From the NCBI RefSeq assembly GCF_901538355.1, contig NZ_LR593887.1, forward strand, positions 4,502,920 to 4,566,919: DNA of 64,000 nt, written 5' to 3'. The DNA is from Tuwongella immobilis (lineage in GTDB: Bacteria; Planctomycetota; Planctomycetia; Gemmatales; Gemmataceae). This document shows positions 1-64,000 of the stretch, piece by piece. The notes beneath the pieces were generated by a model that was given only the letters and a program-made list of their open reading frames with translations, was not told the origin of the DNA and ran no database searches. The number at the start of each line of letters is the position of its first letter. Positions within the stretch are counted from its first letter, which is position 1. The position numbers were made by a program, and so were the translations under genes.

Positions 1-2414
1 GCCACCACCACCGATTCGGTCGGCGGAGTCACGCCGAACAGCCCTCGCTGCGGCACGCGCTCGTTCATGGCGTGCCAAATGGTTTCCGCCAGGAACGGCA
101 TCACCGGCTGCACCAAGCGCACAATCGCGTCGAGCACCCCCACCAACACCGCTTGCACACCAGCTTTGGTCGATTCGTCCCGCAGACGATTCTTGCTCAA
201 TTCGATGTACCAATCGCAGAATTCCGTCCAGACGAAGTCGTACAGCGTGCGGGAAACTTCGTTGAACCGGAATCCATCGAGTTGCTCGGTGACGGTGTCC
301 ACCGCCGTTGCCAAGCGACTGAGAATCCAGCGATCCTCGATCGGCAGCGTGTTCGCATCCAACGGCTGCGGCGTGTATCCTTCCAGATTCATCAGAATGA
401 ATCGCGAGGCGTTCCACAGCTTATTGGCGAAATTCCGGCCAATTTCAAAGACTTCGCTGGCTTGCTTCGCGGTCGGGTAATCCGGATCATCGCTCGTCCA
501 CGGCCCACCCGGACGAAACGACTTCTTGCAACTGGGGCAATCGACCTTCCGCGTGCGGCCCGAAAGATGCTCCCGCTTCACCGGCACCAACGCATCGCAA
601 TTCGGGCAGACATTCGCCACCGGCAGACGGCTATCTTGCGTCTCACCGGCAATCGACATCATCTGATACCGCAGCGCATCTGCACCGTAGCGCTCGATAA
701 TGTCGAGCGGATCGACGCCGTTGCCCTTGGATTTCGACATCCCCTCGCCAAAGCCATCCAGCACTTTCGGCGTGATGTACACCTGCCGGAACGGAATGTT
801 CCCCAGGTTATACAGCCCCATCATCACCATGCGAGCCACCCACAGCGTGATGATATCGCGGCTAGTCACGAGTGTGCTGGTCGGATAGTAGTACGCCAAT
901 TCGGGTGTCGCCTCGGGCCAGCCGAAGGTAGAGTGCGGCCACAGCGCGGAGCTAAACCAGGTGTCCAGCACATCGTTGTCTTGTCGCAATTCGATGCCCG
1001 CGCCCAGTGCATCCATCGGCAGATCGGTCGTGGACGAAATCAGCCAGGAATCGCCGTCGCCGTTGCGTGTCCAGGCGACATCCTCTCGCCCCGCAAAGGC
1101 TTGCTGCAATTGGGCTTCCGTGCAGTTGGCGTACCAAATGGGGATGCGGTGGCCCCACCATAACTGGCGGCTAATGCACCAATCGCGTTTTTCCCCCAAC
1201 CAATCGAGATACGTCTTTGCATACCGTTCGGGGTAGAACGTGACTTGGCCGGATGTCACGGCATCCATGGCGAGTTGGGCCAACCCCGGCTTGCCATCCT
1301 CGCGGTCGCTCATTCGCACGAACCATTGATCCGACAGATACGGCTCAATCGGCGTCTTCGAGCGGTCGGAATACTTCAGCGGAATCTCGCGTTCTTCTTT
1401 CCCCTCGAAGAATCCGAGTTGATCCATCGCCGCCACCACCGCCTCACGGGCTTTGTAGCGATCCAGCCCGGCGAACTCGCCCCCGTTTTCATTGATCGAA
1501 CCATCGGGGTTCATGATGTTAATCATCGGCAACTGATTCCGCAGACCACACAGGTAGTCGTTGGGATCATGCGCCGGCGTCACCTTCACGCAGCCGGTGC
1601 CCAATTCCGGGTCGGCCAACTGACCATCCGCAATGATGGGGATTTCCCGCCCGTTGAGCGGAATCGTCACCAGCTTGCCAATCAGCGATTGATAGCGTGG
1701 ATCGTTCGGATGCACGCAAACCGCCGTGTCACCGAGCATCGTCTCGGGCCGCGTCGTGGAAAAGCGAATGAACGTATCCGGCTGATCCTTCACCGGATAT
1801 TTGAAGGTCCAGAAGCCACCCTTGGTGTCTTCGGTGTAGGTTTCATCATCGGCCACGCTGGTTTGCAGATGCGGATCCCAGTTGACCAACCGTTTGCCAC
1901 GATAGATGTAGCCATCGCGAAACATGCGAAAGAACGTCTCGCGGACCGCTCGCGCGCAGATCGGATCGAGCGTGAATCGGGTACGCTGCCAATCGGCGGA
2001 GCAACCCAATTCGCGCAATTGGCCGAGAATCCGATTCTCGTACTTGTCTTTCCACTGCCAGATGCGCTCGACGAGTGCCTCGCGCCCCAGGTCGTGCCGA
2101 GTCTTTTTCTCGGTGTTGAACACGAGCCGTTCGACCACCGCTTGCGTGGCAATGCCCGCATGGTCGGTGCCGGGAATCCAGACCGCGTTGAAGCCTTGCA
2201 TCCGCCGCCAACGAATCAACACATCCTGAATTGTGTTATTCAGCGCGTGCCCCATATGCAGGGCACCGGTGACATTCGGCGGCGGGATGACGATGCTATA
2301 CGCGGTCTGGTCGGGGCTGGGTTCCGCATGCGAGATACCCCGTTCCGTCCAGAACGGCAGCCACCGTGACTGGGCCTCGCGGGGGTCGTACGCCTTGGGC
2401 AATTCGGTACTCAT
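1..2414 (-). CDS. valS: Valine--tRNA ligase (ValRS), 3' end outside window
   Basis: Class Ia aminoacyl-tRNA synthetase that charges tRNA-Val in the cytoplasm. I translated the minus strand from an ATG at 2414 with AAGGAT just upstream; 804 codons lie in the window and the gene runs off at base 1. Visible are the PPPNVTGALHMGHA signature (HIGH motif at about residues 53-56), the GTDHAGIATQ stretch, the GMSKSKGNG (KMSKS) loop near residue 559, and the CDWYIELSK segment of the anticodon-binding domain. Between KMSKS and that domain lies CPNC...CPSC (about residues 602-628), a zinc-ribbon-like insertion. The start is 13 bases downstream of the cimA stop, so the two are probably cotranscribed. The ValRS family is certain; the C-terminal arm cannot be judged. 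Confidence 0.96.
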   Translation of the reverse strand, partial: MSTELPKAYDPREAQSRWLPFWTERGISHAEPSPDQTAYSIVIPPPNVTGALHMGHALNNTIQDVLIRWRRMQGFNAVWIPGTDHAGIATQAVVERLVFNTEKKTRHDLGREALVERIWQWKDKYENRILGQLRELGCSADWQRTRFTLDPICARAVRETFFRMFRDGYIYRGKRLVNWDPHLQTSVADDETYTEDTKGGFWTFKYPVKDQPDTFIRFSTTRPETMLGDTAVCVHPNDPRYQSLIGKLVTIPLNGREIPIIADGQLADPELGTGCVKVTPAHDPNDYLCGLRNQLPMINIMNPDGSINENGGEFAGLDRYKAREAVVAAMDQLGFFEGKEEREIPLKYSDRSKTPIEPYLSDQWFVRMSDREDGKPGLAQLAMDAVTSGQVTFYPERYAKTYLDWLGEKRDWCISRQLWWGHRIPIWYANCTEAQLQQAFAGREDVAWTRNGDGDSWLISSTTDLPMDALGAGIELRQDNDVLDTWFSSALWPHSTFGWPEATPELAYYYPTSTLVTSRDIITLWVARMVMMGLYNLGNIPFRQVYITPKVLDGFGEGMSKSKGNGVDPLDIIERYGADALRYQMMSIAGETQDSRLPVANVCPNCDALVPVKREHLSGRTRKVDCPSCKKSFRPGGPWTSDDPDYPTAKQASEVFEIGRNFANKLWNASRFILMNLEGYTPQPLDANTLPIEDRWILSRLATAVDTVTEQLDGFRFNEVSRTLYDFVWTEFCDWYIELSKNRLRDESTKAGVQAVLVGVLDAIVRLVQPVMPFLAETIWHAMNERVPQRGLFGVTPPTESVVV

Positions 2415-2427
2415 CGGCGATCCTTAC

Positions 2428-3993
2428 TCACGTCCCAGAGTCTTTGAACAACTTGTATTCGATGCTATCGACCAACGCCAACCAACTGGCTTCAATGATA
2501 TTTTCGCTCACGCCCACAGTGCCCCAGACACTGTCCGCGTCGCCGGATTCGATCACCACCCGGACCCGCGCCGCCGTCCCATCTCGACCGTTGACCACGC
2601 GTACCTTGTAATCGACTAGCTTCATCGACGCCAGCTTCGGATACAGCGGCAGCAACGCCTTCCGCAGGGCCGCATCCAGTGCATTCACCGGCCCATCCCC
2701 TTCGCTCACCGTGTGCTGCACTTGCTCGCCAACTCGGACTTTGACCGTCGCCTCGGTGATGGGATCGCCGTTATTGCTCATCGCTTCGATATTGACGCGA
2801 TACGCCATTCGCTCAAACCATGGCTGATACAACCCGGCGGCCTTCTTGACCAGCAGGTCGAACGATGCTTCGGCGGCCTCGAATTCGTAGCCTTCGTTCT
2901 CCAAATCTTGCACCTGGGTGAGAATCTTCCCCATCAGCGCGCGGTCTTGATTGATGGCGTATTTCGTCGTTTTGGCCAAGATCGTCGATTGGCCCGACAA
3001 TTCGCTAACCAAGATGCGGCGTTCGTTGCCCACCTGCGCGGGGTCGATATGCTCGTAACTCACCGGATTTTTCGCCACTGCGTGCGTGTGCATCCCCCCC
3101 TTGTGGGCGAAGGCGCTGGCCCCGACATACGGCTGGCCGTTGCGGAAATTCATATTCGCCACTTCGTAGACGTAGCGTGATAATTCCGTAAGCCGTTTCA
3201 CGCTCGATGGTTGCAGCACTTCGTAGCCGTACTTGATGCTCAAGTTGGCCACCACACTCACGAGATCGACATTGCCGCAGCGTTCGCCAATGCCGTTGAT
3301 CGTCCCCTGCACCTGCGTCACGCCATGGGCCACCGCGATGAGCGAGTTCGCCACCGCCAAATCGCAATCATTATGGCAGTGGATACCGACTTCGCACGAC
3401 AGATGCTGCCGCACCAGCTTCACCCGCTCGGCGATTGTCTCCGGCATCGTCCCGCCGTTGGTATCGCAGAGAATCACCACTTCGGCCCCAGCCGCTTCCG
3501 CCGCCTTGAGCGTTTGCAGCGCATATTCGGGGTTGTGCCGATAACCATCAAAGAAATGTTCCGCATCGTAGAACACCCGACGACCGTGATCCCGCAAATA
3601 CTTGATCGAATCGCCGATCATGAGCAGGTTTTCTTCCAGCGTCGCCCCGATCACCTCGCGCACCTGCATGTCCCAGGTTTTGCCAACGATGGTGACCACC
3701 GGCGTGTTGGCGTCCATCAGCGCTTTGATGCAGGTATCTTCTGCCGGGTGGGTGTTCTTCCGCCGCGTCATGCCAAATGCGACAATCTTCGCGTGCTTCA
3801 ATTCCAGGGAGCGGACTTGCTGGAAATACTCGAAATCCTTGGGATTGGAGAGCGGATACCCCCCTTCGATGTAATCGATGCCCATATCGTCGAGTTTGCG
3901 CGTCAGCAGCAGCTTATCTTGAAGCGAGAAATTGATTCCCTCGCCCTGGGAGCCATCGCGGAGGGTCGTGTCGTAGATTGCGATGCGGGCCAT
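2428..3993 (-). CDS. cimA: Citramalate synthase (LeuA/CimA family)
   Basis: 521-residue enzyme of the DRE-TIM metallolyase superfamily. It would condense pyruvate with acetyl-CoA to citramalate, the threonine-independent entry to isoleucine synthesis. The N-terminus carries YDTTLRDGSQGEG (catalytic Arg at residue 12), HCHND at 205-209 supplies metal-binding histidines, and GIGERCGNVDL follows. The roughly 150-residue C-terminus fits the LeuA-type allosteric domain, which implies feedback control by an end product. Length and the FDGY(R)-type insertion match the CimA (TIGR00977) branch rather than 2-isopropylmalate synthase or homocitrate synthase. It sits directly upstream of valS. Substrate choice is inferred from subfamily resemblance. 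Confidence 0.9.
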   Translation of the reverse strand: MARIAIYDTTLRDGSQGEGINFSLQDKLLLTRKLDDMGIDYIEGGYPLSNPKDFEYFQQVRSLELKHAKIVAFGMTRRKNTHPAEDTCIKALMDANTPVVTIVGKTWDMQVREVIGATLEENLLMIGDSIKYLRDHGRRVFYDAEHFFDGYRHNPEYALQTLKAAEAAGAEVVILCDTNGGTMPETIAERVKLVRQHLSCEVGIHCHNDCDLAVANSLIAVAHGVTQVQGTINGIGERCGNVDLVSVVANLSIKYGYEVLQPSSVKRLTELSRYVYEVANMNFRNGQPYVGASAFAHKGGMHTHAVAKNPVSYEHIDPAQVGNERRILVSELSGQSTILAKTTKYAINQDRALMGKILTQVQDLENEGYEFEAAEASFDLLVKKAAGLYQPWFERMAYRVNIEAMSNNGDPITEATVKVRVGEQVQHTVSEGDGPVNALDAALRKALLPLYPKLASMKLVDYKVRVVNGRDGTAARVRVVIESGDADSVWGTVGVSENIIEASWLALVDSIEYKLFKDSGT

Positions 3994-4016
3994 GATTCAC
4001 CTATGAAAAAGAAAAA

Positions 4017-4044
4017 GCTCTGAGGCAGAATGCTACCTCAGAGC
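4017..4044 (-). terminator. Rho-independent terminator upstream of cimA
   Basis: A perfect 9-bp inverted repeat (GCTCTGAGG at 4017-4025, CCTCAGAGC at 4036-4044) with a 10-base loop. Read on the minus strand, the hairpin is followed at once by TTTTTCTTTTT (complement of 4005-4016). It should end transcripts coming from nadB or from the candidate small ORF at 4077-4169, and so separates them from cimA-valS. Confidence 0.8.
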
Positions 4045-4076
4045 CATCGGAAATCGTGAGAATCCGGGTTCTGAAG

Positions 4077-4169
4077 CTAATCCGTCCATACCGATACCGC
4101 CACCACCATGCGCACTCCCTGCGCGGCGATAATCGCGATCGGCAGACGAATCAGCTGACTCCCAGACAT
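4077..4169 (-). CDS. Candidate 30-residue hydrophobic peptide
   Basis: A short minus-strand frame starts at ATG 4167-4169, is preceded by GAGG about ten bases upstream, and stops at TAG 4077-4079. The peptide begins MSGSQLIRLP, continues with IAIIAAQGVRMVVAVSV and ends WTD. It is a single hydrophobic stretch with one Arg and could be a small membrane peptide. It lies 87 bases after the nadB stop and 32 bases before a strong terminator on the same strand, where a last short gene of the transcript would be. No family was recognised. Chance is a real alternative at this length. Confidence 0.3.
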   Translation of the reverse strand: MSGSQLIRLPIAIIAAQGVRMVVAVSVWTD

Positions 4170-4256
4170 CGGTGAACCATCCTCAAGTTCCGAAAACCAT
4201 GTTTCCAGTGTGCTACAAGTGTAGAGCCTCATTCCGAAATCGTCAATCGGCCCCCA

Positions 4257-5885
4257 TCAAAATCGCAGATCCTTCACGAGCGGACTCGGCAAACGATTCC
4301 CCCATTGCGAATCGTTCCGCGCCGGGAAATCGCTCCGATAATGCGTCCCTCGCGATTCCTCCCGACGAATTGCCGCATCGATCATCAGCCGGGCCAGAAT
4401 CAACAGATTCTGCAATTCCCACCCCTGACGATGCTGAAACTCGCGCGGCAACACATACCGACACCAGAAATTGACATCCCGTTTGGCCTCTTCCAACCGG
4501 GCGCGATCCCGCACAATCCCCATCTTGCGGACCATCAGCGACCGCAGCGAGTTGGTCACGTCCTCAACATCAATGTCTTCCACCGGCAGATCGGGGTCGA
4601 TTTTGCACTGAATCGGGTGAGCAATCATCTGCGTAGGCATCGTCTTGGCGGCGGCAATCGCGTTGCGTGCGCAAATCGCCCCGTAGACCAACCCTTCCAG
4701 CAGACTATTCGACGCCAACCGATTCGCCCCGTGCAGGCCGCTGGAAGTGACTTCACCCGCCGCCCAAAGGTTCGGAATCGTTGTCGCGCCGTGAGTGTCA
4801 ACGGTCACTCCGCCGATCATGTAATGCGCTCCGGGCCGCACCGGAATTCGGTCTTTTGTGATATCGAGGCCGAAATTCCGACAGACGCGATTGATCCCCG
4901 GAAACCGCTCCCGCACCCGCACCGGATCCAAATGCGTCAAATCGAGATAGACATTCGGATGCTGCGTGCGTTCCATGCAGCGGAAAATCGCCTGGGACAC
5001 AATATCCCGCGGCAGCAGCTCCGCCCGCTTATCCTCCGCGAGCATGAACCGTTCCCCGTTCACATCCCGCAGATACGCTCCTTCACCGCGCACCGCTTCG
5101 GAGATCAAATAGCGAGCCGACCCCGCCACATACAGCACCGTGGGATGGAACTGCATGAATTCCATATCCCGCAATTCGGCCCCGGCCCGATACGCCGCCG
5201 CCATCCCGTCCCCGGTCGCCACCGGCGGATTCGTCGTCTCGCGGTAGACCATGCCGCAGCCGCCCGCCGCTAAAATCACCTGCTTTGCCCAAATCAGCAC
5301 CTTTGCCCCGGCACGCGAGACCACCGCCCCCACACAGGCGCCATCCATCGTCAGTAAGTCGATCGTAAAGGTGCTATCCCAAACGGAGATATTTGGAGCC
5401 TGCTTCACTCGAGCGATGATCGCACGCATCATCTCCTGCCCGGTCGCATCTCCCAGCGCGTGGACAATCCGCCGATGGCTATGCCCACCTTCGCGGGTCA
5501 GCGCCAGATGCCCATCTTCCAAATCAAAGATGGTGCCCCAACGGACGAGATCGTGAATCTGCGCTGGTGCTTCGCGCACCACCAAATCGACCACTTCGGG
5601 ATCGCACAATCCCGCTCCGGCCGCATGCGTGTCTTCGATATGATTCTCAAAGCGGTCTTCGGGCGAAAGCACCCCGGCGATTCCACCTTGGGCATACGCG
5701 GAATTGCTCTCACGAATATGCTCTTTTGTGATGACCAATGCCTCCATGGTCGGAGGCACTTCCAGGGCGGCACGCAATCCCGCGATGCCTCCCCCGATGA
5801 TCAGAATATCCGTAAACTGATGGAGGTTCTGCTTCCCGCGGAACGACGTGAGATACCGACGCGGTTGATCCATAAACGAAACCAT
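4257..5885 (-). CDS. nadB: L-aspartate oxidase
   Basis: FAD-dependent cytoplasmic enzyme that oxidises L-aspartate to iminoaspartate, the first step of de novo NAD synthesis; iminoaspartate then goes to NadA. The protein has 542 residues from the first ATG. An ATG four codons later (MDQPRRYL) is an equally good start. Visible are the dinucleotide-binding GGGIAGLRAA near residues 31-40, the SNSAYAQGGIAG loop typical of the succinate dehydrogenase/NadB flavoprotein fold, the active-site region RIPVRPGAHYMIGGV, and the FAD-contacting GANRLASNSLLEGLVYG. The C-terminal helical domain is present and length is normal. Neither nadA nor nadC is adjacent. The upstream neighbour is the repeat protein, whose stop lies 54 bases before this start. 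Confidence 0.94.
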   Translation of the reverse strand: MVSFMDQPRRYLTSFRGKQNLHQFTDILIIGGGIAGLRAALEVPPTMEALVITKEHIRESNSAYAQGGIAGVLSPEDRFENHIEDTHAAGAGLCDPEVVDLVVREAPAQIHDLVRWGTIFDLEDGHLALTREGGHSHRRIVHALGDATGQEMMRAIIARVKQAPNISVWDSTFTIDLLTMDGACVGAVVSRAGAKVLIWAKQVILAAGGCGMVYRETTNPPVATGDGMAAAYRAGAELRDMEFMQFHPTVLYVAGSARYLISEAVRGEGAYLRDVNGERFMLAEDKRAELLPRDIVSQAIFRCMERTQHPNVYLDLTHLDPVRVRERFPGINRVCRNFGLDITKDRIPVRPGAHYMIGGVTVDTHGATTIPNLWAAGEVTSSGLHGANRLASNSLLEGLVYGAICARNAIAAAKTMPTQMIAHPIQCKIDPDLPVEDIDVEDVTNSLRSLMVRKMGIVRDRARLEEAKRDVNFWCRYVLPREFQHRQGWELQNLLILARLMIDAAIRREESRGTHYRSDFPARNDSQWGNRLPSPLVKDLRF

Positions 5886-5939
5886 CCCAACCGAGTGAGA
5901 TCGGCTCCGAGCACCGCTCGAAGCCGACCGAGAGGAACG

Positions 5940-8900
5940 TCACTTTTGCTTCGCGGGGGTTTTCACCCGTTGCAGCCCTTGATTGAAATTCCGGAACACA
6001 TCCCGGAACTCCGCCGGGGCCGTTGCCGTGCCCCCATTTTGCAGCGAACCATTCTCCGACGCGGCAGAATTCTCCACCTTCTCGGCCCCCTGATTCGCCA
6101 CCGAGGATCCCGTCCGTTGCCCCGATTGCAGATCTTGGGCATTCTTCGCCGATTCGGTCAGCTTCCGCTGCATCATCTGTTTATACGAATCCAGGAACTT
6201 CTGATATTCTTCCGCAGACATATTCATCTTCCGCAGCACTTCCGGATTCTTCTTCGCTTCCTCCAACGTCTGCAATTGCATTTCCATCGACTTGCGACGC
6301 GCCGCGGCATCCACCTTGGCCGGTTCCACTTCCGTCGATGGCGTTCCATTGCGTGGATCGGCCTGACGCGGTTCCCCGTTGGGATTCTCGTCCGGATTTC
6401 CACCGCTGGGCTGCTTCATCGGCTTCGGGTTATCCCCCATCGGTGGCATATTCCCCGCCATCGGCTGCTTCGGTTCCCCCTCACCGGGCATCGGCTTGTT
6501 CCCGTTGGGATTCCGTTCGCCGGGCATTGGCTCGCCATTTTCCGGCGGCATCCCGTTCTTCATCGGCGGCTTCGGATCCCCATCCCGCGGCATTGGCTCA
6601 CCGTTGGGGTTTTCCGGCTCGCCATTTGGATTCATCGGCTCGCCCTTGGGATTCATCGGGGCATTCCCCTGTTCCCGACGACGCTTCTCCGCTTCCTCCT
6701 GCATTTTGCGAACGAGATTCTCCAACTCGCGCTTCTTCTCCTCGGCCGCCTGACGAGTCGCCGGATCATTCGACTTCAGATCCTTCTGCAACTGCTCGAG
6801 CGCTTGCTTGGCCTTCTCCAATTCCTGCTGCGACGGCCCCCGATCCCCTTCCGGATTCGGCTTCTCCGTCGTCATCGGATTGCGAGCATCCCCCGATTGT
6901 CCGCCGTTCATCGGCTTCTCGCCGTTCATCGGCTTCTCGCCATTCATCGGCTTCTCGCCGTTCATCGGCTTCTCGCCGTTCATCGGCTTGTCACCGTTCA
7001 TCGGCTTGTCACCGTTCATCGGCTTGTCACCGTTCATCGGCTTTTCGCCGTTCATCGGCTTTTCGCCGTTCATCGGCTGATTGCCATTCTTCGGCTGTTG
7101 TTCTTCCTTTTTCTTCTTCTTGCGGAGTTCGTCTTCGTCCTTCTTTTGCTGGGCGGCGGCACGCTTTTGCGGATCGTTCGATTGCAGATCCTTTTCCATC
7201 TGCTCCCGTTCTTCGCGGGTCAGCGATTCCGCGTCGCCCTCTTGCGGATCGCGTGGTTGGCTCGGCTGATTCGCGCGTTCCTTCATCCGTTGCAACTCAC
7301 GCTGCAACTCCGATTTCTTCTGTTCCGCAGCCTCACGTGTCGCTGGATCGTTCGACTTCAGATCCTTCTCCAACTGATCCATTTCTCGTTGAGCGCGCTC
7401 CATCGCCTCTTTGTCCGATTCGCCACCCATCGGCTGACCACCACCCGACATCGGCTTGTCGCCGTTCATTGGCTTGTCACCGTTCATCGGCTGGTTGCCA
7501 TTCATCGGCTGGTTGCCGTTCATCGGCTTCTCGCCGTTCATCGGCTGGTTGCCGTTCATCGGCTGGTTGCCGTTCATCGGCTGGTTGCCGTTCTTGGGTT
7601 GCTCCCCATTCATCGGCTGATTGCCGTTCTTGGGTTGCTCGCCATTCATCGGCTGGTTGCCGTTCTTCGGCTGATTGCCACCCGACATCGGCTTTTCGCC
7701 GGTCATCGGCTTTTCGCCATTCATCGGCTGATTGCCATTCTTAGGCTGTTGTTCTTCCTTTTTCTTCTTCTTGCGGAGTTCGTCTTCGTCCTTCTTTTGC
7801 TGGGCGGCGGCACGCTTTTGCGGATCGTTCGATTGCAGATCCTTTTCCATCTGCTCCCGTTCTTCGCGGGTCAGCGATTCCGCGTCGCCCTCTTGCGGAT
7901 CGCGTGGTTGGCTCGGCTGATTCGCGCGTTCCTTCATCCGTTGCAACTCACGCTGCAACTCCGATTTCTTCTGTTCCGCAGCCTCACGTGTCGCCGGATC
8001 GTTCGACTTCAGATCCTTCTCCAACTGATCCATTTCTCGTTGAGCGCGCTCCATCGCCTCTTTGTCCGATTCACCACCCATCGGCTGACCACCACCCGAC
8101 ATCGGCTTTTCGCCATTCATCGGCTTGTCACCGTTCATCGGCTGGTTGCCATTCATCGGCTGGTTGCCGTTCATCGGCTGGTTGCCGTTCTTGGGTTGCT
8201 CCCCATTCATCGGCTGATTGCCGTTCTTGGGTTGCTCGCCGTTCATCGGCTTTTCGCCGGTCATCGGCTTTTCGCCGGTCATCGGCTGGTCGCCGTTGAG
8301 GGCACGTTCGATTTCGCGGGCGCGGTCTTGGAGTTTGCGTTCCTCTTCGGTCAGCTTCGGATCGGTGTCGTTGCCGGCTTCCTTGGGGTCGCCGTTCATC
8401 GGGTTGGTCGCATCACCATTCTTGGGCTGCTCCATCGGCTGAGCATTCGGATTCTGCGGCGGATTCCCATTCGGATTCTTCCGGGGATTCACCTTCGGGT
8501 CGCCCATTCCATTCGGGTCGCCCATTCCATTCGGATCGTTCGGCATGGGCTGACCATTTGGCTGATTCGGGTCGGGCTTGGCTTGCCCGTTCGGATTCGC
8601 CTTCGGCTGATCGCCATTCATCGGCTGCTCGCCGTTCATCGGCTTTTCGCCATTCATCGGCTGAGCATTTGCCGGGTCGCCGTTCATGGGCTGCTCGCCG
8701 TTCATCGGTTGGCCGTTCGGCTGATTCGCATTGGGTTGCGGGTCGCCGGCGTCTTCCCGTGGCGGCGGCTGATCGTTGCGTTGCTCTTGGGCGAGCTGAC
8801 GGTCTTGTTTCTGTTCGTGCTGTTGCCGACGTTCGTTCAATTGGCCTTTCTGCGCGGCTTGTTTCTCGGCGTCTTTCTCGGCGGCGGCCAATTTCACGCG

Positions 8901-10538
8901 GCGGATTTCGCTGCGACCCAGATTCGCGCCGGGCACCGTGCAGTTGTCCAAGGCTTCCAGCCAATACTCCAGAATCATCCCTTCGGATGTGGTGAACGGC
9001 TCGTCCTTGTCGGTGCGGAGTTTGGCAAAGTCGATGAAATCCTGATATTCCAACCGCGTGGGGAATGTCCCGTCCGACTCGCGACGGAAGGTCTTGCCTT
9101 GGCGATAGGGCAACGGTTTGAGCAATTCGGCGCGTGGTTTCCCGGCGGCTTCCACCAAGCGAAGGCGCAGCGTCATTTTGTCCAGGCCGTGATCGTCCGA
9201 AGCGAGCGCTTCCAGCGGCAGCGATCCGTTATGCGGAACGGTCGATTCCGCAACTTCTGGCTTGAGCCAATCGATTCGCGGCGAGGCATCTCGGAAGACG
9301 CGGATCTGATACGGCTTGGGGTCGCTGTTGGTTTCGTTGGTGTCCGAGGTGAAGAAAACGCGATAGCGGTTGTCTTGATCCAAGACAAATTCGAACGCCA
9401 CCGCATTCGGCTGACCGGGAATCAGTCGCCCGGGGATGGTGGTTTTCTCCGGCATCGTATCCAGCACCAATTGGCCCGACGCGACGGTACGGTTGGTGTT
9501 GGCCACCAAGGTCACCTTGGTGCCGCGAATCCCCTCGATGGGATCTTGGCAGCCAAACTTATTCGTCGATTGCGATTCCCAACGCAGATATTCGGGGTAA
9601 ACGTACTGCACCTCGAAGCCCGTAAACAACGGCAGCGATTGCACTTGGATTCGGTATTCCGGCGTCTCGGCATCTCCGCCCAGAATGCGGTACCACAGCC
9701 CATTTTGCACCTGGCGCGGCGTGAGCGTCACTTGCCATTCGCGGTTGTCGGCTCCTGGCTCCAGCGGCAACTCGATCGGATTGGCATCATCTTCCGCGTA
9801 TCGGAATCGAATCCGCAGGGCATCGGCATCGCGGGTGTCCGGGATGCGACCATCGACGGCGACCACGATTTTCGCGCTGCGGCCGATCAAGATGGTGGTA
9901 TCGCCGCTGGCGGGGGTCACCATGGTGATCGTCGTGCGTCGGGCGATTGCTTGCTGTTCAAACGGCATCAGCGAGCGCGACACCAGCGACGAGAATGGCC
10001 CGATGCCGACCCACAGAGCGGCCACGGCCATCAGCACCACCACCGCGCCGGCGAGCATCCCCGCCCAAGCGATGCGGCGATTGTGGGTCGCTTGGTCAAT
10101 ATCCACCCGGCGAATGTCTTTGGCTGCTCGATTGCCCAATGTTTGCCGAATCGCCGGGGAGACATCCCCTTCGCGCAGATCCAAGTAATTCACGATCGAA
10201 TTCTTGGCATCGCCCGCCGTCAATTCCACCTTGCGGGCGGCATAGATGGGATTGATCGGTCGAATGAGCGGGCGAATAACGAGTGCATACCCGGCCATAA
10301 GAAAGGCGATGCCATAGCCCACGGCCAACAGTTGGCGGGTAAGCAGTGGCAAATCGACCGCACGATCGATCAAGACACTCGCCAAGGTGACGAGGAGTGC
10401 GCCGCCGAGGAGAAACAATCCCCCCGCAGTGACATCGAACAAACGAATCCGCCGGCAGGCTTTCATGATCGACTGATCGACCAATTGTTCCTGTGCAGAG
10501 CGTTCGGTAGAACGGGGCGATTCGGCGACGGTAGCCAT
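5940..10538 (-). CDS. Giant repeat-rich membrane protein, DUF4175-like
   Basis: 1532 residues from ATG 10538, which has GGGAG nine bases upstream; an in-frame extension to 10640 lacks such a site. Residues about 33-90 and 150-180 form three likely membrane segments. Residues 200-560 look like beta-rich extracytoplasmic domains (for example LPLEPGADNREWQVTLTP). From about residue 570 the protein becomes Gln/Asn/Lys/Glu rich with dozens of hexapeptides of the form [EQK]PMNG[EDN], interrupted by two almost identical charged coiled-coil blocks (about 788-950 and 1004-1167). The C-terminus (about 1390-1460) is again helical and charged. The architecture resembles the large DUF4175/TIGR02302-type proteins of planctomycetes; this is recognition by pattern and the function is unknown. 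A cell-surface or periplasmic scaffold role is a guess from the repeats. Confidence 0.85.
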   Translation of the reverse strand: MATVAESPRSTERSAQEQLVDQSIMKACRRIRLFDVTAGGLFLLGGALLVTLASVLIDRAVDLPLLTRQLLAVGYGIAFLMAGYALVIRPLIRPINPIYAARKVELTAGDAKNSIVNYLDLREGDVSPAIRQTLGNRAAKDIRRVDIDQATHNRRIAWAGMLAGAVVVLMAVAALWVGIGPFSSLVSRSLMPFEQQAIARRTTITMVTPASGDTTILIGRSAKIVVAVDGRIPDTRDADALRIRFRYAEDDANPIELPLEPGADNREWQVTLTPRQVQNGLWYRILGGDAETPEYRIQVQSLPLFTGFEVQYVYPEYLRWESQSTNKFGCQDPIEGIRGTKVTLVANTNRTVASGQLVLDTMPEKTTIPGRLIPGQPNAVAFEFVLDQDNRYRVFFTSDTNETNSDPKPYQIRVFRDASPRIDWLKPEVAESTVPHNGSLPLEALASDDHGLDKMTLRLRLVEAAGKPRAELLKPLPYRQGKTFRRESDGTFPTRLEYQDFIDFAKLRTDKDEPFTTSEGMILEYWLEALDNCTVPGANLGRSEIRRVKLAAAEKDAEKQAAQKGQLNERRQQHEQKQDRQLAQEQRNDQPPPREDAGDPQPNANQPNGQPMNGEQPMNGDPANAQPMNGEKPMNGEQPMNGDQPKANPNGQAKPDPNQPNGQPMPNDPNGMGDPNGMGDPKVNPRKNPNGNPPQNPNAQPMEQPKNGDATNPMNGDPKEAGNDTDPKLTEEERKLQDRAREIERALNGDQPMTGEKPMTGEKPMNGEQPKNGNQPMNGEQPKNGNQPMNGNQPMNGNQPMNGDKPMNGEKPMSGGGQPMGGESDKEAMERAQREMDQLEKDLKSNDPATREAAEQKKSELQRELQRMKERANQPSQPRDPQEGDAESLTREEREQMEKDLQSNDPQKRAAAQQKKDEDELRKKKKKEEQQPKNGNQPMNGEKPMTGEKPMSGGNQPKNGNQPMNGEQPKNGNQPMNGEQPKNGNQPMNGNQPMNGNQPMNGEKPMNGNQPMNGNQPMNGDKPMNGDKPMSGGGQPMGGESDKEAMERAQREMDQLEKDLKSNDPATREAAEQKKSELQRELQRMKERANQPSQPRDPQEGDAESLTREEREQMEKDLQSNDPQKRAAAQQKKDEDELRKKKKKEEQQPKNGNQPMNGEKPMNGEKPMNGDKPMNGDKPMNGDKPMNGEKPMNGEKPMNGEKPMNGEKPMNGGQSGDARNPMTTEKPNPEGDRGPSQQELEKAKQALEQLQKDLKSNDPATRQAAEEKKRELENLVRKMQEEAEKRRREQGNAPMNPKGEPMNPNGEPENPNGEPMPRDGDPKPPMKNGMPPENGEPMPGERNPNGNKPMPGEGEPKQPMAGNMPPMGDNPKPMKQPSGGNPDENPNGEPRQADPRNGTPSTEVEPAKVDAAARRKSMEMQLQTLEEAKKNPEVLRKMNMSAEEYQKFLDSYKQMMQRKLTESAKNAQDLQSGQRTGSSVANQGAEKVENSAASENGSLQNGGTATAPAEFRDVFRNFNQGLQRVKTPAKQK
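6905..7080. repeat. 18-bp tandem repeats encoding PMNG hexapeptides (array 1)
   Basis: About ten head-to-tail copies of an 18-base unit (consensus on + strand CATCGGCTTCTCGCCGTT, with TTT or TTGTCA variants) within the repeat-rich gene. They translate on the minus strand as KPMNGE/KPMNGD. Unit length is a multiple of three, so copy-number change keeps the frame. Confidence 0.9.
7041..7528. repeat. Long tandem duplication, copy 1
   Basis: This segment matches 7692-8179 at a constant offset of 651 bases (217 codons). Comparing by eye I count about eight substitutions over 488 bases and no indels. It encodes the helix-rich block with MERAQREMDQLEKDLKSND and DELRKKKKKEE, plus flanking hexapeptides. 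Confidence 0.88.
7530..7691. repeat. 18-bp tandem repeats encoding PMNG/PKNG hexapeptides (array 2)
   Basis: Repeats of the same 18-base family (CATCGGCTGGTTGCCGTT and variants with TTCTTGGG giving PKNG), between the two long duplicated blocks. Confidence 0.85.
7692..8179. repeat. Long tandem duplication, copy 2
   Basis: Second copy of the 7041-7528 block, offset 651 bases. Differences seen include C/A near 7092/7743 and T/C near 7343/7994. The near identity at third codon positions indicates a recent duplication or continuing gene conversion. Confidence 0.88.
8180..8300. repeat. 18-bp tandem repeats (array 3)
   Basis: Further 18-base hexapeptide units (PMNG, PKNG, PMTG forms) following the second long block. 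A looser set continues around 8610-8720. Confidence 0.8.
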
Positions 10539-10598
10539 TCGGACACTCCCGCGAGATGAGCGTGACACCCCACGCGTTAGGCAAAATCTCGATATTCG

Positions 10599-10627
10599 AT
10601 TATAGCTTGCCCAGTCGAACGCGCCTA
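10599..10627 (-). promoter_or_regulatory. Candidate -10 element for the repeat-protein gene
   Basis: The minus strand reads TATAAT at 10604-10599, a perfect -10 consensus, inside an AT-richer patch between divergent genes. A plausible -35 (TTAGGC, about 18 bases upstream) matches poorly. It would give a leader of about 55 bases before ATG 10538. Confidence 0.35.
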
Positions 10628-10797
10628 ATGCGTTTCCCAAGAGTCCGCACGCAGCGCGTTGCCTTCATCGAATTCGACGGTTGGGATGGCGATTCGTTGG
10701 GTTATTCGATCCTTTGGTTGCGGAATTTGCGTCCGTCCGGTAGTCTGAACATTCCAATCGGTGTACCAGACACTCGGTTCGATGCGAGGATGCCAAC

Positions 10798-13491
10798 ATG
10801 CTGCCACCACGACTGACTGCGATCGCACTGGGAATTCTGGTCGGATGCACCCTTCTCGTCGGGTTGCCTGGCGCGGCCTGGGCCGACGATGCCGCGCTGA
10901 AATCGGCCCGAACGCGGCTGAATCGGGGCAATACGGCGGAGGCTCGGCAGCAGTATCAATCGCTGTTGGACGATGCAAAAGCCCGTCCACTGGCGATTGT
11001 CGGCTTGGCCCGATGCGATCAGGCCGAGGGGAAGTTGGAATCCGCTCTCCAACAACTCGACCAAGATGAGAAGCTCGTCAAACACCCGGAAATCCAATCG
11101 GTTCGTGCCGAGATTCTTCATGCCTTAGGCCGCTGGGACGACGCCAAGAAATTCGCCGCCGCAGTTATTGCCACAGAAAAGGAACCGTTTCTGGCACGTT
11201 GGATTCACGCGTGCATTCTTCGGGATACCGGAGAATTTGACGCAGCCGGGCAGGAAATGCGCTGGTTCGTGCGGACTTACACCCAACGCTCGAATGACGA
11301 TAACGACATCACCAACCCCGAGCATCTGCTGCTGGTCGCCCGCGCGGGGATTGAACATGCCCGGAAAAATCAACTCGCCGATCAATTTCGGTTCATCCTG
11401 AATGAACTGATTGTGGACATCCTGAAAGAAGATCCCAGTTGCTGGCAGGCGGAAGTGTTGGCCGGTGATCTGCTGTTGGAAAAGTACAATCGCCCGGATG
11501 CCATCTCGGCGTATGAAAAGGCGCTGGCGATTAACCCGAAAGCGGCAGAAGCCCATGTTGGCAAGGGGGTTGCGTCGCTTCAGCAGTTCGAATTCACCGA
11601 GGTGGAAACCGCCGCGAAGGCCGCGTTGAAAGCGGTGCCGAATCATCCCGGTGCCCATCGGTTGCTGGCCGAAATTCAACTCGCGGCGAGCAACTATTCG
11701 GCAGCGCGTAAGGAATTGGATGTGGCCCTGAAGGCGTCCCCGAAGGACTTCCAGACGCTGGCCATGCTCGCCGCCATTGCCGTGTTACAAGGCGATGCCG
11801 CCGAGACGGAACGCTGGATTTCGCAAGTGACAGCATTCGCCCCCAAGCCGATGGTCTTCTTCACCGAATTGGCGGGGGTGCTCGAATCGCGTCGGTTATA
11901 TTCGCAAGCGGAAGGCTATTACCAGAAAGCACTTGCGGTCTATCCGAACTACCCGCCCGCCGCCAGCAATTTGGGCATGTTGTATCTGCGAATTGGCAAA
12001 GAAACCGAAGGCCGCGAGTTGTTGACGAAGGCATTCGCCGGCGATCCGTTCCATGTGCGGGTGGCCAATTCGCTGAAGGTGATGAAACACCTGGACCGCT
12101 ACGAAACCATCGAAACGGAACATTACACGATCAAGTTTGATCCGAAGAATGATCGCATCCTGGCGGAATTTGTCGCGGAAGATCTCGAAGCCATCCATCG
12201 GCGATTGGAACGCGAATTCGCCTTTGCCCCGAAAGAGAAAACGCTCGTCGAAATTTTCAGCACCCACGAGATGTTCAGCGGTCGCACCATCGCTCTGCCC
12301 GACCTGCACACCATCGGCGCTTGCACCGGCCGCGTCATCGCCATGGCATCCCCCCGCGCCAAAGGCGTGTCCCGGCCGTTCAACTGGGGTCGCGTCATGC
12401 GACATGAACTGGTGCATGTGTTCAACCTGTCGCAGACGGATTTCCAATTGCCACATTGGTTTACGGAAGGTCTCGCGGTCCAGCACGAAGACTTGGCCAC
12501 TCCGCCGATGTGGCAGAGCATCCTGGCCAAACGTGTGCAATCGGGCGAACTCCTGAATTTGGAAACGATCAATCTCGGATTCATTCGCCCCCGATCGCCA
12601 GAAGAGTGGACGCTGGCATACTATCAAAGCCGTCTGTATGTCGATTATTTGGTGCAAACCCATGGCCCGGAATCGGTTAGCAAAATGCTCGCCGCCTTTG
12701 GGAAAGGCAAACCGACGCCGGTGGCCCTGAAAGAATCGGTGGGAGTCGAAGTCGCCGCATTCGAGCAGGGATATTTGGCCTATCTGAAGAAGATCGCCGC
12801 CGGCGCGACGAATGCCGCCCCCGAGACGGTCGCCCGCACCGTGGCCGAGCTGGAAGAGGCCCATCAAGCGAAGCCGGAGGATTCCGAAACGGCGGCGCAA
12901 TTGGCCGAACAGTATTTGCGCCGGAAGCGTACTCAAAAAGCAGTCGAACTGCTGGACGCGATTTTGGCGCGTGATCCGACGCATCCGCTGGCATCGATTG
13001 TCAAGGCGAAAGTCCTTGTCCAGCAAAAGGATGCGGACGGTGCCCAAGAATTGATTCTGGCCGCCGCGAAAGCGCATCCCAAAGATCGTCGCCTGACCCG
13101 AATGGCAGCAAAGCTGTATGTGACGCAGAAGGATTGGGATTCGGCCCGCGATTTGCTCGAATCCTTGAATCAAGATGAGCCAATGAATCAAGAGACGCTC
13201 GCACTCTTGAACGATGTCTATCGTGGCAAAGGTCTGACAATGCCGCGCGTGCCAGTGCTCGAAGCGTTGGCGTCGCTCGATGGCGATGACATTCAAGTGC
13301 GGACGGAATTGGCGGAACTCCTGGCCGCAGAAGAGTCTTGGGAAAAAGCCGAAGCCGCCGCGTCGGATGCCTTGCGGATCGATGTCATGGCCGAAAAGCC
13401 CCGGGCGGTGCTCTTCCAAGCGTTGGAAAAACAAGGGAAAGCCGAACAACTCGAAAAACTGAAACGACGATTTGCCGAAACCGGCGAATAA
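10798..13491 (+). CDS. Secreted TPR protein with gluzincin (peptidase MA-like) domain
   Basis: 897 residues with a clear signal peptide (hydrophobic stretch from residue 8, cleavage likely after GAAWA). The start ATG is preceded by GAGG nine bases upstream. Residues about 30-430 form tetratricopeptide repeats (for example DAISAYEKALAINPKAAEAHVGKG). The middle (about 430-670) holds a metallopeptidase-like domain: HELVH at 536-540 with the downstream WFTEGLAVQHE, matching the HExxH + E arrangement of the peptidase MA family. TPRs resume to the C-terminus. It probably acts outside the cytoplasmic membrane. The zinc-ligand pattern is intact, so activity is plausible; the substrate is unknown. It is divergent from the repeat protein. 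Confidence 0.88.
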   Translation: MLPPRLTAIALGILVGCTLLVGLPGAAWADDAALKSARTRLNRGNTAEARQQYQSLLDDAKARPLAIVGLARCDQAEGKLESALQQLDQDEKLVKHPEIQSVRAEILHALGRWDDAKKFAAAVIATEKEPFLARWIHACILRDTGEFDAAGQEMRWFVRTYTQRSNDDNDITNPEHLLLVARAGIEHARKNQLADQFRFILNELIVDILKEDPSCWQAEVLAGDLLLEKYNRPDAISAYEKALAINPKAAEAHVGKGVASLQQFEFTEVETAAKAALKAVPNHPGAHRLLAEIQLAASNYSAARKELDVALKASPKDFQTLAMLAAIAVLQGDAAETERWISQVTAFAPKPMVFFTELAGVLESRRLYSQAEGYYQKALAVYPNYPPAASNLGMLYLRIGKETEGRELLTKAFAGDPFHVRVANSLKVMKHLDRYETIETEHYTIKFDPKNDRILAEFVAEDLEAIHRRLEREFAFAPKEKTLVEIFSTHEMFSGRTIALPDLHTIGACTGRVIAMASPRAKGVSRPFNWGRVMRHELVHVFNLSQTDFQLPHWFTEGLAVQHEDLATPPMWQSILAKRVQSGELLNLETINLGFIRPRSPEEWTLAYYQSRLYVDYLVQTHGPESVSKMLAAFGKGKPTPVALKESVGVEVAAFEQGYLAYLKKIAAGATNAAPETVARTVAELEEAHQAKPEDSETAAQLAEQYLRRKRTQKAVELLDAILARDPTHPLASIVKAKVLVQQKDADGAQELILAAAKAHPKDRRLTRMAAKLYVTQKDWDSARDLLESLNQDEPMNQETLALLNDVYRGKGLTMPRVPVLEALASLDGDDIQVRTELAELLAAEESWEKAEAAASDALRIDVMAEKPRAVLFQALEKQGKAEQLEKLKRRFAETGE

Positions 13492-13627
13492 CCATCGAGT
13501 CGCGGCTCCAAATTAGCGTTGGAATGTGACGTTGATGTGCGGCGTGGAATTCTTCGATCGCCTTCGCTGCAATGGCCTCCTACAATCGACATAACGATGA
13601 TCCGTTGCGTTGGGAGTCCGAATTGCG

Positions 13628-13933
13628 ATGGCGATGAGTTTGGCCGACATTCAACGGCATATCGAACTGACGTTTGGGGCCAACGATCGCCAGCGCGGGA
13701 TCGATGGAACATTCATGTGGTTCCTGGAAGAAGTCGGTGAGTTGGCCGGTGCGTTGCGAGGCCGCGACGCCCAGGCGTTGGCGATGGAATTTGCAGATGT
13801 GCAGGTGTGGCTGGCAACTTTGGCGAATCTGTCGGGCGTGGATTTGACCGCCGCCGTTGCCCAAAAATATGGTGCGGGCTGCCCCGGTTGCGGTGGAACC
13901 CCTTGCCGTTGCGGTACTTCTGAGAAACCCTGA
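13628..13933 (+). CDS. MazG-like nucleotide pyrophosphohydrolase
   Basis: 101 residues from ATG 13628 (GGGAG ten bases upstream; a TTG six codons earlier is less likely). The core EEVGELAGALRGRD...EFADVQVWLATLANL matches the MazG/all-alpha NTP pyrophosphohydrolase metal-binding pattern (EExxE then E..D). Such enzymes hydrolyse NTPs or dNTPs to monophosphates. The C-terminus has a compact GCPGCGGTPCRC cluster, a possible metal site outside the usual domain. The stop overlaps a possible ATG of the next gene (TGATG). Confidence 0.82.
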   Translation: MAMSLADIQRHIELTFGANDRQRGIDGTFMWFLEEVGELAGALRGRDAQALAMEFADVQVWLATLANLSGVDLTAAVAQKYGAGCPGCGGTPCRCGTSEKP

Positions 13934-13971
13934 TGAGCTTCCCCGATTCGGATTCGCAAAGGAAACCGAGC

Positions 13972-16382
13972 ATGCGATTGGTCACTCTCGGGCTTTGCAG
14001 TTGGGCCTTGCTGCTGCTGGGCAGTATTCCCGCGATCGCTCAATCCCGCAACCAACCGATCATCATCGAATCGGTGCGGGTCGGCTTCCCGGCAGGTCCG
14101 TTCAGCGTCGAGACCGATCCCGAAACCAACCTCCCCTCGCCGTTATGGAAGACCAATCAGTGGACGCCCATTGCGGTGCAGTTGAAATGTCAAGCGGCCA
14201 TTGAAGGGCCGTTGTCGCTGGTGGTGGAATCCCCCGACACCGATCAACTGATCGCCTCGTTTCGGGTGCCGCTGCCACCAATCGCTCCCGGCCAAACGCT
14301 CTTGCCGGTGGAAATTCCCCAGCAGTTGTATGCCAAGCCTGGATCAAACATTGCGACGATTACGGTGCGGGTGTTTGCCGGCGATGTCGAAGTGGCGATG
14401 CCGTATCGAATGACACCGATTGGGAACCCGTCCAACGCGCAGATTCTTCTGGCTGTTGGCTCCAAACTTGGCGGCATTCGTGTCACGCGCCCCAAAGAGG
14501 CGAACGCACCGGAAAACACCACGCAACGGCCTCGGGATCTGGGGTCACTCAAACTCGCGTCCGCCGAGAACATCGGCGATTTGCCCGATCAGTGGTTCGG
14601 CTACTCCGGCGTCGATCTGGTCATTCTCACGACCGGCAGCAGCGATTCCGAAGCGGGCGTGATTCAACAGTTGTTCAGCCGCGAGAATACTGCTCGTCGT
14701 CAGGCACTGCTCGAATGGGTGCGTCGCGGTGGCAAGGTGCTAATTTCCGTAGGACGGAATTGGAATCTCATCAACGCGATTCCTGGAATCGACGAATTGA
14801 TTCCCGTCCGTATTCCGGCCACTCAACGGCTGCAAGTCGATGGGGCCCGCCTGCTTTGGAACACTCGCCAAGGGCTGCAAGAACATCGCCTGACCACGCA
14901 GGGATTGCCTGCGGGCAGCAAAATTTCGCTGGTGCCGCTGCTTCCCCGCACCGATCGCGTCAGCAAATCGCTGATGCAACTCGAAGAGAAAATCCCGCAG
15001 AAGGGTCAATCGCTTGTCGTGCAATCCCCGTTGGGCCTGGGGAAAGTCACCGTTGTCGGATTCGATCTGGACACCCCGCCGTTCAGCAGTTGGAGCACCC
15101 CGGAAGTCTTTTGGGATTGGATTCTGAGCGAATCCGGCCTTCGCATCGATTCTGGCACCGAGACCGAAACCTATCGCGCTTACGGGGGCGATGACGACAA
15201 GGGGCTGGAACGGATGCTGGGCACCCTGGACGAGTTCGAAGGGGTGACGGTGATTGGCTTTGGGATCATCGCATTGCTGCTGCTGATCTACATTCTCATC
15301 ATCGGCCCGGGCGATTATCTGTTCCTCAAACACATCGTCAAACGTCTGGAATTCACCTGGATCACCTTCCCGGTGCTGGTGGTTGTCATCAGTGTGGTTG
15401 CCTACTTCACCGCGCGGTCGATCAAAGGTGGCGAAGTCCTGATTAATAAGATCGACTTAGTCGATATTGATCTGCAAACCCAGCGGGTTTACGGCGAAAC
15501 GTGGCTGAACATTTTCAGCCCGGAAATTCAAAGCTACCAATTGGGCGTCACGCCGATCACCCCCGGCTGGGGCATGCCCGCCAAACCCGGCAGCCAATCG
15601 ACAACGCTCATCTCGTCACTCGGAACATCGCGTGCGGGAAGCGTGAGTCTGTTCCGTCGCAATTATCGCACGCGTGTCGATGTGGAGGCGGGGCAAATCG
15701 GCGATGCGCTGGAGAATGTGCCGATCCAAGTCTGGTCCACCAAAGCATTTACGGCACAATGGTCAACCGGATTGGATCCTGCCAAGCCGTTGATTGTCTC
15801 GTCGCTGCGGCACCCCGATGGCAGCCCAGGGGAAATCTCGGGGACGATTACGAGCAATCTGCCGATCGATCTGGAAGACGTCCAACTTTTCTATCGCAAT
15901 CGAATCTACGCGATCAATTCGCTGGTTGCCGGAATTCCGGTTCCGCTGGTGCGTAGGGAATCGTCGGAGGTGGCCGCCGATTGGATGCGCAGCACACTCG
16001 CCGCATTGCCGCAGGAGCAGACGCGCCGCGCCCAACGCCGATACTCGTATACACAAAACTCGGCACCGTATCGTCTTTGGGAGTCGATGTTTGCGGATGC
16101 CATTTCGCCGCAGACGAACAACCTCGGCACGCTGCGACGGTTGGATCAATCGTGGCGGTTGCTCGCCGATCAGCCCGATGAAGCAATTCTGGTGGCCAAG
16201 CGAATTCGTCTGGCCGGCCCATCTGCGGAAATCGAGCAGGCACCGGGAGCGGTGACACAACTTTGGCTATCGGAGCTGCCCGGCGGTGCCACGCCTCGCA
16301 CTCCCGCGCCCGGTCGGATGCGACAAGACACATACATTCGAATCTTTATCCCGGTTCTGAATCAGCCCGGAGAGGCCTCGCC

Positions 16383-16386
<4 letters not shown>
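13972..16386 (+). CDS. Secreted/membrane protein partner of ABC ATPase
   Basis: Start chosen at ATG 13972 because AGGAAA lies ten bases upstream and it gives a compact signal peptide (MRLVTLGLCSWALLLLGSIPAIAQ). An in-frame ATG at 13933 overlapping the mazG-like stop is the alternative. The 804-residue protein has a large extracytoplasmic N-terminal part including a region that looks like a class I glutamine-amidotransferase-type fold (VDLVILTTGSSD...WVRRGGKVLISVG), two membrane segments around residues 425-500 (one holding LLLLIYILIIGPGDY), and a second extracytoplasmic part. Its stop overlaps the ATG of the ABC ATPase by four bases, so it is probably the membrane or regulatory partner of that ATPase. 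No named family was recognised with confidence. Confidence 0.82.
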
Positions 16387-17315
<929 letters not shown>

Positions 17316-17321
17316 GCGATC

Positions 17322-18305
17322 ATGCGGATTCTCGTCACCGGCGGAGCCGGGTATATCGGCAGTCATACCGTGCGATTGTTGCTCCAACAGGGGCATTCCG
17401 TGGTGGTGTATGACAACCTGCAAACCGGGCACCGCCAAGCGGTTCCGTCGGGGATGCTGGTGGTGGGCGATCTCAACGATTCGGCGATGTTGGATCAGGC
17501 GTTGATCCAGCATCGCGTTGAAGCGGTCATTCACTTTGCGGCGTCCGCGTATGTCGGTGAGTCGGTCCAGAATCCCGCAAAATACTATCGCAACAACGTC
17601 ATCAACACTATTCAACTATTGGAGCGAATGCGGCTCAACGGGGTGCAAAAGCTGGTCTTTTCCAGCACGGTGGCGACCTTCGGAGTGCCGGATTCGCTCC
17701 CGATCACCGAAGATCATCCCCAAGCGCCGATCAATCCGTATGGTCGCACAAAGTTGATGATTGAGATGGCGCTCGCGGATTATTGTCAAGCCTATGGCAT
17801 CGGGCATGTGATTCTGCGCTATTTCAATGCCGCTGGGGCGAGTCGGGACGCGACACTGGGTGAGGATCACACGCCGGAAACGCATTTGATTCCGCTGGTG
17901 CTGCAAACTGCGCTCGGCATGCGGTCGCATATTGACATTTTTGGCACCGATTATCCGACCCCGGATGGGACATGCATTCGGGATTATGTGCATGTTGAGG
18001 ATTTGGCGTCGGCTCATGTGCTTGCGCTGGAGCATTTGCAGCCGGGCAGCCAACGACGCTACCACCTGGGTAGCGAACATGGCTCGAGCATCCGCGAGAT
18101 TATTGCCATTTCGGAGCGGATCACCGGCCGCCGAATCCCCGTTCGAGAAGCCCCGCGTCGTCCGGGTGATCCCCCGGCGCTGGTGGCTTCCTCTGCGAAA
18201 ATCCGTCGCGAACTCGGCTGGTCGCCCGAATATCGGGATATCGAGTCGATTTTGCAAACGGCTTGGAACTGGCATCGCACCCACCCGCGTGGGTATGCTG
18301 GTTAA
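17322..18305 (+). CDS. galE: UDP-glucose 4-epimerase
   Basis: 327-residue extended short-chain dehydrogenase that interconverts UDP-glucose and UDP-galactose with tightly bound NAD. The N-terminus has the Rossmann motif TGGAGYIGSHT. The catalytic Ser/Thr region is FSSTVATFG and the Tyr-Lys pair lies in YGRTK. RYFNAAGA and RDYVHVEDLA are standard GalE signatures. It begins six bases after the ABC ATPase stop, so it may share that transcript. UDP-glucuronate or UDP-GlcNAc epimerase activity cannot be excluded from sequence alone. Confidence 0.92.
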   Translation: MRILVTGGAGYIGSHTVRLLLQQGHSVVVYDNLQTGHRQAVPSGMLVVGDLNDSAMLDQALIQHRVEAVIHFAASAYVGESVQNPAKYYRNNVINTIQLLERMRLNGVQKLVFSSTVATFGVPDSLPITEDHPQAPINPYGRTKLMIEMALADYCQAYGIGHVILRYFNAAGASRDATLGEDHTPETHLIPLVLQTALGMRSHIDIFGTDYPTPDGTCIRDYVHVEDLASAHVLALEHLQPGSQRRYHLGSEHGSSIREIIAISERITGRRIPVREAPRRPGDPPALVASSAKIRRELGWSPEYRDIESILQTAWNWHRTHPRGYAG

Positions 18306-18341
18306 CGTTGCTTGGCCCGCCTTCCGCTCGGAGACCCTGCC

Positions 18342-20201
18342 GTGCGTTTTTCCACCTGGTTGCTCGCACCAATCGGCATTTGTCTGATTTCGGTCATCTC
18401 GTGGCTTGGCCTGCGTTCCGCCACCGTCCCGCATTGGGAATCGGTGGTCATCGCCGAGGAAGCCAAACCCGTTGCCGACGATCCGACCACCCGCGACCGA
18501 TCGCCGGTCGATCTGCTCTTATCCCCCGACGAACAATGGATGATTACCGTCAATCAAGCCTCGGCGACGGTTTCGCTGATTCGGCTGCGAGATGGGCAAG
18601 TCGTCGATGAAGTCGCCTGCGGGGAACGTCCCGCCGCCATCTGTTGGACGCCCGACAGCCGGCAAATCCTGGTCACCGGCACCTACGCGGGCGACCTGCG
18701 ACGCTTCACCGTCCAGGGCGAACAGCTCGTGCCCAGCGGCCAACTCACCCTCCGATTCGAGCCGCGCGGAGTGGCTGTAACGCCTGATGGCAAAAAGGCT
18801 TATGTCGCACTGACCACCGGCGGCGTGGTCGCCGTCGTGCGGTTGAGCGATTTCACGCTCGAACAGAAAATCCCTGCCGGGAAATGGCCACGCTATCTCG
18901 CCCTTTCACAGGACGGAACGCGGTTGGCCGTCGGCGCGAATGGCAGCGGCGGCGTCTGCGTCATCGACCCGATTGCCGGAAAACAACTCTTCATCGAAGA
19001 TTTCCTTGGCATCAATATGGGTCAGATGCAAATCTCGTCGGATGGAAAGTACGTCTATTTGCCGTGGATGGTCTATCGGCAAAATCCGATCACGCCGCTG
19101 AATATTCAGATTGGTTGGGTGCTGGCCAGTCGGATTGCGCGGGTTCGGCTCGATTCCAAGCATCGCCGCGAAGCGATTGCCCTGGATACCCGCGGCGAAG
19201 CGGTCGCCGATCCGCACGGCCTCGCGCTCACGCCCGGCGAGGAGTGGGTGGTGTGTGCCGCATCGGGATCGCAAGAGCTTCTGGTGTTTCAACATGCGGG
19301 ATTGCCGTTCTCCGATTACGGTGGCCCGGGCGATCACATCGATCCGCAGTTGTTGGCCGACAAGAAGCGATTCTATCGCATTCCGCTGGGTGGTCGTCCC
19401 ATGTTCGTGCGAGTCAGCAAGGATGGCCGGACGGTCTATGTGGCCAACGCGCTACTGGATGCCGTGCAGGTGGTGGACATTCGGGATCGGAAGATTGTGC
19501 GAACGATTCCGCTGTCGGCACCGCATGAGCCGAGTCTGGCCCGCAAGGGCGAAGCGATTTTCTACGATGGCAAACGATCGTTGGATCAATGGTATTCGTG
19601 TCACTCATGTCATTACGAAGGACACACGAACGCCGTCGCCATGGATACCACCAATGATGGCAGTTTTCGCACGTTCAAAACGGTGCTGACGCTGCGGAAT
19701 GTTACGAAAACGGGGCCGTGGACGTGGCATGGGTGGCAGAAGGATCTCGATTTGGCGATGAAGAAATCGCTGACCGAGAGCATGCTTGGGCCGAAGCCGA
19801 AGCCCGGTGATGAGGTCGCGCTTGTGGCGTATCTGGAGACGCTGAAGCCGCCCGCGAATCCGAATCGCAATCCGGATGGCTCGCTGACAGAAGCGGCGAA
19901 ACGCGGCGAACGGGTGTTCAAGAGCGAAAAGGCCGACTGCGTTCGCTGCCACAAGGAACCGTACTACACCTCGCCAAAGTTGACCGATGTCGGGACGGGT
20001 GCCCGGAATGACGCGTATCCGACGTATAACCCGCCATCACTCGTTCATACGTTCGATCGAGTCCGCTGGCTGCACGATGGGCGGGCGAAATCGCTGCGTC
20101 AGGTGTTGACCGGCGACCACAACCCGAATCTAGTCACGGGCAAAGGCGAACTCACGCCCCAAGAGTTGGACGATCTGCTGACATTCTTGGAATCGCTGTA
20201 A
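18342..20201 (+). CDS. Di-haem cytochrome c / beta-propeller protein
   Basis: 619 residues. A GTG start at 18342 (GGAG nine bases upstream) gives a signal-anchor MRFSTWLLAPIGICLISVISWLGL; the in-frame TTG at 18312 has no ribosome site. Residues about 60-400 form a YVTN/WD-type beta-propeller with repeated VTPDGKKAYVA-like blades. The C-terminal third resembles MauG/di-haem cytochrome c peroxidases and has two CXXCH haem motifs (CHSCH near residue 420, CVRCH near 533). It should be an exported redox protein. It follows galE by 36 bases and ends before a strong hairpin. A peroxidase-like reaction is an inference from the haem domain. Confidence 0.88.
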   Translation: MRFSTWLLAPIGICLISVISWLGLRSATVPHWESVVIAEEAKPVADDPTTRDRSPVDLLLSPDEQWMITVNQASATVSLIRLRDGQVVDEVACGERPAAICWTPDSRQILVTGTYAGDLRRFTVQGEQLVPSGQLTLRFEPRGVAVTPDGKKAYVALTTGGVVAVVRLSDFTLEQKIPAGKWPRYLALSQDGTRLAVGANGSGGVCVIDPIAGKQLFIEDFLGINMGQMQISSDGKYVYLPWMVYRQNPITPLNIQIGWVLASRIARVRLDSKHRREAIALDTRGEAVADPHGLALTPGEEWVVCAASGSQELLVFQHAGLPFSDYGGPGDHIDPQLLADKKRFYRIPLGGRPMFVRVSKDGRTVYVANALLDAVQVVDIRDRKIVRTIPLSAPHEPSLARKGEAIFYDGKRSLDQWYSCHSCHYEGHTNAVAMDTTNDGSFRTFKTVLTLRNVTKTGPWTWHGWQKDLDLAMKKSLTESMLGPKPKPGDEVALVAYLETLKPPANPNRNPDGSLTEAAKRGERVFKSEKADCVRCHKEPYYTSPKLTDVGTGARNDAYPTYNPPSLVHTFDRVRWLHDGRAKSLRQVLTGDHNPNLVTGKGELTPQELDDLLTFLESL

Positions 20202-20233
20202 CTCTCGATGGGCTTTGTGATTGCGATTGTTAG

Positions 20234-20274
20234 TCGAGCCGGGGAAATCCGCAAATAGGATCTCCCCGGCTCGA
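20234..20274. terminator. Bidirectional hairpin between convergent genes
   Basis: Perfect 12-bp inverted repeat (TCGAGCCGGGGA at 20234-20245, TCCCCGGCTCGA at 20263-20274) with a 17-base loop, between the cytochrome gene and the convergent DUF4091-like gene. It has no U-run on either side. Confidence 0.65.
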
Positions 20275-20291
20275 TGTCGTTCCGTCGGGAA

Positions 20292-23204
20292 TCACGGGCG
20301 GGTTGCGATGAGGTGCCGCCAGAGTTCGCCACGCCATTGGGCCGGTTTGCGTGCGAGTGGGCCACCGACACCGCTGCCGATGAGTGCCCCATCGGCGGCA
20401 TCGCTGAGTCCTTTGGTCGGCGGAATCAGCGGGACTTCCTGACGAATCGCGGCCAAGAATGCCTCAGCGGCGGCGACTGCGTCCTGTTTGCTCCCCGCGG
20501 ATTTCGCCTGTCGGATTTGTTGCTCCAATGTCACCAGGCAGCGCCAATCGTCGATTCCTTCGCGGATGGCGAATAGCGACGAGGTCAGGATCACGCCATC
20601 GGGGGAATCCAACGGGGCCATGCTGGTCACGCCGTGGCTGCCGGTGAACGGATTGAACCACTCGCGGCCCGGATAGCCGCCGTAGCCGGTGTCCTCGGTC
20701 CATTGCCAATGCCATTCCCAGCGTCCGGTCGCCCCGACTCGCCAGGGATAGACGCCCCAGGTGAGTCGATCGCGGCCGGTGTTGTAAATCCACAGCGATT
20801 TGGACCGTGCCCGCGTCGATTCGATCAATCGGCGGGACGGCTCCCAGGCATGCACGGAGACGATCTCCACCGCATCCACCAACGGTGTATAATCTTTCCC
20901 ACCGTTGGAATCCGCCATCGGGGTGACAAATCCGGTCAACCCGGCTTGGCGAACATAGCGAGCATAGGTGAGCGTATCCGCCAGATTGCGATTCCAGGGA
21001 TTGGGCACCTCGCGCGGTTCATCGACAATTTCGACGGCGACGGGCATTCCCAAACTTTGCATCCAGCCGCGATATTGTCGCAATCCATCGGCATACGCGG
21101 ATTCGAATCCCGGCAGTAGCAGCTCGATTCCCGGCTGTCGATCAATCGCCCGACCGTCCCCGTTTAGCCCCTTCAGCCATCGGCCTACCGCCCGCCCCAT
21201 TCCCAGCGTGTTGCCCATCTGGTGCTGTTGCGGGTGCTTCCCGAAGCCCAATTCCCGCATCAGGTTGGGTAAATCCGATTGAAAGTGCATCATCGGTCGC
21301 CCTTGCCGATCGAGTCGGGTGACGATTGGCGGCGGCAGAATCGTTGCGGTCAGCCCCAAGGATTGCATCGTGCGGAGTTCGCGGGTCCACAGTTCGCGTC
21401 GTTGCAACTCCTGAAGCGGCTTCAACTTGCGTGGTGTGCCATACAGTCCCAGCGATGCCGGTACGGAATCAATCAGGGTGACTGGCAACACTTCCAATTC
21501 GATGGGGATGGTGCGGGATTCATCGGCCAGGGTGAGCCGAATTTCGCCGCGATAGATGCCCGGTTTGGCGTTGGCGGGAATCGGCAATTCCAACCAGATC
21601 GGCAGTGTCACGCCGGTTTGTGTCGGCCACGATGTACTCGGAATCAGCCCCATTTCGGTGAGGGTGTCGCCCGCCCAGCGAAAATTGTGTACCAGCGTTC
21701 GCGGGGCCGGAATCGATTCGCCGGTCTTCGCCGTCAACGGCATGGGCGTCATGCCCACCGTGGCCATGGATCGACTCGTGACCATGGCCAGACACGCGGT
21801 CATCGTCTGTTTCGGCACCCCAGTCAGCGTGATGGATGGCGTCGATTTCGGCGAGCCATTCGGCAAACTGGGACGGGTGCGCGGGGTGATTTCTGTGGTG
21901 GGATCAGCCTGCCAGAGTTGCCACGTCTCGCCATTCGGGAGCGCATCGGCAGCGGGTAGCGGTCGCACTTGCTGGCGGAACACGTTCAAGCGCGCCGCCC
22001 GAAGTTGGGCATCGAATTCCTGATCGTTCGCATTCATCGGCAGCAGGATCAGCGCGGCCAGCAGGACATTTTTCATTCGGATGGTCACGCCATTGGAATC
22101 GACGGTAATCTCCCCGCGATGGGTCGGAATCATGCGATCCCAGGTGGTGGCCCACAGCGTCTCGATGTTTTCGGTGTACGGCGTTCGCAGGAATCGGAAC
22201 AACCGCCGTTCGCTGTGATACTCCGTGGGGGTATTCACCTCGGCAATGATGGGGTTATTTTGCAGATGCAGTTGAAATTCCAAATCCCCCGGATCGACTC
22301 GAAAATGATAGCCCGCGAGCAACCGATAACGATATCTTCCTGGCGGAGCGGGCAGGCGCACGGTCAGCGTCTCCCCCTCGTCGGCCCAAATCGTACTCCC
22401 GACAAGCGGATCGGGTCGGCCATCGCCATCGGCGTGGAGATTGTCGCTGCCGGTAATGCTCGCCCCGGCATTGTCCGCCCCGCGCTGAGGCGAGATGGTC
22501 TGAAAGCCGGGCACCTTCGCGCCCACCGGCCCGAAATTCCAGGCCAGCGCCCCTTTGGGCAGATTCAACCGCATGGGCGGACGCACGGCATCCGCTTGCA
22601 TCAACCGAATCTGATCGATGAAAAAGATGGCATCCCGATCTTTTCGAGGGACGACGAAACATTTCACCCGCGTGAGATTCTTCAGGTCGATTTTATCCGC
22701 GGGTACTAATTCGTCCCATTCTCGCCCCTCGGCGGCATTTCGGCGGGCTTTGCCAATGGGGTAAAGCAGTGTCTGCCGACCGGGCCGCGTCGTGATCGAT
22801 TCAAACGTGCAGCGAGTCGCATAATTTCGACTGGCGGCATCGAACAATTCCAGCACGATGGCATACGGATGATCGTCTTCGGTCACGCAATCAATGGCGA
22901 GAAAATCAAACTCGGACCAATCGCGGATCATCGAAAGATCCCAATTGATGATGCCGTATTCCGTGCCTTTCGGGACGACCCAGCGTCCGCAGCTACTCCC
23001 GTGGGTCACGCCGGAATCGGCGGATCGGGTGAGCGTGCCGCCTTCCAAGCGGCTGGCCCAGCGTGCGGTTTCTTCGGGAGACTCAAAGGATTGCAGAATC
23101 CGGGTTTGCGTGCGTTCCGCTGAAGTAGCCTGGCCGGGAATCCCGACCAGCCCCAGCAGAAGAATCAGCCAGCGCATGCGTTCGATCAAGAAGATGCGAT
23201 TCAT
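20292..23204 (-). CDS. Secreted DUF4091 / GH123-like protein
   Basis: 970 residues from ATG 23204 (GAGG nine bases upstream; the ATG three codons earlier sits too close to that site). An N-terminal signal peptide (RWLILLLGLVGIPGQATSA) is followed by a region of about 200 residues like a carbohydrate-binding jelly roll (FLAIDCVTEDDHPYAIVLELFD), further beta domains, and a C-terminal part (about 560-940) that resembles the DUF4091/glycoside hydrolase 123-type barrel. Supporting motifs are the acidic VEIVDEP and the closing LTSSLFAIREGIDDWRCL. It probably binds or hydrolyses a glycan outside the cell. The gene stands alone on the minus strand after the terminator at 23285-23318. The substrate is not predictable from sequence. 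Confidence 0.8.
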   Translation of the reverse strand: MNRIFLIERMRWLILLLGLVGIPGQATSAERTQTRILQSFESPEETARWASRLEGGTLTRSADSGVTHGSSCGRWVVPKGTEYGIINWDLSMIRDWSEFDFLAIDCVTEDDHPYAIVLELFDAASRNYATRCTFESITTRPGRQTLLYPIGKARRNAAEGREWDELVPADKIDLKNLTRVKCFVVPRKDRDAIFFIDQIRLMQADAVRPPMRLNLPKGALAWNFGPVGAKVPGFQTISPQRGADNAGASITGSDNLHADGDGRPDPLVGSTIWADEGETLTVRLPAPPGRYRYRLLAGYHFRVDPGDLEFQLHLQNNPIIAEVNTPTEYHSERRLFRFLRTPYTENIETLWATTWDRMIPTHRGEITVDSNGVTIRMKNVLLAALILLPMNANDQEFDAQLRAARLNVFRQQVRPLPAADALPNGETWQLWQADPTTEITPRTRPSLPNGSPKSTPSITLTGVPKQTMTACLAMVTSRSMATVGMTPMPLTAKTGESIPAPRTLVHNFRWAGDTLTEMGLIPSTSWPTQTGVTLPIWLELPIPANAKPGIYRGEIRLTLADESRTIPIELEVLPVTLIDSVPASLGLYGTPRKLKPLQELQRRELWTRELRTMQSLGLTATILPPPIVTRLDRQGRPMMHFQSDLPNLMRELGFGKHPQQHQMGNTLGMGRAVGRWLKGLNGDGRAIDRQPGIELLLPGFESAYADGLRQYRGWMQSLGMPVAVEIVDEPREVPNPWNRNLADTLTYARYVRQAGLTGFVTPMADSNGGKDYTPLVDAVEIVSVHAWEPSRRLIESTRARSKSLWIYNTGRDRLTWGVYPWRVGATGRWEWHWQWTEDTGYGGYPGREWFNPFTGSHGVTSMAPLDSPDGVILTSSLFAIREGIDDWRCLVTLEQQIRQAKSAGSKQDAVAAAEAFLAAIRQEVPLIPPTKGLSDAADGALIGSGVGGPLARKPAQWRGELWRHLIATRP

Positions 23205-23284
23205 GGGGGACATCCTCGGAGAGTGGAACGATTATCCAGCATATGCCAGCGATTCCCGGTTTGCAATTCAGACCAATCAAAAAA

Positions 23285-23318
23285 CCGTCTGAGAAGCGGT
23301 TTCCCGCAACTCAGACGG
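23285..23318 (-). terminator. Rho-independent terminator of the cytochrome-WD40 gene
   Basis: A 9-bp inverted repeat (CCGTCTGAG at 23285-23293, CTCAGACGG at 23310-23318); on the minus strand it is followed by TTTTTTGATT. It lies 33 bases after the stop of the gene at 23351-25414 and would close the four-gene operon. Confidence 0.8.
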
Positions 23319-23350
23319 CCCGAATTTTATCGGCAGGAATGAACTTCGGC

Positions 23351-25414
23351 TTACTTCGCAGCCACCGGAGCGGCTTTGAGATTGTCCAAGTTCGCCTTCA
23401 CCGCGTTGAGATCGGCGGCGGCGGCGTCCAGTTTCGCTTTCGCCGGGGCAACCGCATCCATCGCCGGCTTGATGGCCGCTTGCTTGGGCGGCACCGCTTG
23501 CACGGCGGCTTGGGCGGCTTGTTGAGTCGCCGTCACTTTGGCCACCCCCGCGGTGTAGGCTGCGGTCATCGCTTTCGCGGCGGCATCGGCATCCGCAACC
23601 GCCTTCTGAGCGGCGGCGACTTCGGCTTGCGCTTGATCGGCGGCCGTCTTTGCTTCGGCAGCGACTTTCGCAAATTCCGCGTTGGCCTTATTCGCGTCCG
23701 CATTCGCCTTCAGTTGGTTCGCAACCCCTTGCAGCGATTGCAGTTTCGCGGTACGGGCTTGCAGCACCATTTGCGCCGCGGTCAGCGCCGCCGTCGCTTG
23801 ATCGGCTTTCGCCTTCAGCCCCGGGACGGCATCCGCAGCGGCTTTCGCTTCTGCGGCCGTCTTGGTGACATTCGCTTGAGCGGCGGCCAGTTCGTCGTTC
23901 GCCTTCTTCAGATTCGCTTCCGTGGCGGTGAATGCTTGTTGGGCCGCATCGAACGCGACTTGCTTGGCGGCGACATCCTTCGTCACCAGTGCGATTTGCT
24001 CGGCCAGCGTCGGCGGATTCGCACTGAGCGTCCCCAGCACTTTGCCATCCGCGACGTTGTAGACTTTGACCATGCCGGTCCAATCGGTGGCGATCAGCTT
24101 GGCGTTCTCGTGCGTGATTGCCACGCGCAAGCCGACATCCGGCACCGCTTCGAAGGCCCGTTGTTGGCCGCCGTTTTGGTCCCAAATTTTCGGCGTGCGA
24201 TCGCGGCCGTTGGTGACCAGGCGATTGTCATGGCTGAACTTCACGCCTTGCGACCCGCCGCCGTGGGCACCAAACGTCTTGAAGTTGCTGCCGTTCTCCA
24301 TTTCCCACAGGCGAACGGTGCTATCTTCGGAAGTGGTGGCCAGCACGTTGGAATCGTCTCGCCAGCTCATATCGGTGATGCCAGCCGTGTGGCCGCGCAG
24401 ATTGTAGAATTCGCGGCCGTTGGCGGCTTCCCACACCAGCAGCCCGCCGGTGCGATCGGCGGTGGCCAACAGCACGCCATCCGGGCTGAATTCGACCGAA
24501 TAAATCCAGTCGGTATGCTTCTTCATTTCGTACTGGAGCGTGGCATCTTTGGTGGAATAGACTCGCACCATCTTGTTGGGACCACCCAGGGCGATCAGCG
24601 TTTGATCCGCGCTAATGTCGGCGGCCAGCACGCTATCGGTTTCGTTGCCCACTTCGATGATGGTTTCGCCAGTCTTCACATTCCAAACAACGACCTTCCC
24701 GGATTGTCCGCCTCGACCGCCACCAGCCAGCAGCAGCGACCCGTTGCGGCTGAATCGCAGCACGGTAGGCAGACCATATTGGAACGGCAGAACGCCGACC
24801 AGTTGCATCGTATCCGTATTGTACAGCAGCACTTGCTTCTGTCCGCCGACAGCGATGAGCGGTGCCCAGGGGCTGGCCGCCAGCGCGATGACTGCGTTGG
24901 GACGCGGGGCGACCACCACCGGGTCGAGCCGCAGCTTGGTCGTCGGCATCGGTGGCGGGCCTTCCGGCCGGCCTCGCGTGATCGACGACAGCGTCACATC
25001 CGCTTTCGGCTTGATGGCGATCGGCTTGCTATTGCCCTTTTCGAGCAAGCCTTGCACGATCCACTGTTTGAGCGTCGCAATCGATTCATCGGCGATGCGC
25101 GGCGAGCGCGGCGGCATCTTCGGTTCTTCGGTGTGCGCTGTCAGCGTGTAAAGTCGGCTCGCGTCTGGATCACCGGCTTTGACCACATCGCCCGAAGCTC
25201 CGCCTTGCATCAGCGCGGAGTAGGTGCTCAGGTCCAGACCGCCACTTTGCTTATCGCCATTGTGGCAAGCCATGCACTTCTCCCGAAAGATCGGCAGAAT
25301 ATGCTCATCGTAATTGATTTTCGCTTTTTTATCGGCGGCCACACCCGTGGTCGGGAGCAATGTCCACGCCACCGCAGCCAGCAGCAATCGTCGCAGCAGA
25401 CAAGAAGCCGTCAT
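23351..25414 (-). CDS. Cytochrome c / WD40 fusion with Ala-rich coiled-coil tail
   Basis: 687 residues from ATG 25414, which gives a signal peptide (LLRRLLLAAVAWTLLPTTGVAA); the longer frame to 25555 overlaps the upstream gene. Residues 30-130 form a planctomycete-type cytochrome c domain with KCMACH (CXXCH at about 47-51) and the LDLSTYSALMQGG pattern. Residues about 160-480 are a WD40 propeller (for example TDWIYSVEFSPDGVLLATADRTGGLLVWE). The last 200 residues are Ala/Lys/Asp-rich heptad-like helix (for example KAAADAVPGLKAKADQA). Likely exported and haem-bearing. It is the last gene of the probable operon starting at 31908. Confidence 0.9.
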   Translation of the reverse strand: MTASCLLRRLLLAAVAWTLLPTTGVAADKKAKINYDEHILPIFREKCMACHNGDKQSGGLDLSTYSALMQGGASGDVVKAGDPDASRLYTLTAHTEEPKMPPRSPRIADESIATLKQWIVQGLLEKGNSKPIAIKPKADVTLSSITRGRPEGPPPMPTTKLRLDPVVVAPRPNAVIALAASPWAPLIAVGGQKQVLLYNTDTMQLVGVLPFQYGLPTVLRFSRNGSLLLAGGGRGGQSGKVVVWNVKTGETIIEVGNETDSVLAADISADQTLIALGGPNKMVRVYSTKDATLQYEMKKHTDWIYSVEFSPDGVLLATADRTGGLLVWEAANGREFYNLRGHTAGITDMSWRDDSNVLATTSEDSTVRLWEMENGSNFKTFGAHGGGSQGVKFSHDNRLVTNGRDRTPKIWDQNGGQQRAFEAVPDVGLRVAITHENAKLIATDWTGMVKVYNVADGKVLGTLSANPPTLAEQIALVTKDVAAKQVAFDAAQQAFTATEANLKKANDELAAAQANVTKTAAEAKAAADAVPGLKAKADQATAALTAAQMVLQARTAKLQSLQGVANQLKANADANKANAEFAKVAAEAKTAADQAQAEVAAAQKAVADADAAAKAMTAAYTAGVAKVTATQQAAQAAVQAVPPKQAAIKPAMDAVAPAKAKLDAAAADLNAVKANLDNLKAAPVAAK

Positions 25415-25461
25415 CGGTACACACCCTTGCGGTAGGACTCTGGCGGAAGACAAGGCAGGCA

Positions 25462-25493
25462 TTCCGACCCGAGGACAATTCCCCGGATCGGAA
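25462..25493 (-). promoter_or_regulatory. Intra-operon hairpin before the WD40 cytochrome gene
   Basis: Imperfect 13-bp inverted repeat (TTCCGACCCGAGG at 25462-25474, CCCCGGATCGGAA at 25481-25493, two non-Watson-Crick positions, 6-base loop) in the 91-base gap between two operon genes. It could attenuate or process the transcript. No U-run follows. Confidence 0.35.
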
Positions 25494-25505
25494 CGGTGGT
25501 GACAA

Positions 25506-27944
25506 TTAGTGGTTGAACATGAACTCGCGGCTGTTGAGCAACGCCCAGAAGACATCCTCCAGAATCTTCTGCTTGTTCGGCTCCGCGTTCACTGCCGCCA
25601 TCAGCTTGGTTACTTCCGCTGGCGTCGGCTTGCGAGTCACGGTTCGCAGATAGAGTTCTTCGATGATCGCTTCCGGGGCTTTCTTCTCGGCCAAGCGACG
25701 GCCAATCAGGTTCCCCTGCTGAATTCGGGACGAGGTGGCATCGCCATTGAGCAGGTGCAGCGATTGCGACAACGTCGGTTCCAGCTTCACTTCGCAGGAG
25801 CAGACCGTTTCCCGAGTCGCTCGGCCAAAGGTCGTCAGGAAGTAGTTGCTCACTTGGCCATCGGCGATTTGCACCGCTCGGGCCCCCAGCGGCAGACCGG
25901 GGAACTTATTCTTGGTTTCCGTCACCATGGTGATGCAATCCAACATGGTTTCAGCGCGAATCCGGCGGATGCCACCCTTGGCGAAGTTGCGCGTATCGCT
26001 TTCGTTGCTGGGGTTGGCCTGCGTGGAAAGCTGGTAGGTGCGCGAGGTGCAAATATCCCGCACCAACTTCTTGAAGTCGTACTTGTAATCCGTGAAGCGC
26101 TTGCCCAGTTCGTTCAGCAATTCGCCGTTGGAAGGGGGATTGCTGATGCGCACATCGTCCACTTCGTGGATGATCCCTTGCCCGAAGAAGTGTGCCCAAA
26201 CGATGTTGGACAAATTCGTGGCAAAGTACGGATTTTCCGGCGAAGCCAGCCACTTGGCCAACAGCGCTCGGCGGTCTTTGCCTGCAGCGGCGGGTGCTTC
26301 TCCGCCCAGGAACTTCGGCGGCAGCGGCCGATTGACAACCGGATGGTTCACTTCTCCGCCACCGGAATTGAACACCACGATTTCGCGGGGATCATCCGTG
26401 CCTTTGCGGCCAATCTGCGTGAAGAAGCTCGCGAATCCGTAATAATCATCCATCGTCCAACGATCGAACGGGTGGTTGTGGCACTGGGCGCACTGAATCC
26501 GCATGCCCATGAACACCTGCGCGACGTTTTCCGTCACCTTCAGCACATCGCGTTCGGTCTGGTAGTAGTTCGTCGCAGGCATTTTGAACGTGCCACCATT
26601 GGCGGCGAGCAGTTCTTGCACCCACTCGTTCACCGGCACGTTGCGAGCGATCTTGTCTTGCAGCCAGTTGAAGTAGAGCAACATGGCCTTGTAGCTCACT
26701 TCGTTGGACGAGCGGATTTGCAGCAGCTCGGCCCACTTCAGCACCCACAACTCGGCGAATTCCTTCCGGTTGAGCAGTTCATCCACGAGCTTTTCGCGCT
26801 TATTCGGCGCGGGGTCGCTCATGAACTTGGTGTACTCTTCCGGTGTCGGCAACACGCCGCAGATGTCGAGCGTCACCCGGCGGATGAACACTTCATCGCT
26901 GCACAGTTCGGACGGAGCGATTCGCAGATTCTTCAGCTTGGCGAAGACGAGCGTATCAATGTAATTATTTTCCGGCACTTGCGGGAAATTGAACTGCAAT
27001 CCCTTGGGCAGCACGATAAACGGTGAGCCAACCGTGAACGTCGCAAACCGGGCCATCACGAATGCTTCGCCGCGTTCGTTGGCGGTAATCACACCATCCG
27101 GCGTCACTTTCGCGGAATTGTCATTATTCGACATGAACAGACACAGCGAGGTGACATCGCGGTCCGTGCCATCCGAATACTTCGCGCGGACGGTCATCTT
27201 CTGCGTCGCACCTTTGCCATCCATCACGCCATTCTTCGGATAGACTTCCAGGCTGATCGGCTGCGGGATGTTCGCCGGGTCGTTCGGTGCCCCGGCATCA
27301 TGCCAGCGAATCAGCGTCTGATAGTATTCATCCCCTTCGACAATTCGCTGACCGCCCGTGTGCGGCACTTTGCCACAGCCCTTTTCCATCAACAACCCTT
27401 CGCCAGGAATGGCGAGGTTGATGCGGCGGCCGTTGATTTCGCGGGTCAACCGATAGTGATCGCCATCCGGATCGAATCCGAACAGCGACAGGCGGAACCC
27501 GTCTTTCCCACGAGCGGCCCCGTGGCAGCTCCCCGTGTTGCACCCGGTTCGCATGAACACGGGCATCACATCCAGCTTGAAGCTGATTGGCCGATCGACG
27601 GTCGCTTGGGCCACCTTCACCGGCACCGTCACGGTTTGCCCGCCGAATTCGACCTTACATTCCGTGGCACCATCCGCCACCGGATAGACCGTATTCTTCT
27701 CGAATTTGACCAAGGCGGCATTGACGAAACTGTATTTCGCCTCGGTGGTGACATCTCGAGTAATACCATCCGAAAACAGTGCCTGCACGACCAGCGATTG
27801 CCGATCGCGGCTGGTTTCCAGCGAGACATCTGCGGGAAACACCGACACTTTCACCAAGGAGGCTTCGCCACGGCTGGCGGCCACCGGCACAAGCACCAAT
27901 GCGGCGAGCGCCACACTGGTGAGAAACTGACGGAATCGATTCAT
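25506..27944 (-). CDS. DUF1549/DUF1553 protein with N-terminal cytochrome-like domain
   Basis: 812 residues from ATG 27944 (a GTG one codon earlier is in frame). Signal peptide, then Ig-like (BIG2-type) strands, a planctomycete cytochrome-like segment with CNTGSCH (C135, C140, H141, a CX4CH spacing), a second Ig-like region, then DUF1549 (from about residue 330: IDTLVFAKLKNLRIAPSE) containing CAQCH at 485-489 followed by NHPFDRW, and DUF1553 at the C-terminus (RALLAKWLASPENPYFATNL...). This is the standard planctomycete architecture for an exported protein of unknown function. It lies in the operon with PPC, DUF1501 and WD40-cytochrome genes. Confidence 0.92.
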   Translation of the reverse strand: MNRFRQFLTSVALAALVLVPVAASRGEASLVKVSVFPADVSLETSRDRQSLVVQALFSDGITRDVTTEAKYSFVNAALVKFEKNTVYPVADGATECKVEFGGQTVTVPVKVAQATVDRPISFKLDVMPVFMRTGCNTGSCHGAARGKDGFRLSLFGFDPDGDHYRLTREINGRRINLAIPGEGLLMEKGCGKVPHTGGQRIVEGDEYYQTLIRWHDAGAPNDPANIPQPISLEVYPKNGVMDGKGATQKMTVRAKYSDGTDRDVTSLCLFMSNNDNSAKVTPDGVITANERGEAFVMARFATFTVGSPFIVLPKGLQFNFPQVPENNYIDTLVFAKLKNLRIAPSELCSDEVFIRRVTLDICGVLPTPEEYTKFMSDPAPNKREKLVDELLNRKEFAELWVLKWAELLQIRSSNEVSYKAMLLYFNWLQDKIARNVPVNEWVQELLAANGGTFKMPATNYYQTERDVLKVTENVAQVFMGMRIQCAQCHNHPFDRWTMDDYYGFASFFTQIGRKGTDDPREIVVFNSGGGEVNHPVVNRPLPPKFLGGEAPAAAGKDRRALLAKWLASPENPYFATNLSNIVWAHFFGQGIIHEVDDVRISNPPSNGELLNELGKRFTDYKYDFKKLVRDICTSRTYQLSTQANPSNESDTRNFAKGGIRRIRAETMLDCITMVTETKNKFPGLPLGARAVQIADGQVSNYFLTTFGRATRETVCSCEVKLEPTLSQSLHLLNGDATSSRIQQGNLIGRRLAEKKAPEAIIEELYLRTVTRKPTPAEVTKLMAAVNAEPNKQKILEDVFWALLNSREFMFNH

Positions 27945-27996
27945 CACGCTCCGAACTCCTCAAGCTGGTTTCGTTACGATGCGCTGTCGCCGTGGA

Positions 27997-30468
27997 TTAT
28001 TTCTTGGGGGCCGGGTTTTGCAGGGCCTTTTCGCGTTCTTGTTGTTCCAACCGGAGTTGCTCCAGCCGCGACAACCGCTTCATCGGCGGGGCCATCGGCA
28101 TCGGCATCGGTTGCGCCATTGGCATCGGCATCGGCATCGGCATCGGCGGTGGTGGCGGAGCATTCGGTTTCGGCGGCAACGGCACATCCACCCGAAGTTC
28201 CGTTCCGCCCACCGTATGCGGAATCAGGTCGCCATTTTCCGGAATCAACACTTGGCAGAAAATGTTGCGATGAATCCCTGCCGGCGTTGTCGCTTCCGTG
28301 GTCAGCGCAAAGGCGATTTCCTTCGTGTCCTTGTTGAATTCCATTTCCTTGGTCGCCACCTTCGCAGGCAGTCCCAGCAGGCTCACCTTGGCATTGCCCG
28401 TGAATGGCGTATTGACGGTGATTTTGCAGAACATTTGCGTCGGCTTGCCTTGTTCCACCGCGCCGCGTTCCATGGCGAACGTGACATACGGCGGAGCAAT
28501 CACCAGGTCCGCCAATTGCGACGACACCCACACCGGGCCACCGTTGTGCGTCGCCGTGCCCATGACCGCAATCTTCCAGGTGCGAACGGGTGCCCCACCG
28601 TTGGCATTCAACGGCAGTGTGATTTCGTTCTGCCCTTCGGGAATCGTCACATTCGTGGCCGATCCCACCCCCGGCGGGTTGTACAGCATCGAAACCGTAA
28701 TCGGCGCTTTGAAGCCCGCTTGCCGTTCCGCAACCACCTTCAACGCCATCGAACCGTTATGCACCAACGGCACTTTCGGCTGCACGATGGAAATCTTGAA
28801 CGGCACCGCTTCGGTGACACCGATCACAGCCTGATCCATGTTGGCCGCCCAGTAAATCGATTGTCCCGGATTGCCAATGATGAGTTCCGCATCTTGCTTG
28901 AAACTGCTTTGTAGCTTCACGTTCGGATCGACATGCTTGCCAAAAAACGGCGTCAGTTTGGCCCCAATCGGAGCATCCGGCGCGGCTTCGAACACCATCG
29001 GCACCAGCGTCATCGAGCCGATCATATTCTCGGTGGCCAATGTGACCTTTTCCGGCAAGGCTCCCGGTTGCACGACCAGATCGCCGCCGAAATCGACCCG
29101 ACTGGCCGAAACCAGCGTCGCAAAGCGATTCCCGCGCGGCACCGCAAACGCTTGCCGTTCCTGAGAATACTGAGCCGACTTGGGCACACCCAGCGCCAGC
29201 TTCGGCACCACCGGCGTGAATTCCACGCGGTAGTGGTAGTTCACCCCACCCTTGCCCAGGTGGTCATTGACTTGCAGCACATATTCGCCATCGTTGGGCA
29301 ACGTCACGCGGAAGAAGCTATCCGGCCCAGCCGAGTCGTCATTAGCGACAATCGCGCCGCCGTTGAACACCGACAGCGTCATCACCGGGTCCAATTGCGA
29401 ACCAATCCGACGCGCATAGCAATGCACATCGTAAACTTGGCCCTTCTTCCCGGCAAATCGGAAGCAATCGATATCACCGACTTCGGACAGCACACCGTTG
29501 AACGCTCCGGGAATCACGCCCGTGGTCGCTTGTGCATGCGCGGGATTCGGCTCCACTTCGATCGTGTTCGGGAATTCCGACAATCGGAACGGAATCGCCG
29601 ACGGAGAAATCCCACCCGCATCCACGGCATGCAGCCGGAAATTGGGATCATCCGTCGCGGGCAGTTTGACTTTCTGCTTGATCGGTCCGCTGGGATCGCC
29701 CAGGAAGGTCACTTCGATCTCTTCGCCAAACTTGCCGCCCGCCGGCACCACCGCCGTCGGCCGGGGGAACGTGCCAATGTGCAGGCGATAGTTGCACGCC
29801 CCGTTGCCGCCGTACGCGCTTTCCCGAATCATCACGTAATACGTGCCATCTTCCGGCGCAATGACCGAGCACATGCTGTCTTGCTTGATCATCGGCGAAT
29901 CATCGGAGGTGGCCAATTCGAAGCGTTTGCTGTCCAAAATGGCGACATACGGATCGAACAGTGTCGTTCCAAGCCGCATCGCTTCGACTTCAACGCTAAT
30001 GCGTTGGCCCTTTTTCACGTCGAAGGCGAAGTAATCGACATCTTCGTTATCCACCACCCCATGAACCGTGACGTTCATGGCAATCTTTTGGGCGGCGGCG
30101 AATTCGGTGTTGGGTTCTTTTTCCGTTTCCGAAGCGAGTGCCCCGATCCAGAACGTGCGAACTTCGGAGATGCCGGACGCACATCGGACGCGGAAGTTAT
30201 GCTCGCCCAATCGGCAATCCGGCGCAATGGCTGCCGTCACCTTGACTTGCGACGGGTTGACCACTTCGAGTTTCTTGACCGTGACGCCGGGATTGTAGAA
30301 GAGAATTTCTTGCGCATCGGCGAGGTTGCCGCCGTTGAAGAAGATGGTCATTTCGGTGCCACGCTGGCCGCCTCGGGGGGTGATCGAGCCGAGCGACGGC
30401 GCAGCCGCTTGCACCTGCATGGACGCAATCAGCGTCACCAGCAGCGGAACAAACACGCGCAGCATCAT
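27997..30468 (-). CDS. Secreted PPC-domain protein with Pro-Met-rich tail
   Basis: 823 residues, signal peptide (MLRVFVPLLVTLIASMQVQAA), an IPT-like N-terminal domain (SLGSITPRGGQRGTEMTIFF), and at least two bacterial pre-peptidase C-terminal (PPC) domains near residues 120-240 and 300-420 (DVDYFAFDVKKGQRISVEVEA and DIDCFRFAGKKGQVYDVHCYA). More beta domains follow. Close to the C-terminus is a PPPPPMPMPMPMPM...MPMPM run, then a charged helix. No peptidase domain was seen, so the PPC units probably serve binding or export. It sits 52 bases upstream of the DUF1549/DUF1553 gene and 99 bases downstream of the DUF1501 gene. Confidence 0.88.
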   Translation of the reverse strand: MMLRVFVPLLVTLIASMQVQAAAPSLGSITPRGGQRGTEMTIFFNGGNLADAQEILFYNPGVTVKKLEVVNPSQVKVTAAIAPDCRLGEHNFRVRCASGISEVRTFWIGALASETEKEPNTEFAAAQKIAMNVTVHGVVDNEDVDYFAFDVKKGQRISVEVEAMRLGTTLFDPYVAILDSKRFELATSDDSPMIKQDSMCSVIAPEDGTYYVMIRESAYGGNGACNYRLHIGTFPRPTAVVPAGGKFGEEIEVTFLGDPSGPIKQKVKLPATDDPNFRLHAVDAGGISPSAIPFRLSEFPNTIEVEPNPAHAQATTGVIPGAFNGVLSEVGDIDCFRFAGKKGQVYDVHCYARRIGSQLDPVMTLSVFNGGAIVANDDSAGPDSFFRVTLPNDGEYVLQVNDHLGKGGVNYHYRVEFTPVVPKLALGVPKSAQYSQERQAFAVPRGNRFATLVSASRVDFGGDLVVQPGALPEKVTLATENMIGSMTLVPMVFEAAPDAPIGAKLTPFFGKHVDPNVKLQSSFKQDAELIIGNPGQSIYWAANMDQAVIGVTEAVPFKISIVQPKVPLVHNGSMALKVVAERQAGFKAPITVSMLYNPPGVGSATNVTIPEGQNEITLPLNANGGAPVRTWKIAVMGTATHNGGPVWVSSQLADLVIAPPYVTFAMERGAVEQGKPTQMFCKITVNTPFTGNAKVSLLGLPAKVATKEMEFNKDTKEIAFALTTEATTPAGIHRNIFCQVLIPENGDLIPHTVGGTELRVDVPLPPKPNAPPPPPMPMPMPMPMAQPMPMPMAPPMKRLSRLEQLRLEQQEREKALQNPAPKK
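28092..28149. repeat. Hexanucleotide CATCGG microsatellite in coding sequence
   Basis: Runs of GGCATC/CATCGG units encode the Met-Pro repeats of the PPC protein tail on the minus strand. Six-base units keep the reading frame if copy number varies. Confidence 0.75.
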
Positions 30469-30506
30469 GGAAGTCGTCCTGGTGGGGTAAGCGATTCAAA
30501 CGTCGC

Positions 30507-30533
30507 CAGGAAGCCGATGCAGCGCACCGGCTT
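30507..30533 (-). promoter_or_regulatory. Intergenic hairpin between DUF1501 and PPC genes
   Basis: Perfect 8-bp inverted repeat (GGAAGCCG / CGGCTTCC) with an 11-base loop in the 99-base gap of the operon. No U-run follows, so an attenuation or RNA-processing role is only a possibility. Confidence 0.3.
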
Positions 30534-30567
30534 CCCGACAATCCGCGAAAGCAAGGTTGGGGTTGGA

Positions 30568-31908
30568 TTAGGCGAGCAGTTCCTTGCGAACCGAGCCGCC
30601 ATCGACGATTTCGATGGGGCGATCGCCCGGCGACATCAATTCCTTGTCGGCGTTGATGCCCATGCAGTGGTAAACCGTCGTTGCCAAATCTTCCACGGTC
30701 AACGGATCATCTTCCGGTTCCGTGGCGGTGGCATCGGACGAGCCGTAGATGAAGCCCTTCTTGATGCCGCCCCCGGCGAGGACCACGCTAAACACCTTCG
30801 GCCAGTGATCCCGGCCCGCGGTGGCGTTGATCTTCGGCGTCCGACCGAATTCCGAGCTGACCATCACCAGCGTGCTGTCCAGCAATCCGGTGCGTTCCAG
30901 GTCGGTAATCAGTGCGGCGTAGGCTTGATCGAAGGTCGGCAGTTGGCCGGCCATCCCGCCCTTAATCCCGGTGTGCATGTCCCAGCCGCCGTAGGTCAGC
31001 GACACGAACCGCACCCCTGCCGCCACCAACCGACGCGCCATCAACATGCGTTGACCGGCTTGATTGCGACCGTACATATCGCGCACGTTGGCCGGTTCCG
31101 CGTTGATGTTGAACGCTTCGCGGGCCGCCGGCGAGCTAATCATGCTGTAGGCACGTTGATAGAACGTGTCCATCGCCGCAATGTTATCCGATTTTTCACG
31201 CTTGGCGAAATGTTCGTTCACCGCTTCCAGCACATTGCGGCGCGTCGTGAAGCGTTGTTCGTCGATTCCAGCCGGCAGAACGAGGTCGCGCACGGTGAAG
31301 CCGCCGTCCGCCGGGTCGCTACCCAGGCTGAACGGGGCATACGCGCTGGACAGATAGCCCGAACCGGCAAAGTTCGTCGGCATGCTCGGCACACACACAT
31401 ACGGCGGAAGATTGTTCTTCGGGCCGAATTCGTGGGAAACCACAGAGCCCATGCTCGGATAAATCAACGCGGGGCTGGGCCGATAGCCCGTGAACATGTT
31501 GTGCGTGCCACGTTCGTGAGCCGCTTCACCGTGCGTCATGGAGCGACAAACGGTGATCTTGTCGGCCACTTGGGCCGTCTTGGTCATGTATTCGCTGAAG
31601 AAGACGCCGTCCAGCTTTGTCTTCGTCACGCCGATTTCGCCACGATACTCGATCGGGGCATACGGCTTGGGGTCAAAGCTGTCTTGGTGCGCAATCCCGC
31701 CCGGCAAGAAGATGTGGATGACCGACTTGGCCTTCCCTTCCTTGCTGACGTAGTTCTTTTGGTCGGCGCGCGCTTCCATGCGGAGACACTGGTCGAGGGT
31801 CACCCCGAGCGCACCAATCATCCCGACCTGGAGAAAGCCGCGGCGAGTGGCGCGAGGCCGGAAGTGGGCCGGGTCATCATTCCAGGTGCCCGTGATAGGA
31901 GCCTTCAT
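30568..31908 (-). CDS. DUF1501 protein (first gene of the exported cytochrome operon)
   Basis: 446 residues from ATG 31908, with GAGGAG ten bases upstream; the in-frame extension to 32091 is not needed. The N-terminus has ATRRGFLQVGMIGALG, a twin-arginine-like export signal. DUF1501 (sulfatase/alkaline-phosphatase-fold) features include VIHIFLPGGIAHQDSFDPKP, THGEAAHERGTHNMFTG, TYGGWDMHTGI, SSEFGRTPKIN and GRDHWPKVFSVVLAGGG. Family members are exported proteins of unproven activity. It leads a same-strand run with the PPC, DUF1549/DUF1553 and WD40-cytochrome genes. Confidence 0.93.
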   Translation of the reverse strand: MKAPITGTWNDDPAHFRPRATRRGFLQVGMIGALGVTLDQCLRMEARADQKNYVSKEGKAKSVIHIFLPGGIAHQDSFDPKPYAPIEYRGEIGVTKTKLDGVFFSEYMTKTAQVADKITVCRSMTHGEAAHERGTHNMFTGYRPSPALIYPSMGSVVSHEFGPKNNLPPYVCVPSMPTNFAGSGYLSSAYAPFSLGSDPADGGFTVRDLVLPAGIDEQRFTTRRNVLEAVNEHFAKREKSDNIAAMDTFYQRAYSMISSPAAREAFNINAEPANVRDMYGRNQAGQRMLMARRLVAAGVRFVSLTYGGWDMHTGIKGGMAGQLPTFDQAYAALITDLERTGLLDSTLVMVSSEFGRTPKINATAGRDHWPKVFSVVLAGGGIKKGFIYGSSDATATEPEDDPLTVEDLATTVYHCMGINADKELMSPGDRPIEIVDGGSVRKELLA

Positions 31909-32256
31909 GCGATAATCACTCCTCAGACGGAAAAACGGTTGGATACCGATTCTGCGGGACCAGAGGACGTGGCAGCGTCTCTGGCGATTAGCAGTCGCAG
32001 GCATGAGAATCCTGGCAGGGTTCTCACGGAGTTTGGCGAGTCCTTGGATTGATCGCAATTCCACCGTATGGTAACGCTTCTCCCATGTCAAGCATTTTCA
32101 GACAATTCGGGAACTTTCTTGCTCAAGTTTGCAAAATCGCCTTCCCAACCCGCATTACTGCGAAACTGGTGGCGATTTTCGATGATGATCGGTCGCCTGC
32201 TGAAACAGCCGTGCAACCGCCAAAATCTCCGATTCCTTGCCAATCTTGCCGACGAT
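31909..32256. other. Gap between DUF1501 gene and amidase stop
   Basis: No intact gene. The part 32155-32256 encodes, on the minus strand, 33 residues that continue the amidase past its TAA (see that entry). The rest, AT-richer near 32080-32160, should hold the promoter for the DUF1501 operon; I see no convincing -35/-10 pair. Confidence 0.6.
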
Positions 32257-33570
32257 TTACATCGAAGTCGGCAGCCCCGATTGCGTCACACCAATCGGAA
32301 CGGCAATCGCGGGCAGCCCCACCAGATTCGCCCCTTGGATCACCGCCGGCCCCCGATACCCTGGATTCGGCTCATCGTCCTCCGCAATCGGCGACGCGAC
32401 ATCGACCATCGACGGAGCCACCAGCACATCAAACCGATCATCCATCGCTTGAACGAACCACTGTCGCCATTTCTGGCACAATCGCAACGCCCGCAGATAA
32501 TCGTCTCCCGGAATCAACGCCCCGGCATAACCACCGAGCCGATCCCCCGGATCTCGCAATTTCTGACATTCGCCGGACTTCAGAATCTTCTCAAAACTGC
32601 TAGCCGCCTCCACGCCAATCAGCAGCGACACCGCCGCATTAAACGGCTGACGTGGCCACGCGAAATCCGCTACCCGTTTGCCAAAAGATTCCAATACCGT
32701 CATCGCCGACGTAACCTGTTGCTTAATCTCGGGATGCACGCGATCAATGCTCCCAGCAATCAGCGCAAATTTCCAAGGTTGTTCCTTGGTTCGCGTGATC
32801 GGGGTATCACGCCAAGGCGTGGGCGAGGTCGTCGGGTCCGCAGCATCCGGCCCGGAAATCGCCTCCAAGACAATCGCACAATCATCAGCCGACCGCGCCA
32901 TCGGACCAATTTTGTCCAGCGTCCACGATAACGGCATCGCCCCCATCCGCGACACCCGCCCAGGGGTGGGTCGCAGCCCCGTCACGCCACAGAATGCACT
33001 CGGACAGAGAATCGAACCGCTCGTTTCCGAACCGATCGTAAACGCCGCCAACCCTGCTGCCGTGGCCGCACCAGATCCGCTGGAAGATCCACCGGCCCAA
33101 CGACTTCGGTTCCACGGATTCTTCGTCGGTCCCGTGAAACTCGCGTCGGCCTGGGAATATCCGAACCCACCGGCCAATTCGATCATCGCCAGTTTGCCCA
33201 ACAGAATCGCACCGGCTTGACGCAATTTTTGAATAATGGTCGCATCAAAATCGAATTGTTGTTTACGATATGGCTCCGCGCCCCAAGTCGTTGGTGCATC
33301 GCGGGTTGCGAGCAAATCCTTTGCCGCATAGGGAATCCCGTGCAGCAGTCCACGATATTTCCCGGCGGCAATCTCGGCCTCCGCCGCTTTCGCTTCGGCC
33401 AGTGCCGTGTCACGCATCAGCGTCACCACGGCATTCAGCGCACGCCCCTCCTGGTCCAACGCATCCAGATACGCTTGCGTCAACGCCACTGGCGAGAGTT
33501 TGCGGGTGCGAATTTGCTCGGCGAGGGTGCGGATCGTCGCCAGCCGATCGTCTCGGGTGATCGCTCGCAT
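32257..33570 (-). CDS. Amidase-signature hydrolase, truncated by in-frame TAA
   Basis: 437 residues from ATG 33570. The amidase-signature catalytic triad is visible: Lys84 in YAAKDLLA, Ser162 in AGGSSSGSGAA, and Ser186 in GSETSGSI (24 residues apart, as in the family). Such enzymes hydrolyse amides, including Glu-tRNA-Gln in GatA; the lack of gatB/gatC nearby argues for a general amidase. The frame stops at TAA 32257-32259 straight after GLPTSM, where family members usually read GLP-SMQIVG. Past the TAA the same frame continues IVGKIGKESEILAVARLFQQ... for 33 residues to a TAA at 32155-32157, a typical amidase tail. So one codon (probably CAA) appears mutated to a stop. It starts one base after the stop of the small gene upstream. 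Activity of the shortened protein is uncertain. Confidence 0.85.
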   Translation of the reverse strand: MRAITRDDRLATIRTLAEQIRTRKLSPVALTQAYLDALDQEGRALNAVVTLMRDTALAEAKAAEAEIAAGKYRGLLHGIPYAAKDLLATRDAPTTWGAEPYRKQQFDFDATIIQKLRQAGAILLGKLAMIELAGGFGYSQADASFTGPTKNPWNRSRWAGGSSSGSGAATAAGLAAFTIGSETSGSILCPSAFCGVTGLRPTPGRVSRMGAMPLSWTLDKIGPMARSADDCAIVLEAISGPDAADPTTSPTPWRDTPITRTKEQPWKFALIAGSIDRVHPEIKQQVTSAMTVLESFGKRVADFAWPRQPFNAAVSLLIGVEAASSFEKILKSGECQKLRDPGDRLGGYAGALIPGDDYLRALRLCQKWRQWFVQAMDDRFDVLVAPSMVDVASPIAEDDEPNPGYRGPAVIQGANLVGLPAIAVPIGVTQSGLPTSM

Positions 33571-33571
33571 C

Positions 33572-33973
33572 TTATTCCCTGGATTGAGGTTGCGCGGTGG
33601 GGGAATCGAGATTCGGCGGCACAATCGGGCCAGTTTGCCAATCGACTTCCGCCGCTCGCAACACGGCCGCCTGCCGTCGATAGGCCAGCACGCCTTGCAG
33701 CACAACTTGAATTTGCTCAGCCGTCAGCACATTCGCAAATCGTTCGCGGATCAGCACTTCGATCGCTTGGGGTGGTTTCAGAGCGGCCTTGGGTGGCTCG
33801 GCTGCGGGTGCCGATCCCGGCGCGGGCTGTGCGGGTGCCGATTCTTGGGCGGCGGCGGTGGATTCAGCGACCACTCCGCCCAACCCCATCGCCAACAACC
33901 AGCGTCCCCAGTCACGCCGATCGAGCGTCCCATCGTCCCAATCATCGAACGATTCTCGACTTTCCATCGACAT
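33572..33973 (-). CDS. Small exported-looking protein upstream of amidase
   Basis: 133 residues from ATG 33973 (GAGGG seven bases upstream). The N-terminal part, DRRDWGRWLLAMGLGG followed by an Ala-rich stretch, resembles a twin-arginine signal. A Pro/Ala linker leads to a predicted helical domain of about 60 residues (IEVLIRERFANVLTAEQIQVVLQGVLAYRRQA). The stop is separated from the amidase ATG by a single base, so the two are probably translated together and may be partners. No family was recognised. Confidence 0.72.
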   Translation of the reverse strand: MSMESRESFDDWDDGTLDRRDWGRWLLAMGLGGVVAESTAAAQESAPAQPAPGSAPAAEPPKAALKPPQAIEVLIRERFANVLTAEQIQVVLQGVLAYRRQAAVLRAAEVDWQTGPIVPPNLDSPTAQPQSRE

Positions 33974-34005
33974 GATTCGCCCTCAAATTCCGGTGCCTGT
34001 TTCGG

Positions 34006-34920
34006 TTACGTCGAATGAACCACTTCGGCTGGTTTGATTTTTCGCGGCAGGTATCGCCACGCCAACGCACCCAGAATGAGCACGCCGCCGATTGCCGTCG
34101 AGATGGTTGGCGTTTCTTGTTCCGGCCGCATGAGGTAGGCCCAAAGCGGATTCAACATCGGTTCCAGCAGCGTGATCGCCCCCGCTTCCTCGGTCGAAAT
34201 CAGCCGCAGACTTCGCGCCATCAGCCAATACGGAATCGCCATCTGGATCACCCCAAACACTGCCAGGCAAATGAATTGCGGCGCGGTGGGGAGCGGAACA
34301 AACCCGAGAATCGGCGACAGGCAAACCGCCGCCCCAAGGTGGTTGACCATAGTGAGCCAGCCGGAATCGAAACCCCGAAGCTGTCGCAGGCAAACGAGGA
34401 TTGCAGCGTAAGCCACCCCGCTGCCCAATGCCATGGCAATGGCGGCCCCCTGATCGACCGGCCCGGTCAGCCAATTGCCGGCGATGATGACGGTGACCCC
34501 AAGTGTCCCCACACCGACGACCCAGCCACCACGAGGCTCAATCGGCTCTTTGAGCAAGAAGACGGTCATCAAGACCATCCAGAGCGGCGCGGTGTATTGC
34601 AAAAAAACCGCATTCGCTGCGGTGCCAATCATTTGCGCGGAAATGTATAACCCGTTCATCGCCGCGAAGATCACCACCATCAGGAACATCAACGGCGAGA
34701 ACTTCATGGCCTTACGCGGCACAATCAAACAAAAGAACAACCCAGCGAATAGCACCCGCCAAAAGGCCAAGGCCAACGGCGAGACTTCCGGTTCATGCAC
34801 CCCGATCCACGTGGGGGTGAGGAAGAGACGGGTGAAAAAACTGCTGAGACTCCAGAGCAACGCGGCGGCCACAAGTGCAAGCCGGGCATGGAGTTTGCTT
34901 CCAACGGGGGGTTCGATCAT
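34006..34920 (-). CDS. EamA/DMT-family transporter
   Basis: 304 residues with about ten hydrophobic helices arranged as two EamA halves (first from LALVAAALLWSLSSFFTRLF, second from AIAMALGSGVAYAAILVCL), the classical drug/metabolite transporter size and layout. It includes the YTAPLWMVLMTVFLLKEP segment and a later EAGAITLLEPMLNPLWAYL. It acts in the cytoplasmic membrane as an exporter or uptake carrier of small metabolites; the substrate is not predictable. It starts six bases after the kinase stop, so the two may be cotranscribed. Confidence 0.9.
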   Translation of the reverse strand: MIEPPVGSKLHARLALVAAALLWSLSSFFTRLFLTPTWIGVHEPEVSPLALAFWRVLFAGLFFCLIVPRKAMKFSPLMFLMVVIFAAMNGLYISAQMIGTAANAVFLQYTAPLWMVLMTVFLLKEPIEPRGGWVVGVGTLGVTVIIAGNWLTGPVDQGAAIAMALGSGVAYAAILVCLRQLRGFDSGWLTMVNHLGAAVCLSPILGFVPLPTAPQFICLAVFGVIQMAIPYWLMARSLRLISTEEAGAITLLEPMLNPLWAYLMRPEQETPTISTAIGGVLILGALAWRYLPRKIKPAEVVHST

Positions 34921-34926
34921 ACCATC

Positions 34927-36534
34927 TCAGGGAGCAAAATGGGGATGATGCACCCCACGCGCAAGCGAATCTTGGAGCAGAATCCGACGATTGCTGCTGA
35001 GAATCGGCTCCGTGGCGGGCATCCCAATGTGCATATCACCGGGAGCATCGGGCTCCGCTTCGATCGGTTCCGGGGTGGGAACGGGGTTCGGAATCCCCGA
35101 GTCGAGCACCGGTTTCGGTTCGCAGGTCAACCAACAGGTTCCGCAGGGAATCCCGGAGGTGACATACCAGTGCATCAACCCAGCGGCCACGAGCATGCCC
35201 AAGGCCAGGGAGATTGGAATTGACCACCAAATTCGCCGCACACAGTTTGGAATCGGTGCAGGCGGATCGCACGTATGTGATTTTGGCAACAGGGGTTCGG
35301 AGAATTCCAGCTGCGCAAATTCAGGATAGGTCACAATCGGTCGAAAATGCGAATGTTCGGTTCGAGCGACCATCACTTGCGGAGAGATGTAGCCCAAACT
35401 GGCCCAATCGCGGAGTTCTCGACCGGTGGCTTGAATGAGCGAATCTTCACCATTGGGATGAATCATCCGCACGGCCCAAATCGCGTCATAGACCGCGTTG
35501 GCCATGGCGGAAACCGGCTCGTTCGTTGGCGCAACCACCGATTGATTCGGCAGATCGGGCCGAGTCGCCGCCAGGTCCACGATCGGTTCGGCATCTGCGG
35601 CAGGAATTTCAGCCGTGCCGAGTAAATCAAAATCCGCTCGGGATTGCAGCTCCGGCATCCCCACTGGCAGCCCGGAATGGTCAATGGACTCAATCAATTG
35701 ATCTGCCGATTGGAAGCGTTCGGCAGGATTGCGGGCCAATAATTGAGCGATGAGCGAATCGATTGCGCGGGCTTGATGCGGGAGCAACCCCAACAATCGC
35801 TCGCTTGCGGGAATGTACGTCCCGGCAAGTTTCTTGCGAGCGATCTCCCGTGGCTCACGACCGGGGAATGGCACTTCCCCCGTCACCATATGATAGAATG
35901 TCGCCCCAAGCGAAAATAAATCGCTCGGTTGTCGGACATCGGCGGGCGCGATCCCCTGTTCATACGACATATAATAGGGGGTGCCGCAGGTTTCGCTGCC
36001 CTGAGTGAGCGAGCTGTTGGATTGCAGTTTCTTGGCGAGGCCGAAATCGATGAGTTTGGCACAGCCTTGGGGATCGATCAGAATGTTGCCGGGCTTGATG
36101 TCCCGGTGGACGAGATTTCGGCGATGCAAATCGGCCAATGCGGAAGCAATGTCGCGGACGATGGCCAGCGATTCGCCCAGCGGAATATGCCCGTCTTGGT
36201 CGAGTCGGCGCTGGACGCAGGGTCCATCAATATATTCCAGCACGAGGTAATAGCGATTGGTCGCCGAGTCGTGCCCGAAGTCGAGTCCACGCACCAAGTT
36301 GGGGTGATTGAGCCGCTCGGTCAGTTTCCATTCGCGTTGGAATCGTTCCACGTTGAACGGATCGTTGGCATAGCGATCGGAGAGGACTTTGAGGGCGACG
36401 TTGCGATTGTTGAGTTCATCAAACGCGAGATAAACAGTACTCATGCCCCCTTCGTCAAGAACGCGAAGGAGGTGGTAGGCTCCGAGTCGGTTGGACTCAC
36501 TTGGAGTGAGTCGCATGGGCGGAAGAAAGTTCAT
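34927..36534 (-). CDS. Serine/threonine protein kinase with C-terminal membrane segment
   Basis: The start is uncertain: ATG 36534 (MNFLPPMRLTPS) is chosen, but GTG 36615 and ATG 36516 are possible and none has a clear ribosome site. Hanks-type kinase features are complete: glycine loop DEGGMSTVYLAF, catalytic lysine in NVALKVL, HRDIKPGNIL, DFGLA, and an activation-loop CGTPYYMSYEQ. After the kinase domain there is a linker of about 190 residues, a membrane helix (WWSIPISLALGMLVAAGLMHWY) and a short external tail with CGTCWLTC. It faces the AAA ATPase/VWA operon across a 470-base divergent region and may regulate it; that link is positional only. Confidence 0.92.
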   Translation of the reverse strand: MNFLPPMRLTPSESNRLGAYHLLRVLDEGGMSTVYLAFDELNNRNVALKVLSDRYANDPFNVERFQREWKLTERLNHPNLVRGLDFGHDSATNRYYLVLEYIDGPCVQRRLDQDGHIPLGESLAIVRDIASALADLHRRNLVHRDIKPGNILIDPQGCAKLIDFGLAKKLQSNSSLTQGSETCGTPYYMSYEQGIAPADVRQPSDLFSLGATFYHMVTGEVPFPGREPREIARKKLAGTYIPASERLLGLLPHQARAIDSLIAQLLARNPAERFQSADQLIESIDHSGLPVGMPELQSRADFDLLGTAEIPAADAEPIVDLAATRPDLPNQSVVAPTNEPVSAMANAVYDAIWAVRMIHPNGEDSLIQATGRELRDWASLGYISPQVMVARTEHSHFRPIVTYPEFAQLEFSEPLLPKSHTCDPPAPIPNCVRRIWWSIPISLALGMLVAAGLMHWYVTSGIPCGTCWLTCEPKPVLDSGIPNPVPTPEPIEAEPDAPGDMHIGMPATEPILSSNRRILLQDSLARGVHHPHFAP

Positions 36535-36622
36535 CCGAGGATTCCGCAGGGTTCCCGATCCATCGATAACCTGAGTACCCAAGAGAAGGCCGCATCGTTT
36601 CAGCGATGGGTCCACTCATGTT

Positions 36623-36651
36623 GATGGTTGAGACGAACAATCTCAATCATC
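36623..36651. promoter_or_regulatory. Inverted repeat upstream of kinase gene
   Basis: GATGGTTGAGA (36623-36633) faces TCTCAATCATC (36641-36651) around a 7-base spacer, with one mismatch in 11 bp. It could be an operator or a leader hairpin of the kinase gene. Confidence 0.3.
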
Positions 36652-36869
36652 GTGAGCGAGCGCGTTTGATCAGAATTTCCTCCAGATTACCATTTCTACC
36701 ATTCGCTGGCAAGCGATTGTTGATGGATTAACAGTAAAATGGAAGCAAGAATCAAAACTTTTCCCGAGGATTCGGACCTCATCAAATCGTCCGAATTGAT
36801 CGGTTTTTTCGCAATCCAAGCGGATTGTACGGCACAGTTTTGGCTTTGCAATGAGAATCCGTTCAGAAT

Positions 36870-36899
36870 TTGCGGATTGTCCGGTTAGGGGCCTATGAT
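36870..36899 (+). promoter_or_regulatory. Candidate sigma-70 promoter of the ATPase/VWA operon
   Basis: TTGCGG at 36870-36875 and TATGAT at 36894-36899 with an 18-base spacer resemble -35 and -10 elements. The start codon at 37007 would be preceded by a leader of about 100 bases. Confidence 0.35.
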
Positions 36900-37006
36900 G
36901 TTGGAAGAGCGATGCGGCCACGGCGATCGCTGAGGTTTGCCCGCTGACCAAGGGCATGCGATCGGCGATCGCCCTTTGGTCGGCATCATCTGGGAGGATT
37001 GGTCTG

Positions 37007-38416
37007 GTGACTCCACTGCCCCGCACCTTGCAGGAACTACGCGATCAGGGTTGGCAATCCAAATCGGTGAAGGAAGAAATTCGCACGAATTTCTTGGCGA
37101 AGCTCCGCGGCGGAGGCGACTTATTTCCCGGGATCATTGGCTATGAAAATACCGTGATTCCCGAGGTGAGCATCGCGTTGCTGTCTGGGCACGATATGCT
37201 CTTTTTGGGAGAGAAGGGCCAGGCGAAATCGCGGCTGATGCGCTCGCTGGTGCAGTTTCTGGATCCGGAAATTCCGTATCTCGACATTCCCGGTTCGCCA
37301 GTGCATGAAGATCCGTTCCACCCCATCACGAAGGCGGGCAAAACGCTCATCGCCAACAGCGATCCGAAAGAGATTCCGATTGCATGGTGGAAGCGCGAAG
37401 ATCGTTACGCCGAGCGACTGGCACCGGGCACCAAATTTGCTGACATTGTGGGCGAAATCGACCCCGCGAAGCTGGCGATGGGCACCAGCATGGCCACCGA
37501 AGACGCCCTGCACTTCGGCCTGATTCCCCGCATGCACCGCGGGATTTTCGCCATGAACGAAGTGCCAGAATTGGATGAACTGATCCAAGTCGGCTTATTC
37601 AATATCCTCGAAGAACGCGATGTGCAGATTCGCGGCTATCCCATCAACTTCGATATCGATGTGTTGGTGCTGTTCAGCGCCAATCCATCCACGTACAATC
37701 GTTCGGGCAAAGTGATTCCGCAGCTCAAGGACCGCATTGGCTCGTTGATTCAGACGCACTATCCGCTGGAACGGGCGCTGGGCATCGAAATCATGGAGCA
37801 GGAAGCCTCGCTGGATCTCGGCGGGGAGTTCCCGGTGACGGTGCCGTATTTCATGCGGGAAATCATCGAGCAGATTAGCGTTTGTGCGCGGAAATCGAAG
37901 TATGTCGATCATGCGTCGGGGGTGTCGGCGCGCTTCTCGATTGCGAATTATCGCACGATGGTCTCATCGGCCCGGCATCGCGGAGTGCGATTGGGCGAAG
38001 TGCCGGCGGTGCCACGCATCTCGGACTTGGGCCACCTGACCACGTCGTCGTTGGGCAAGCTGGAACTCGACATGATGGGTTCGCAGCAAATGTCGGAAAA
38101 GCAAGTGCTGGAAGCCATTATTGCGGAGGCGGTTCGCATCGTCTTCAATGAATATGTAGACAAGCACGGGCTGGACGAAATTGCCGATATTTTTGCCAAG
38201 GGCGTGAAGCTGGAAGTCGGCGACATGCTCCCCTCGAAGGCGTATGCCGATCGCATGAAGCGAGTGCCCAAGGCGTGGGACAAGGCGTTCGAGGTGAATA
38301 ACAGCAGCAATGAGGCGATGCGTGCCTCGTGTGTCGAGTTCGTGCTGGCGGGACTGTATGCCAGCGATCGCATTTCGCGGTCGACCAAACATGGCAGGAT
38401 GATCTATGAACTCTGA
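37007..38416 (+). CDS. AAA+ ATPase of MoxR/Mg-chelatase type
   Basis: 469 residues from GTG 37007 (GGAGG about ten bases upstream). The in-frame ATG at 36956 has no usable site. Walker A is GEKGQAKS; the Walker B region is [12 protein letters not shown], with Asn before Glu instead of the usual Asp. The sensor-1 region [13 protein letters not shown] and the arginine-containing PQLKDRIGS follow, then a helical lid domain. Such ATPases act as chaperones with VWA proteins. The next gene, a VWA protein, starts 11 bases before this stop, so the pair is translationally coupled. Confidence 0.9.
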
Positions 38417-40121
38417 TCCCAAGCAGGCGACCACCCCCGGCGGCATCATCCACACCTACATGGGATATGACCCGGTCAATTTCCCCAGCCCCACGGCCGA
38501 TCCGCCGGATATGGTGTCGCCTGCGTTTGAACATATGCTGTACTACGGGAATACCCGTCGGCTGACCGAAGAAGAACTCGCGCGGGCCGTGAAAATCGAT
38601 CCCTCGCAGATTCCGGGTTTGGGGCCAAATCTCGAAGCGATTCGGGAAATGCTCAAGCAGCGCAAGGCGAAAATCCTGGCGACCTACGAAACGAACGCCG
38701 CCCAACAATCGGCCCGCTCGCAATTTCGAGATGCGGCCGATCAGGTGACTCCGCCGGAAAAACTGCGCAATCGGTTCCGCAAAGCCGTGGATGAGGAGCA
38801 ACTGCGCGACCTGGAAAATCTCTATTTCTCGGCAGGGAATGATCGTTCGGGTTTCGCCCGTTCGATTGTTCAACTCTCGGAATTCCTGGGCCAAAAGTAC
38901 CAAGTCGATCAGCTCGCCGCGAAATACGATTTCACCGGGCGAGAAGCGATGAGCGTGCCGAAAGCCCTGGAAGTCAAGCAAGAGTTGGAGACAATCGACA
39001 AGCTGCTAGAACAGATCGAGGAGGCGATGAAGAACGCCCAAATCGGTCTGATCGACATGGAAGCGTTGAGCGAATTTGCCGACCAGGGCGACATGGAAAA
39101 TCTCCACGCCATGCAGCGGCAGATCAACGAATTCATCAAGCAAATGGCGGAGCAGCAAGGGATTGAGACGAACGGCCGCAAGGGATTCCAACTCGCCCCG
39201 AAGGCGTATCGGCTGTTCCAGAAGAAGCTGCTGACGCTGATTTTCAGCGATTTGCAGGCATCGCGCAGCGGTCGTCACCAAGACGGCGTGATGGGCGAAG
39301 GGGCCGTTGAAACGCAGCGGACCAAAGAATACGAATTCGGCGACTCCGTTACGCATATGGACATCCCATCGTCGATGGTGAATGCGTTATTGCGCGGCGG
39401 CCCGGGCACACCCGTGCGGATGAAGCCGGAAGACATCGTCATTCATCGAACTCGGAATAATCCGAAAGCGGCAACGGCCGTGCTGCTGGATATGTCCGGA
39501 TCGATGCGCTACGATGCCCAGTATGCCAACGTCAAGCGCATGGGGTTGGCACTCGACGGCCTGATTCGCAGCGAATATCCCGGCGACTTTCTGCAATTCA
39601 TCGAAATGTACACGTTTGCCAAGCCGCGGCACATCTCGGAGATTCCGGGACTGCTGCCCAAGCCGGTGACGTTGTACGATCCGGTGGTTCGGCTGGCGGT
39701 GGATATGTCCAATCCGAAAATTACGGAAATGGATCTGCCGCCTCACTTTACGAACATTCAGCATGGCTTGCAGTTGTCGCGGAAATTCCTGGCGACGCAG
39801 GACACGCCGAATAAGCAGATCGTGATCATTACCGATGGACTGCCGACCGCACACTTTGAGAAGGAAGTGCTGCATCTGCTGTATCCGCCGCATCCCCGCA
39901 CCGAGCAAGCGACGATGCGGGAAGCGCAACAATGTGCCCGCGAAGGAATTACGATCAATCTGTTTCTGATTTCGACTTGGAATCAGTCGGAAGAAGACGT
40001 GAAATTCGCGTATCGCATGGCGGAAACCACCAAGGGCCGCGTCGTGTTTACCGCAGGGAATGATCTGGATCGGTTTGTCGTTTGGGATTACATCAAACGC
40101 CGCAAGCAGATTCTTTCGTAA
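38406..40121 (+). CDS. VWA-domain protein partnered with AAA ATPase
   Basis: 571 residues; the start overlaps the ATPase gene by 11 bases. The N-terminal 330 residues are mainly helical and charged (for example [20 protein letters not shown]). The C-terminal VWA domain has the MIDAS motif DMSGSM near residue 363, with a later Thr and the ITDGLPT Asp for metal binding. No signal peptide or membrane segment is seen, so it acts in the cytoplasm. The ATPase/VWA pairing resembles RavA-ViaA and Mg/Co-chelatase I-D systems, which remodel or insert metals into partner proteins; the target here is unknown. Confidence 0.9.
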
Positions 40122-40138
40122 ACTCTGCCAAACAATCG

Positions 40139-40192
40139 ACCGCCCCAATCGAGTCCGAGCGAATCGCATCGCTGGCATTCGATTGGGGCGGT
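40139..40192. terminator. Bidirectional hairpin between VWA and desaturase genes
   Basis: Perfect 14-bp inverted repeat (ACCGCCCCAATCGA at 40139-40152, TCGATTGGGGCGGT at 40179-40192) with a 26-base loop, between two convergent stops. Only a weak T-rich stretch follows. Confidence 0.65.
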
Positions 40193-40210
40193 TTCATTTC
40201 CCGCGAAGGG

Positions 40211-41599
40211 TCACTCCTTCGTCGCCGTCTGGCGGAGTTCCTCGCCGACTTTCAGAATTTGCTCTTTGTCTTCGACCTCGTCTTGTTCCAAGACCGAATC
40301 ATCCACGAACACCTGCCCGGAGTGCGGCGCATATTCCGGCGTGACAATATCCAGCACCGTCGGGTTGACTTGCCCGGCATAGCGTGGCCGGAAGTACCCT
40401 TCCACCACCGTCGCTTCGTCGGAATATTCGGGAATCTGCATCAGCGCATCGTGCAGTTTCGCCAGCCGGAAATGCGGCACACTGGCATACATATGATGCG
40501 GCAAATGATAATCCTGCCCCATCGGAAACACCGCGTAACGCACCAGGGGATTTTGCAAAAACGTGCGCGTGTTCGTGGTCCAACCGCGGTCGCCATTGCC
40601 ATGCTGCACGAGTTGGCGCAGGATCATGAAGAAGGCAAACGAGGTCATGATCGGCACCACCCACAGCAGGAAGAAATCGAGCGCCGCCCAGCGACCAGTC
40701 AGCAAGGTGATCCACGCCAGCGATGCAAACAGCGCGGTAATGAACGTCAGCCGCATGAGTGTCATTACCCGCAGCGAAATCACCGGATGCACGCGGCTCT
40801 GATGGAACTTGTCCGCCGGCAGACGCGAAAAGATGGCGATCATTCCCAGCCACAGCACGCCGGGAATCACCGCCAGCAGCAGCGGATTGCCGACAATCGT
40901 GAGCACCGTCAACGAAATTACCATGATGAGAATGTACAGCACGCCAATCCGCACCGCAACTTTCGACGGCTTGACGCCCTTTCGCAGGTACGGATTTTGG
41001 TCGGTCCCGGTGGCGTTGTACTGAGCACGAATCCGCATGAAGCGAATCAGATTCGGCACCCACATTTGCTTGAGAATCGTTCGCACGAATTCGCGTTTGG
41101 ACACCGGAAAACCGAGCCAGTGACCGCTCGACTTCAACTGCGAAATATCCGGATCACGATCTGGATCGTTCACAAACTGATGATGCGCCAGATGTTGCAG
41201 CCGATAGTGGTGAGTCGAAGAGAACAGCGGAAACATGCAAAACCAATCCGATGCCAGATCGTTCAGCTTGCGATGCTTGAACAGCGTGTGATGCACGCCT
41301 TCATGGGCCAACCCGGAAAGCTGATGCTGGCACGCTCCAACAATCACAATCGCAATCGCATAGATGGGCACCTGCCACCAGGCCGACCACCCCGCCTGAT
41401 TCATCGCCACCGACGCCGCGAGGGTGCCGCCGATGACGACTGCCAGCACCGCATAGGTCCGCAGAATGAACCACCAGTTGGTGAGGTTGTCGGTCTGCCG
41501 CAAGTGCTGGATCGTCGCAATCAGCGCCGGATCGCGAAGCGTTCCCTCTCGGGCAGTCGGAGCACTCGTCGGGGCATGGGTTGCGGGATTCGGCTGCAT
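40211..41599 (-). CDS. Membrane fatty-acid desaturase
   Basis: 462 residues from ATG 41599 (AGGA seven bases upstream); the extension to 41737 lies in the neighbouring gene. The three histidine boxes for the di-iron centre are present: HEGVHH, HLAHH within RLQHLAHHQF, and the C-terminal HLPHHMY. There are about five hydrophobic helices (for example IYAIAIVIVGACQHQ and MTSFAFFMIL). Integral membrane enzyme that would introduce a double bond or hydroxyl group in an acyl chain or a related lipid. It is 11 bases downstream of the short-chain dehydrogenase stop, suggesting a shared pathway in lipid modification. Exact substrate unknown. Confidence 0.9.
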   Translation of the reverse strand: MQPNPATHAPTSAPTAREGTLRDPALIATIQHLRQTDNLTNWWFILRTYAVLAVVIGGTLAASVAMNQAGWSAWWQVPIYAIAIVIVGACQHQLSGLAHEGVHHTLFKHRKLNDLASDWFCMFPLFSSTHHYRLQHLAHHQFVNDPDRDPDISQLKSSGHWLGFPVSKREFVRTILKQMWVPNLIRFMRIRAQYNATGTDQNPYLRKGVKPSKVAVRIGVLYILIMVISLTVLTIVGNPLLLAVIPGVLWLGMIAIFSRLPADKFHQSRVHPVISLRVMTLMRLTFITALFASLAWITLLTGRWAALDFFLLWVVPIMTSFAFFMILRQLVQHGNGDRGWTTNTRTFLQNPLVRYAVFPMGQDYHLPHHMYASVPHFRLAKLHDALMQIPEYSDEATVVEGYFRPRYAGQVNPTVLDIVTPEYAPHSGQVFVDDSVLEQDEVEDKEQILKVGEELRQTATKE

Positions 41600-41610
41600 G
41601 GCTGGTTCCT

Positions 41611-42453
41611 TTAGCGGTTGGCCCGATCCGTCGTCGTTGCTGGGGCGCTGGCTTCTTGGGCATACAGTTTGGTAATCCGCTTGGCGATCAGACGATCGAG
41701 CAAACGCGGGAAAAATCGATTGATGAACAACATCCACCGGGCATCGCCGCCAATGACCGTCTCGCGCTGATTTTTCTCGATCGATCGCACGATTGTCTCG
41801 GCAACTTTCGCCACCGGCATTCCCTTGCTGGCATCAATGGGATAGCGGCCATCTTTGCGAATCAGATGCTCTTGCAAATCGGTTTGGGTTAATCCGGGTA
41901 CCATCGTCAGCACATCAATATCAAACCGTGACATTTCGCCACGCAGTGATTCGCTCAGCCCCATCAGGCCGAATTTGCTGGCGGAGTATTCCGGCCACGC
42001 GGGCATTCCTCGGCGAGCGCACATCGATGTCACATTCGCAATCGCGGCCTGTTGGCCCCGCTCCAAAAGCGGAATCGCCAGGCGAATCATCTCAATGGGC
42101 GCGTAAAAATTCACTTCCATGACCTGCCGCAGGATCGACTCGCTGGAGGTGGCAAAGTGCCCCCACGCGCCGATGCCCGCATTGTTGATGAGCAGATCCA
42201 GCCCGCCCCATTCGCGCTGCACGCGCTCGAACAGTGCCGCACGCTGATCGGGTTGGGTGATATCGGTGGGGACGACCATGCAGGTGCCGCCGCGACTTTC
42301 GATTTCGCGGGCGACTTCTCGCAGACGATCTGCCGACCGTGACGCCAATGCGACCTTGGCCCCGTTCCCGGCAATCTGCACAGCAATCGCTCGGCCGATG
42401 CCGCTGGATGCCCCGGTCAGAATTGTGCGTCGTCCCGTCCAACTGCGTTTCAT
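41611..42453 (-). CDS. Short-chain dehydrogenase/reductase
   Basis: 280 residues from ATG 42453, with GGAGGGG upstream; the longer frame to 42504 lacks this. The classical SDR pattern is complete: cofactor loop TGASSGIGRA, NNAGIG, catalytic Ser in NVTSMCARRG, and YSASK. An Arg/Ser pair after the second strand (SRSADR) suggests NADP preference. The C-terminal part has a hydrophobic/basic helix (WMLFINRFFPRLLDRLIAKR) that may associate with the membrane. Cotranscribed with the desaturase; probably acts on a lipid substrate. Confidence 0.9.
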   Translation of the reverse strand: MKRSWTGRRTILTGASSGIGRAIAVQIAGNGAKVALASRSADRLREVAREIESRGGTCMVVPTDITQPDQRAALFERVQREWGGLDLLINNAGIGAWGHFATSSESILRQVMEVNFYAPIEMIRLAIPLLERGQQAAIANVTSMCARRGMPAWPEYSASKFGLMGLSESLRGEMSRFDIDVLTMVPGLTQTDLQEHLIRKDGRYPIDASKGMPVAKVAETIVRSIEKNQRETVIGGDARWMLFINRFFPRLLDRLIAKRITKLYAQEASAPATTTDRANR

Positions 42454-42703
42454 GCCAGTCCCCTCCGCCGCTGGGATTGCATCGGCAACTTTCACCCGTT
42501 GCATTCAGCTTAGGAAGATCCACCCCGCTCGCGGAAGAGAAACCGCTCACCACTCCTCTGCTTCACACCAGAAATCCTCGCTATCTTCGCTATCTTCGCG
42601 CGATTCGTCCCATTTCTCCGGTTGGGCTTTTCTTGCGGGTTTCGCATGGGGTATCATCTTCGCCGGATTCTCTCCTTGAGGCGGCGACACGGAGGTTGGC
42701 CCC

Positions 42704-43990
42704 ATGGTCTGGCTACTCATCGGCTACATGTTTCTCTTCATTGACAGACCGTTTGAAGTCTGGCCGATTCTCGGCGACATGTACCTCGAACGTGTCTACA
42801 TGCTGTTCACCATGGCCATGTGGTGCATCGCTCCCGGCAAACGCTTGCTGCCCAACGTGCAACATCTGGGCGTCATCGCCTTCGCCGGCGCGGTCCTCAT
42901 CACCTGGGGAATGTCCCCCTGGATGGAAGCCGGTCAGGTCGGCGTCGAAAACTGGTTCAAGGTGTTGGTCTTCTATGTGCTGCTTGTGACCAGCATCAAT
43001 ACGGAGAAGGACTTACGGCGAATTCTCGGCGGGTTTCTCGTCGTCATGGCGATCTATTTGTTGCACTCGCTGAAGGAATTTCTCGGCGGGCGACACGTCT
43101 ACCGCATGAGCATTGCCCGGATGGTCGGCGTCGATACGTCGATGGGCGACCCAAACTCGTTCGGTTCAACGATTATCTATTCTTTACCGATCGTGACGGT
43201 CTTCTGGTCGGTGACGACCTCCAAACTGTTGCGACTGGGGCTGTTGGGATACGTCGGCCTGTGCATGCTCTGCATTCTGCTGACCGGCTCGCGCGGGTCG
43301 CTGCTGGGCCTCATCATGATCGGCGGGATTCTCATGCTTCGCAGTCGGCGTATTGTGCTGTACGGAATCCTTGCGGTGCTGTTCAGCCCGGTCATCTTCA
43401 TGGCATTGCCTGAGTCGCTGCAAAATCGCTTTCATACGATCATCGATCCATCGGTCGGCCCGGCCAACGCCATCGAATCCGGGCAGGGTCGAATCGACGG
43501 GTTCTTCACCGGCATGGAATTACTCGCGGAATCGCCATTGGTCGGGATCGGCCCCGGTGCCTGGCGACCTCGAACGCGATCGATCATCGAATCGCACAAT
43601 CTTTATGGCCAAGTCGCCGGCGAAATGGGGATGCTCGGCATCGTGAGCTTCTTTGGCATGGTCTTGCTCGTGTACCACAACATTCGCACAATGAACAAAC
43701 TTCGTAAGCGATACCCGCCGCAATCGCCGGACGAAGAATTTCTGTATCGCACCGCGCGGGCGGTCGGCCTGATGTTCTTCATGATGTTATCATTGGGCAT
43801 GTTTGGCCACAACCTGTTTCGCTACAATTGGTTATGGTTCGGCGGCATTCTCATCATCGCCCATCATTGTGTGCTGGTGCGGCTGAAACAGCGCAGCATG
43901 AATGCCGCCCCGATGCGGCTGCCTCGAGTGATGCCGGTCGGTTTCCCGCGACCGATCGGGCCAGGCTCGGGACCGATGCGAGCAGGGTGA
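42704..43990 (+). CDS. O-antigen ligase/polymerase-like membrane protein
   Basis: 428 residues with about ten membrane helices. The start ATG follows GGAGG about ten bases upstream. The central LTGSRGSLLGLIMIGGI and the large periplasmic loop with GQGRIDGFFTGMELLAESPLVGIGPGAWRP and a nearby ESHNLYGQVAGEMG fit the O-antigen ligase (Wzy_C) family, including the conserved loop Arg and His. It would transfer or polymerise glycan chains at the outer face of the cytoplasmic membrane. No polysaccharide gene cluster is adjacent; galE lies 24 kb away. Confidence 0.86.
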   Translation: MVWLLIGYMFLFIDRPFEVWPILGDMYLERVYMLFTMAMWCIAPGKRLLPNVQHLGVIAFAGAVLITWGMSPWMEAGQVGVENWFKVLVFYVLLVTSINTEKDLRRILGGFLVVMAIYLLHSLKEFLGGRHVYRMSIARMVGVDTSMGDPNSFGSTIIYSLPIVTVFWSVTTSKLLRLGLLGYVGLCMLCILLTGSRGSLLGLIMIGGILMLRSRRIVLYGILAVLFSPVIFMALPESLQNRFHTIIDPSVGPANAIESGQGRIDGFFTGMELLAESPLVGIGPGAWRPRTRSIIESHNLYGQVAGEMGMLGIVSFFGMVLLVYHNIRTMNKLRKRYPPQSPDEEFLYRTARAVGLMFFMMLSLGMFGHNLFRYNWLWFGGILIIAHHCVLVRLKQRSMNAAPMRLPRVMPVGFPRPIGPGSGPMRAG

Positions 43991-44161
43991 TCTCGGCGAA
44001 CGCGAATCGCGGCGAACTTGCAGGGCTAGCGACTCTGCGGGTTGATCCGCGCGGGTTTCTGCCCGAACCGCCAGAAAGTCGCACCGCATCGCTTGACGAA
44101 CCGCCCGGGAAATGGCATCGTCAAGAATGCGGTAAGCGATGTTCGCAGCGGGGTAATTCGC

Positions 44162-44899
44162 ATGAATCGACGAGCATGGATCACGACGGTCGGCGGTTGG
44201 CTCTCGGCCAGCATCGCTCTGGCTCAAGATGCACCTGCACCCGAAGCCCCAGCACCTGCACCTGCCACGCCAGCCCCGGCGAACATCATCCCCAGCGGAT
44301 TTCGCGGGTTCGTTGTCATCGACAACCGATACCTGGGCAAAGATGATCCCGTCACCAATCGCAACCGCAAGGGCAAACTCCACTGCCCGGTGTGCGAATT
44401 TGGCCTGAATCCATCGGTGTTGGTGATCGCTCGCAAACTCCCGACCGGTGCCGACGACCCCGTGACGAATCTGCTCATCCAATTGGACCGCTTGGGGGTG
44501 CAATTCAAATCGAGCCGCTTCGGTGTGGCGTCCATCTTTCTGACGCTGGATAAAAATATCGAAGATGACGATTATCGAGATTTGAAAATTGCGGAAGCCG
44601 AAAAATCCCTGACGGATGCCAAACTGCAAGCCTCGCAAGTGCTGATCTCCGAATCAACGATCGAAGCCCAAGGCGCACCGCAAGTTGCGCCGTCGGTTAA
44701 GGCGTTCCAGATCGACGATGCGGATGGCGTGACTGTGATCTTCTACAATCGTCTGAAGGTCATCAATCGCTGGACGTTCGCCAATTCCACCGAAGTGACC
44801 AGCGAGAAGGTCCAGACCATCACCGATGCCGTGAAAACGCTGCTGACCCCGAAATCGCGCCCCCGACCGACACTGATTCTGACGCAGCCCAACGGCTGA
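44162..44899 (+). CDS. Secreted protein with CPVC motif, function unknown
   Basis: 245 residues from ATG 44162 giving a signal peptide MNRRAWITTVGGWLSASIALAQD; the extension to 44042 is unsupported. A Pro/Ala linker is followed by a domain that begins FRGFVVIDNRYLGKDD, then has KLHCPVCEFGL with a CXXC pair, a helical amphipathic part, and a later beta part (GVTVIFYNRLKVINRW). The placement of CXXC after a strand suggests a thioredoxin-like fold, but conserved cis-Pro features were not clearly seen. Likely periplasmic redox or metal-binding protein; no family named. It is followed by a strong hairpin. Confidence 0.75.
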   Translation: MNRRAWITTVGGWLSASIALAQDAPAPEAPAPAPATPAPANIIPSGFRGFVVIDNRYLGKDDPVTNRNRKGKLHCPVCEFGLNPSVLVIARKLPTGADDPVTNLLIQLDRLGVQFKSSRFGVASIFLTLDKNIEDDDYRDLKIAEAEKSLTDAKLQASQVLISESTIEAQGAPQVAPSVKAFQIDDADGVTVIFYNRLKVINRWTFANSTEVTSEKVQTITDAVKTLLTPKSRPRPTLILTQPNG

Positions 44900-44934
44900 T
44901 CCACCAACTGAATCGCATCGGACCCGCATTCCGC

Positions 44935-44967
44935 ACACGGAAACGAGCACTGTTCTCGTTTCCGTGT
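44935..44967. terminator. Bidirectional hairpin terminator
   Basis: Perfect 13-bp inverted repeat (ACACGGAAACGAG at 44935-44947, CTCGTTTCCGTGT at 44955-44967) with a 7-base loop, between convergent stops at 44899 and 44995. Confidence 0.7.
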
Positions 44968-44994
44968 TAGTGTTTCCGCATTGGTGGCCCCGCA

Positions 44995-45306
44995 TCACTG
45001 TTTCAGTGTCGGGATTTCTTCCACGTCGGTATCCGAATGATTCAATAGCAGAAATGAGAGGACCGCGACGGCTCCCAAACCAATGGCGACCGCCCCAGCG
45101 TACCAAATGGGGGTCTGCGCGATGGCTGCTGGTCCATCCAGCGACGGGCTGATCCGCATGGCGTAGTAGCCAGCCCCGGCGAGCGCAAGGCCCGTGAAGA
45201 ATCGCCATTTCGCAATCAACCGAAATGTGCGCGGCGTCGATTCGGTTTCATCGATCGAAATTTGATAGCCAGTCCATGATTGGCTTGGTCGGCTGAGTTG
45301 CGACAT
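44995..45306 (-). CDS. Small two-helix membrane protein
   Basis: 103 residues. AGGAGG lies eight bases upstream of the ATG, a strong ribosome site that supports the gene. The N-terminal 30 residues are polar; hydrophobic helices follow at about residues 35-52 (FFTGLALAGAGYYAM) and 66-88 (WYAGAVAIGLGAVAVLSFLLL), and the C-terminus is acidic. It is 85 bases downstream of the DUF5662 gene on the same strand. No family was recognised. Confidence 0.72.
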   Translation of the reverse strand: MSQLSRPSQSWTGYQISIDETESTPRTFRLIAKWRFFTGLALAGAGYYAMRISPSLDGPAAIAQTPIWYAGAVAIGLGAVAVLSFLLLNHSDTDVEEIPTLKQ

Positions 45307-45391
45307 TTGTTCGACCTCCTGTCGGCGTGCGAGTCGGCATCCTGCCTATTGTCCTACGATAATCCCGAACGCGATTGCTGTCGAGTCGATC

Positions 45392-45886
45392 TCAGATTCG
45401 CGGAATTTCTTCCTTGGATTTGAACGAATTCAACAGCAACAGATCGAGAAATTGTTGGATCCAGGCGTATTGTTCGCTCTCGTGATCGATCTTAAATCGA
45501 GTAATCGCCTCCGAACGAATCCAATCCCGGAGCGATGTCCCAAACTCTTGCGACCGTGCATACCAATCGCAAACCATTTCCGCGACATAGATTTCCGGCA
45601 TATTTTCCACTCCGCCCCAATATTCGGGATGGTGCGGATTCGTCTGCGTGTGCTGCGCAATGGCCATCGCCAACTTCTCCGGCGGGGCATCTGGCCCAAC
45701 ATGCAGATACTGCCATTCAATCCCATGGAATTTCGAGGCATCATGCACGTGGCCCAGCCCAATCAGGATGCGGCCCAAGTCGATTCGACCTTGCGCGATC
45801 AGTCGGCGGCCCAACAGCAAGCAGGCTTCGCGGACCAACTCGATATGCCGAACCAGATTCTCCAAATGCTCTTCAGGTCGATACAT
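45392..45886 (-). CDS. DUF5662 family protein
   Basis: 164 residues. The arrangement of an early HVHDASKFHGIEW, a central AQHTQTNPHHPEYWGG and a following EIYVAEMVCDWYARS matches the DUF5662 family, small helical proteins with conserved His/Asp residues reminiscent of HD-domain metal sites. Many relatives are phage or accessory genes of unknown function. The start codon has no obvious ribosome site. The catalytic role is unproven. Confidence 0.82.
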   Translation of the reverse strand: MYRPEEHLENLVRHIELVREACLLLGRRLIAQGRIDLGRILIGLGHVHDASKFHGIEWQYLHVGPDAPPEKLAMAIAQHTQTNPHHPEYWGGVENMPEIYVAEMVCDWYARSQEFGTSLRDWIRSEAITRFKIDHESEQYAWIQQFLDLLLLNSFKSKEEIPRI

Positions 45887-46068
45887 TTTGCCAGGCCCAA
45901 GCGAAGGAAATCGGGGACTCCGGAAGGGAATTCGCCTCCGGGAATGGCCTCAGTGTACCATGGTGGCGTTCCACGTTCCAACGCGGTTCCCTGAATGCGC
46001 CATCGATTCTGCAAACCACGCCGGCGAGGCGGACTAGATTTCCCCGGCCAGGCGGTCTACGATGAAGC

Positions 46069-46584
46069 ATGACACGGGGACCATCAATCGACGAGCACCG
46101 GATGCATCGTCTGGGGGCAATCATGAGTGCGGCGGGGATCTTATTTGCTTGGCGAGGGCCAGACGGTTGGGAAGTCTGCTTGGCCAAGCGCTCGCTGGAG
46201 CCAGATTTGGGGAAATGGTATTGTCCGGGTGGTGGCGTCAAACATGGCGAATCACCTTGGGACGCTGCCACGCGCGAAACCTCCGAAGAATGGTGCAACG
46301 GCGATTCCGTCGTGCAATTCTTTGGGAAATATCTCCCCCATCCTGGAATCCGCTCGCTCGCCAAACAACATGTCTACCATTCCGGCGGATGGTCGTTCAC
46401 CACCTATTTATTGGAAGTGACCGAAAAATTCCCACCTGGAATGATCCATCTTAATGACGAATTTCTGCCCGATTCCGCGGAATGGATCGCCGTGGGTGAT
46501 TTGGTTCGCTTGCATGAGCAAGATTTGTTGCGATACAACCTCGTGCGAGCGGCCCGTGCGTTCGGATTGATCCCGCCCGGCTAA
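46069..46584 (+). CDS. Nudix hydrolase-like protein
   Basis: 171 residues from ATG 46069 (alternatives at 46102 and 46123). The Nudix box reads G-GVKHG-E-SPWDAAT-RE-TS-EE-W, matching GX5EX7REUXEE, with Cys where the usual Gly should follow. Metal-binding glutamates are kept, so pyrophosphatase activity on a nucleotide derivative is possible. The N-terminus has a typical strand (AAGILFAWRGPDGWEVCLAKRS). It stands alone between minus-strand neighbours. Confidence 0.85.
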   Translation: MTRGPSIDEHRMHRLGAIMSAAGILFAWRGPDGWEVCLAKRSLEPDLGKWYCPGGGVKHGESPWDAATRETSEEWCNGDSVVQFFGKYLPHPGIRSLAKQHVYHSGGWSFTTYLLEVTEKFPPGMIHLNDEFLPDSAEWIAVGDLVRLHEQDLLRYNLVRAARAFGLIPPG

Positions 46585-46737
46585 GTCGGCAGCTTCGGAT
46601 CGCGCATCGACGATTCTCTCGCCCAACCCTTCCCTGCTCAAACGGTGTGCCGTTCGTTGGTGGATAATCCCATGACGGCGGCCGCAACGCCTGAGGCAGA
46701 GTCGCACTCGCATCCGCATGATGATCGATCTGTGGAA

Positions 46738-46776
46738 ACGAAAAAGCCCCAGCAGATGGGTCGGAACCTGCTGGGG
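46738..46776 (-). terminator. Rho-independent terminator of the second DUF1501 gene
   Basis: A 9-bp inverted repeat (CCCCAGCAG at 46747-46755, CTGCTGGGG at 46768-46776) with a 12-base loop; on the minus strand it is followed by CTTTTTCGTTTCC. It lies 67 bases past the stop of the DUF1501 gene. Confidence 0.8.
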
Positions 46777-46842
46777 TGTGCGGTCAGTCGTGGAGTCATC
46801 TCGGCCCGGAATCAGCATCCCAGGCCGAAACGAATTTGGCGA

Positions 46843-48123
46843 TCAGCCAACCAGAGCGCTGATGGGCTTGCCTTCGCCGGCGATGGCCATCGGGCGGCCC
46901 AGGTTATCGCGGACTTGGGTCGTGGGGTCGAGGCCCAGGCCCTTGTAAACCGTCGCGAAGACGTCTTGGATGCGGACCGGGTTGTCCTTGACGGCTTCCC
47001 CACCCGCGTCGGTCGCACCAAAGGCTTGGCCGCCCTTGATCGAACCGCCACCGACAACCACCGACCAGGCTCGCGGATAGTGATCGCGGCCACCGTTTTG
47101 GTTGATGCGAGGAGTCCGGCCGAATTCACCCATCCACATGATGACGGTGCTTTCGAGTAGCCCGCGGTCCTTGAGGTCACGGGTCAGAGCGCCCATGGCC
47201 TTGTCGAGGATGTCCAAGCGGCCAGTCATGCCGGTGGTGTGCAGAGCGGCGAAGATGTTCTGGTGCATGTCCCAGCCACCGAGCTCGACTTGCACGCAGA
47301 GCGAACCGGCTTCGACCAGCTTGCGGGCGAGCAAGCAGCCCTTGCCGAACGGGTTGTTCCCGTATTCGGCTTGCAGCGCGGTCGGTTCCTTATCGAGCGA
47401 GAACACGTCTTTGCGGCTGGAGACGACGAGGTTCAGCGCCTTGTCGTAGACATCCTTGTGAGCCTTAGCGGCGTCGGTCGGGATGCCAGTGCTGGATTGG
47501 AAGCGCGATTCCAGGCTGTTGAACAGCGTAGCGCGGCGTTCCATCCGAGTGGCCACTTCGCCCACTTCCTTGGGGGGACGAATGTTTTCCGGCGGCGAGC
47601 CCGGATTTTGGATGGTGAACGGAGCGTACTTCATGCCCAAGAAGCCACCGTTGTTGAGGCGAGCGCCGTTGATGGCGATGAACGGGGGCACATCGTTCGC
47701 TTGTTCGGCCATTTGTTGGGCCAGAACCGAACCGATTTGCGGGTATTCCACAATCGGGTTGGGCGACATGCCGGTGTGCATCAGCTGCGTGCCACGCATG
47801 TGATCGCCTTCGCTGGTGGTCAGCGAGCGGATCAGAGCGAGGTTCTTCATCTGCTTGGCGACGTTGGGCAGGTGCTCGGTCAGTTGAACGCCGCTGGCGG
47901 CGGTGTTCATCGGCTTGAACAGACCACCGTTGGGATGTCCGGGCTTGGGATCCCACAGGTCGAGGGTCGTCGGGCCACCGCTCATCCACAGAACGATCAG
48001 GCTCTTATGATTCTTCTTCATGGTCGGGGCTTGAGCGTGCAAACCCGACAGGAACGATGCGCTCGGCGCGGCCAAGGCAGACAGCCCGGCGACATGCGAC
48101 ATGAAATGACGACGATTCATCAT
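46843..48123 (-). CDS. DUF1501 protein (stand-alone copy)
   Basis: 426 residues from ATG 48123 (the in-frame TTG two codons earlier and the next ATG at 48120 are alternatives). MNRRHFMSHVAGLSALAAP is a twin-arginine-like signal. DUF1501 features include LIVLWMSGGPTTLDLWDPKP, MRGTQLMHTG, LGGWDMHQN, WMGEFGRTPRIN, and GRDHYPRAWSVVVGGG. It differs from the copy at 30568-31908 in having no operon partners and an own terminator. The function of the family is unproven; the alkaline-phosphatase-like fold is known. Confidence 0.93.
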   Translation of the reverse strand: MMNRRHFMSHVAGLSALAAPSASFLSGLHAQAPTMKKNHKSLIVLWMSGGPTTLDLWDPKPGHPNGGLFKPMNTAASGVQLTEHLPNVAKQMKNLALIRSLTTSEGDHMRGTQLMHTGMSPNPIVEYPQIGSVLAQQMAEQANDVPPFIAINGARLNNGGFLGMKYAPFTIQNPGSPPENIRPPKEVGEVATRMERRATLFNSLESRFQSSTGIPTDAAKAHKDVYDKALNLVVSSRKDVFSLDKEPTALQAEYGNNPFGKGCLLARKLVEAGSLCVQVELGGWDMHQNIFAALHTTGMTGRLDILDKAMGALTRDLKDRGLLESTVIMWMGEFGRTPRINQNGGRDHYPRAWSVVVGGGSIKGGQAFGATDAGGEAVKDNPVRIQDVFATVYKGLGLDPTTQVRDNLGRPMAIAGEGKPISALVG

Positions 48124-48319
48124 TGGCAAGCCTACCCCTCAAGAGTTCCTGGGTGACCGGAAATCTCAATTGTGAGAATGCGAGTGAGACGTTGATTCAG
48201 TTTGATGCCCCGGACATTCGCTGTCAAGCAAACTCGGGTCGATGATCGTTGATTCATCGTTCCTCGCCAACACTCTCTCCGACGCAGCGAGCATTTCGGA
48301 AGTTCCCGGATTCGCTGAG

Positions 48320-48341
48320 AAATTTTTCGATCGGAAAATTT
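48320..48341. promoter_or_regulatory. 22-bp near-palindrome, candidate operator
   Basis: AAATTTTT-CGATCG-GAAAATTT type sequence centred between 48330 and 48331 with one mismatched pair. It lies about 24 bases upstream of the candidate -35 of the MoxR operon. Confidence 0.35.
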
Positions 48342-48364
48342 TACCGCTTCTGATGGGTTCCTGA

Positions 48365-48392
48365 TTGCATGCGCCATCTTCCCAGTTACGAT
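48365..48392 (+). promoter_or_regulatory. Candidate promoter of the MoxR-DUF58-VWA operon
   Basis: TTGCAT at 48365-48370 and TACGAT at 48387-48392 with a 16-base spacer. The leader to the ATG at 48434 would be about 35 bases. Confidence 0.3.
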
Positions 48393-48433
48393 AAATCCAT
48401 TACCACTGTGCCACTTTGTAGGGCGAATCCGCT

Positions 48434-49471
48434 ATGCCGTCCCAGCCATCGTCTGTTGAAGTGCAGGCCGTTCGAGATCTCGCCGCCGCTTACGAGCGCA
48501 TGACCGATCAAATCAGCAAGGTCATTGTCGGCCAGAAACTCGTGGTCGAACAACTGCTGATTGCCATGTTCAGCCGCGGTCACTGCCTGCTGGTGGGGGT
48601 GCCGGGGCTGGCCAAGACCCTGCTGGTCAGCACCGTCTCGAAGATTTTGCACCTGAGCTTCAAGCGGGTTCAATTTACCCCCGACTTGATGCCCTCGGAC
48701 ATTACCGGCACAGACATTCTGCAAGACGATCCCGAAACCGGCCGCCGAAAATTTACCTTCCTCAAAGGGCCGTTGTTCGCCAACATGGTGCTGGCGGACG
48801 AAATCAACCGGACCCCGCCGAAGACGCAAGCGGCGCTGCTGGAAGCCATGCAGGAGCATCACGTTACGGCCGGTGGCAATACCTATCCGCTCCCGGAACC
48901 GTTCTTCGTGCTCGCCACCCAAAACCCCATCGAACAAGAAGGCACCTACGCTCTGCCCGAAGCGCAGTTGGACCGCTTCATGTTCAACATCCGCGTCGAA
49001 TATCCGACTCGGGATGAAGAAATTCAGATCATGAAAGCGACTACCGCTGGCCTGAAGCCCGAACTCTCTCCCGTGCTGGATGGCAAGCAAATTTTGCTGC
49101 TGCAAGACATGGTCCGAAAAATCAGCGTCGGCGATCACGTCTTTGCGTATGCGGCCGATCTGGTGCGGGCGACTCGGCCACGGGAACCGGGAGTGCCCAA
49201 GTTTGTGCCGGATCTCGTGAGTTGGGGGGCGGGTCCGCGGGCGTGTCAGTATCTGATTTTGGGTGCAAAAGCGCGGGCGATTCTGCACGGTCGCGTCCAT
49301 GCCACCACGGAAGATATTCGCCAAGTTGCGTATCCGGTGCTGCGGCACCGCGTGATGACCACCTTCAATGCAGACGCCGAAGGCATTACCTCCGATCAAG
49401 TGATTTCGCGGTTGATTGAGTCGATTCCGCTGCCCCAAGAAGAGGCCGCCGGCAAAGTCCGCCGCGCGTAA
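48434..49471 (+). CDS. MoxR-family AAA+ ATPase
   Basis: 345 residues. Walker A is GVPGLAKT, Walker B VLADEINRTPPKTQ, sensor 1 FFVLATQNPIEQEGTY, then LPEAQLDRFMF: a complete canonical MoxR signature. The C-terminal lid has the usual SWGAGPRACQYLILGAKARA. Cytoplasmic ATPase/chaperone that acts on partner VWA and DUF58 proteins. First gene of a plus-strand run; the DUF58 gene starts eight bases after its stop. Confidence 0.96.
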   Translation: MPSQPSSVEVQAVRDLAAAYERMTDQISKVIVGQKLVVEQLLIAMFSRGHCLLVGVPGLAKTLLVSTVSKILHLSFKRVQFTPDLMPSDITGTDILQDDPETGRRKFTFLKGPLFANMVLADEINRTPPKTQAALLEAMQEHHVTAGGNTYPLPEPFFVLATQNPIEQEGTYALPEAQLDRFMFNIRVEYPTRDEEIQIMKATTAGLKPELSPVLDGKQILLLQDMVRKISVGDHVFAYAADLVRATRPREPGVPKFVPDLVSWGAGPRACQYLILGAKARAILHGRVHATTEDIRQVAYPVLRHRVMTTFNADAEGITSDQVISRLIESIPLPQEEAAGKVRRA

Positions 49472-49479
49472 TTCGCCCC

Positions 49480-50379
49480 ATGGCCAATATCCGATTCGAT
49501 CCCACCGAACTCCGCAAGTATGGCGGGTTGACACTGGTCGCCCGCACACTCGTGGAAGGCTTCATTACCGGCGTGCACAAAAGCCCCTACAAGGGCTTCT
49601 CCGTCGAATTCGCGGAGCATCGCCAATACTATCCCGGCGACGAAATTCGCCACATCGATTGGCGCGCCTACGGCAAAACCGATCGCTACTACATCAAAGA
49701 ATACGAAGAAGAAACCAACCTCAAATCGTATCTTCTGGTGGATGCCTCCGGGAGCATGGCCTTTCGTGGGGCACCGGGCCAACCCAGCAAGTTCGAATAT
49801 GCCCAATATGTGGCCGCATCGTTGTCGTATATGATGCTGCACCAGATGGATGCGGTGGGGCTGATTACGCACGACACCAAGGTGCGCTCGCTGATTCCGC
49901 CGCATGCCAACACCAAGCACCTGCTGCAATTGATTTCCACGCTGGAAAAAACCACTCCCGGCGACGAAACCAGCATGGGCAAAATCTGGCACGAACTCGC
50001 CGCCCACCACCTCAAGCGCCGGGGGATGGTGTTCATTCTCTCGGATTTCTTCGACAACATCGATTCGCTGGTGCGGGCCTTGCAGCATTTGCGGCATCGG
50101 CGTCACGAAGTCGTGCTGCTGCAAATCCTTGCGCCCGAGGAAATCGAATTTCCCTACTCCCGCATGACGCAGTTTCGCAACCTGGAAATCGGGGCAAACA
50201 AGCTGCTTGTCGATCCACGACGGATTCGGGAAGAATATCTGAAAAATTTTGAGAATTTCTGCACGACCCTGCGTCGCAAAGCGGGCGATCTCAAAATCGA
50301 TTATCACCTGCTGCGAACGGATCAGCCCGCCGACCGTGCGCTGGGGATCTACCTGACCGTCCGCAACCAACGAGCCTAA
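49480..50379 (+). CDS. DUF58 domain protein
   Basis: 299 residues. The core DUF58 signature is clear: FAEHRQYYPGDEIRHIDWRAYGKTDRYYIKEY, followed by a VWA-like LLVDASGSMAF, with a final region of alternating strands and helices. No signal peptide or membrane helix, so cytoplasmic. DUF58 proteins are regular partners of MoxR ATPases. Eight bases separate it from MoxR; 28 bases precede the next gene. Confidence 0.94.
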   Translation: MANIRFDPTELRKYGGLTLVARTLVEGFITGVHKSPYKGFSVEFAEHRQYYPGDEIRHIDWRAYGKTDRYYIKEYEEETNLKSYLLVDASGSMAFRGAPGQPSKFEYAQYVAASLSYMMLHQMDAVGLITHDTKVRSLIPPHANTKHLLQLISTLEKTTPGDETSMGKIWHELAAHHLKRRGMVFILSDFFDNIDSLVRALQHLRHRRHEVVLLQILAPEEIEFPYSRMTQFRNLEIGANKLLVDPRRIREEYLKNFENFCTTLRRKAGDLKIDYHLLRTDQPADRALGIYLTVRNQRA

Positions 50380-50407
50380 GCCGAGTTGTCTCGAAGGAAC
50401 GCATCCG

Positions 50408-52594
50408 ATGTTTTCGATGCTCTACGGCTTGGTCGCCGTCTCGATTCCGCCGATTATCCACCTGCTCAGCCGCAAGCGGTTCGACATTGTGGATTGGGCC
50501 GCGATGCAGTTTTTGCAAGTCAGCGAGCGCACCCGCCGCAAGGTGTTCCTGGAAGAACTCCTGCTGATGCTGATTCGCATGCTGCTGATTGCGCTGTTGG
50601 TGCTGTCGTTGGCCGCGCTCACCACCACCTTCAGCATGTTCGGAGCACTGGGCATTCAACCCAGCCGCGATGTCGTGCTGGTGATCGACGGCTCCGCGAG
50701 CATGGGGTACATTCACAACGGGAAATCCGCCCAAGCCGCCGCCCAGGAACAAGCCAAAGCGATCTTGCAGCAGTTGCAACCGGGCGATCATGTGGGAGTG
50801 GTTTTGGCCCGCGATGTGGCCAAGCCGCTGCAACCGAATCTGAGCGTCGATTCCTCCGCCGTGGGCAGTCTGCTGGAAAATCTCCCCGAACCGCGCGGCG
50901 GAGTCGATTGGCCGGGAGCGATCCAAGAATCGCTGCAACTGCTGAAAACATCCAAACAATCGCGGCGCGAAATCATCATTCTCACGGATACGCAACGCTC
51001 CGGCTGGTCGGAAGATCGGGCCTTGGAACGCTGGGAATTGCTGACGCAGAAAATCAAAGCCGAGGGGGCGAAACTCCCCTCGCTGTCGGTGCTGAATGTC
51101 GCCCCGGATCGTCCCAAAGAAGTCACCAACTGGTCGCTGGTGCCGCTGCGGGCCGGTCGGAATGTGGCTGCGGTCGGTCGAGAAGTGCGGTTTCGCGGCA
51201 TGCTGCAATCGCACGGGCCGGAAGGCACCCCACCGGGGAAAATCCGCATCCTGATGGATGGCCGCCCCGCTGGCGAAGTGTCGCAACTCGGTCAGTCCGG
51301 CGAGCGAGGCCGATTGCCCTTCAGCTTCAATCTCACCTTCGCCACGGCGGGTTCGCATCTGGTGACGGTGCAAATTGCCGATGATCCCCTGGCCGCGGAT
51401 AATCGCCAAGATTTCGCCATGGAAGTCGTCAATGCCGTCCCGATTCTGATCATCGACGGCGATTCGCGGCCCAATCAGCGGCAGCGCACCAGCGATTTCA
51501 TGCGGGATGCCCTCGCCCCGATGCGAGATCCCGCTCCGGCATTTGTCACGCAAGTGGTGACCAGCAGCCAATTTACGCCGGAAATGCTCACCCGCCCACT
51601 CAACGCCGATCCAGCGACTGTGCCGCGCGTATTGATTCTCAGCGATGTCCCACGATTGGAACCGAATCAATATCAGGCCGTGGAAGCATTCCTGGCCAGT
51701 GGCGGCGGTGTGCTGGTCACGCTGGGCACGCGAGCCGATGCCGCCTTTGCGAATGAACGCTGGTATCGCGAAGGCAACGGTTGGCTGCCCGCGGAGTTGG
51801 TCGAACCGATCGGCCTGGCCAACGACCTGAAGCAAGCCGTGCAGTTGCGACCGGCCAGCCTCACGCATCCGGCCTTGGAGCGATTCCGCGAACCCGGCCC
51901 CGGAAGCCTGTTGAGTGCCTATTTCCCCCGACATTGGAAGCTAAAATTGGGCGAACAATCGTCGGCAGTCCCCATCGCCGGGTTCCTGGATGGCGATCCG
52001 CTGTTTGTCGAGCGCAGCTTCGGCAAAGGTCGCGTGATTCTCAGTTCGATCGGCCTGGACAACGGCTGGCGCACGAATCTCACCGATTTGATGGATTATC
52101 CGCGGATGATGCACGAATTGGGATTCTATCTGGCCAGTGGTCGCAGCCCGGCGACGAATCTCGAACCCGGCCGCCCGATTGTGTTTACGCCGATTCAACC
52201 CGAACCGCCCGGCCCGGTATCGGTCAAACCGCCGGAAGGGATCACCCGGCGATTGGACGTGAGCGAATGGCCCGCCATCGACGAACAGACCCGCGATCCG
52301 GGTGTGTATCAACTCACCACCGAGCGCGGGCAAATTGGCTATTTCGTGGTGCAAAGCGACGCCAGCGAATCCGAATTGACCCCGCTGACCGACAGCGACA
52401 AGGAACGACTCGCCAAGCCGTTGCCCGATTTGCGATTTGCCGATTCGACCGAGACGATCTTCTCCACGGAAAATCTGCCACCCGAGGAGCATGATTTGTG
52501 GTGGATTCTGATGCTGGGCGTGGTGGTGATGATGCTCAGCGAAATTTGGTTCACACGCACAATTGCCCTGCGAGCTGCCAGTGGCGGCATCTGA
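50408..52594 (+). CDS. BatA-like membrane VWA protein
   Basis: 728 residues. The N-terminus matches the BatA aerotolerance domain: a first membrane segment with PPIIHLLSRKRF, then a second helix (LLLMLIRMLLIALLVLSLAAL). A VWA domain with the MIDAS DGSASM follows near residue 96. The middle contains beta domains and a region like a class I GATase fold (VEAFLASGGGVLVTLG), and a final membrane helix (WWILMLGVVVMMLSEIWF) closes the protein. Extracytoplasmic bulk between anchors. Third gene of the MoxR operon. Confidence 0.9.
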   Translation: MFSMLYGLVAVSIPPIIHLLSRKRFDIVDWAAMQFLQVSERTRRKVFLEELLLMLIRMLLIALLVLSLAALTTTFSMFGALGIQPSRDVVLVIDGSASMGYIHNGKSAQAAAQEQAKAILQQLQPGDHVGVVLARDVAKPLQPNLSVDSSAVGSLLENLPEPRGGVDWPGAIQESLQLLKTSKQSRREIIILTDTQRSGWSEDRALERWELLTQKIKAEGAKLPSLSVLNVAPDRPKEVTNWSLVPLRAGRNVAAVGREVRFRGMLQSHGPEGTPPGKIRILMDGRPAGEVSQLGQSGERGRLPFSFNLTFATAGSHLVTVQIADDPLAADNRQDFAMEVVNAVPILIIDGDSRPNQRQRTSDFMRDALAPMRDPAPAFVTQVVTSSQFTPEMLTRPLNADPATVPRVLILSDVPRLEPNQYQAVEAFLASGGGVLVTLGTRADAAFANERWYREGNGWLPAELVEPIGLANDLKQAVQLRPASLTHPALERFREPGPGSLLSAYFPRHWKLKLGEQSSAVPIAGFLDGDPLFVERSFGKGRVILSSIGLDNGWRTNLTDLMDYPRMMHELGFYLASGRSPATNLEPGRPIVFTPIQPEPPGPVSVKPPEGITRRLDVSEWPAIDEQTRDPGVYQLTTERGQIGYFVVQSDASESELTPLTDSDKERLAKPLPDLRFADSTETIFSTENLPPEEHDLWWILMLGVVVMMLSEIWFTRTIALRAASGGI

Positions 52595-52651
52595 TTGCGT
52601 GTGGGGGTGCCCGTTGACAATCCCGGACTCCGGGGATGGAGCGTGTTTGGC

Positions 52652-55279
52652 ATGGCTAGTGTGACACTCCCGTTGACCGATGCCTCCTTGCATCTGGCAC
52701 CGCAGCTCTCCAACGCCTCGTTGACGGTGAATTTTCTCATCTTCGGGCTTGGATTTGGCCTGCTCATGATGCTGGCCGGTGTGCTGTATCGCTACGAATT
52801 GCGGCTGATCGCCCCAAGTTCCGCGCGCATGCTTCTGGGACTGCGCTGCCTGGGACTCGCAATCCTCTGGGCCATCATCTGGCTCAAGCCCGTCGTCCAG
52901 CGACCATCCTCCGAGACTCTCCCCTCGCAGGTGGTGATCGCCCTGGATCGCTCCTCGAGTATGCAGACCGTGGACCCGCAGCGGACACCCAAAGAAAAGT
53001 TGCAACTGCTGCTGCGGTATCAGTTTGCGGCGGATCTCGTGGACAACGCCACGCTCACCAAATGGATCGATGCGTGCTACGATGACGCGGCACCGGGATT
53101 CCGGCTGGCCAGCGGCAGCGAGGATTGGGAAAGCAAAAAACGCTACGATGCCGTCATCGCCCGCGCCGATTCGATCACACGGGCGATGATTTCCCAAAAA
53201 CTACTGGTGCCCGAAGACAAGCCCGGTTTGCTGGAAGGCATCGCGACGAAGCAAACGATGTCGGTGGAAGGCTTTGCGCAAGAATCGACTCCACTGCCGA
53301 ATGAATCCACGCCCCTGCGGGCAGCGTTGGCCCAACCGATCCCGATGGCGGAAGGTTCGGACCTTCGCGCTCCGTTGGCCAAAACGCTGGAACGCAACGC
53401 GCCCGGCCAAAATCCGGTCGTCGGCGTCGTACTGCTGAGCGATGGCCAACACAACTGGGGGCCGTCGCCGCTGGCGCAAGTGCCGGAATTGCTGCAGCGC
53501 AACATTCCGATTTATCCCGTGGTGGTGGGTCCGCGCAAGGCTCCATCGGATATCGCGATTTCGCAGGTGGTCGGCCCAACGGCAGTCTTTCAAGCGACGG
53601 ATGCCACCATCGATACCAGCGTGTTGGTCACGAATATGCCGGCGGGGAAAATCACCGTAACCCTCACGGGGGAAACCGCTTCTGGCGAGAAGCGTGAGCC
53701 GCTCACCGAGACAATCGATCACGATGGCACGAATCGCTCGTACCCAGTTCGCTTTCGGCCACGCATGGAAGCGGCGGGCACCGAAACGCTCACCGTCACC
53801 GCGAAGCCCGAAGGCGAGTTGAAGGACGATCACCCCACGAACAACTCGCGGCAAATGCGCGTCAGCATCGCCCCGGAAAAGGCCAAAGTGCTCATTGTCG
53901 ATGGCGAAGCGCGATGGGAATATCACTACCTGGCGGGTGCGTTGCAGCGGGACCCGACGATGGATATTCGCTCGGTGGTGTACCATCAGCCGCGCCTCAA
54001 CAAGATTCCCGAGGCCGACTTGGAATCGCTGAATTACCCTGCGCTGAAGTTGCCCGCCGATCCGGATGCGCTGGCCAGCTACGATTGCATCATTCTGGGC
54101 GATACTCCGCCGGAAGACCTGCCGCTGGCGGATCGGATGCGGCTGGAAAAATACGTCGCCGAGAGTGGCGGCACGCTGGTGATTCTGGCCGGGAAGCGGG
54201 CGATGCCGATGGAATACCTCAAGCCGTTGCCCAATGGCGATCTCGACCCCATCGCACGGCTGCTGCCGATTCAGTCTGCCGAAATGTTCGCCCCACGAAC
54301 GGGATTCCCGGTGAGCATGACCGCCGAGGGCAAACGCACGGCATTCTTGCAGATGGAACCCGATCCGGGGCAAAGTCTGGAGCGCTGGGCCAAGTTGCCG
54401 AAACAATTTTGGGGCGTGATTGGCCGCGCCAAAGACGGCGCTGTGTCGCTGGGCTACGTCGAAGGACCGGCTGGCGATGCCCCCCTTCCCGCCGGCAGCA
54501 TCAACCAGCAGGAACGCGATCGCTCGTTGATGGTGCGCCAGAATTTCGGCTTCGGGCGTGTGCTGTTTGTCGGCCTGGAAAGCACGTGGCGGTGGCGATT
54601 CAAAGTCGGCGACAAATACCATCACCAATTTTGGGGCCAAGTCATTCGCTGGGCCGCATCGGATAAGCCGCTGACTGCGGGGGATCGCAACGTGCGATTC
54701 GGCAGCCGCGAGCCAGTCGTTCGCGCCGATCAGCCCGTTGAAGTGTTGGCCCGACTATCGGATCGCATCCGCAAACCGAACGACGGCGCACTGTTGGGCA
54801 TGCGGCTGCTGAAAATCGACCAAGAAGGTCAGCCCGGCAAAGCGATCGGCGTGATCCCGATTGAGCCACAAACGGGCCGACCGCGCGAATTGGCCGGGGT
54901 CATGCGCGATCTCGCGCCCGGCGATTACGCCCTGGAATTGGTCGTGCCCGAACTGGCGGAACAGCTCGACCGACTCGCCGGGCCAGAAGGCAGCCCCACC
55001 AAGATGCAGGCAAAATTCCGCGTGTTGCCACCCGAAACCGCCGAATCCGCCGAACTCTCCACCAACTGGCCGCTCATGGAGAAACTCGCGCAAGATTCGG
55101 GTGGCAAACTGTTTACGCCCGAAACCGCCGATGAGTTGATCGAACTGCTCCAGACGAAAACCGCCAGCCGCGAGATCACCAGCGAACATCGCTTGTGGAA
55201 TTCCTGGTGGACGTTGATCCTGGTCTTGGTATTGGTGTCTGGGGAGTGGCTGCTGCGGAAATCGGTCGGCCTGCCGTGA
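52652..55279 (+). CDS. Large membrane VWA/GATase-like protein
   Basis: 875 residues from ATG 52652 (GGAG ten bases upstream); the open frame begins at TTG 52595 with weaker alternatives. The N-terminus has two membrane helices (FLIFGLGFGLLMMLAGVLY and LGLRCLGLAILWAIIWL). A VWA-type domain with DRSSSM follows, with a late VVGVVLLSDGQHNWG strand; the middle carries an Ig-like region and a GATase1-like segment (VLIVDGEARWEYHYLAGAL...DCIILGDTPPEDLPL). A helix at the C-terminus (WWTLILVLVLVSGEWLL) anchors it. Fourth gene of the MoxR operon, 57 bases after the preceding stop. Confidence 0.88.
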   Translation: MASVTLPLTDASLHLAPQLSNASLTVNFLIFGLGFGLLMMLAGVLYRYELRLIAPSSARMLLGLRCLGLAILWAIIWLKPVVQRPSSETLPSQVVIALDRSSSMQTVDPQRTPKEKLQLLLRYQFAADLVDNATLTKWIDACYDDAAPGFRLASGSEDWESKKRYDAVIARADSITRAMISQKLLVPEDKPGLLEGIATKQTMSVEGFAQESTPLPNESTPLRAALAQPIPMAEGSDLRAPLAKTLERNAPGQNPVVGVVLLSDGQHNWGPSPLAQVPELLQRNIPIYPVVVGPRKAPSDIAISQVVGPTAVFQATDATIDTSVLVTNMPAGKITVTLTGETASGEKREPLTETIDHDGTNRSYPVRFRPRMEAAGTETLTVTAKPEGELKDDHPTNNSRQMRVSIAPEKAKVLIVDGEARWEYHYLAGALQRDPTMDIRSVVYHQPRLNKIPEADLESLNYPALKLPADPDALASYDCIILGDTPPEDLPLADRMRLEKYVAESGGTLVILAGKRAMPMEYLKPLPNGDLDPIARLLPIQSAEMFAPRTGFPVSMTAEGKRTAFLQMEPDPGQSLERWAKLPKQFWGVIGRAKDGAVSLGYVEGPAGDAPLPAGSINQQERDRSLMVRQNFGFGRVLFVGLESTWRWRFKVGDKYHHQFWGQVIRWAASDKPLTAGDRNVRFGSREPVVRADQPVEVLARLSDRIRKPNDGALLGMRLLKIDQEGQPGKAIGVIPIEPQTGRPRELAGVMRDLAPGDYALELVVPELAEQLDRLAGPEGSPTKMQAKFRVLPPETAESAELSTNWPLMEKLAQDSGGKLFTPETADELIELLQTKTASREITSEHRLWNSWWTLILVLVLVSGEWLLRKSVGLP

Positions 55280-55456
55280 TCGCCGCCGGAAGCGCCGCCG
55301 GGAGTGCCGATGCGCCGCCGCTGCCGACACCGCATCCGCCTTGGCTCGCATCACTCCGCCTGAGAGTCCCCGAATCGGATCGCGCCGCCAATGCGGATTC
55401 CGATTCGGCGTGACGCGATGCCAAGCGGCCAACCCATGCAGCGAAGGGGGATTGGA

Positions 55457-56557
55457 ATGCGTTCGGTTGCCGATGTGGTGGGATATTTGCGCCAGTTTGC
55501 GCCGCTGGAATTGGCCGCCGATTGGGACAATGTCGGGCTGCTGCTCGGCGATCGTGACCAGCCGGTGACACGGATGCTCACCTGCTTGACGATCACGCCG
55601 GAAGTCGTTGCAGAATCGGTAGATACGTCGGTTTCGATGATTGTCAGCCATCATCCGATTCTCTTCAAAGGTGCGAAAAAACTCAGTTCAGATACCCCCG
55701 AGGGGCGGTTGCTGCTGCCGCTGATGCGGGCAGGTGTCGCGGTTTACAGTCCGCACACGGCGTTTGACAACGCGCCCGACGGAATCAACACGCAGCTCGC
55801 CACGCAATTGGGTGCGGTGGATCTCACCCCGCTGCGATTGAAAGAGGGGGCACGCCAATCGAAAATTGTCGTCTTTGTGCCCGAAAGCGATCTCGCACCG
55901 GTCAGCGATGCCCTGTTTGCGGCGGGCGCGGGGCAGATTGGCGAATACCGCGAATGCAGTTTTCGCACAGCCGGGACCGGCACCTTTTTCGGCAGTGCGG
56001 CGAGCAATCCGACCATCGGCCAAGCCGGTCGCCGCGAGGAAGTCAGCGAGTGGCGGCTGGAAGCGATTTGTCCCGAAGGCAAGATTGATGCCGCCATCGC
56101 AGCGATTCGCGCGGCCCATTCCTACGAAGAACCGGCATTCGATGTCTACCCGCTGCGGCCGAATCGCACCACTGGCGAAGGGCGAGTGGGGCGACTGCCC
56201 AAAGCGACAACGCTGCAAAAACTCGCCCAGAAAGTGAAGAAGGAACTGCGAGCCGGGGCCGTGCAACTCATCGGCGAACCGACGCGTCCGGTCACGCGCG
56301 TGGCGGTCGCCTGTGGCGCGGCGGGCGAATTCCTCACCGATGCCATCCGCGCCAAGGCCGATGTCTTTCTGACTGGCGAAATGCGCTTTCACGATTATCT
56401 CACCGCCCAGTCCGCCGGGATCGGCGTGCTCGTCTGCGGACATTATCCGACGGAACGTCCTGCGGTTGAAGCACTTGCGATTCGATTGGCTGCCGCGTTC
56501 CCGGAAATCCCCGTCACGGCCAGCCAACGCGAAACCGACCCCGTCCACTGGGTCTGA
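55457..56557 (+). CDS. Nif3-like dinuclear metal centre protein
   Basis: 366 residues from ATG 55457, with AAGGGGG eight bases upstream; earlier in-frame ATGs at 55418 and 55436 have none. Nif3/YbgI family features: early PLELAADWDNVGLLLGD, the metal-binding SHHPILFKG, HTAFDNAPDGIN, and a late GEMRFHDYLTAQSAGIGVLVCGHYPTE. The roughly 100-residue insertion in the middle (about 125-245, with YRECSFRTAGTGTF and HSYEEPAFDVYPL) is the CutA/PII-like domain of long members. Family function is unsettled, with GTP cyclohydrolase I type 2 sometimes assigned. Confidence 0.93.
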   Translation: MRSVADVVGYLRQFAPLELAADWDNVGLLLGDRDQPVTRMLTCLTITPEVVAESVDTSVSMIVSHHPILFKGAKKLSSDTPEGRLLLPLMRAGVAVYSPHTAFDNAPDGINTQLATQLGAVDLTPLRLKEGARQSKIVVFVPESDLAPVSDALFAAGAGQIGEYRECSFRTAGTGTFFGSAASNPTIGQAGRREEVSEWRLEAICPEGKIDAAIAAIRAAHSYEEPAFDVYPLRPNRTTGEGRVGRLPKATTLQKLAQKVKKELRAGAVQLIGEPTRPVTRVAVACGAAGEFLTDAIRAKADVFLTGEMRFHDYLTAQSAGIGVLVCGHYPTERPAVEALAIRLAAAFPEIPVTASQRETDPVHWV

Positions 56558-56612
56558 GCCGTTCAACCGGAACCCGCCAGGATCTTCAGCGATTGCGAGA
56601 AAGGATCATTCG

Positions 56613-57533
56613 ATGACCAGCGATGATGACTTTCTGCGTGCCATCCAGCAGAATCCGACCGATCCCGCGCCGCGGCTGATCTTCGCGGATTGGCTCGATG
56701 AACGGGCCGATCCACGAGCGGGGTATCTGCGGACGGGGCTGCAGTTGGCCCAGGCGCGGCCCGGTCAGGTGGCCGACGCTCGGCGGGCGTTTTCGCAGGC
56801 CCGAGCGAAATGTCCCGCGACGTGGATTGCTGAACTAGAACAACCCGCAACGCTGCTTGCGAATCCGACACCGTATGAATCGGGTTGGTGGGGCGTCGAT
56901 CAGGGGGATGCCCGGCCCGCGCGTGGCACCTATGAGTTGTACCCGTATCGGAGTTTGCCGCCGCTGCCGACATCGCTGCTTACCCAGGAAGCGCGGTTTC
57001 TGGTCGCCGAAAGTCCGCGACCGCAAACCTGGCAGCCGCCGAAACCGCCCAACTTCGAGCTGGAATCGGATTGGGATCGCCTGCTGCGGCACCCCGGTTT
57101 GTCGGCGCTGCGATCCTGTACCGATTGTTATTTCACGCACGATGCCGAATGGCAGGCCGATCCGAATTCGGATACCGCTCAGTCGCTGCGATTCTACAGC
57201 GATAGTCAGGGTTCGCCGGATTGGTTTCTGCGGGCGGAACCGTGGGGGGATGTCACCATCGTCTGCGGATTTGTCACGTCGGATTACCAGGACACTCCCG
57301 ATGATGAAGACCCGCCCATGGACGAACGTGACGATTGGGACAACGCCTCCGGAACGGGTTTGGAATTGTGGTACGTCGCACCAACGCTCGAAGCATTTTT
57401 AGCGCGATGGTGGTTGGAAAATGAAATCTGGTATCACGTCAATCGCTGGCCGAGCGCGGACGAAGTCATCCCGTTGACCACGGAACAATCGCAGTATCTG
57501 GCGCATTATCCGCCCCCGCCTCAATCATCGTAA
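56613..57533 (+). CDS. TIGR02996-domain protein
   Basis: 306 residues from ATG 56613 (AAGGA eight bases upstream); the longer frame to 56466 lies in the preceding gene. The N-terminus, DDDFLRAIQQNPTDPAPRLIFADWLDE, is the TIGR02996 module (expanded in Gemmata-type planctomycetes) that usually precedes other domains or leucine-rich repeats. The remainder is rich in Trp, Pro and acidic residues with no recognised domain (for example LYPYRSLPPLPTS and LEAFLARWWLENEIWYHVN). No signal peptide. Function unknown. Confidence 0.83.
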   Translation: MTSDDDFLRAIQQNPTDPAPRLIFADWLDERADPRAGYLRTGLQLAQARPGQVADARRAFSQARAKCPATWIAELEQPATLLANPTPYESGWWGVDQGDARPARGTYELYPYRSLPPLPTSLLTQEARFLVAESPRPQTWQPPKPPNFELESDWDRLLRHPGLSALRSCTDCYFTHDAEWQADPNSDTAQSLRFYSDSQGSPDWFLRAEPWGDVTIVCGFVTSDYQDTPDDEDPPMDERDDWDNASGTGLELWYVAPTLEAFLARWWLENEIWYHVNRWPSADEVIPLTTEQSQYLAHYPPPPQSS

Positions 57534-57552
57534 CCCATTCAATCAGCGAGAG

Positions 57553-58344
57553 TTACGTTGTGGCGGCTAAGCGAGTGGCCAAGCCGGCGATGATTCGGCC
57601 GATGTTGGTGGCTTGGCGTGCGGCTTCGTGCAGCACCTCGTGATGATCCAACGATTCGCCGGTCATTCCAGCGGCGGCGTTGGTAATCAGCGAAATCGCG
57701 GCAGGCTCGATGCCCAGTTTCGCGGCGGTTTCCATCTCGTGGGCGGTGGACATTCCGACTGCGTCGGCCCCCCACGACCGCATGGCGCGAATCTCCGCGC
57801 TGGTTTCGTAACTCGGCCCAGTCACCGCACAATAGACGCCCTGATGCAGCCGCAGTTCCAGCGATGCAGCCACTTCGTGCAGCAATCCGATCAATCGCGG
57901 CGAATAGACGGACGGTCGCGGCGATTGAAATTGCACGGCATCCGCGGGCGATTTCCACCACAGATGATCGCGGATGGCCATGAGCGATCCCGGCCCGAGC
58001 GTCATGGCGATGCCCCCGGCCGCGTTCGTGGCCAACAGATGTGGCACACCCAATTCCGCAATCAGCCGCACGGGTCGCTCCACCTGTTGCGGCGGATGCC
58101 CTTCATAAAAGTGGAAGCGGCCCTGAAACAGCAGTACCGGCACCCCCGCGACGGCGTTGAGTGTGAGCATTCCGGCGTGGCCAACCACGGTCGTGGCCAC
58201 CATTCCGGGAATCTCCACGTAGCGCAGCTGGGCCAATACGGGCCAATCGGCGGCGAGCGTGCCCATGCCCGAGCCGAGGATGACGGCCAACTGGGGGGAA
58301 TGCTGCCGGACTTGAGCCGCGAATGCCGAAAACGCCTCACTCAT
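57553..58344 (-). CDS. Purine nucleoside phosphorylase
   Basis: 263 residues; cleaves purine nucleosides with phosphate to base and (deoxy)ribose-1-phosphate, in purine salvage. Visible are the phosphate-binding GSGMG near residue 24, VVGHAG, GRFHFYEGH, NAAGGI, VTGPSYET, and MSTAHEMETA, with ITN downstream for purine contact. The pattern corresponds to trimeric PNP (PunA/DeoD-type 2) rather than hexameric DeoD. It overlaps the cytidylate-kinase-like gene by four bases (ATGA) and is the last gene of the coupled run. Confidence 0.92.
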   Translation of the reverse strand: MSEAFSAFAAQVRQHSPQLAVILGSGMGTLAADWPVLAQLRYVEIPGMVATTVVGHAGMLTLNAVAGVPVLLFQGRFHFYEGHPPQQVERPVRLIAELGVPHLLATNAAGGIAMTLGPGSLMAIRDHLWWKSPADAVQFQSPRPSVYSPRLIGLLHEVAASLELRLHQGVYCAVTGPSYETSAEIRAMRSWGADAVGMSTAHEMETAAKLGIEPAAISLITNAAAGMTGESLDHHEVLHEAARQATNIGRIIAGLATRLAATT

Positions 58345-59075
58345 GTCGGCTCAATCTCCAGCGCCGCGACAGCGTGCTTGCCCGAAGACGCATCCCGTGC
58401 CGCCTGCTTGAGTTGCAGCGCCTGACAGCATAATTCCGCGCAGGCATCTTCGCCCAGTCGGGACGGGTTGACCACCAAATCGAAGTGATAAGGATCGTTG
58501 GCGGCGTGGCGAAATTGCGAGGCAAGAAATTCGCGGCGGCGTTGATCCAATCGATGCACCTGCGTGGTCGCCTCTTCCAGCGACAAGCGTTGCCATTGGG
58601 TCATGTAGGCAATGCGGTCGGCAAGCGGGGCGATGGCGCGAACATGCAGCGTCGATTCCGCTGGGAGCAGATAGCCCGCGCCACGGCCAACGATGACGAC
58701 TTTGCCGCGAGCTGCGAGCAGAAACAACACACGCGGGAGTTCGCCCAAGTCGGCCTGCGGGGTCAGAATTCCGTCGGACTGAATACGGGCGAGTTGAGCA
58801 TCGACCCAGGCCAAGGCGTCGGCGGCGAGTTCCTGCCGGAGTTGGGACAATCCAGTGTCGTCTTGGGCGAGAAATTCCAACAGATCTTGCCCGAACACGT
58901 CCCATCCCAGCCGCTTGCCGACCCGTTGGGCGATGGAAACGCCGCGTGCCCCGGATTCCCGACTGACGGCGAGCGTCAATTGCGGCGGTGCCCAGGGGCG
59001 GATCAGGTGCCGACGATCGCCCGGATCGCCGTGATGGGGAAAATCGGGAAAGGTCGCGGAGTCACTGGCAGTCAT
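58341..59075 (-). CDS. Cytidylate kinase-like family protein
   Basis: 244 residues from ATG 59075, overlapping the permease stop (TGATG); a GTG one codon earlier is also in frame. The N-terminal AVSRESGARGVSIAQRVGKRLGWDVFGQDLLEFLA resembles the cytidylate-kinase-like family (ISREfGSGG...). The middle VVIVGRGAGYLLP and HVRAIAPLADRIAYM and the late DPYHFDLVVNPSRLG also fit. The nucleotide loop is degenerate (SGARG) compared with a normal P-loop. It would phosphorylate a nucleotide or small molecule. Placement between an ABC permease and PNP hints at nucleoside metabolism; substrate unproven. Confidence 0.85.
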   Translation of the reverse strand: MTASDSATFPDFPHHGDPGDRRHLIRPWAPPQLTLAVSRESGARGVSIAQRVGKRLGWDVFGQDLLEFLAQDDTGLSQLRQELAADALAWVDAQLARIQSDGILTPQADLGELPRVLFLLAARGKVVIVGRGAGYLLPAESTLHVRAIAPLADRIAYMTQWQRLSLEEATTQVHRLDQRRREFLASQFRHAANDPYHFDLVVNPSRLGEDACAELCCQALQLKQAARDASSGKHAVAALEIEPT

Positions 59076-60037
59076 CACAGATCATCTCGAAATTCGGATC
59101 GCGCAAAGAGGATCGCCCCAATCGCCGTCACGCCGATGGTGATTGCAATCAACGCCAACCAGGCGAAGGTGTCGCTGACCGGGTTGAAAATCGTCGAACG
59201 CTCCGGCGAAAACGATTGTGTCTCCGCCGCATCGTACAGCAAACAGCGCGTATAGAAGCTGATGCTACAGCGTTTGAGCGTTCCGGGTAGCCCACCAATG
59301 AGTGTCTCGATGAAAAAAGCGTAAAGCAACGCCACAATTGCGGGTCGACGGAAAAATGAGCCGATCAGCACAAACAGCGATGCGAACGCCAAGGTGCCCA
59401 TGAGAATCGCCGGCCAATAGAGCGAGAACGCCAACTCGCCGACGGGGCCCACGACTCGACATAATCCGAAGAATCCCAACAGCACCAGCCCGATGCACCA
59501 GGGTAGCACACCGACCACCTGGGCGAGATAGATCGACCATCGGGGCAAGGGTCGTGTGAGCTGCCAAATGAGCGAGCGGGATTCGCGTTCGCCGCCGATC
59601 GCGGAGATGGCAAACGCCAACGTCAACACGGGCATCAGAAAGCTGAGAAAGACACCGAACACCCACCGCGAGAAATTCGGGAACGCAGAGGCATCCAACA
59701 CCCCTTTGGTGACAAAGGTGGTCATCTGAAGTTGCGCATTGACGGCGGGCGTGAACGGCACCGCCTGCTGCGACATTTCCACCACTTTGACCCAATTCCG
59801 ATTGGTGAGCGCGGAGCCGCGTGCGCGACGTTCGTTCAGCGTCCAGCCGGTGGTGATGGTGGTGATCGCCAAGCCGATTCCGACGAGGACGAGCAAGCCG
59901 ATGGCGATGAGCACCATTTGCCGCACGCGCAGATGCCGCCAGAAGGCAAAGCGAACCAGCGTGAGCCAGGCGCGAACCGGACTGGGCGGCGACACGGGCA
60001 GCGGAGCATCGGGAATGGTCGCAGATTCGGGCATCAT
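59075..60037 (-). CDS. ABC-2 type permease
   Basis: 320 residues from ATG 60037 (GAGG eight bases upstream; adjacent ATG 60034). About six hydrophobic helices: one at MVLIAIGLLVLVGIGLAITTI, the next at VFGVFLSFLMPVLTLAFAISAIGGERES, then four towards the C-terminus. The GGERESRSLIWQLTRPLPR motif after the second helix is characteristic of ABC-2 permeases. It pairs with the ATPase ending ten bases upstream, and overlaps the kinase-like gene downstream. Confidence 0.88.
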   Translation of the reverse strand: MMPESATIPDAPLPVSPPSPVRAWLTLVRFAFWRHLRVRQMVLIAIGLLVLVGIGLAITTITTGWTLNERRARGSALTNRNWVKVVEMSQQAVPFTPAVNAQLQMTTFVTKGVLDASAFPNFSRWVFGVFLSFLMPVLTLAFAISAIGGERESRSLIWQLTRPLPRWSIYLAQVVGVLPWCIGLVLLGFFGLCRVVGPVGELAFSLYWPAILMGTLAFASLFVLIGSFFRRPAIVALLYAFFIETLIGGLPGTLKRCSISFYTRCLLYDAAETQSFSPERSTIFNPVSDTFAWLALIAITIGVTAIGAILFARSEFRDDL

Positions 60038-60047
60038 GCATCGCGCC

Positions 60048-61040
60048 TCAGGTTTTGCCACTGCCACCGAGCAGGTAGCCCAGCACGGCATGCGTCGATT
60101 CGTCGAGCGGTTCCAGGTGATGGATTTCCCAATCGCCGTCGAGCACCAATCGATTGAAATCGTTAAAAAATCGCTTGGGATTGCGCACCCGCAGCGTCAG
60201 CATGTCGCCACGCACATCGACCCCTTCGACATCGTCGCGGGCAATCAGCAGACCGGCGAGTTTCCGCGGGGCGCTGGTGTCGATGCGGATGGACAACGGC
60301 TGATCGTCGAGCAGATCGCGGATTTGCCGCACCGTGCCCACCGCCGCGATTCGACCACGAGCCATGATCGCAATGTGGTCGGTGAGTTTTTCCAATTCTT
60401 CCAGTTCATGGCTGGAAATGAGCAGACATTTGCCCTGCCCGGCCAATTCGCGGAAGAGATCGAGCAACTCTTGCCGCCCGATCGGATCGATGCCCGACAG
60501 TGGCTCATCCAGAACAATCAAACCGGGATCGTGGAGAATCGCTTGGGCCAACTTGATGCGTTGACGCATCCCCTTGGAATATCCCCGGATGCGACGATCG
60601 GCCCGATCGACCATGCCGACCCGCTTGAGTGTCGCTTCGGTGCGGTCGTGCGCTTCGCTCCTGCGGTAGCCGCATAATTTCGCCATCGTCAAAACGAATT
60701 GGCGGCCGGACATTTCTTCGTAGAACACGTCGATGTCGGGACAATATCCGACTTGGCGCTTGGCCTGCCAGTTCCAGGCATCGATGCCGCGAATGCTGAC
60801 TCGGCCGATGGTCGGTTTGAGTTGGCCGACGGCGAGTCGCAGGAGGGTCGATTTCCCCGCGCCGTTCGCGCCGACCAAGCCGGTGATTCCGCCTTGCAGA
60901 ATGAGCGTCGCCTGATTGACGCCGATCACCGGGCCGTACCATTTCGAGACTTGCTCGAATGCCAGCACGGGCGGCAGTTCGACCGGATCGCTGATCGAGG
61001 TTTCGGGCGCGGTGGTGGTCGGATTCGCAGTCGCGTTCAT
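60048..61040 (-). CDS. ABC transporter ATP-binding protein
   Basis: 330 residues from ATG 61040, overlapping the upstream permease stop as ATGA; the longer frame to 61226 would lie inside that gene. Walker A GANGAGKS, signature GYSKGMRQRIKLAQAILHDP, Walker B LIVLDEPLSGIDP, switch SSH. Length and the C-terminal extension fit NosF/CcmA-type ATPases. Between two permease genes, it most likely serves the one downstream (59075-60037). Confidence 0.93.
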   Translation of the reverse strand: MNATANPTTTAPETSISDPVELPPVLAFEQVSKWYGPVIGVNQATLILQGGITGLVGANGAGKSTLLRLAVGQLKPTIGRVSIRGIDAWNWQAKRQVGYCPDIDVFYEEMSGRQFVLTMAKLCGYRRSEAHDRTEATLKRVGMVDRADRRIRGYSKGMRQRIKLAQAILHDPGLIVLDEPLSGIDPIGRQELLDLFRELAGQGKCLLISSHELEELEKLTDHIAIMARGRIAAVGTVRQIRDLLDDQPLSIRIDTSAPRKLAGLLIARDDVEGVDVRGDMLTLRVRNPKRFFNDFNRLVLDGDWEIHHLEPLDESTHAVLGYLLGGSGKT

Positions 61041-62026
61041 CGCACCACCTCCACGGCTTGAATTCGGCGATGCAAATACAGCAGGCAGAGGCCCGCGACA
61101 CTGGCCATCACCAACGCGGGCTGCCAATACGCCGGTTGCGGTTGGGGCCGAATCGCAGTCAGCGACACGCCCAAGCACCACTGCCCCAGCAGGTATAGAT
61201 TGTTCCACAAATCGATCAGCCGCCACTCTTCAGGATAACGCTGAATATCCACCAGCCATCGGGCCAATTCGCGGGTGAACACGAACAGGGTGGTCCAAAT
61301 CATAATCATCGGCACCGTCTGCCGCAGCCAGGTGGCGGTGGTGACGAGGAGTAAACTCAAGCTGGTACTGAGGATGAGTCCGTAGCCGAGAATCCCCAGC
61401 AGCAGCCGGAAGTTATCCACAATGTAGCCCCAGGTGTCCGGCACAATCAGCGAGTATTGTACGAACAGGCCGATGGCGGGGATGGTGGTCATGAGATGCA
61501 CAAACACGCTGACGGCCATCCCTTTGCCGAGAATGTAGTGCCAGCGTGAAATCGGTTTCGACAGGTAGAACGGCAGACTGCCATGATGGAAATCGTTGCC
61601 CACCAGGACCGACCCGGCCATGGCGAGAATAATCATGACAATGTAGCCTTCGGTCCAGATGAAGTTGCCGAAGGTGTCTGCGGAACCGTTGAGTTTCAGG
61701 ACATCGGAGAGCCGCTTCATCAGATCGCCGGGCTTGACGGTCATGGCGGTGACGCCGGAGCCAAGGCGCACGGAATCTTCCGTAAGCTGTGTCTCGATAA
61801 AGACTTGCAGATATTGACCGAAGAAGTAGAAGGCGAAAATCAGCAGGCTCCAGGCGTAGAGTGCCCAGAACAATCGGCGACGGAAAATCTGGCCAAGCGA
61901 CACTCGTGCAATCGCCCAACTGGCGGAAAGCGGGCCTTGGAATTCGCCGCGCCAGGGGCGGTAGCGCAACAGGCCGACGGGGTTGCTGACCGGGGCGCGG
62001 GTGGTTGACTCGGTGCGATCGGCCAT
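61037..62026 (-). CDS. ABC-2 type permease
   Basis: 329 residues, about six hydrophobic helices (for example LFWALYAWSLLIFAFYFFGQYL, GYIVMIILAMAGSVLVG, and AVSVFVHLMTTIPAIGLFVQY). The short NDFHHGSLPFYLSKPISRWHYILGK segment is typical of ABC-2 permeases with a membrane-proximal amphipathic helix. Starts five bases after the stop of the ATPase at 62032-63018, its likely partner. Confidence 0.88.
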   Translation of the reverse strand: MADRTESTTRAPVSNPVGLLRYRPWRGEFQGPLSASWAIARVSLGQIFRRRLFWALYAWSLLIFAFYFFGQYLQVFIETQLTEDSVRLGSGVTAMTVKPGDLMKRLSDVLKLNGSADTFGNFIWTEGYIVMIILAMAGSVLVGNDFHHGSLPFYLSKPISRWHYILGKGMAVSVFVHLMTTIPAIGLFVQYSLIVPDTWGYIVDNFRLLLGILGYGLILSTSLSLLLVTTATWLRQTVPMIMIWTTLFVFTRELARWLVDIQRYPEEWRLIDLWNNLYLLGQWCLGVSLTAIRPQPQPAYWQPALVMASVAGLCLLYLHRRIQAVEVVR

Positions 62027-62031
62027 CGTCG

Positions 62032-63018
62032 TCAGCCCCTCCGCGCAGCGTCGCTGGTCGCCAAATCCTTGTCGGCGGCCACAGAACGCAAAAACAGTTC
62101 TTCCAATGTCTCGTCGTCACGCTGCATCTGTCGCAGAACCACACCAGATTCGGCGGCCAGCGTGAAGAATTGCCGGTTGGACCACTGCGGCGGCACCAGC
62201 ACGCGCAGATCCAGCGGACTGCTATCCGGCAGAATCGTAACTTGTTGCCGCTGAAGGGCTTGTCGAAACTGCGTCGCATCGCCATGCACGCTGATTCGGT
62301 AGCGATCTTGGCGACGGGCACAGAGTTCCTCGACGGTCCCCTGCCCACGCACTTCGCCGTTGAACAGAATCACCACCCGTTCGCAGACGCGCTCGACATC
62401 GGCCAGCAGGTGCGTCGAAAGCAGCATCGATTTCCCGTGATCGCGGCCCAACTCCAGCAGCAGCCGCAGCATGGTATCCCGACTGGCGGGGTCGAGGCCG
62501 CTGGTCGGCTCATCCAGCAGCAGCATGGGTGGATCATGCACCAGGGCTTGCGCCAGCTTCAGCCGCTGCTTCATCCCCGTGGAGTAGGTTTCCAGGTTGC
62601 GATAGCGGGCATCTTCCAATTCCAGATAGGTCAGCACTTCGTGGGCGCGTCGTTGGGCTTGGCGACGGGGCATGCCGTAGAGTTCGCCGGCGAGGGTGAC
62701 GTAATCGACGCCCCGCAACCCCGGCACCAGGGCATCGGCTTCGGGCATGAAGCCGATCATCCGACGCAGTTCCCAGTTGGCTTCTTTGATTTCGCCGATC
62801 TGAAGCGTTTGGCCCAGGATTTTGCCGCTGCCGCTGGTGGCGGGGAGAAGCCCCATCAGCAGTTTCAGCAGCGACGATTTCCCGGCACCGTTCGGGCCCA
62901 ACAGACCGATTCGCCCCGGTGGCAACTGCAACGTCACCTCGCGCAGGGCGACAAACTCCCCGTACCGACGGGTGATCTGTTGCAGATCAATCAAAAAGTC
63001 ATCGGCTGGTTGGCTCAT
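62032..63018 (-). CDS. ABC transporter ATP-binding protein
   Basis: 328 residues. Walker A GPNGAGKS, signature YSTGMKQRLKLAQALVHDP, Walker B MLLLDEPTSGLDP, switch STH. The C-terminal 90 residues are the extension seen in NosF/CcmA-type ATPases of ABC-2 systems. The ATG overlaps the argJ stop (TGATG), so its translation is coupled to argJ. Confidence 0.94.
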   Translation of the reverse strand: MSQPADDFLIDLQQITRRYGEFVALREVTLQLPPGRIGLLGPNGAGKSSLLKLLMGLLPATSGSGKILGQTLQIGEIKEANWELRRMIGFMPEADALVPGLRGVDYVTLAGELYGMPRRQAQRRAHEVLTYLELEDARYRNLETYSTGMKQRLKLAQALVHDPPMLLLDEPTSGLDPASRDTMLRLLLELGRDHGKSMLLSTHLLADVERVCERVVILFNGEVRGQGTVEELCARRQDRYRISVHGDATQFRQALQRQQVTILPDSSPLDLRVLVPPQWSNRQFFTLAAESGVVLRQMQRDDETLEELFLRSVAADKDLATSDAARRG

Positions 63019-64000
63019 CAGGTGGTGTAATCCGCGTTGAGCCGAACATACTCGGCCGTCAGGTCACAGGTATAGAACGTGCAGCGGCCACTGCCACGCG
63101 AAAACCGAAGATGGAATTTCACATCCCGATTCTGCTTCAAATACGCGGAGGCCGTCGCGGCATCGAACGGCAACGGCTGGCCATCTCGATACAGTGGCAG
63201 ATCGCCCATCCACAGCGACAATTCCGTCTCTTCGAATGGCACACCGGCATATCCGGCGGCGGAGACGATTCGGCCCCAGTTGGGATCGGCTCCGTGAATG
63301 GCCGTCTTCACCAGCGCACTCTCCGCGACGGTTTTGGCGATTTTCTTCGCTTCGGCATCGTCCAGGCAGCCATCCACTTCGATGGTCACGAAATGGTCGG
63401 CCCCTTCGGCATCGGCGGCGATCGCTTTGGCGAGTTCGGCACACACTTCTGTCACCGCCACCCGGAATCGATGCAGCGATTCGCCGTGGAGCGGGTCGCC
63501 GGTGCCGTTGGCCAACATCAATACGGTATCGTTCGTGCTGGTGTGGCCTTCGACGCTGATGCAGTTGAAACTCGGCTCGACGGCGGCTCGCAGAATCGTC
63601 TGCAAGTCGTCGGCTTGAACGGCGGCATCGGTCATCAGGAACCCCAACATGGTCGCCATGTTCGGGCCAATCATCGCCGCGCCTTTGGCGAATCCGGTGA
63701 GCCGGATGGTTTGCCCGTTGAGTTCCAGCGTGCGGGTTCGCACTTTGATGTGCGTGTCCGTCGTCATGATGGCATGCGCGGCGTCGTTTAGCCCGGCGTG
63801 GGTGGGCGTCGCGGCGGTGACCACCTGCGGAATGCCAGACTCGAAGACGTGCATCGGCAGCAATCGGCCAATCACGCCGGTGGAGGCGACGAGGACTTGC
63901 TCCGGAGCGCACCCCAAGGCAGTCGCGGTGAGACTGGTCATCTGTCGGGCGTCGCGCAGCCCCTGTTCGCCAGTGGCGGCGTTGGCGTTGCCGGAACAGA
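63018..64000 (-). CDS. argJ: Glutamate N-acetyltransferase / ornithine acetyltransferase, 5' end outside window
   Basis: The minus-strand frame is open to the window edge; 327 codons including the stop are present. The first residues visible, CSGNANAATGEQGLRDAR, are a conserved ArgJ stretch. Next are VASTGVIGRLLP, then KGAAMIGPNMATMLGF, with the Ala-Thr bond where the precursor self-cleaves and Thr becomes the nucleophile. Later features are EGHTSTNDTVLML and the IHGADPNWGRI segment. It transfers an acetyl group from N-acetylornithine to glutamate in arginine synthesis. Its stop overlaps the ABC ATPase start. Confidence 0.95.
   Translation of the reverse strand, partial: CSGNANAATGEQGLRDARQMTSLTATALGCAPEQVLVASTGVIGRLLPMHVFESGIPQVVTAATPTHAGLNDAAHAIMTTDTHIKVRTRTLELNGQTIRLTGFAKGAAMIGPNMATMLGFLMTDAAVQADDLQTILRAAVEPSFNCISVEGHTSTNDTVLMLANGTGDPLHGESLHRFRVAVTEVCAELAKAIAADAEGADHFVTIEVDGCLDDAEAKKIAKTVAESALVKTAIHGADPNWGRIVSAAGYAGVPFEETELSLWMGDLPLYRDGQPLPFDAATASAYLKQNRDVKFHLRFSRGSGRCTFYTCDLTAEYVRLNADYTT

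What the first reader, a model, noticed from the sequence alone, without database searches (positions are those of the whole stretch)
32155..33570. In-frame TAA cuts the conserved C-terminal tail from an otherwise intact amidase
Read directly: the minus-strand amidase ends GLPTSM-TAA at 32257-32259, yet the same frame goes on with IVGKIGKESEILAVARLFQQ and further residues to a second TAA at 32155-32157. Family members read GLP-SMQIVG at this point, so a CAA (Gln) to TAA change explains it. The catalytic Lys-Ser-Ser triad is untouched. Either the gene is a recent pseudogene, the protein works without 33 residues, the stop is read through, or the assembly has an error.
Basis: partly seen in the sequence, partly recalled or inferred. 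Interest (0 to 1): 0.55.

Follow-up and report, generated by a model that had tools for sequence, protein, structure and literature searches.

The report
Recently truncated amidase gene
A single early stop codon cuts the last 34 residues, half a sheet strand and a helix that every complete relative examined keeps, from an otherwise well-kept bacterial amidase gene; this is most likely a very young broken gene and not a new kind of feature.

Summary
On the minus strand the amidase frame (ATG 33570) meets TAA at 32257-32259 after 437 codons, then runs 33 more codons to TAA 32155-32157. Of 91 relatives, the 88 whose frame reaches this point continue for 31-47 residues; 43 carry Gln at the stop column, none a stop. 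The 50 solved structures listed all align past it. In a fold of the read-through protein the stop falls inside the last strand (434-441) and removes the last helix (446-459).

The lost tail fits the body (z -0.76), the body has no other stop, and 4 of 84 family-conserved sites are changed: the stop looks young. No UAA-suppressor tRNA was found.

New here: the upstream gene (33572-33973) is a diverged copy of a small, possibly AtzG/GatC-like partner that precedes this amidase in other phyla; its C-terminal motif is lost here. The amidase evolved unusually fast in this lineage (21-27% of tree length, against 6-15% for five control genes).

Best reading: a nascent pseudogene. A tolerated truncation or an assembly error is not excluded. 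Low interest.

The parts
32260..33570 (-). truncated amidase ORF, 437 codons, start ATG 33570
   Evidence: Pfam PF01425 E 1.5e-89
32257..32259 (-). in-frame premature TAA at codon 438
32155..32256 (-). 33 still homologous tail codons behind the stop, and the old TAA stop (32155-32157)
32248..32271 (-). codons of the last predicted beta-strand (residues 434-441), which the stop cuts
32194..32235 (-). codons of the last predicted helix (residues 446-459), lost
33319..33321 (-). catalytic Lys84
   Evidence: invariant in A1 and A2; residue checked
33085..33087 (-). catalytic cis-Ser162
   Evidence: invariant in A1 and A2; residue checked; 24 residues before S186, as in malonamidase S131/S155 (positions taken from mutant names)
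33013..33015 (-). catalytic nucleophile Ser186
   Evidence: invariant in A1 and A2; residue checked
33572..33973 (-). small partner gene (133 aa, RR near the N-terminus, Ala/Pro-rich linker, possibly GatC/AtzG-like core), its stop 1 nt before the amidase ATG; C-terminal N-x-DEP-x-F-x-F motif of relatives lost

Best explanation
A recent point mutation put a UAA stop at codon 438 of an amidase-signature gene that sits 1 nt behind a small gene for a putative AtzG/GatC-like partner. Translation should end there (inferred), giving a protein that lacks half of the last strand and the whole C-terminal helix. The likely result is a misfolded or inactive amidase, that is, a nascent pseudogene of an accessory gene that was already evolving fast in this lineage. 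Shown: the stop, the conserved tail in relatives, the intact remainder, the fast branch. Inferred: loss of function and the order of events.
For: 88 of 91 relatives continue past the column for 31-47 residues and none has a stop there. The 50 structures listed by VIA-align all align to model residue 457 or beyond (first and last aligned residue only). The stop lies in strand 434-441 and removes helix 446-459. The tail score fits the body (z -0.76 among 89 rows). In a neutral simulation about 90% or more of runs gain a stop in the body at 0.05-0.08 substitutions per site, so any free drift has been short. The branch of this genome is 21-27% of the amidase tree length, the longest end branch in the 9- and 11-genome trees, against 6-15% and ranks 3-7 for CimA, GalE, GatA and ArgJ and 15% for the AAA gene; it departs at 24 of 155 columns that the other eight share, the most of the nine. 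The other amidases of the genome are at most 38% identical, over a part, so no near copy explains it.
Against: Only 4 of 84 family-conserved sites are changed (rank 22 of 89), so the body was under working constraint until lately and may still be. Against its 25 nearest rows alone, the body score is the lowest and the tail score third lowest, so some tail erosion is not excluded. AlphaFold2 is as confident for the truncated chain (mean pLDDT 95.1) as for the read-through one (95.4), although the method is a poor judge of stability (recalled). The fast branch could reflect transfer or a paralogue: in the 100-row tree the gene groups with L016 and four Eremiobacterota rows, apart from the other ten Gemmataceae rows. 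Six of 67 relatives also depart from the P-x3-F pattern of the partner, among them L120 and L172 which have amidases with full tails, so the partner's change alone proves no decay.
Confidence: 0.58

Rival explanations
1. The truncated protein still works: the shortened amidase folds without the last helix, perhaps held by the partner, and the tail is simply dispensable here.
For: Body without other stops over 437 codons, catalytic triad intact, 80 of 84 family-conserved sites kept; AlphaFold2 keeps the fold for residues 1-437.
Against: None of the 88 relatives that reach the point lacks the tail and the 50 listed structures have it; the tail is not clearly more eroded than the body, as it would be had it long been unused.
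Confidence: 0.22
2. A sequencing or assembly error, or a mutation private to the sequenced culture, makes the stop; the organism's gene is intact.
For: The tail fits the body; no second assembly of this species was found to check.
Against: Single-contig assembly of 6.69 Mb; the site is not a homopolymer and substitution errors are rarer than indels in finished genomes (recalled).
Confidence: 0.16
3. The UAA is read through or recoded, giving some full-length amidase.
For: An undamaged tail is what read-through would leave.
Against: No tRNA with anticodon TTA among the 61 matches; in the two that ARAGORN did not resolve, TTA occurs only outside the anticodon loop or the inserted stretch. Only 150 of 186 candidates of the first look were scored. 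UAA followed by A is not a known leaky context (recalled). The partner gene, the EamA gene and the GalE gene of the window end in TAA.
Confidence: 0.04

Closest known systems
AtzE (1-carboxybiuret hydrolase) with AtzG, PDB 6c62/6c6g
   Same: Fold (VIA-align Z 50.4, rmsd 2.0 over 441 residues), amidase signature, small gene directly upstream; one partner homologue (L103) matches Pfam AtzG-like at 6.7e-5, 23.6 of 24 bits.
   Different: 29% identical in the structure alignment and far under the AtzE family cut-off (251.7 against 461 bits); relatives of the partner have a Tat-like N-terminus; this copy is truncated.
GatA of the GatCAB amidotransferase
   Same: Same fold (2df4, Z 51.2) and signature.
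   Different: The genome has its own GatA (TIGR00132 612.7 bits over a cut-off of 481.1; 65-79% identical to GatA of 11 relatives); the window gene is 36% identical to it over residues 14-328 and scores 244.5 bits for TIGR00132.
Pseudogenes by late nonsense mutation
   Same: One stop in an otherwise open frame, relatives intact.
   Different: Nothing in kind; it removes a structural element and not a loose tail.

Membership tests
Amidase signature family (PF01425) | profile match over the cut-off | tested here: met
   301.5 bits truncated, 317.6 read through, cut-off 27
Amidase signature family (PF01425) | Lys-cisSer-Ser triad | tested here: met
   K84, S162, S186 present and invariant in the alignments
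Amidase signature family (PF01425) | complete C-terminal strand and helix of the fold | tested here: not met
   removed by the stop
AtzE (NF006631 / TIGR02715) | score over the curated cut-off | tested here: not met
   251.7 of 461 and 247.8 of 425.75 bits; read through 269.1 and 261.5
AtzG-like partner (PF13318) | profile match over the cut-off | tested here: inconclusive
   window protein: no match; 2 of 31 aligned partner proteins match at E<=1, best 6.4e-5; L103 23.6 of 24 bits
Pseudogene | open frame broken where relatives are open | tested here: met
Pseudogene | loss of function or loss of purifying selection | not testable with these tools
   no close sister genome for dN/dS: no other genome of the same genus among the 94 other family genomes

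The most novel reading that the evidence does not exclude
The pair has been remodelled together: the small partner lost its C-terminal DEP-x-F-x-F motif and the amidase lost its C-terminal strand and helix, and the two still form a working, smaller enzyme whose C-terminal element is replaced or no longer needed. It would be the first tail-less amidase-signature enzyme among those examined here.
Probability: 0.07. Interest if true: 0.5.

Novelty: new member of a known kind. Interest (0 to 1): 0.2.

Why it matters
As a broken gene it is ordinary: one more young nonsense mutation. Two by-products have some use: a natural test of whether the amidase-signature fold tolerates losing its last strand and helix, and a little-annotated two-gene pair (small Tat-like, perhaps AtzG/GatC-like protein plus amidase) found in several phyla, most of whose small members get no clear Pfam match.

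Tried and rejected
Recoding by a suppressor tRNA: 61 Rfam tRNA matches in the genome (150 of 186 candidates scored), 54 loci that cover them scanned with ARAGORN, no TTA anticodon. A second copy in the same genome: the other matches are 34-36% or 29-38% identical. Synteny: neighbours outside the pair are not conserved beside the amidase in the 10 stretches (8.5-20 kb) examined; hits were one DUF1501 fragment and a weak small-gene hit in L097 and distant kinases in L095, L099 and L100. PF13318 in the own genome: no match, but its 14 controls were silent too. NCBIfam for the window's small protein: only lipoprotein LppK, E 6.7e-4, 19.7 of 125 bits, over the Ala/Pro linker, taken as composition. 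PDB search with the partner alignment: best E 0.059, nothing credible. AlphaFold2 on the truncated chain did not discriminate. Literature: no paper holding both 'amidase signature' and 'C-terminal truncation'; the one paper with 'amidase signature' and 'planctomycetes' was seen in the listing only. Dropped before counting: control gene 42704-43990 (only 4 of 11 genomes matched); G061 from the control trees (GalE split over contigs); CimA in G029 and G033 (28-31% homologues only); the AAA tree uses 5 of 11 relatives, the other six matching at 45-46%, and one used row (G004) has two in-frame TGA. A genome-wide rate of such stops was not measured.

Full report
Observation. The minus-strand frame from ATG 33570 reads 437 codons to TAA 32259-32257 and then, in the same frame, 33 codons to TAA 32157-32155. 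The window lies in a single-contig genome of 6.69 Mb.

Relatives. The family search covered 95 genomes, the own one included. Of the 12 closest relatives, 11 (L007-L017, 47-54% identical) run through the stop column; Gln stands there in 10 (5 CAA, 5 CAG) and Thr in L016; L018 ends with its contig. A second, more distant group of 17 (L019-L035) has Thr in all 17. With the 80 best loci from the GTDB scan the set is 91, of which 88 have 31-47 residues after the column: Gln 43, Thr 16, Ser 9, Ala 7, Cys 3, and His, Glu, Met, Arg, Val 2 each; no stop. The three others (L129, L145, L174) are broken or end early. L125 and L107 are at zero distance from L008 and L011, so two rows are probably counted twice.

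What is lost. The read-through protein folds with mean pLDDT 95.4; strand 434-441 and helix 446-459 close the fold. The stop after residue 437 cuts that strand and removes the helix. VIA-align to solved structures puts GatA 2df4 (Z 51.2) and AtzE 6c62 (Z 50.4) near the top; the 50 rows listed all align to model residue 457 or beyond. AlphaFold2 gives the truncated chain the same confidence (95.1); I do not take this as evidence of stability.

Age of the stop. Scored column by column against the relatives, the 31 tail columns fall where the body predicts (residual z -0.76 among 89 rows, tail rank 22 and body rank 27 from the lowest). Among its 25 nearest rows, however, its body score is the lowest and its tail score third lowest, so mild erosion of both is possible. 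In a simple neutral simulation without indels, about 90% or more of runs gain a stop in the body at 0.05-0.08 substitutions per site, and a tail drop of 0.57 (residual plus 1.64 standard deviations) corresponds to about 0.1. Of 84 columns conserved in at least 90% of relatives this protein departs at 4, rank 22 of 89. So the gene was probably in use until recently.

Rate. In trees of the same 9 genomes (this one included) the amidase body gives this genome 23.5% of the tree length, the longest end branch, against 8.4% (CimA), 14.4% (GalE), 8.6% (GatA) and 8.7% (ArgJ); with 11 genomes 20.7% against 11.1, 6.0 and 7.5% for GalE, GatA and ArgJ. For 6 genomes with the AAA gene it is 26.5% against 15.0%. 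NCBIfam confirms the names citramalate synthase, GalE, GatA and ArgJ over their cut-offs; the AAA gene has no match at 1e-20 and its name is my reading. In the 100-row tree this gene has an end branch of 0.77 (the next, L135, 0.76; median 0.21) and groups with L016 and four Eremiobacterota rows (support 94), apart from the other ten Gemmataceae rows, so transfer or hidden paralogy may add to the branch.

Partner. The gene directly upstream (33572-33973) ends 1 nt before the amidase ATG. A profile from 13 relatives' upstream small proteins finds it (E 2.8e-11 in a search space of one) and finds a partner in 67 of 89 relatives with at least 300 nt upstream at E<1e-3, 35 of them at 1e-8 or better; the 13 model rows are included and the weakest hits may be chance. 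In the close Gemmataceae 5 of 10 testable rows have it; L008, L009, L011, L012 and L015 do not, though their amidases keep the tail. The core alone scores 22.8 bits against at most 9.0 for the 992 of 1000 shuffles that were scored. Most relatives' proteins have an RR near the N-terminus and a C-terminal N-x-DEP-x-F-x-F motif; by a loose pattern P-x3-F is present in 59 of 67, six depart and two are not covered there; in the window protein no F follows the P. Kinship to AtzG is only suggested: L103 scores 23.6 of 24 bits for PF13318, 2 of 31 members match at E<=1. In Pseudomonas strain ADP AtzG is required for soluble AtzE (PMC6219798, passages).

Read-through. 61 tRNA matches; no TTA anticodon by ARAGORN in the 54 loci that cover them; in the two without a resolved anticodon, TTA occurs only in the D-arm region or an anticodon stem.

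Verdict. A real, young nonsense mutation in an accessory amidase of a known family, most likely a nascent pseudogene (0.58), with a tolerated truncation (0.22), a sequence error (0.16) and read-through (0.04) behind it.

Noticed in passing
window 33572-33973 (minus); partner genes listed: Small Tat-like protein with an Ala/Pro linker and a possibly GatC/AtzG-like core directly upstream of this amidase in Acidobacteriota, Eisenbacteria, Eremiobacterota, Planctomycetota and others; most members get no clear Pfam match.
   Followed up: partly
L143, L147, L157, L159, L160, L162, L166-L168, L175, L177-L179: In Bacteroidota and some Acidobacteriota relatives a weakly similar segment (E 1e-7 to 1e-3), mostly with P-x3-F, lies just before the matched amidase region and may be fused to it; the frames were not checked.
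   Followed up: no
G000:C1:6682899-6683765 (L076): Compact array of at least six tRNA genes, most of them low-scoring (ARAGORN lists nine in the stretch), near the end of the contig, with anticodons also found elsewhere in the genome.
   Followed up: no
G000:C1:4333939-4334077 (L088): tRNA-like match with about 75 bases in place of the anticodon loop; ARAGORN does not call it.
   Followed up: partly
L195 (G004:C41:11913-13364): Relative of the window's AAA gene with two in-frame TGA codons within the match.
   Followed up: no
G042:C158:63441-64736: Another Gemmataceae-family genome has a distant amidase (36% identical) with one in-frame TGA; among the rows that one search lists, cut short by its limit, I saw no third one with an internal stop.
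   Followed up: no
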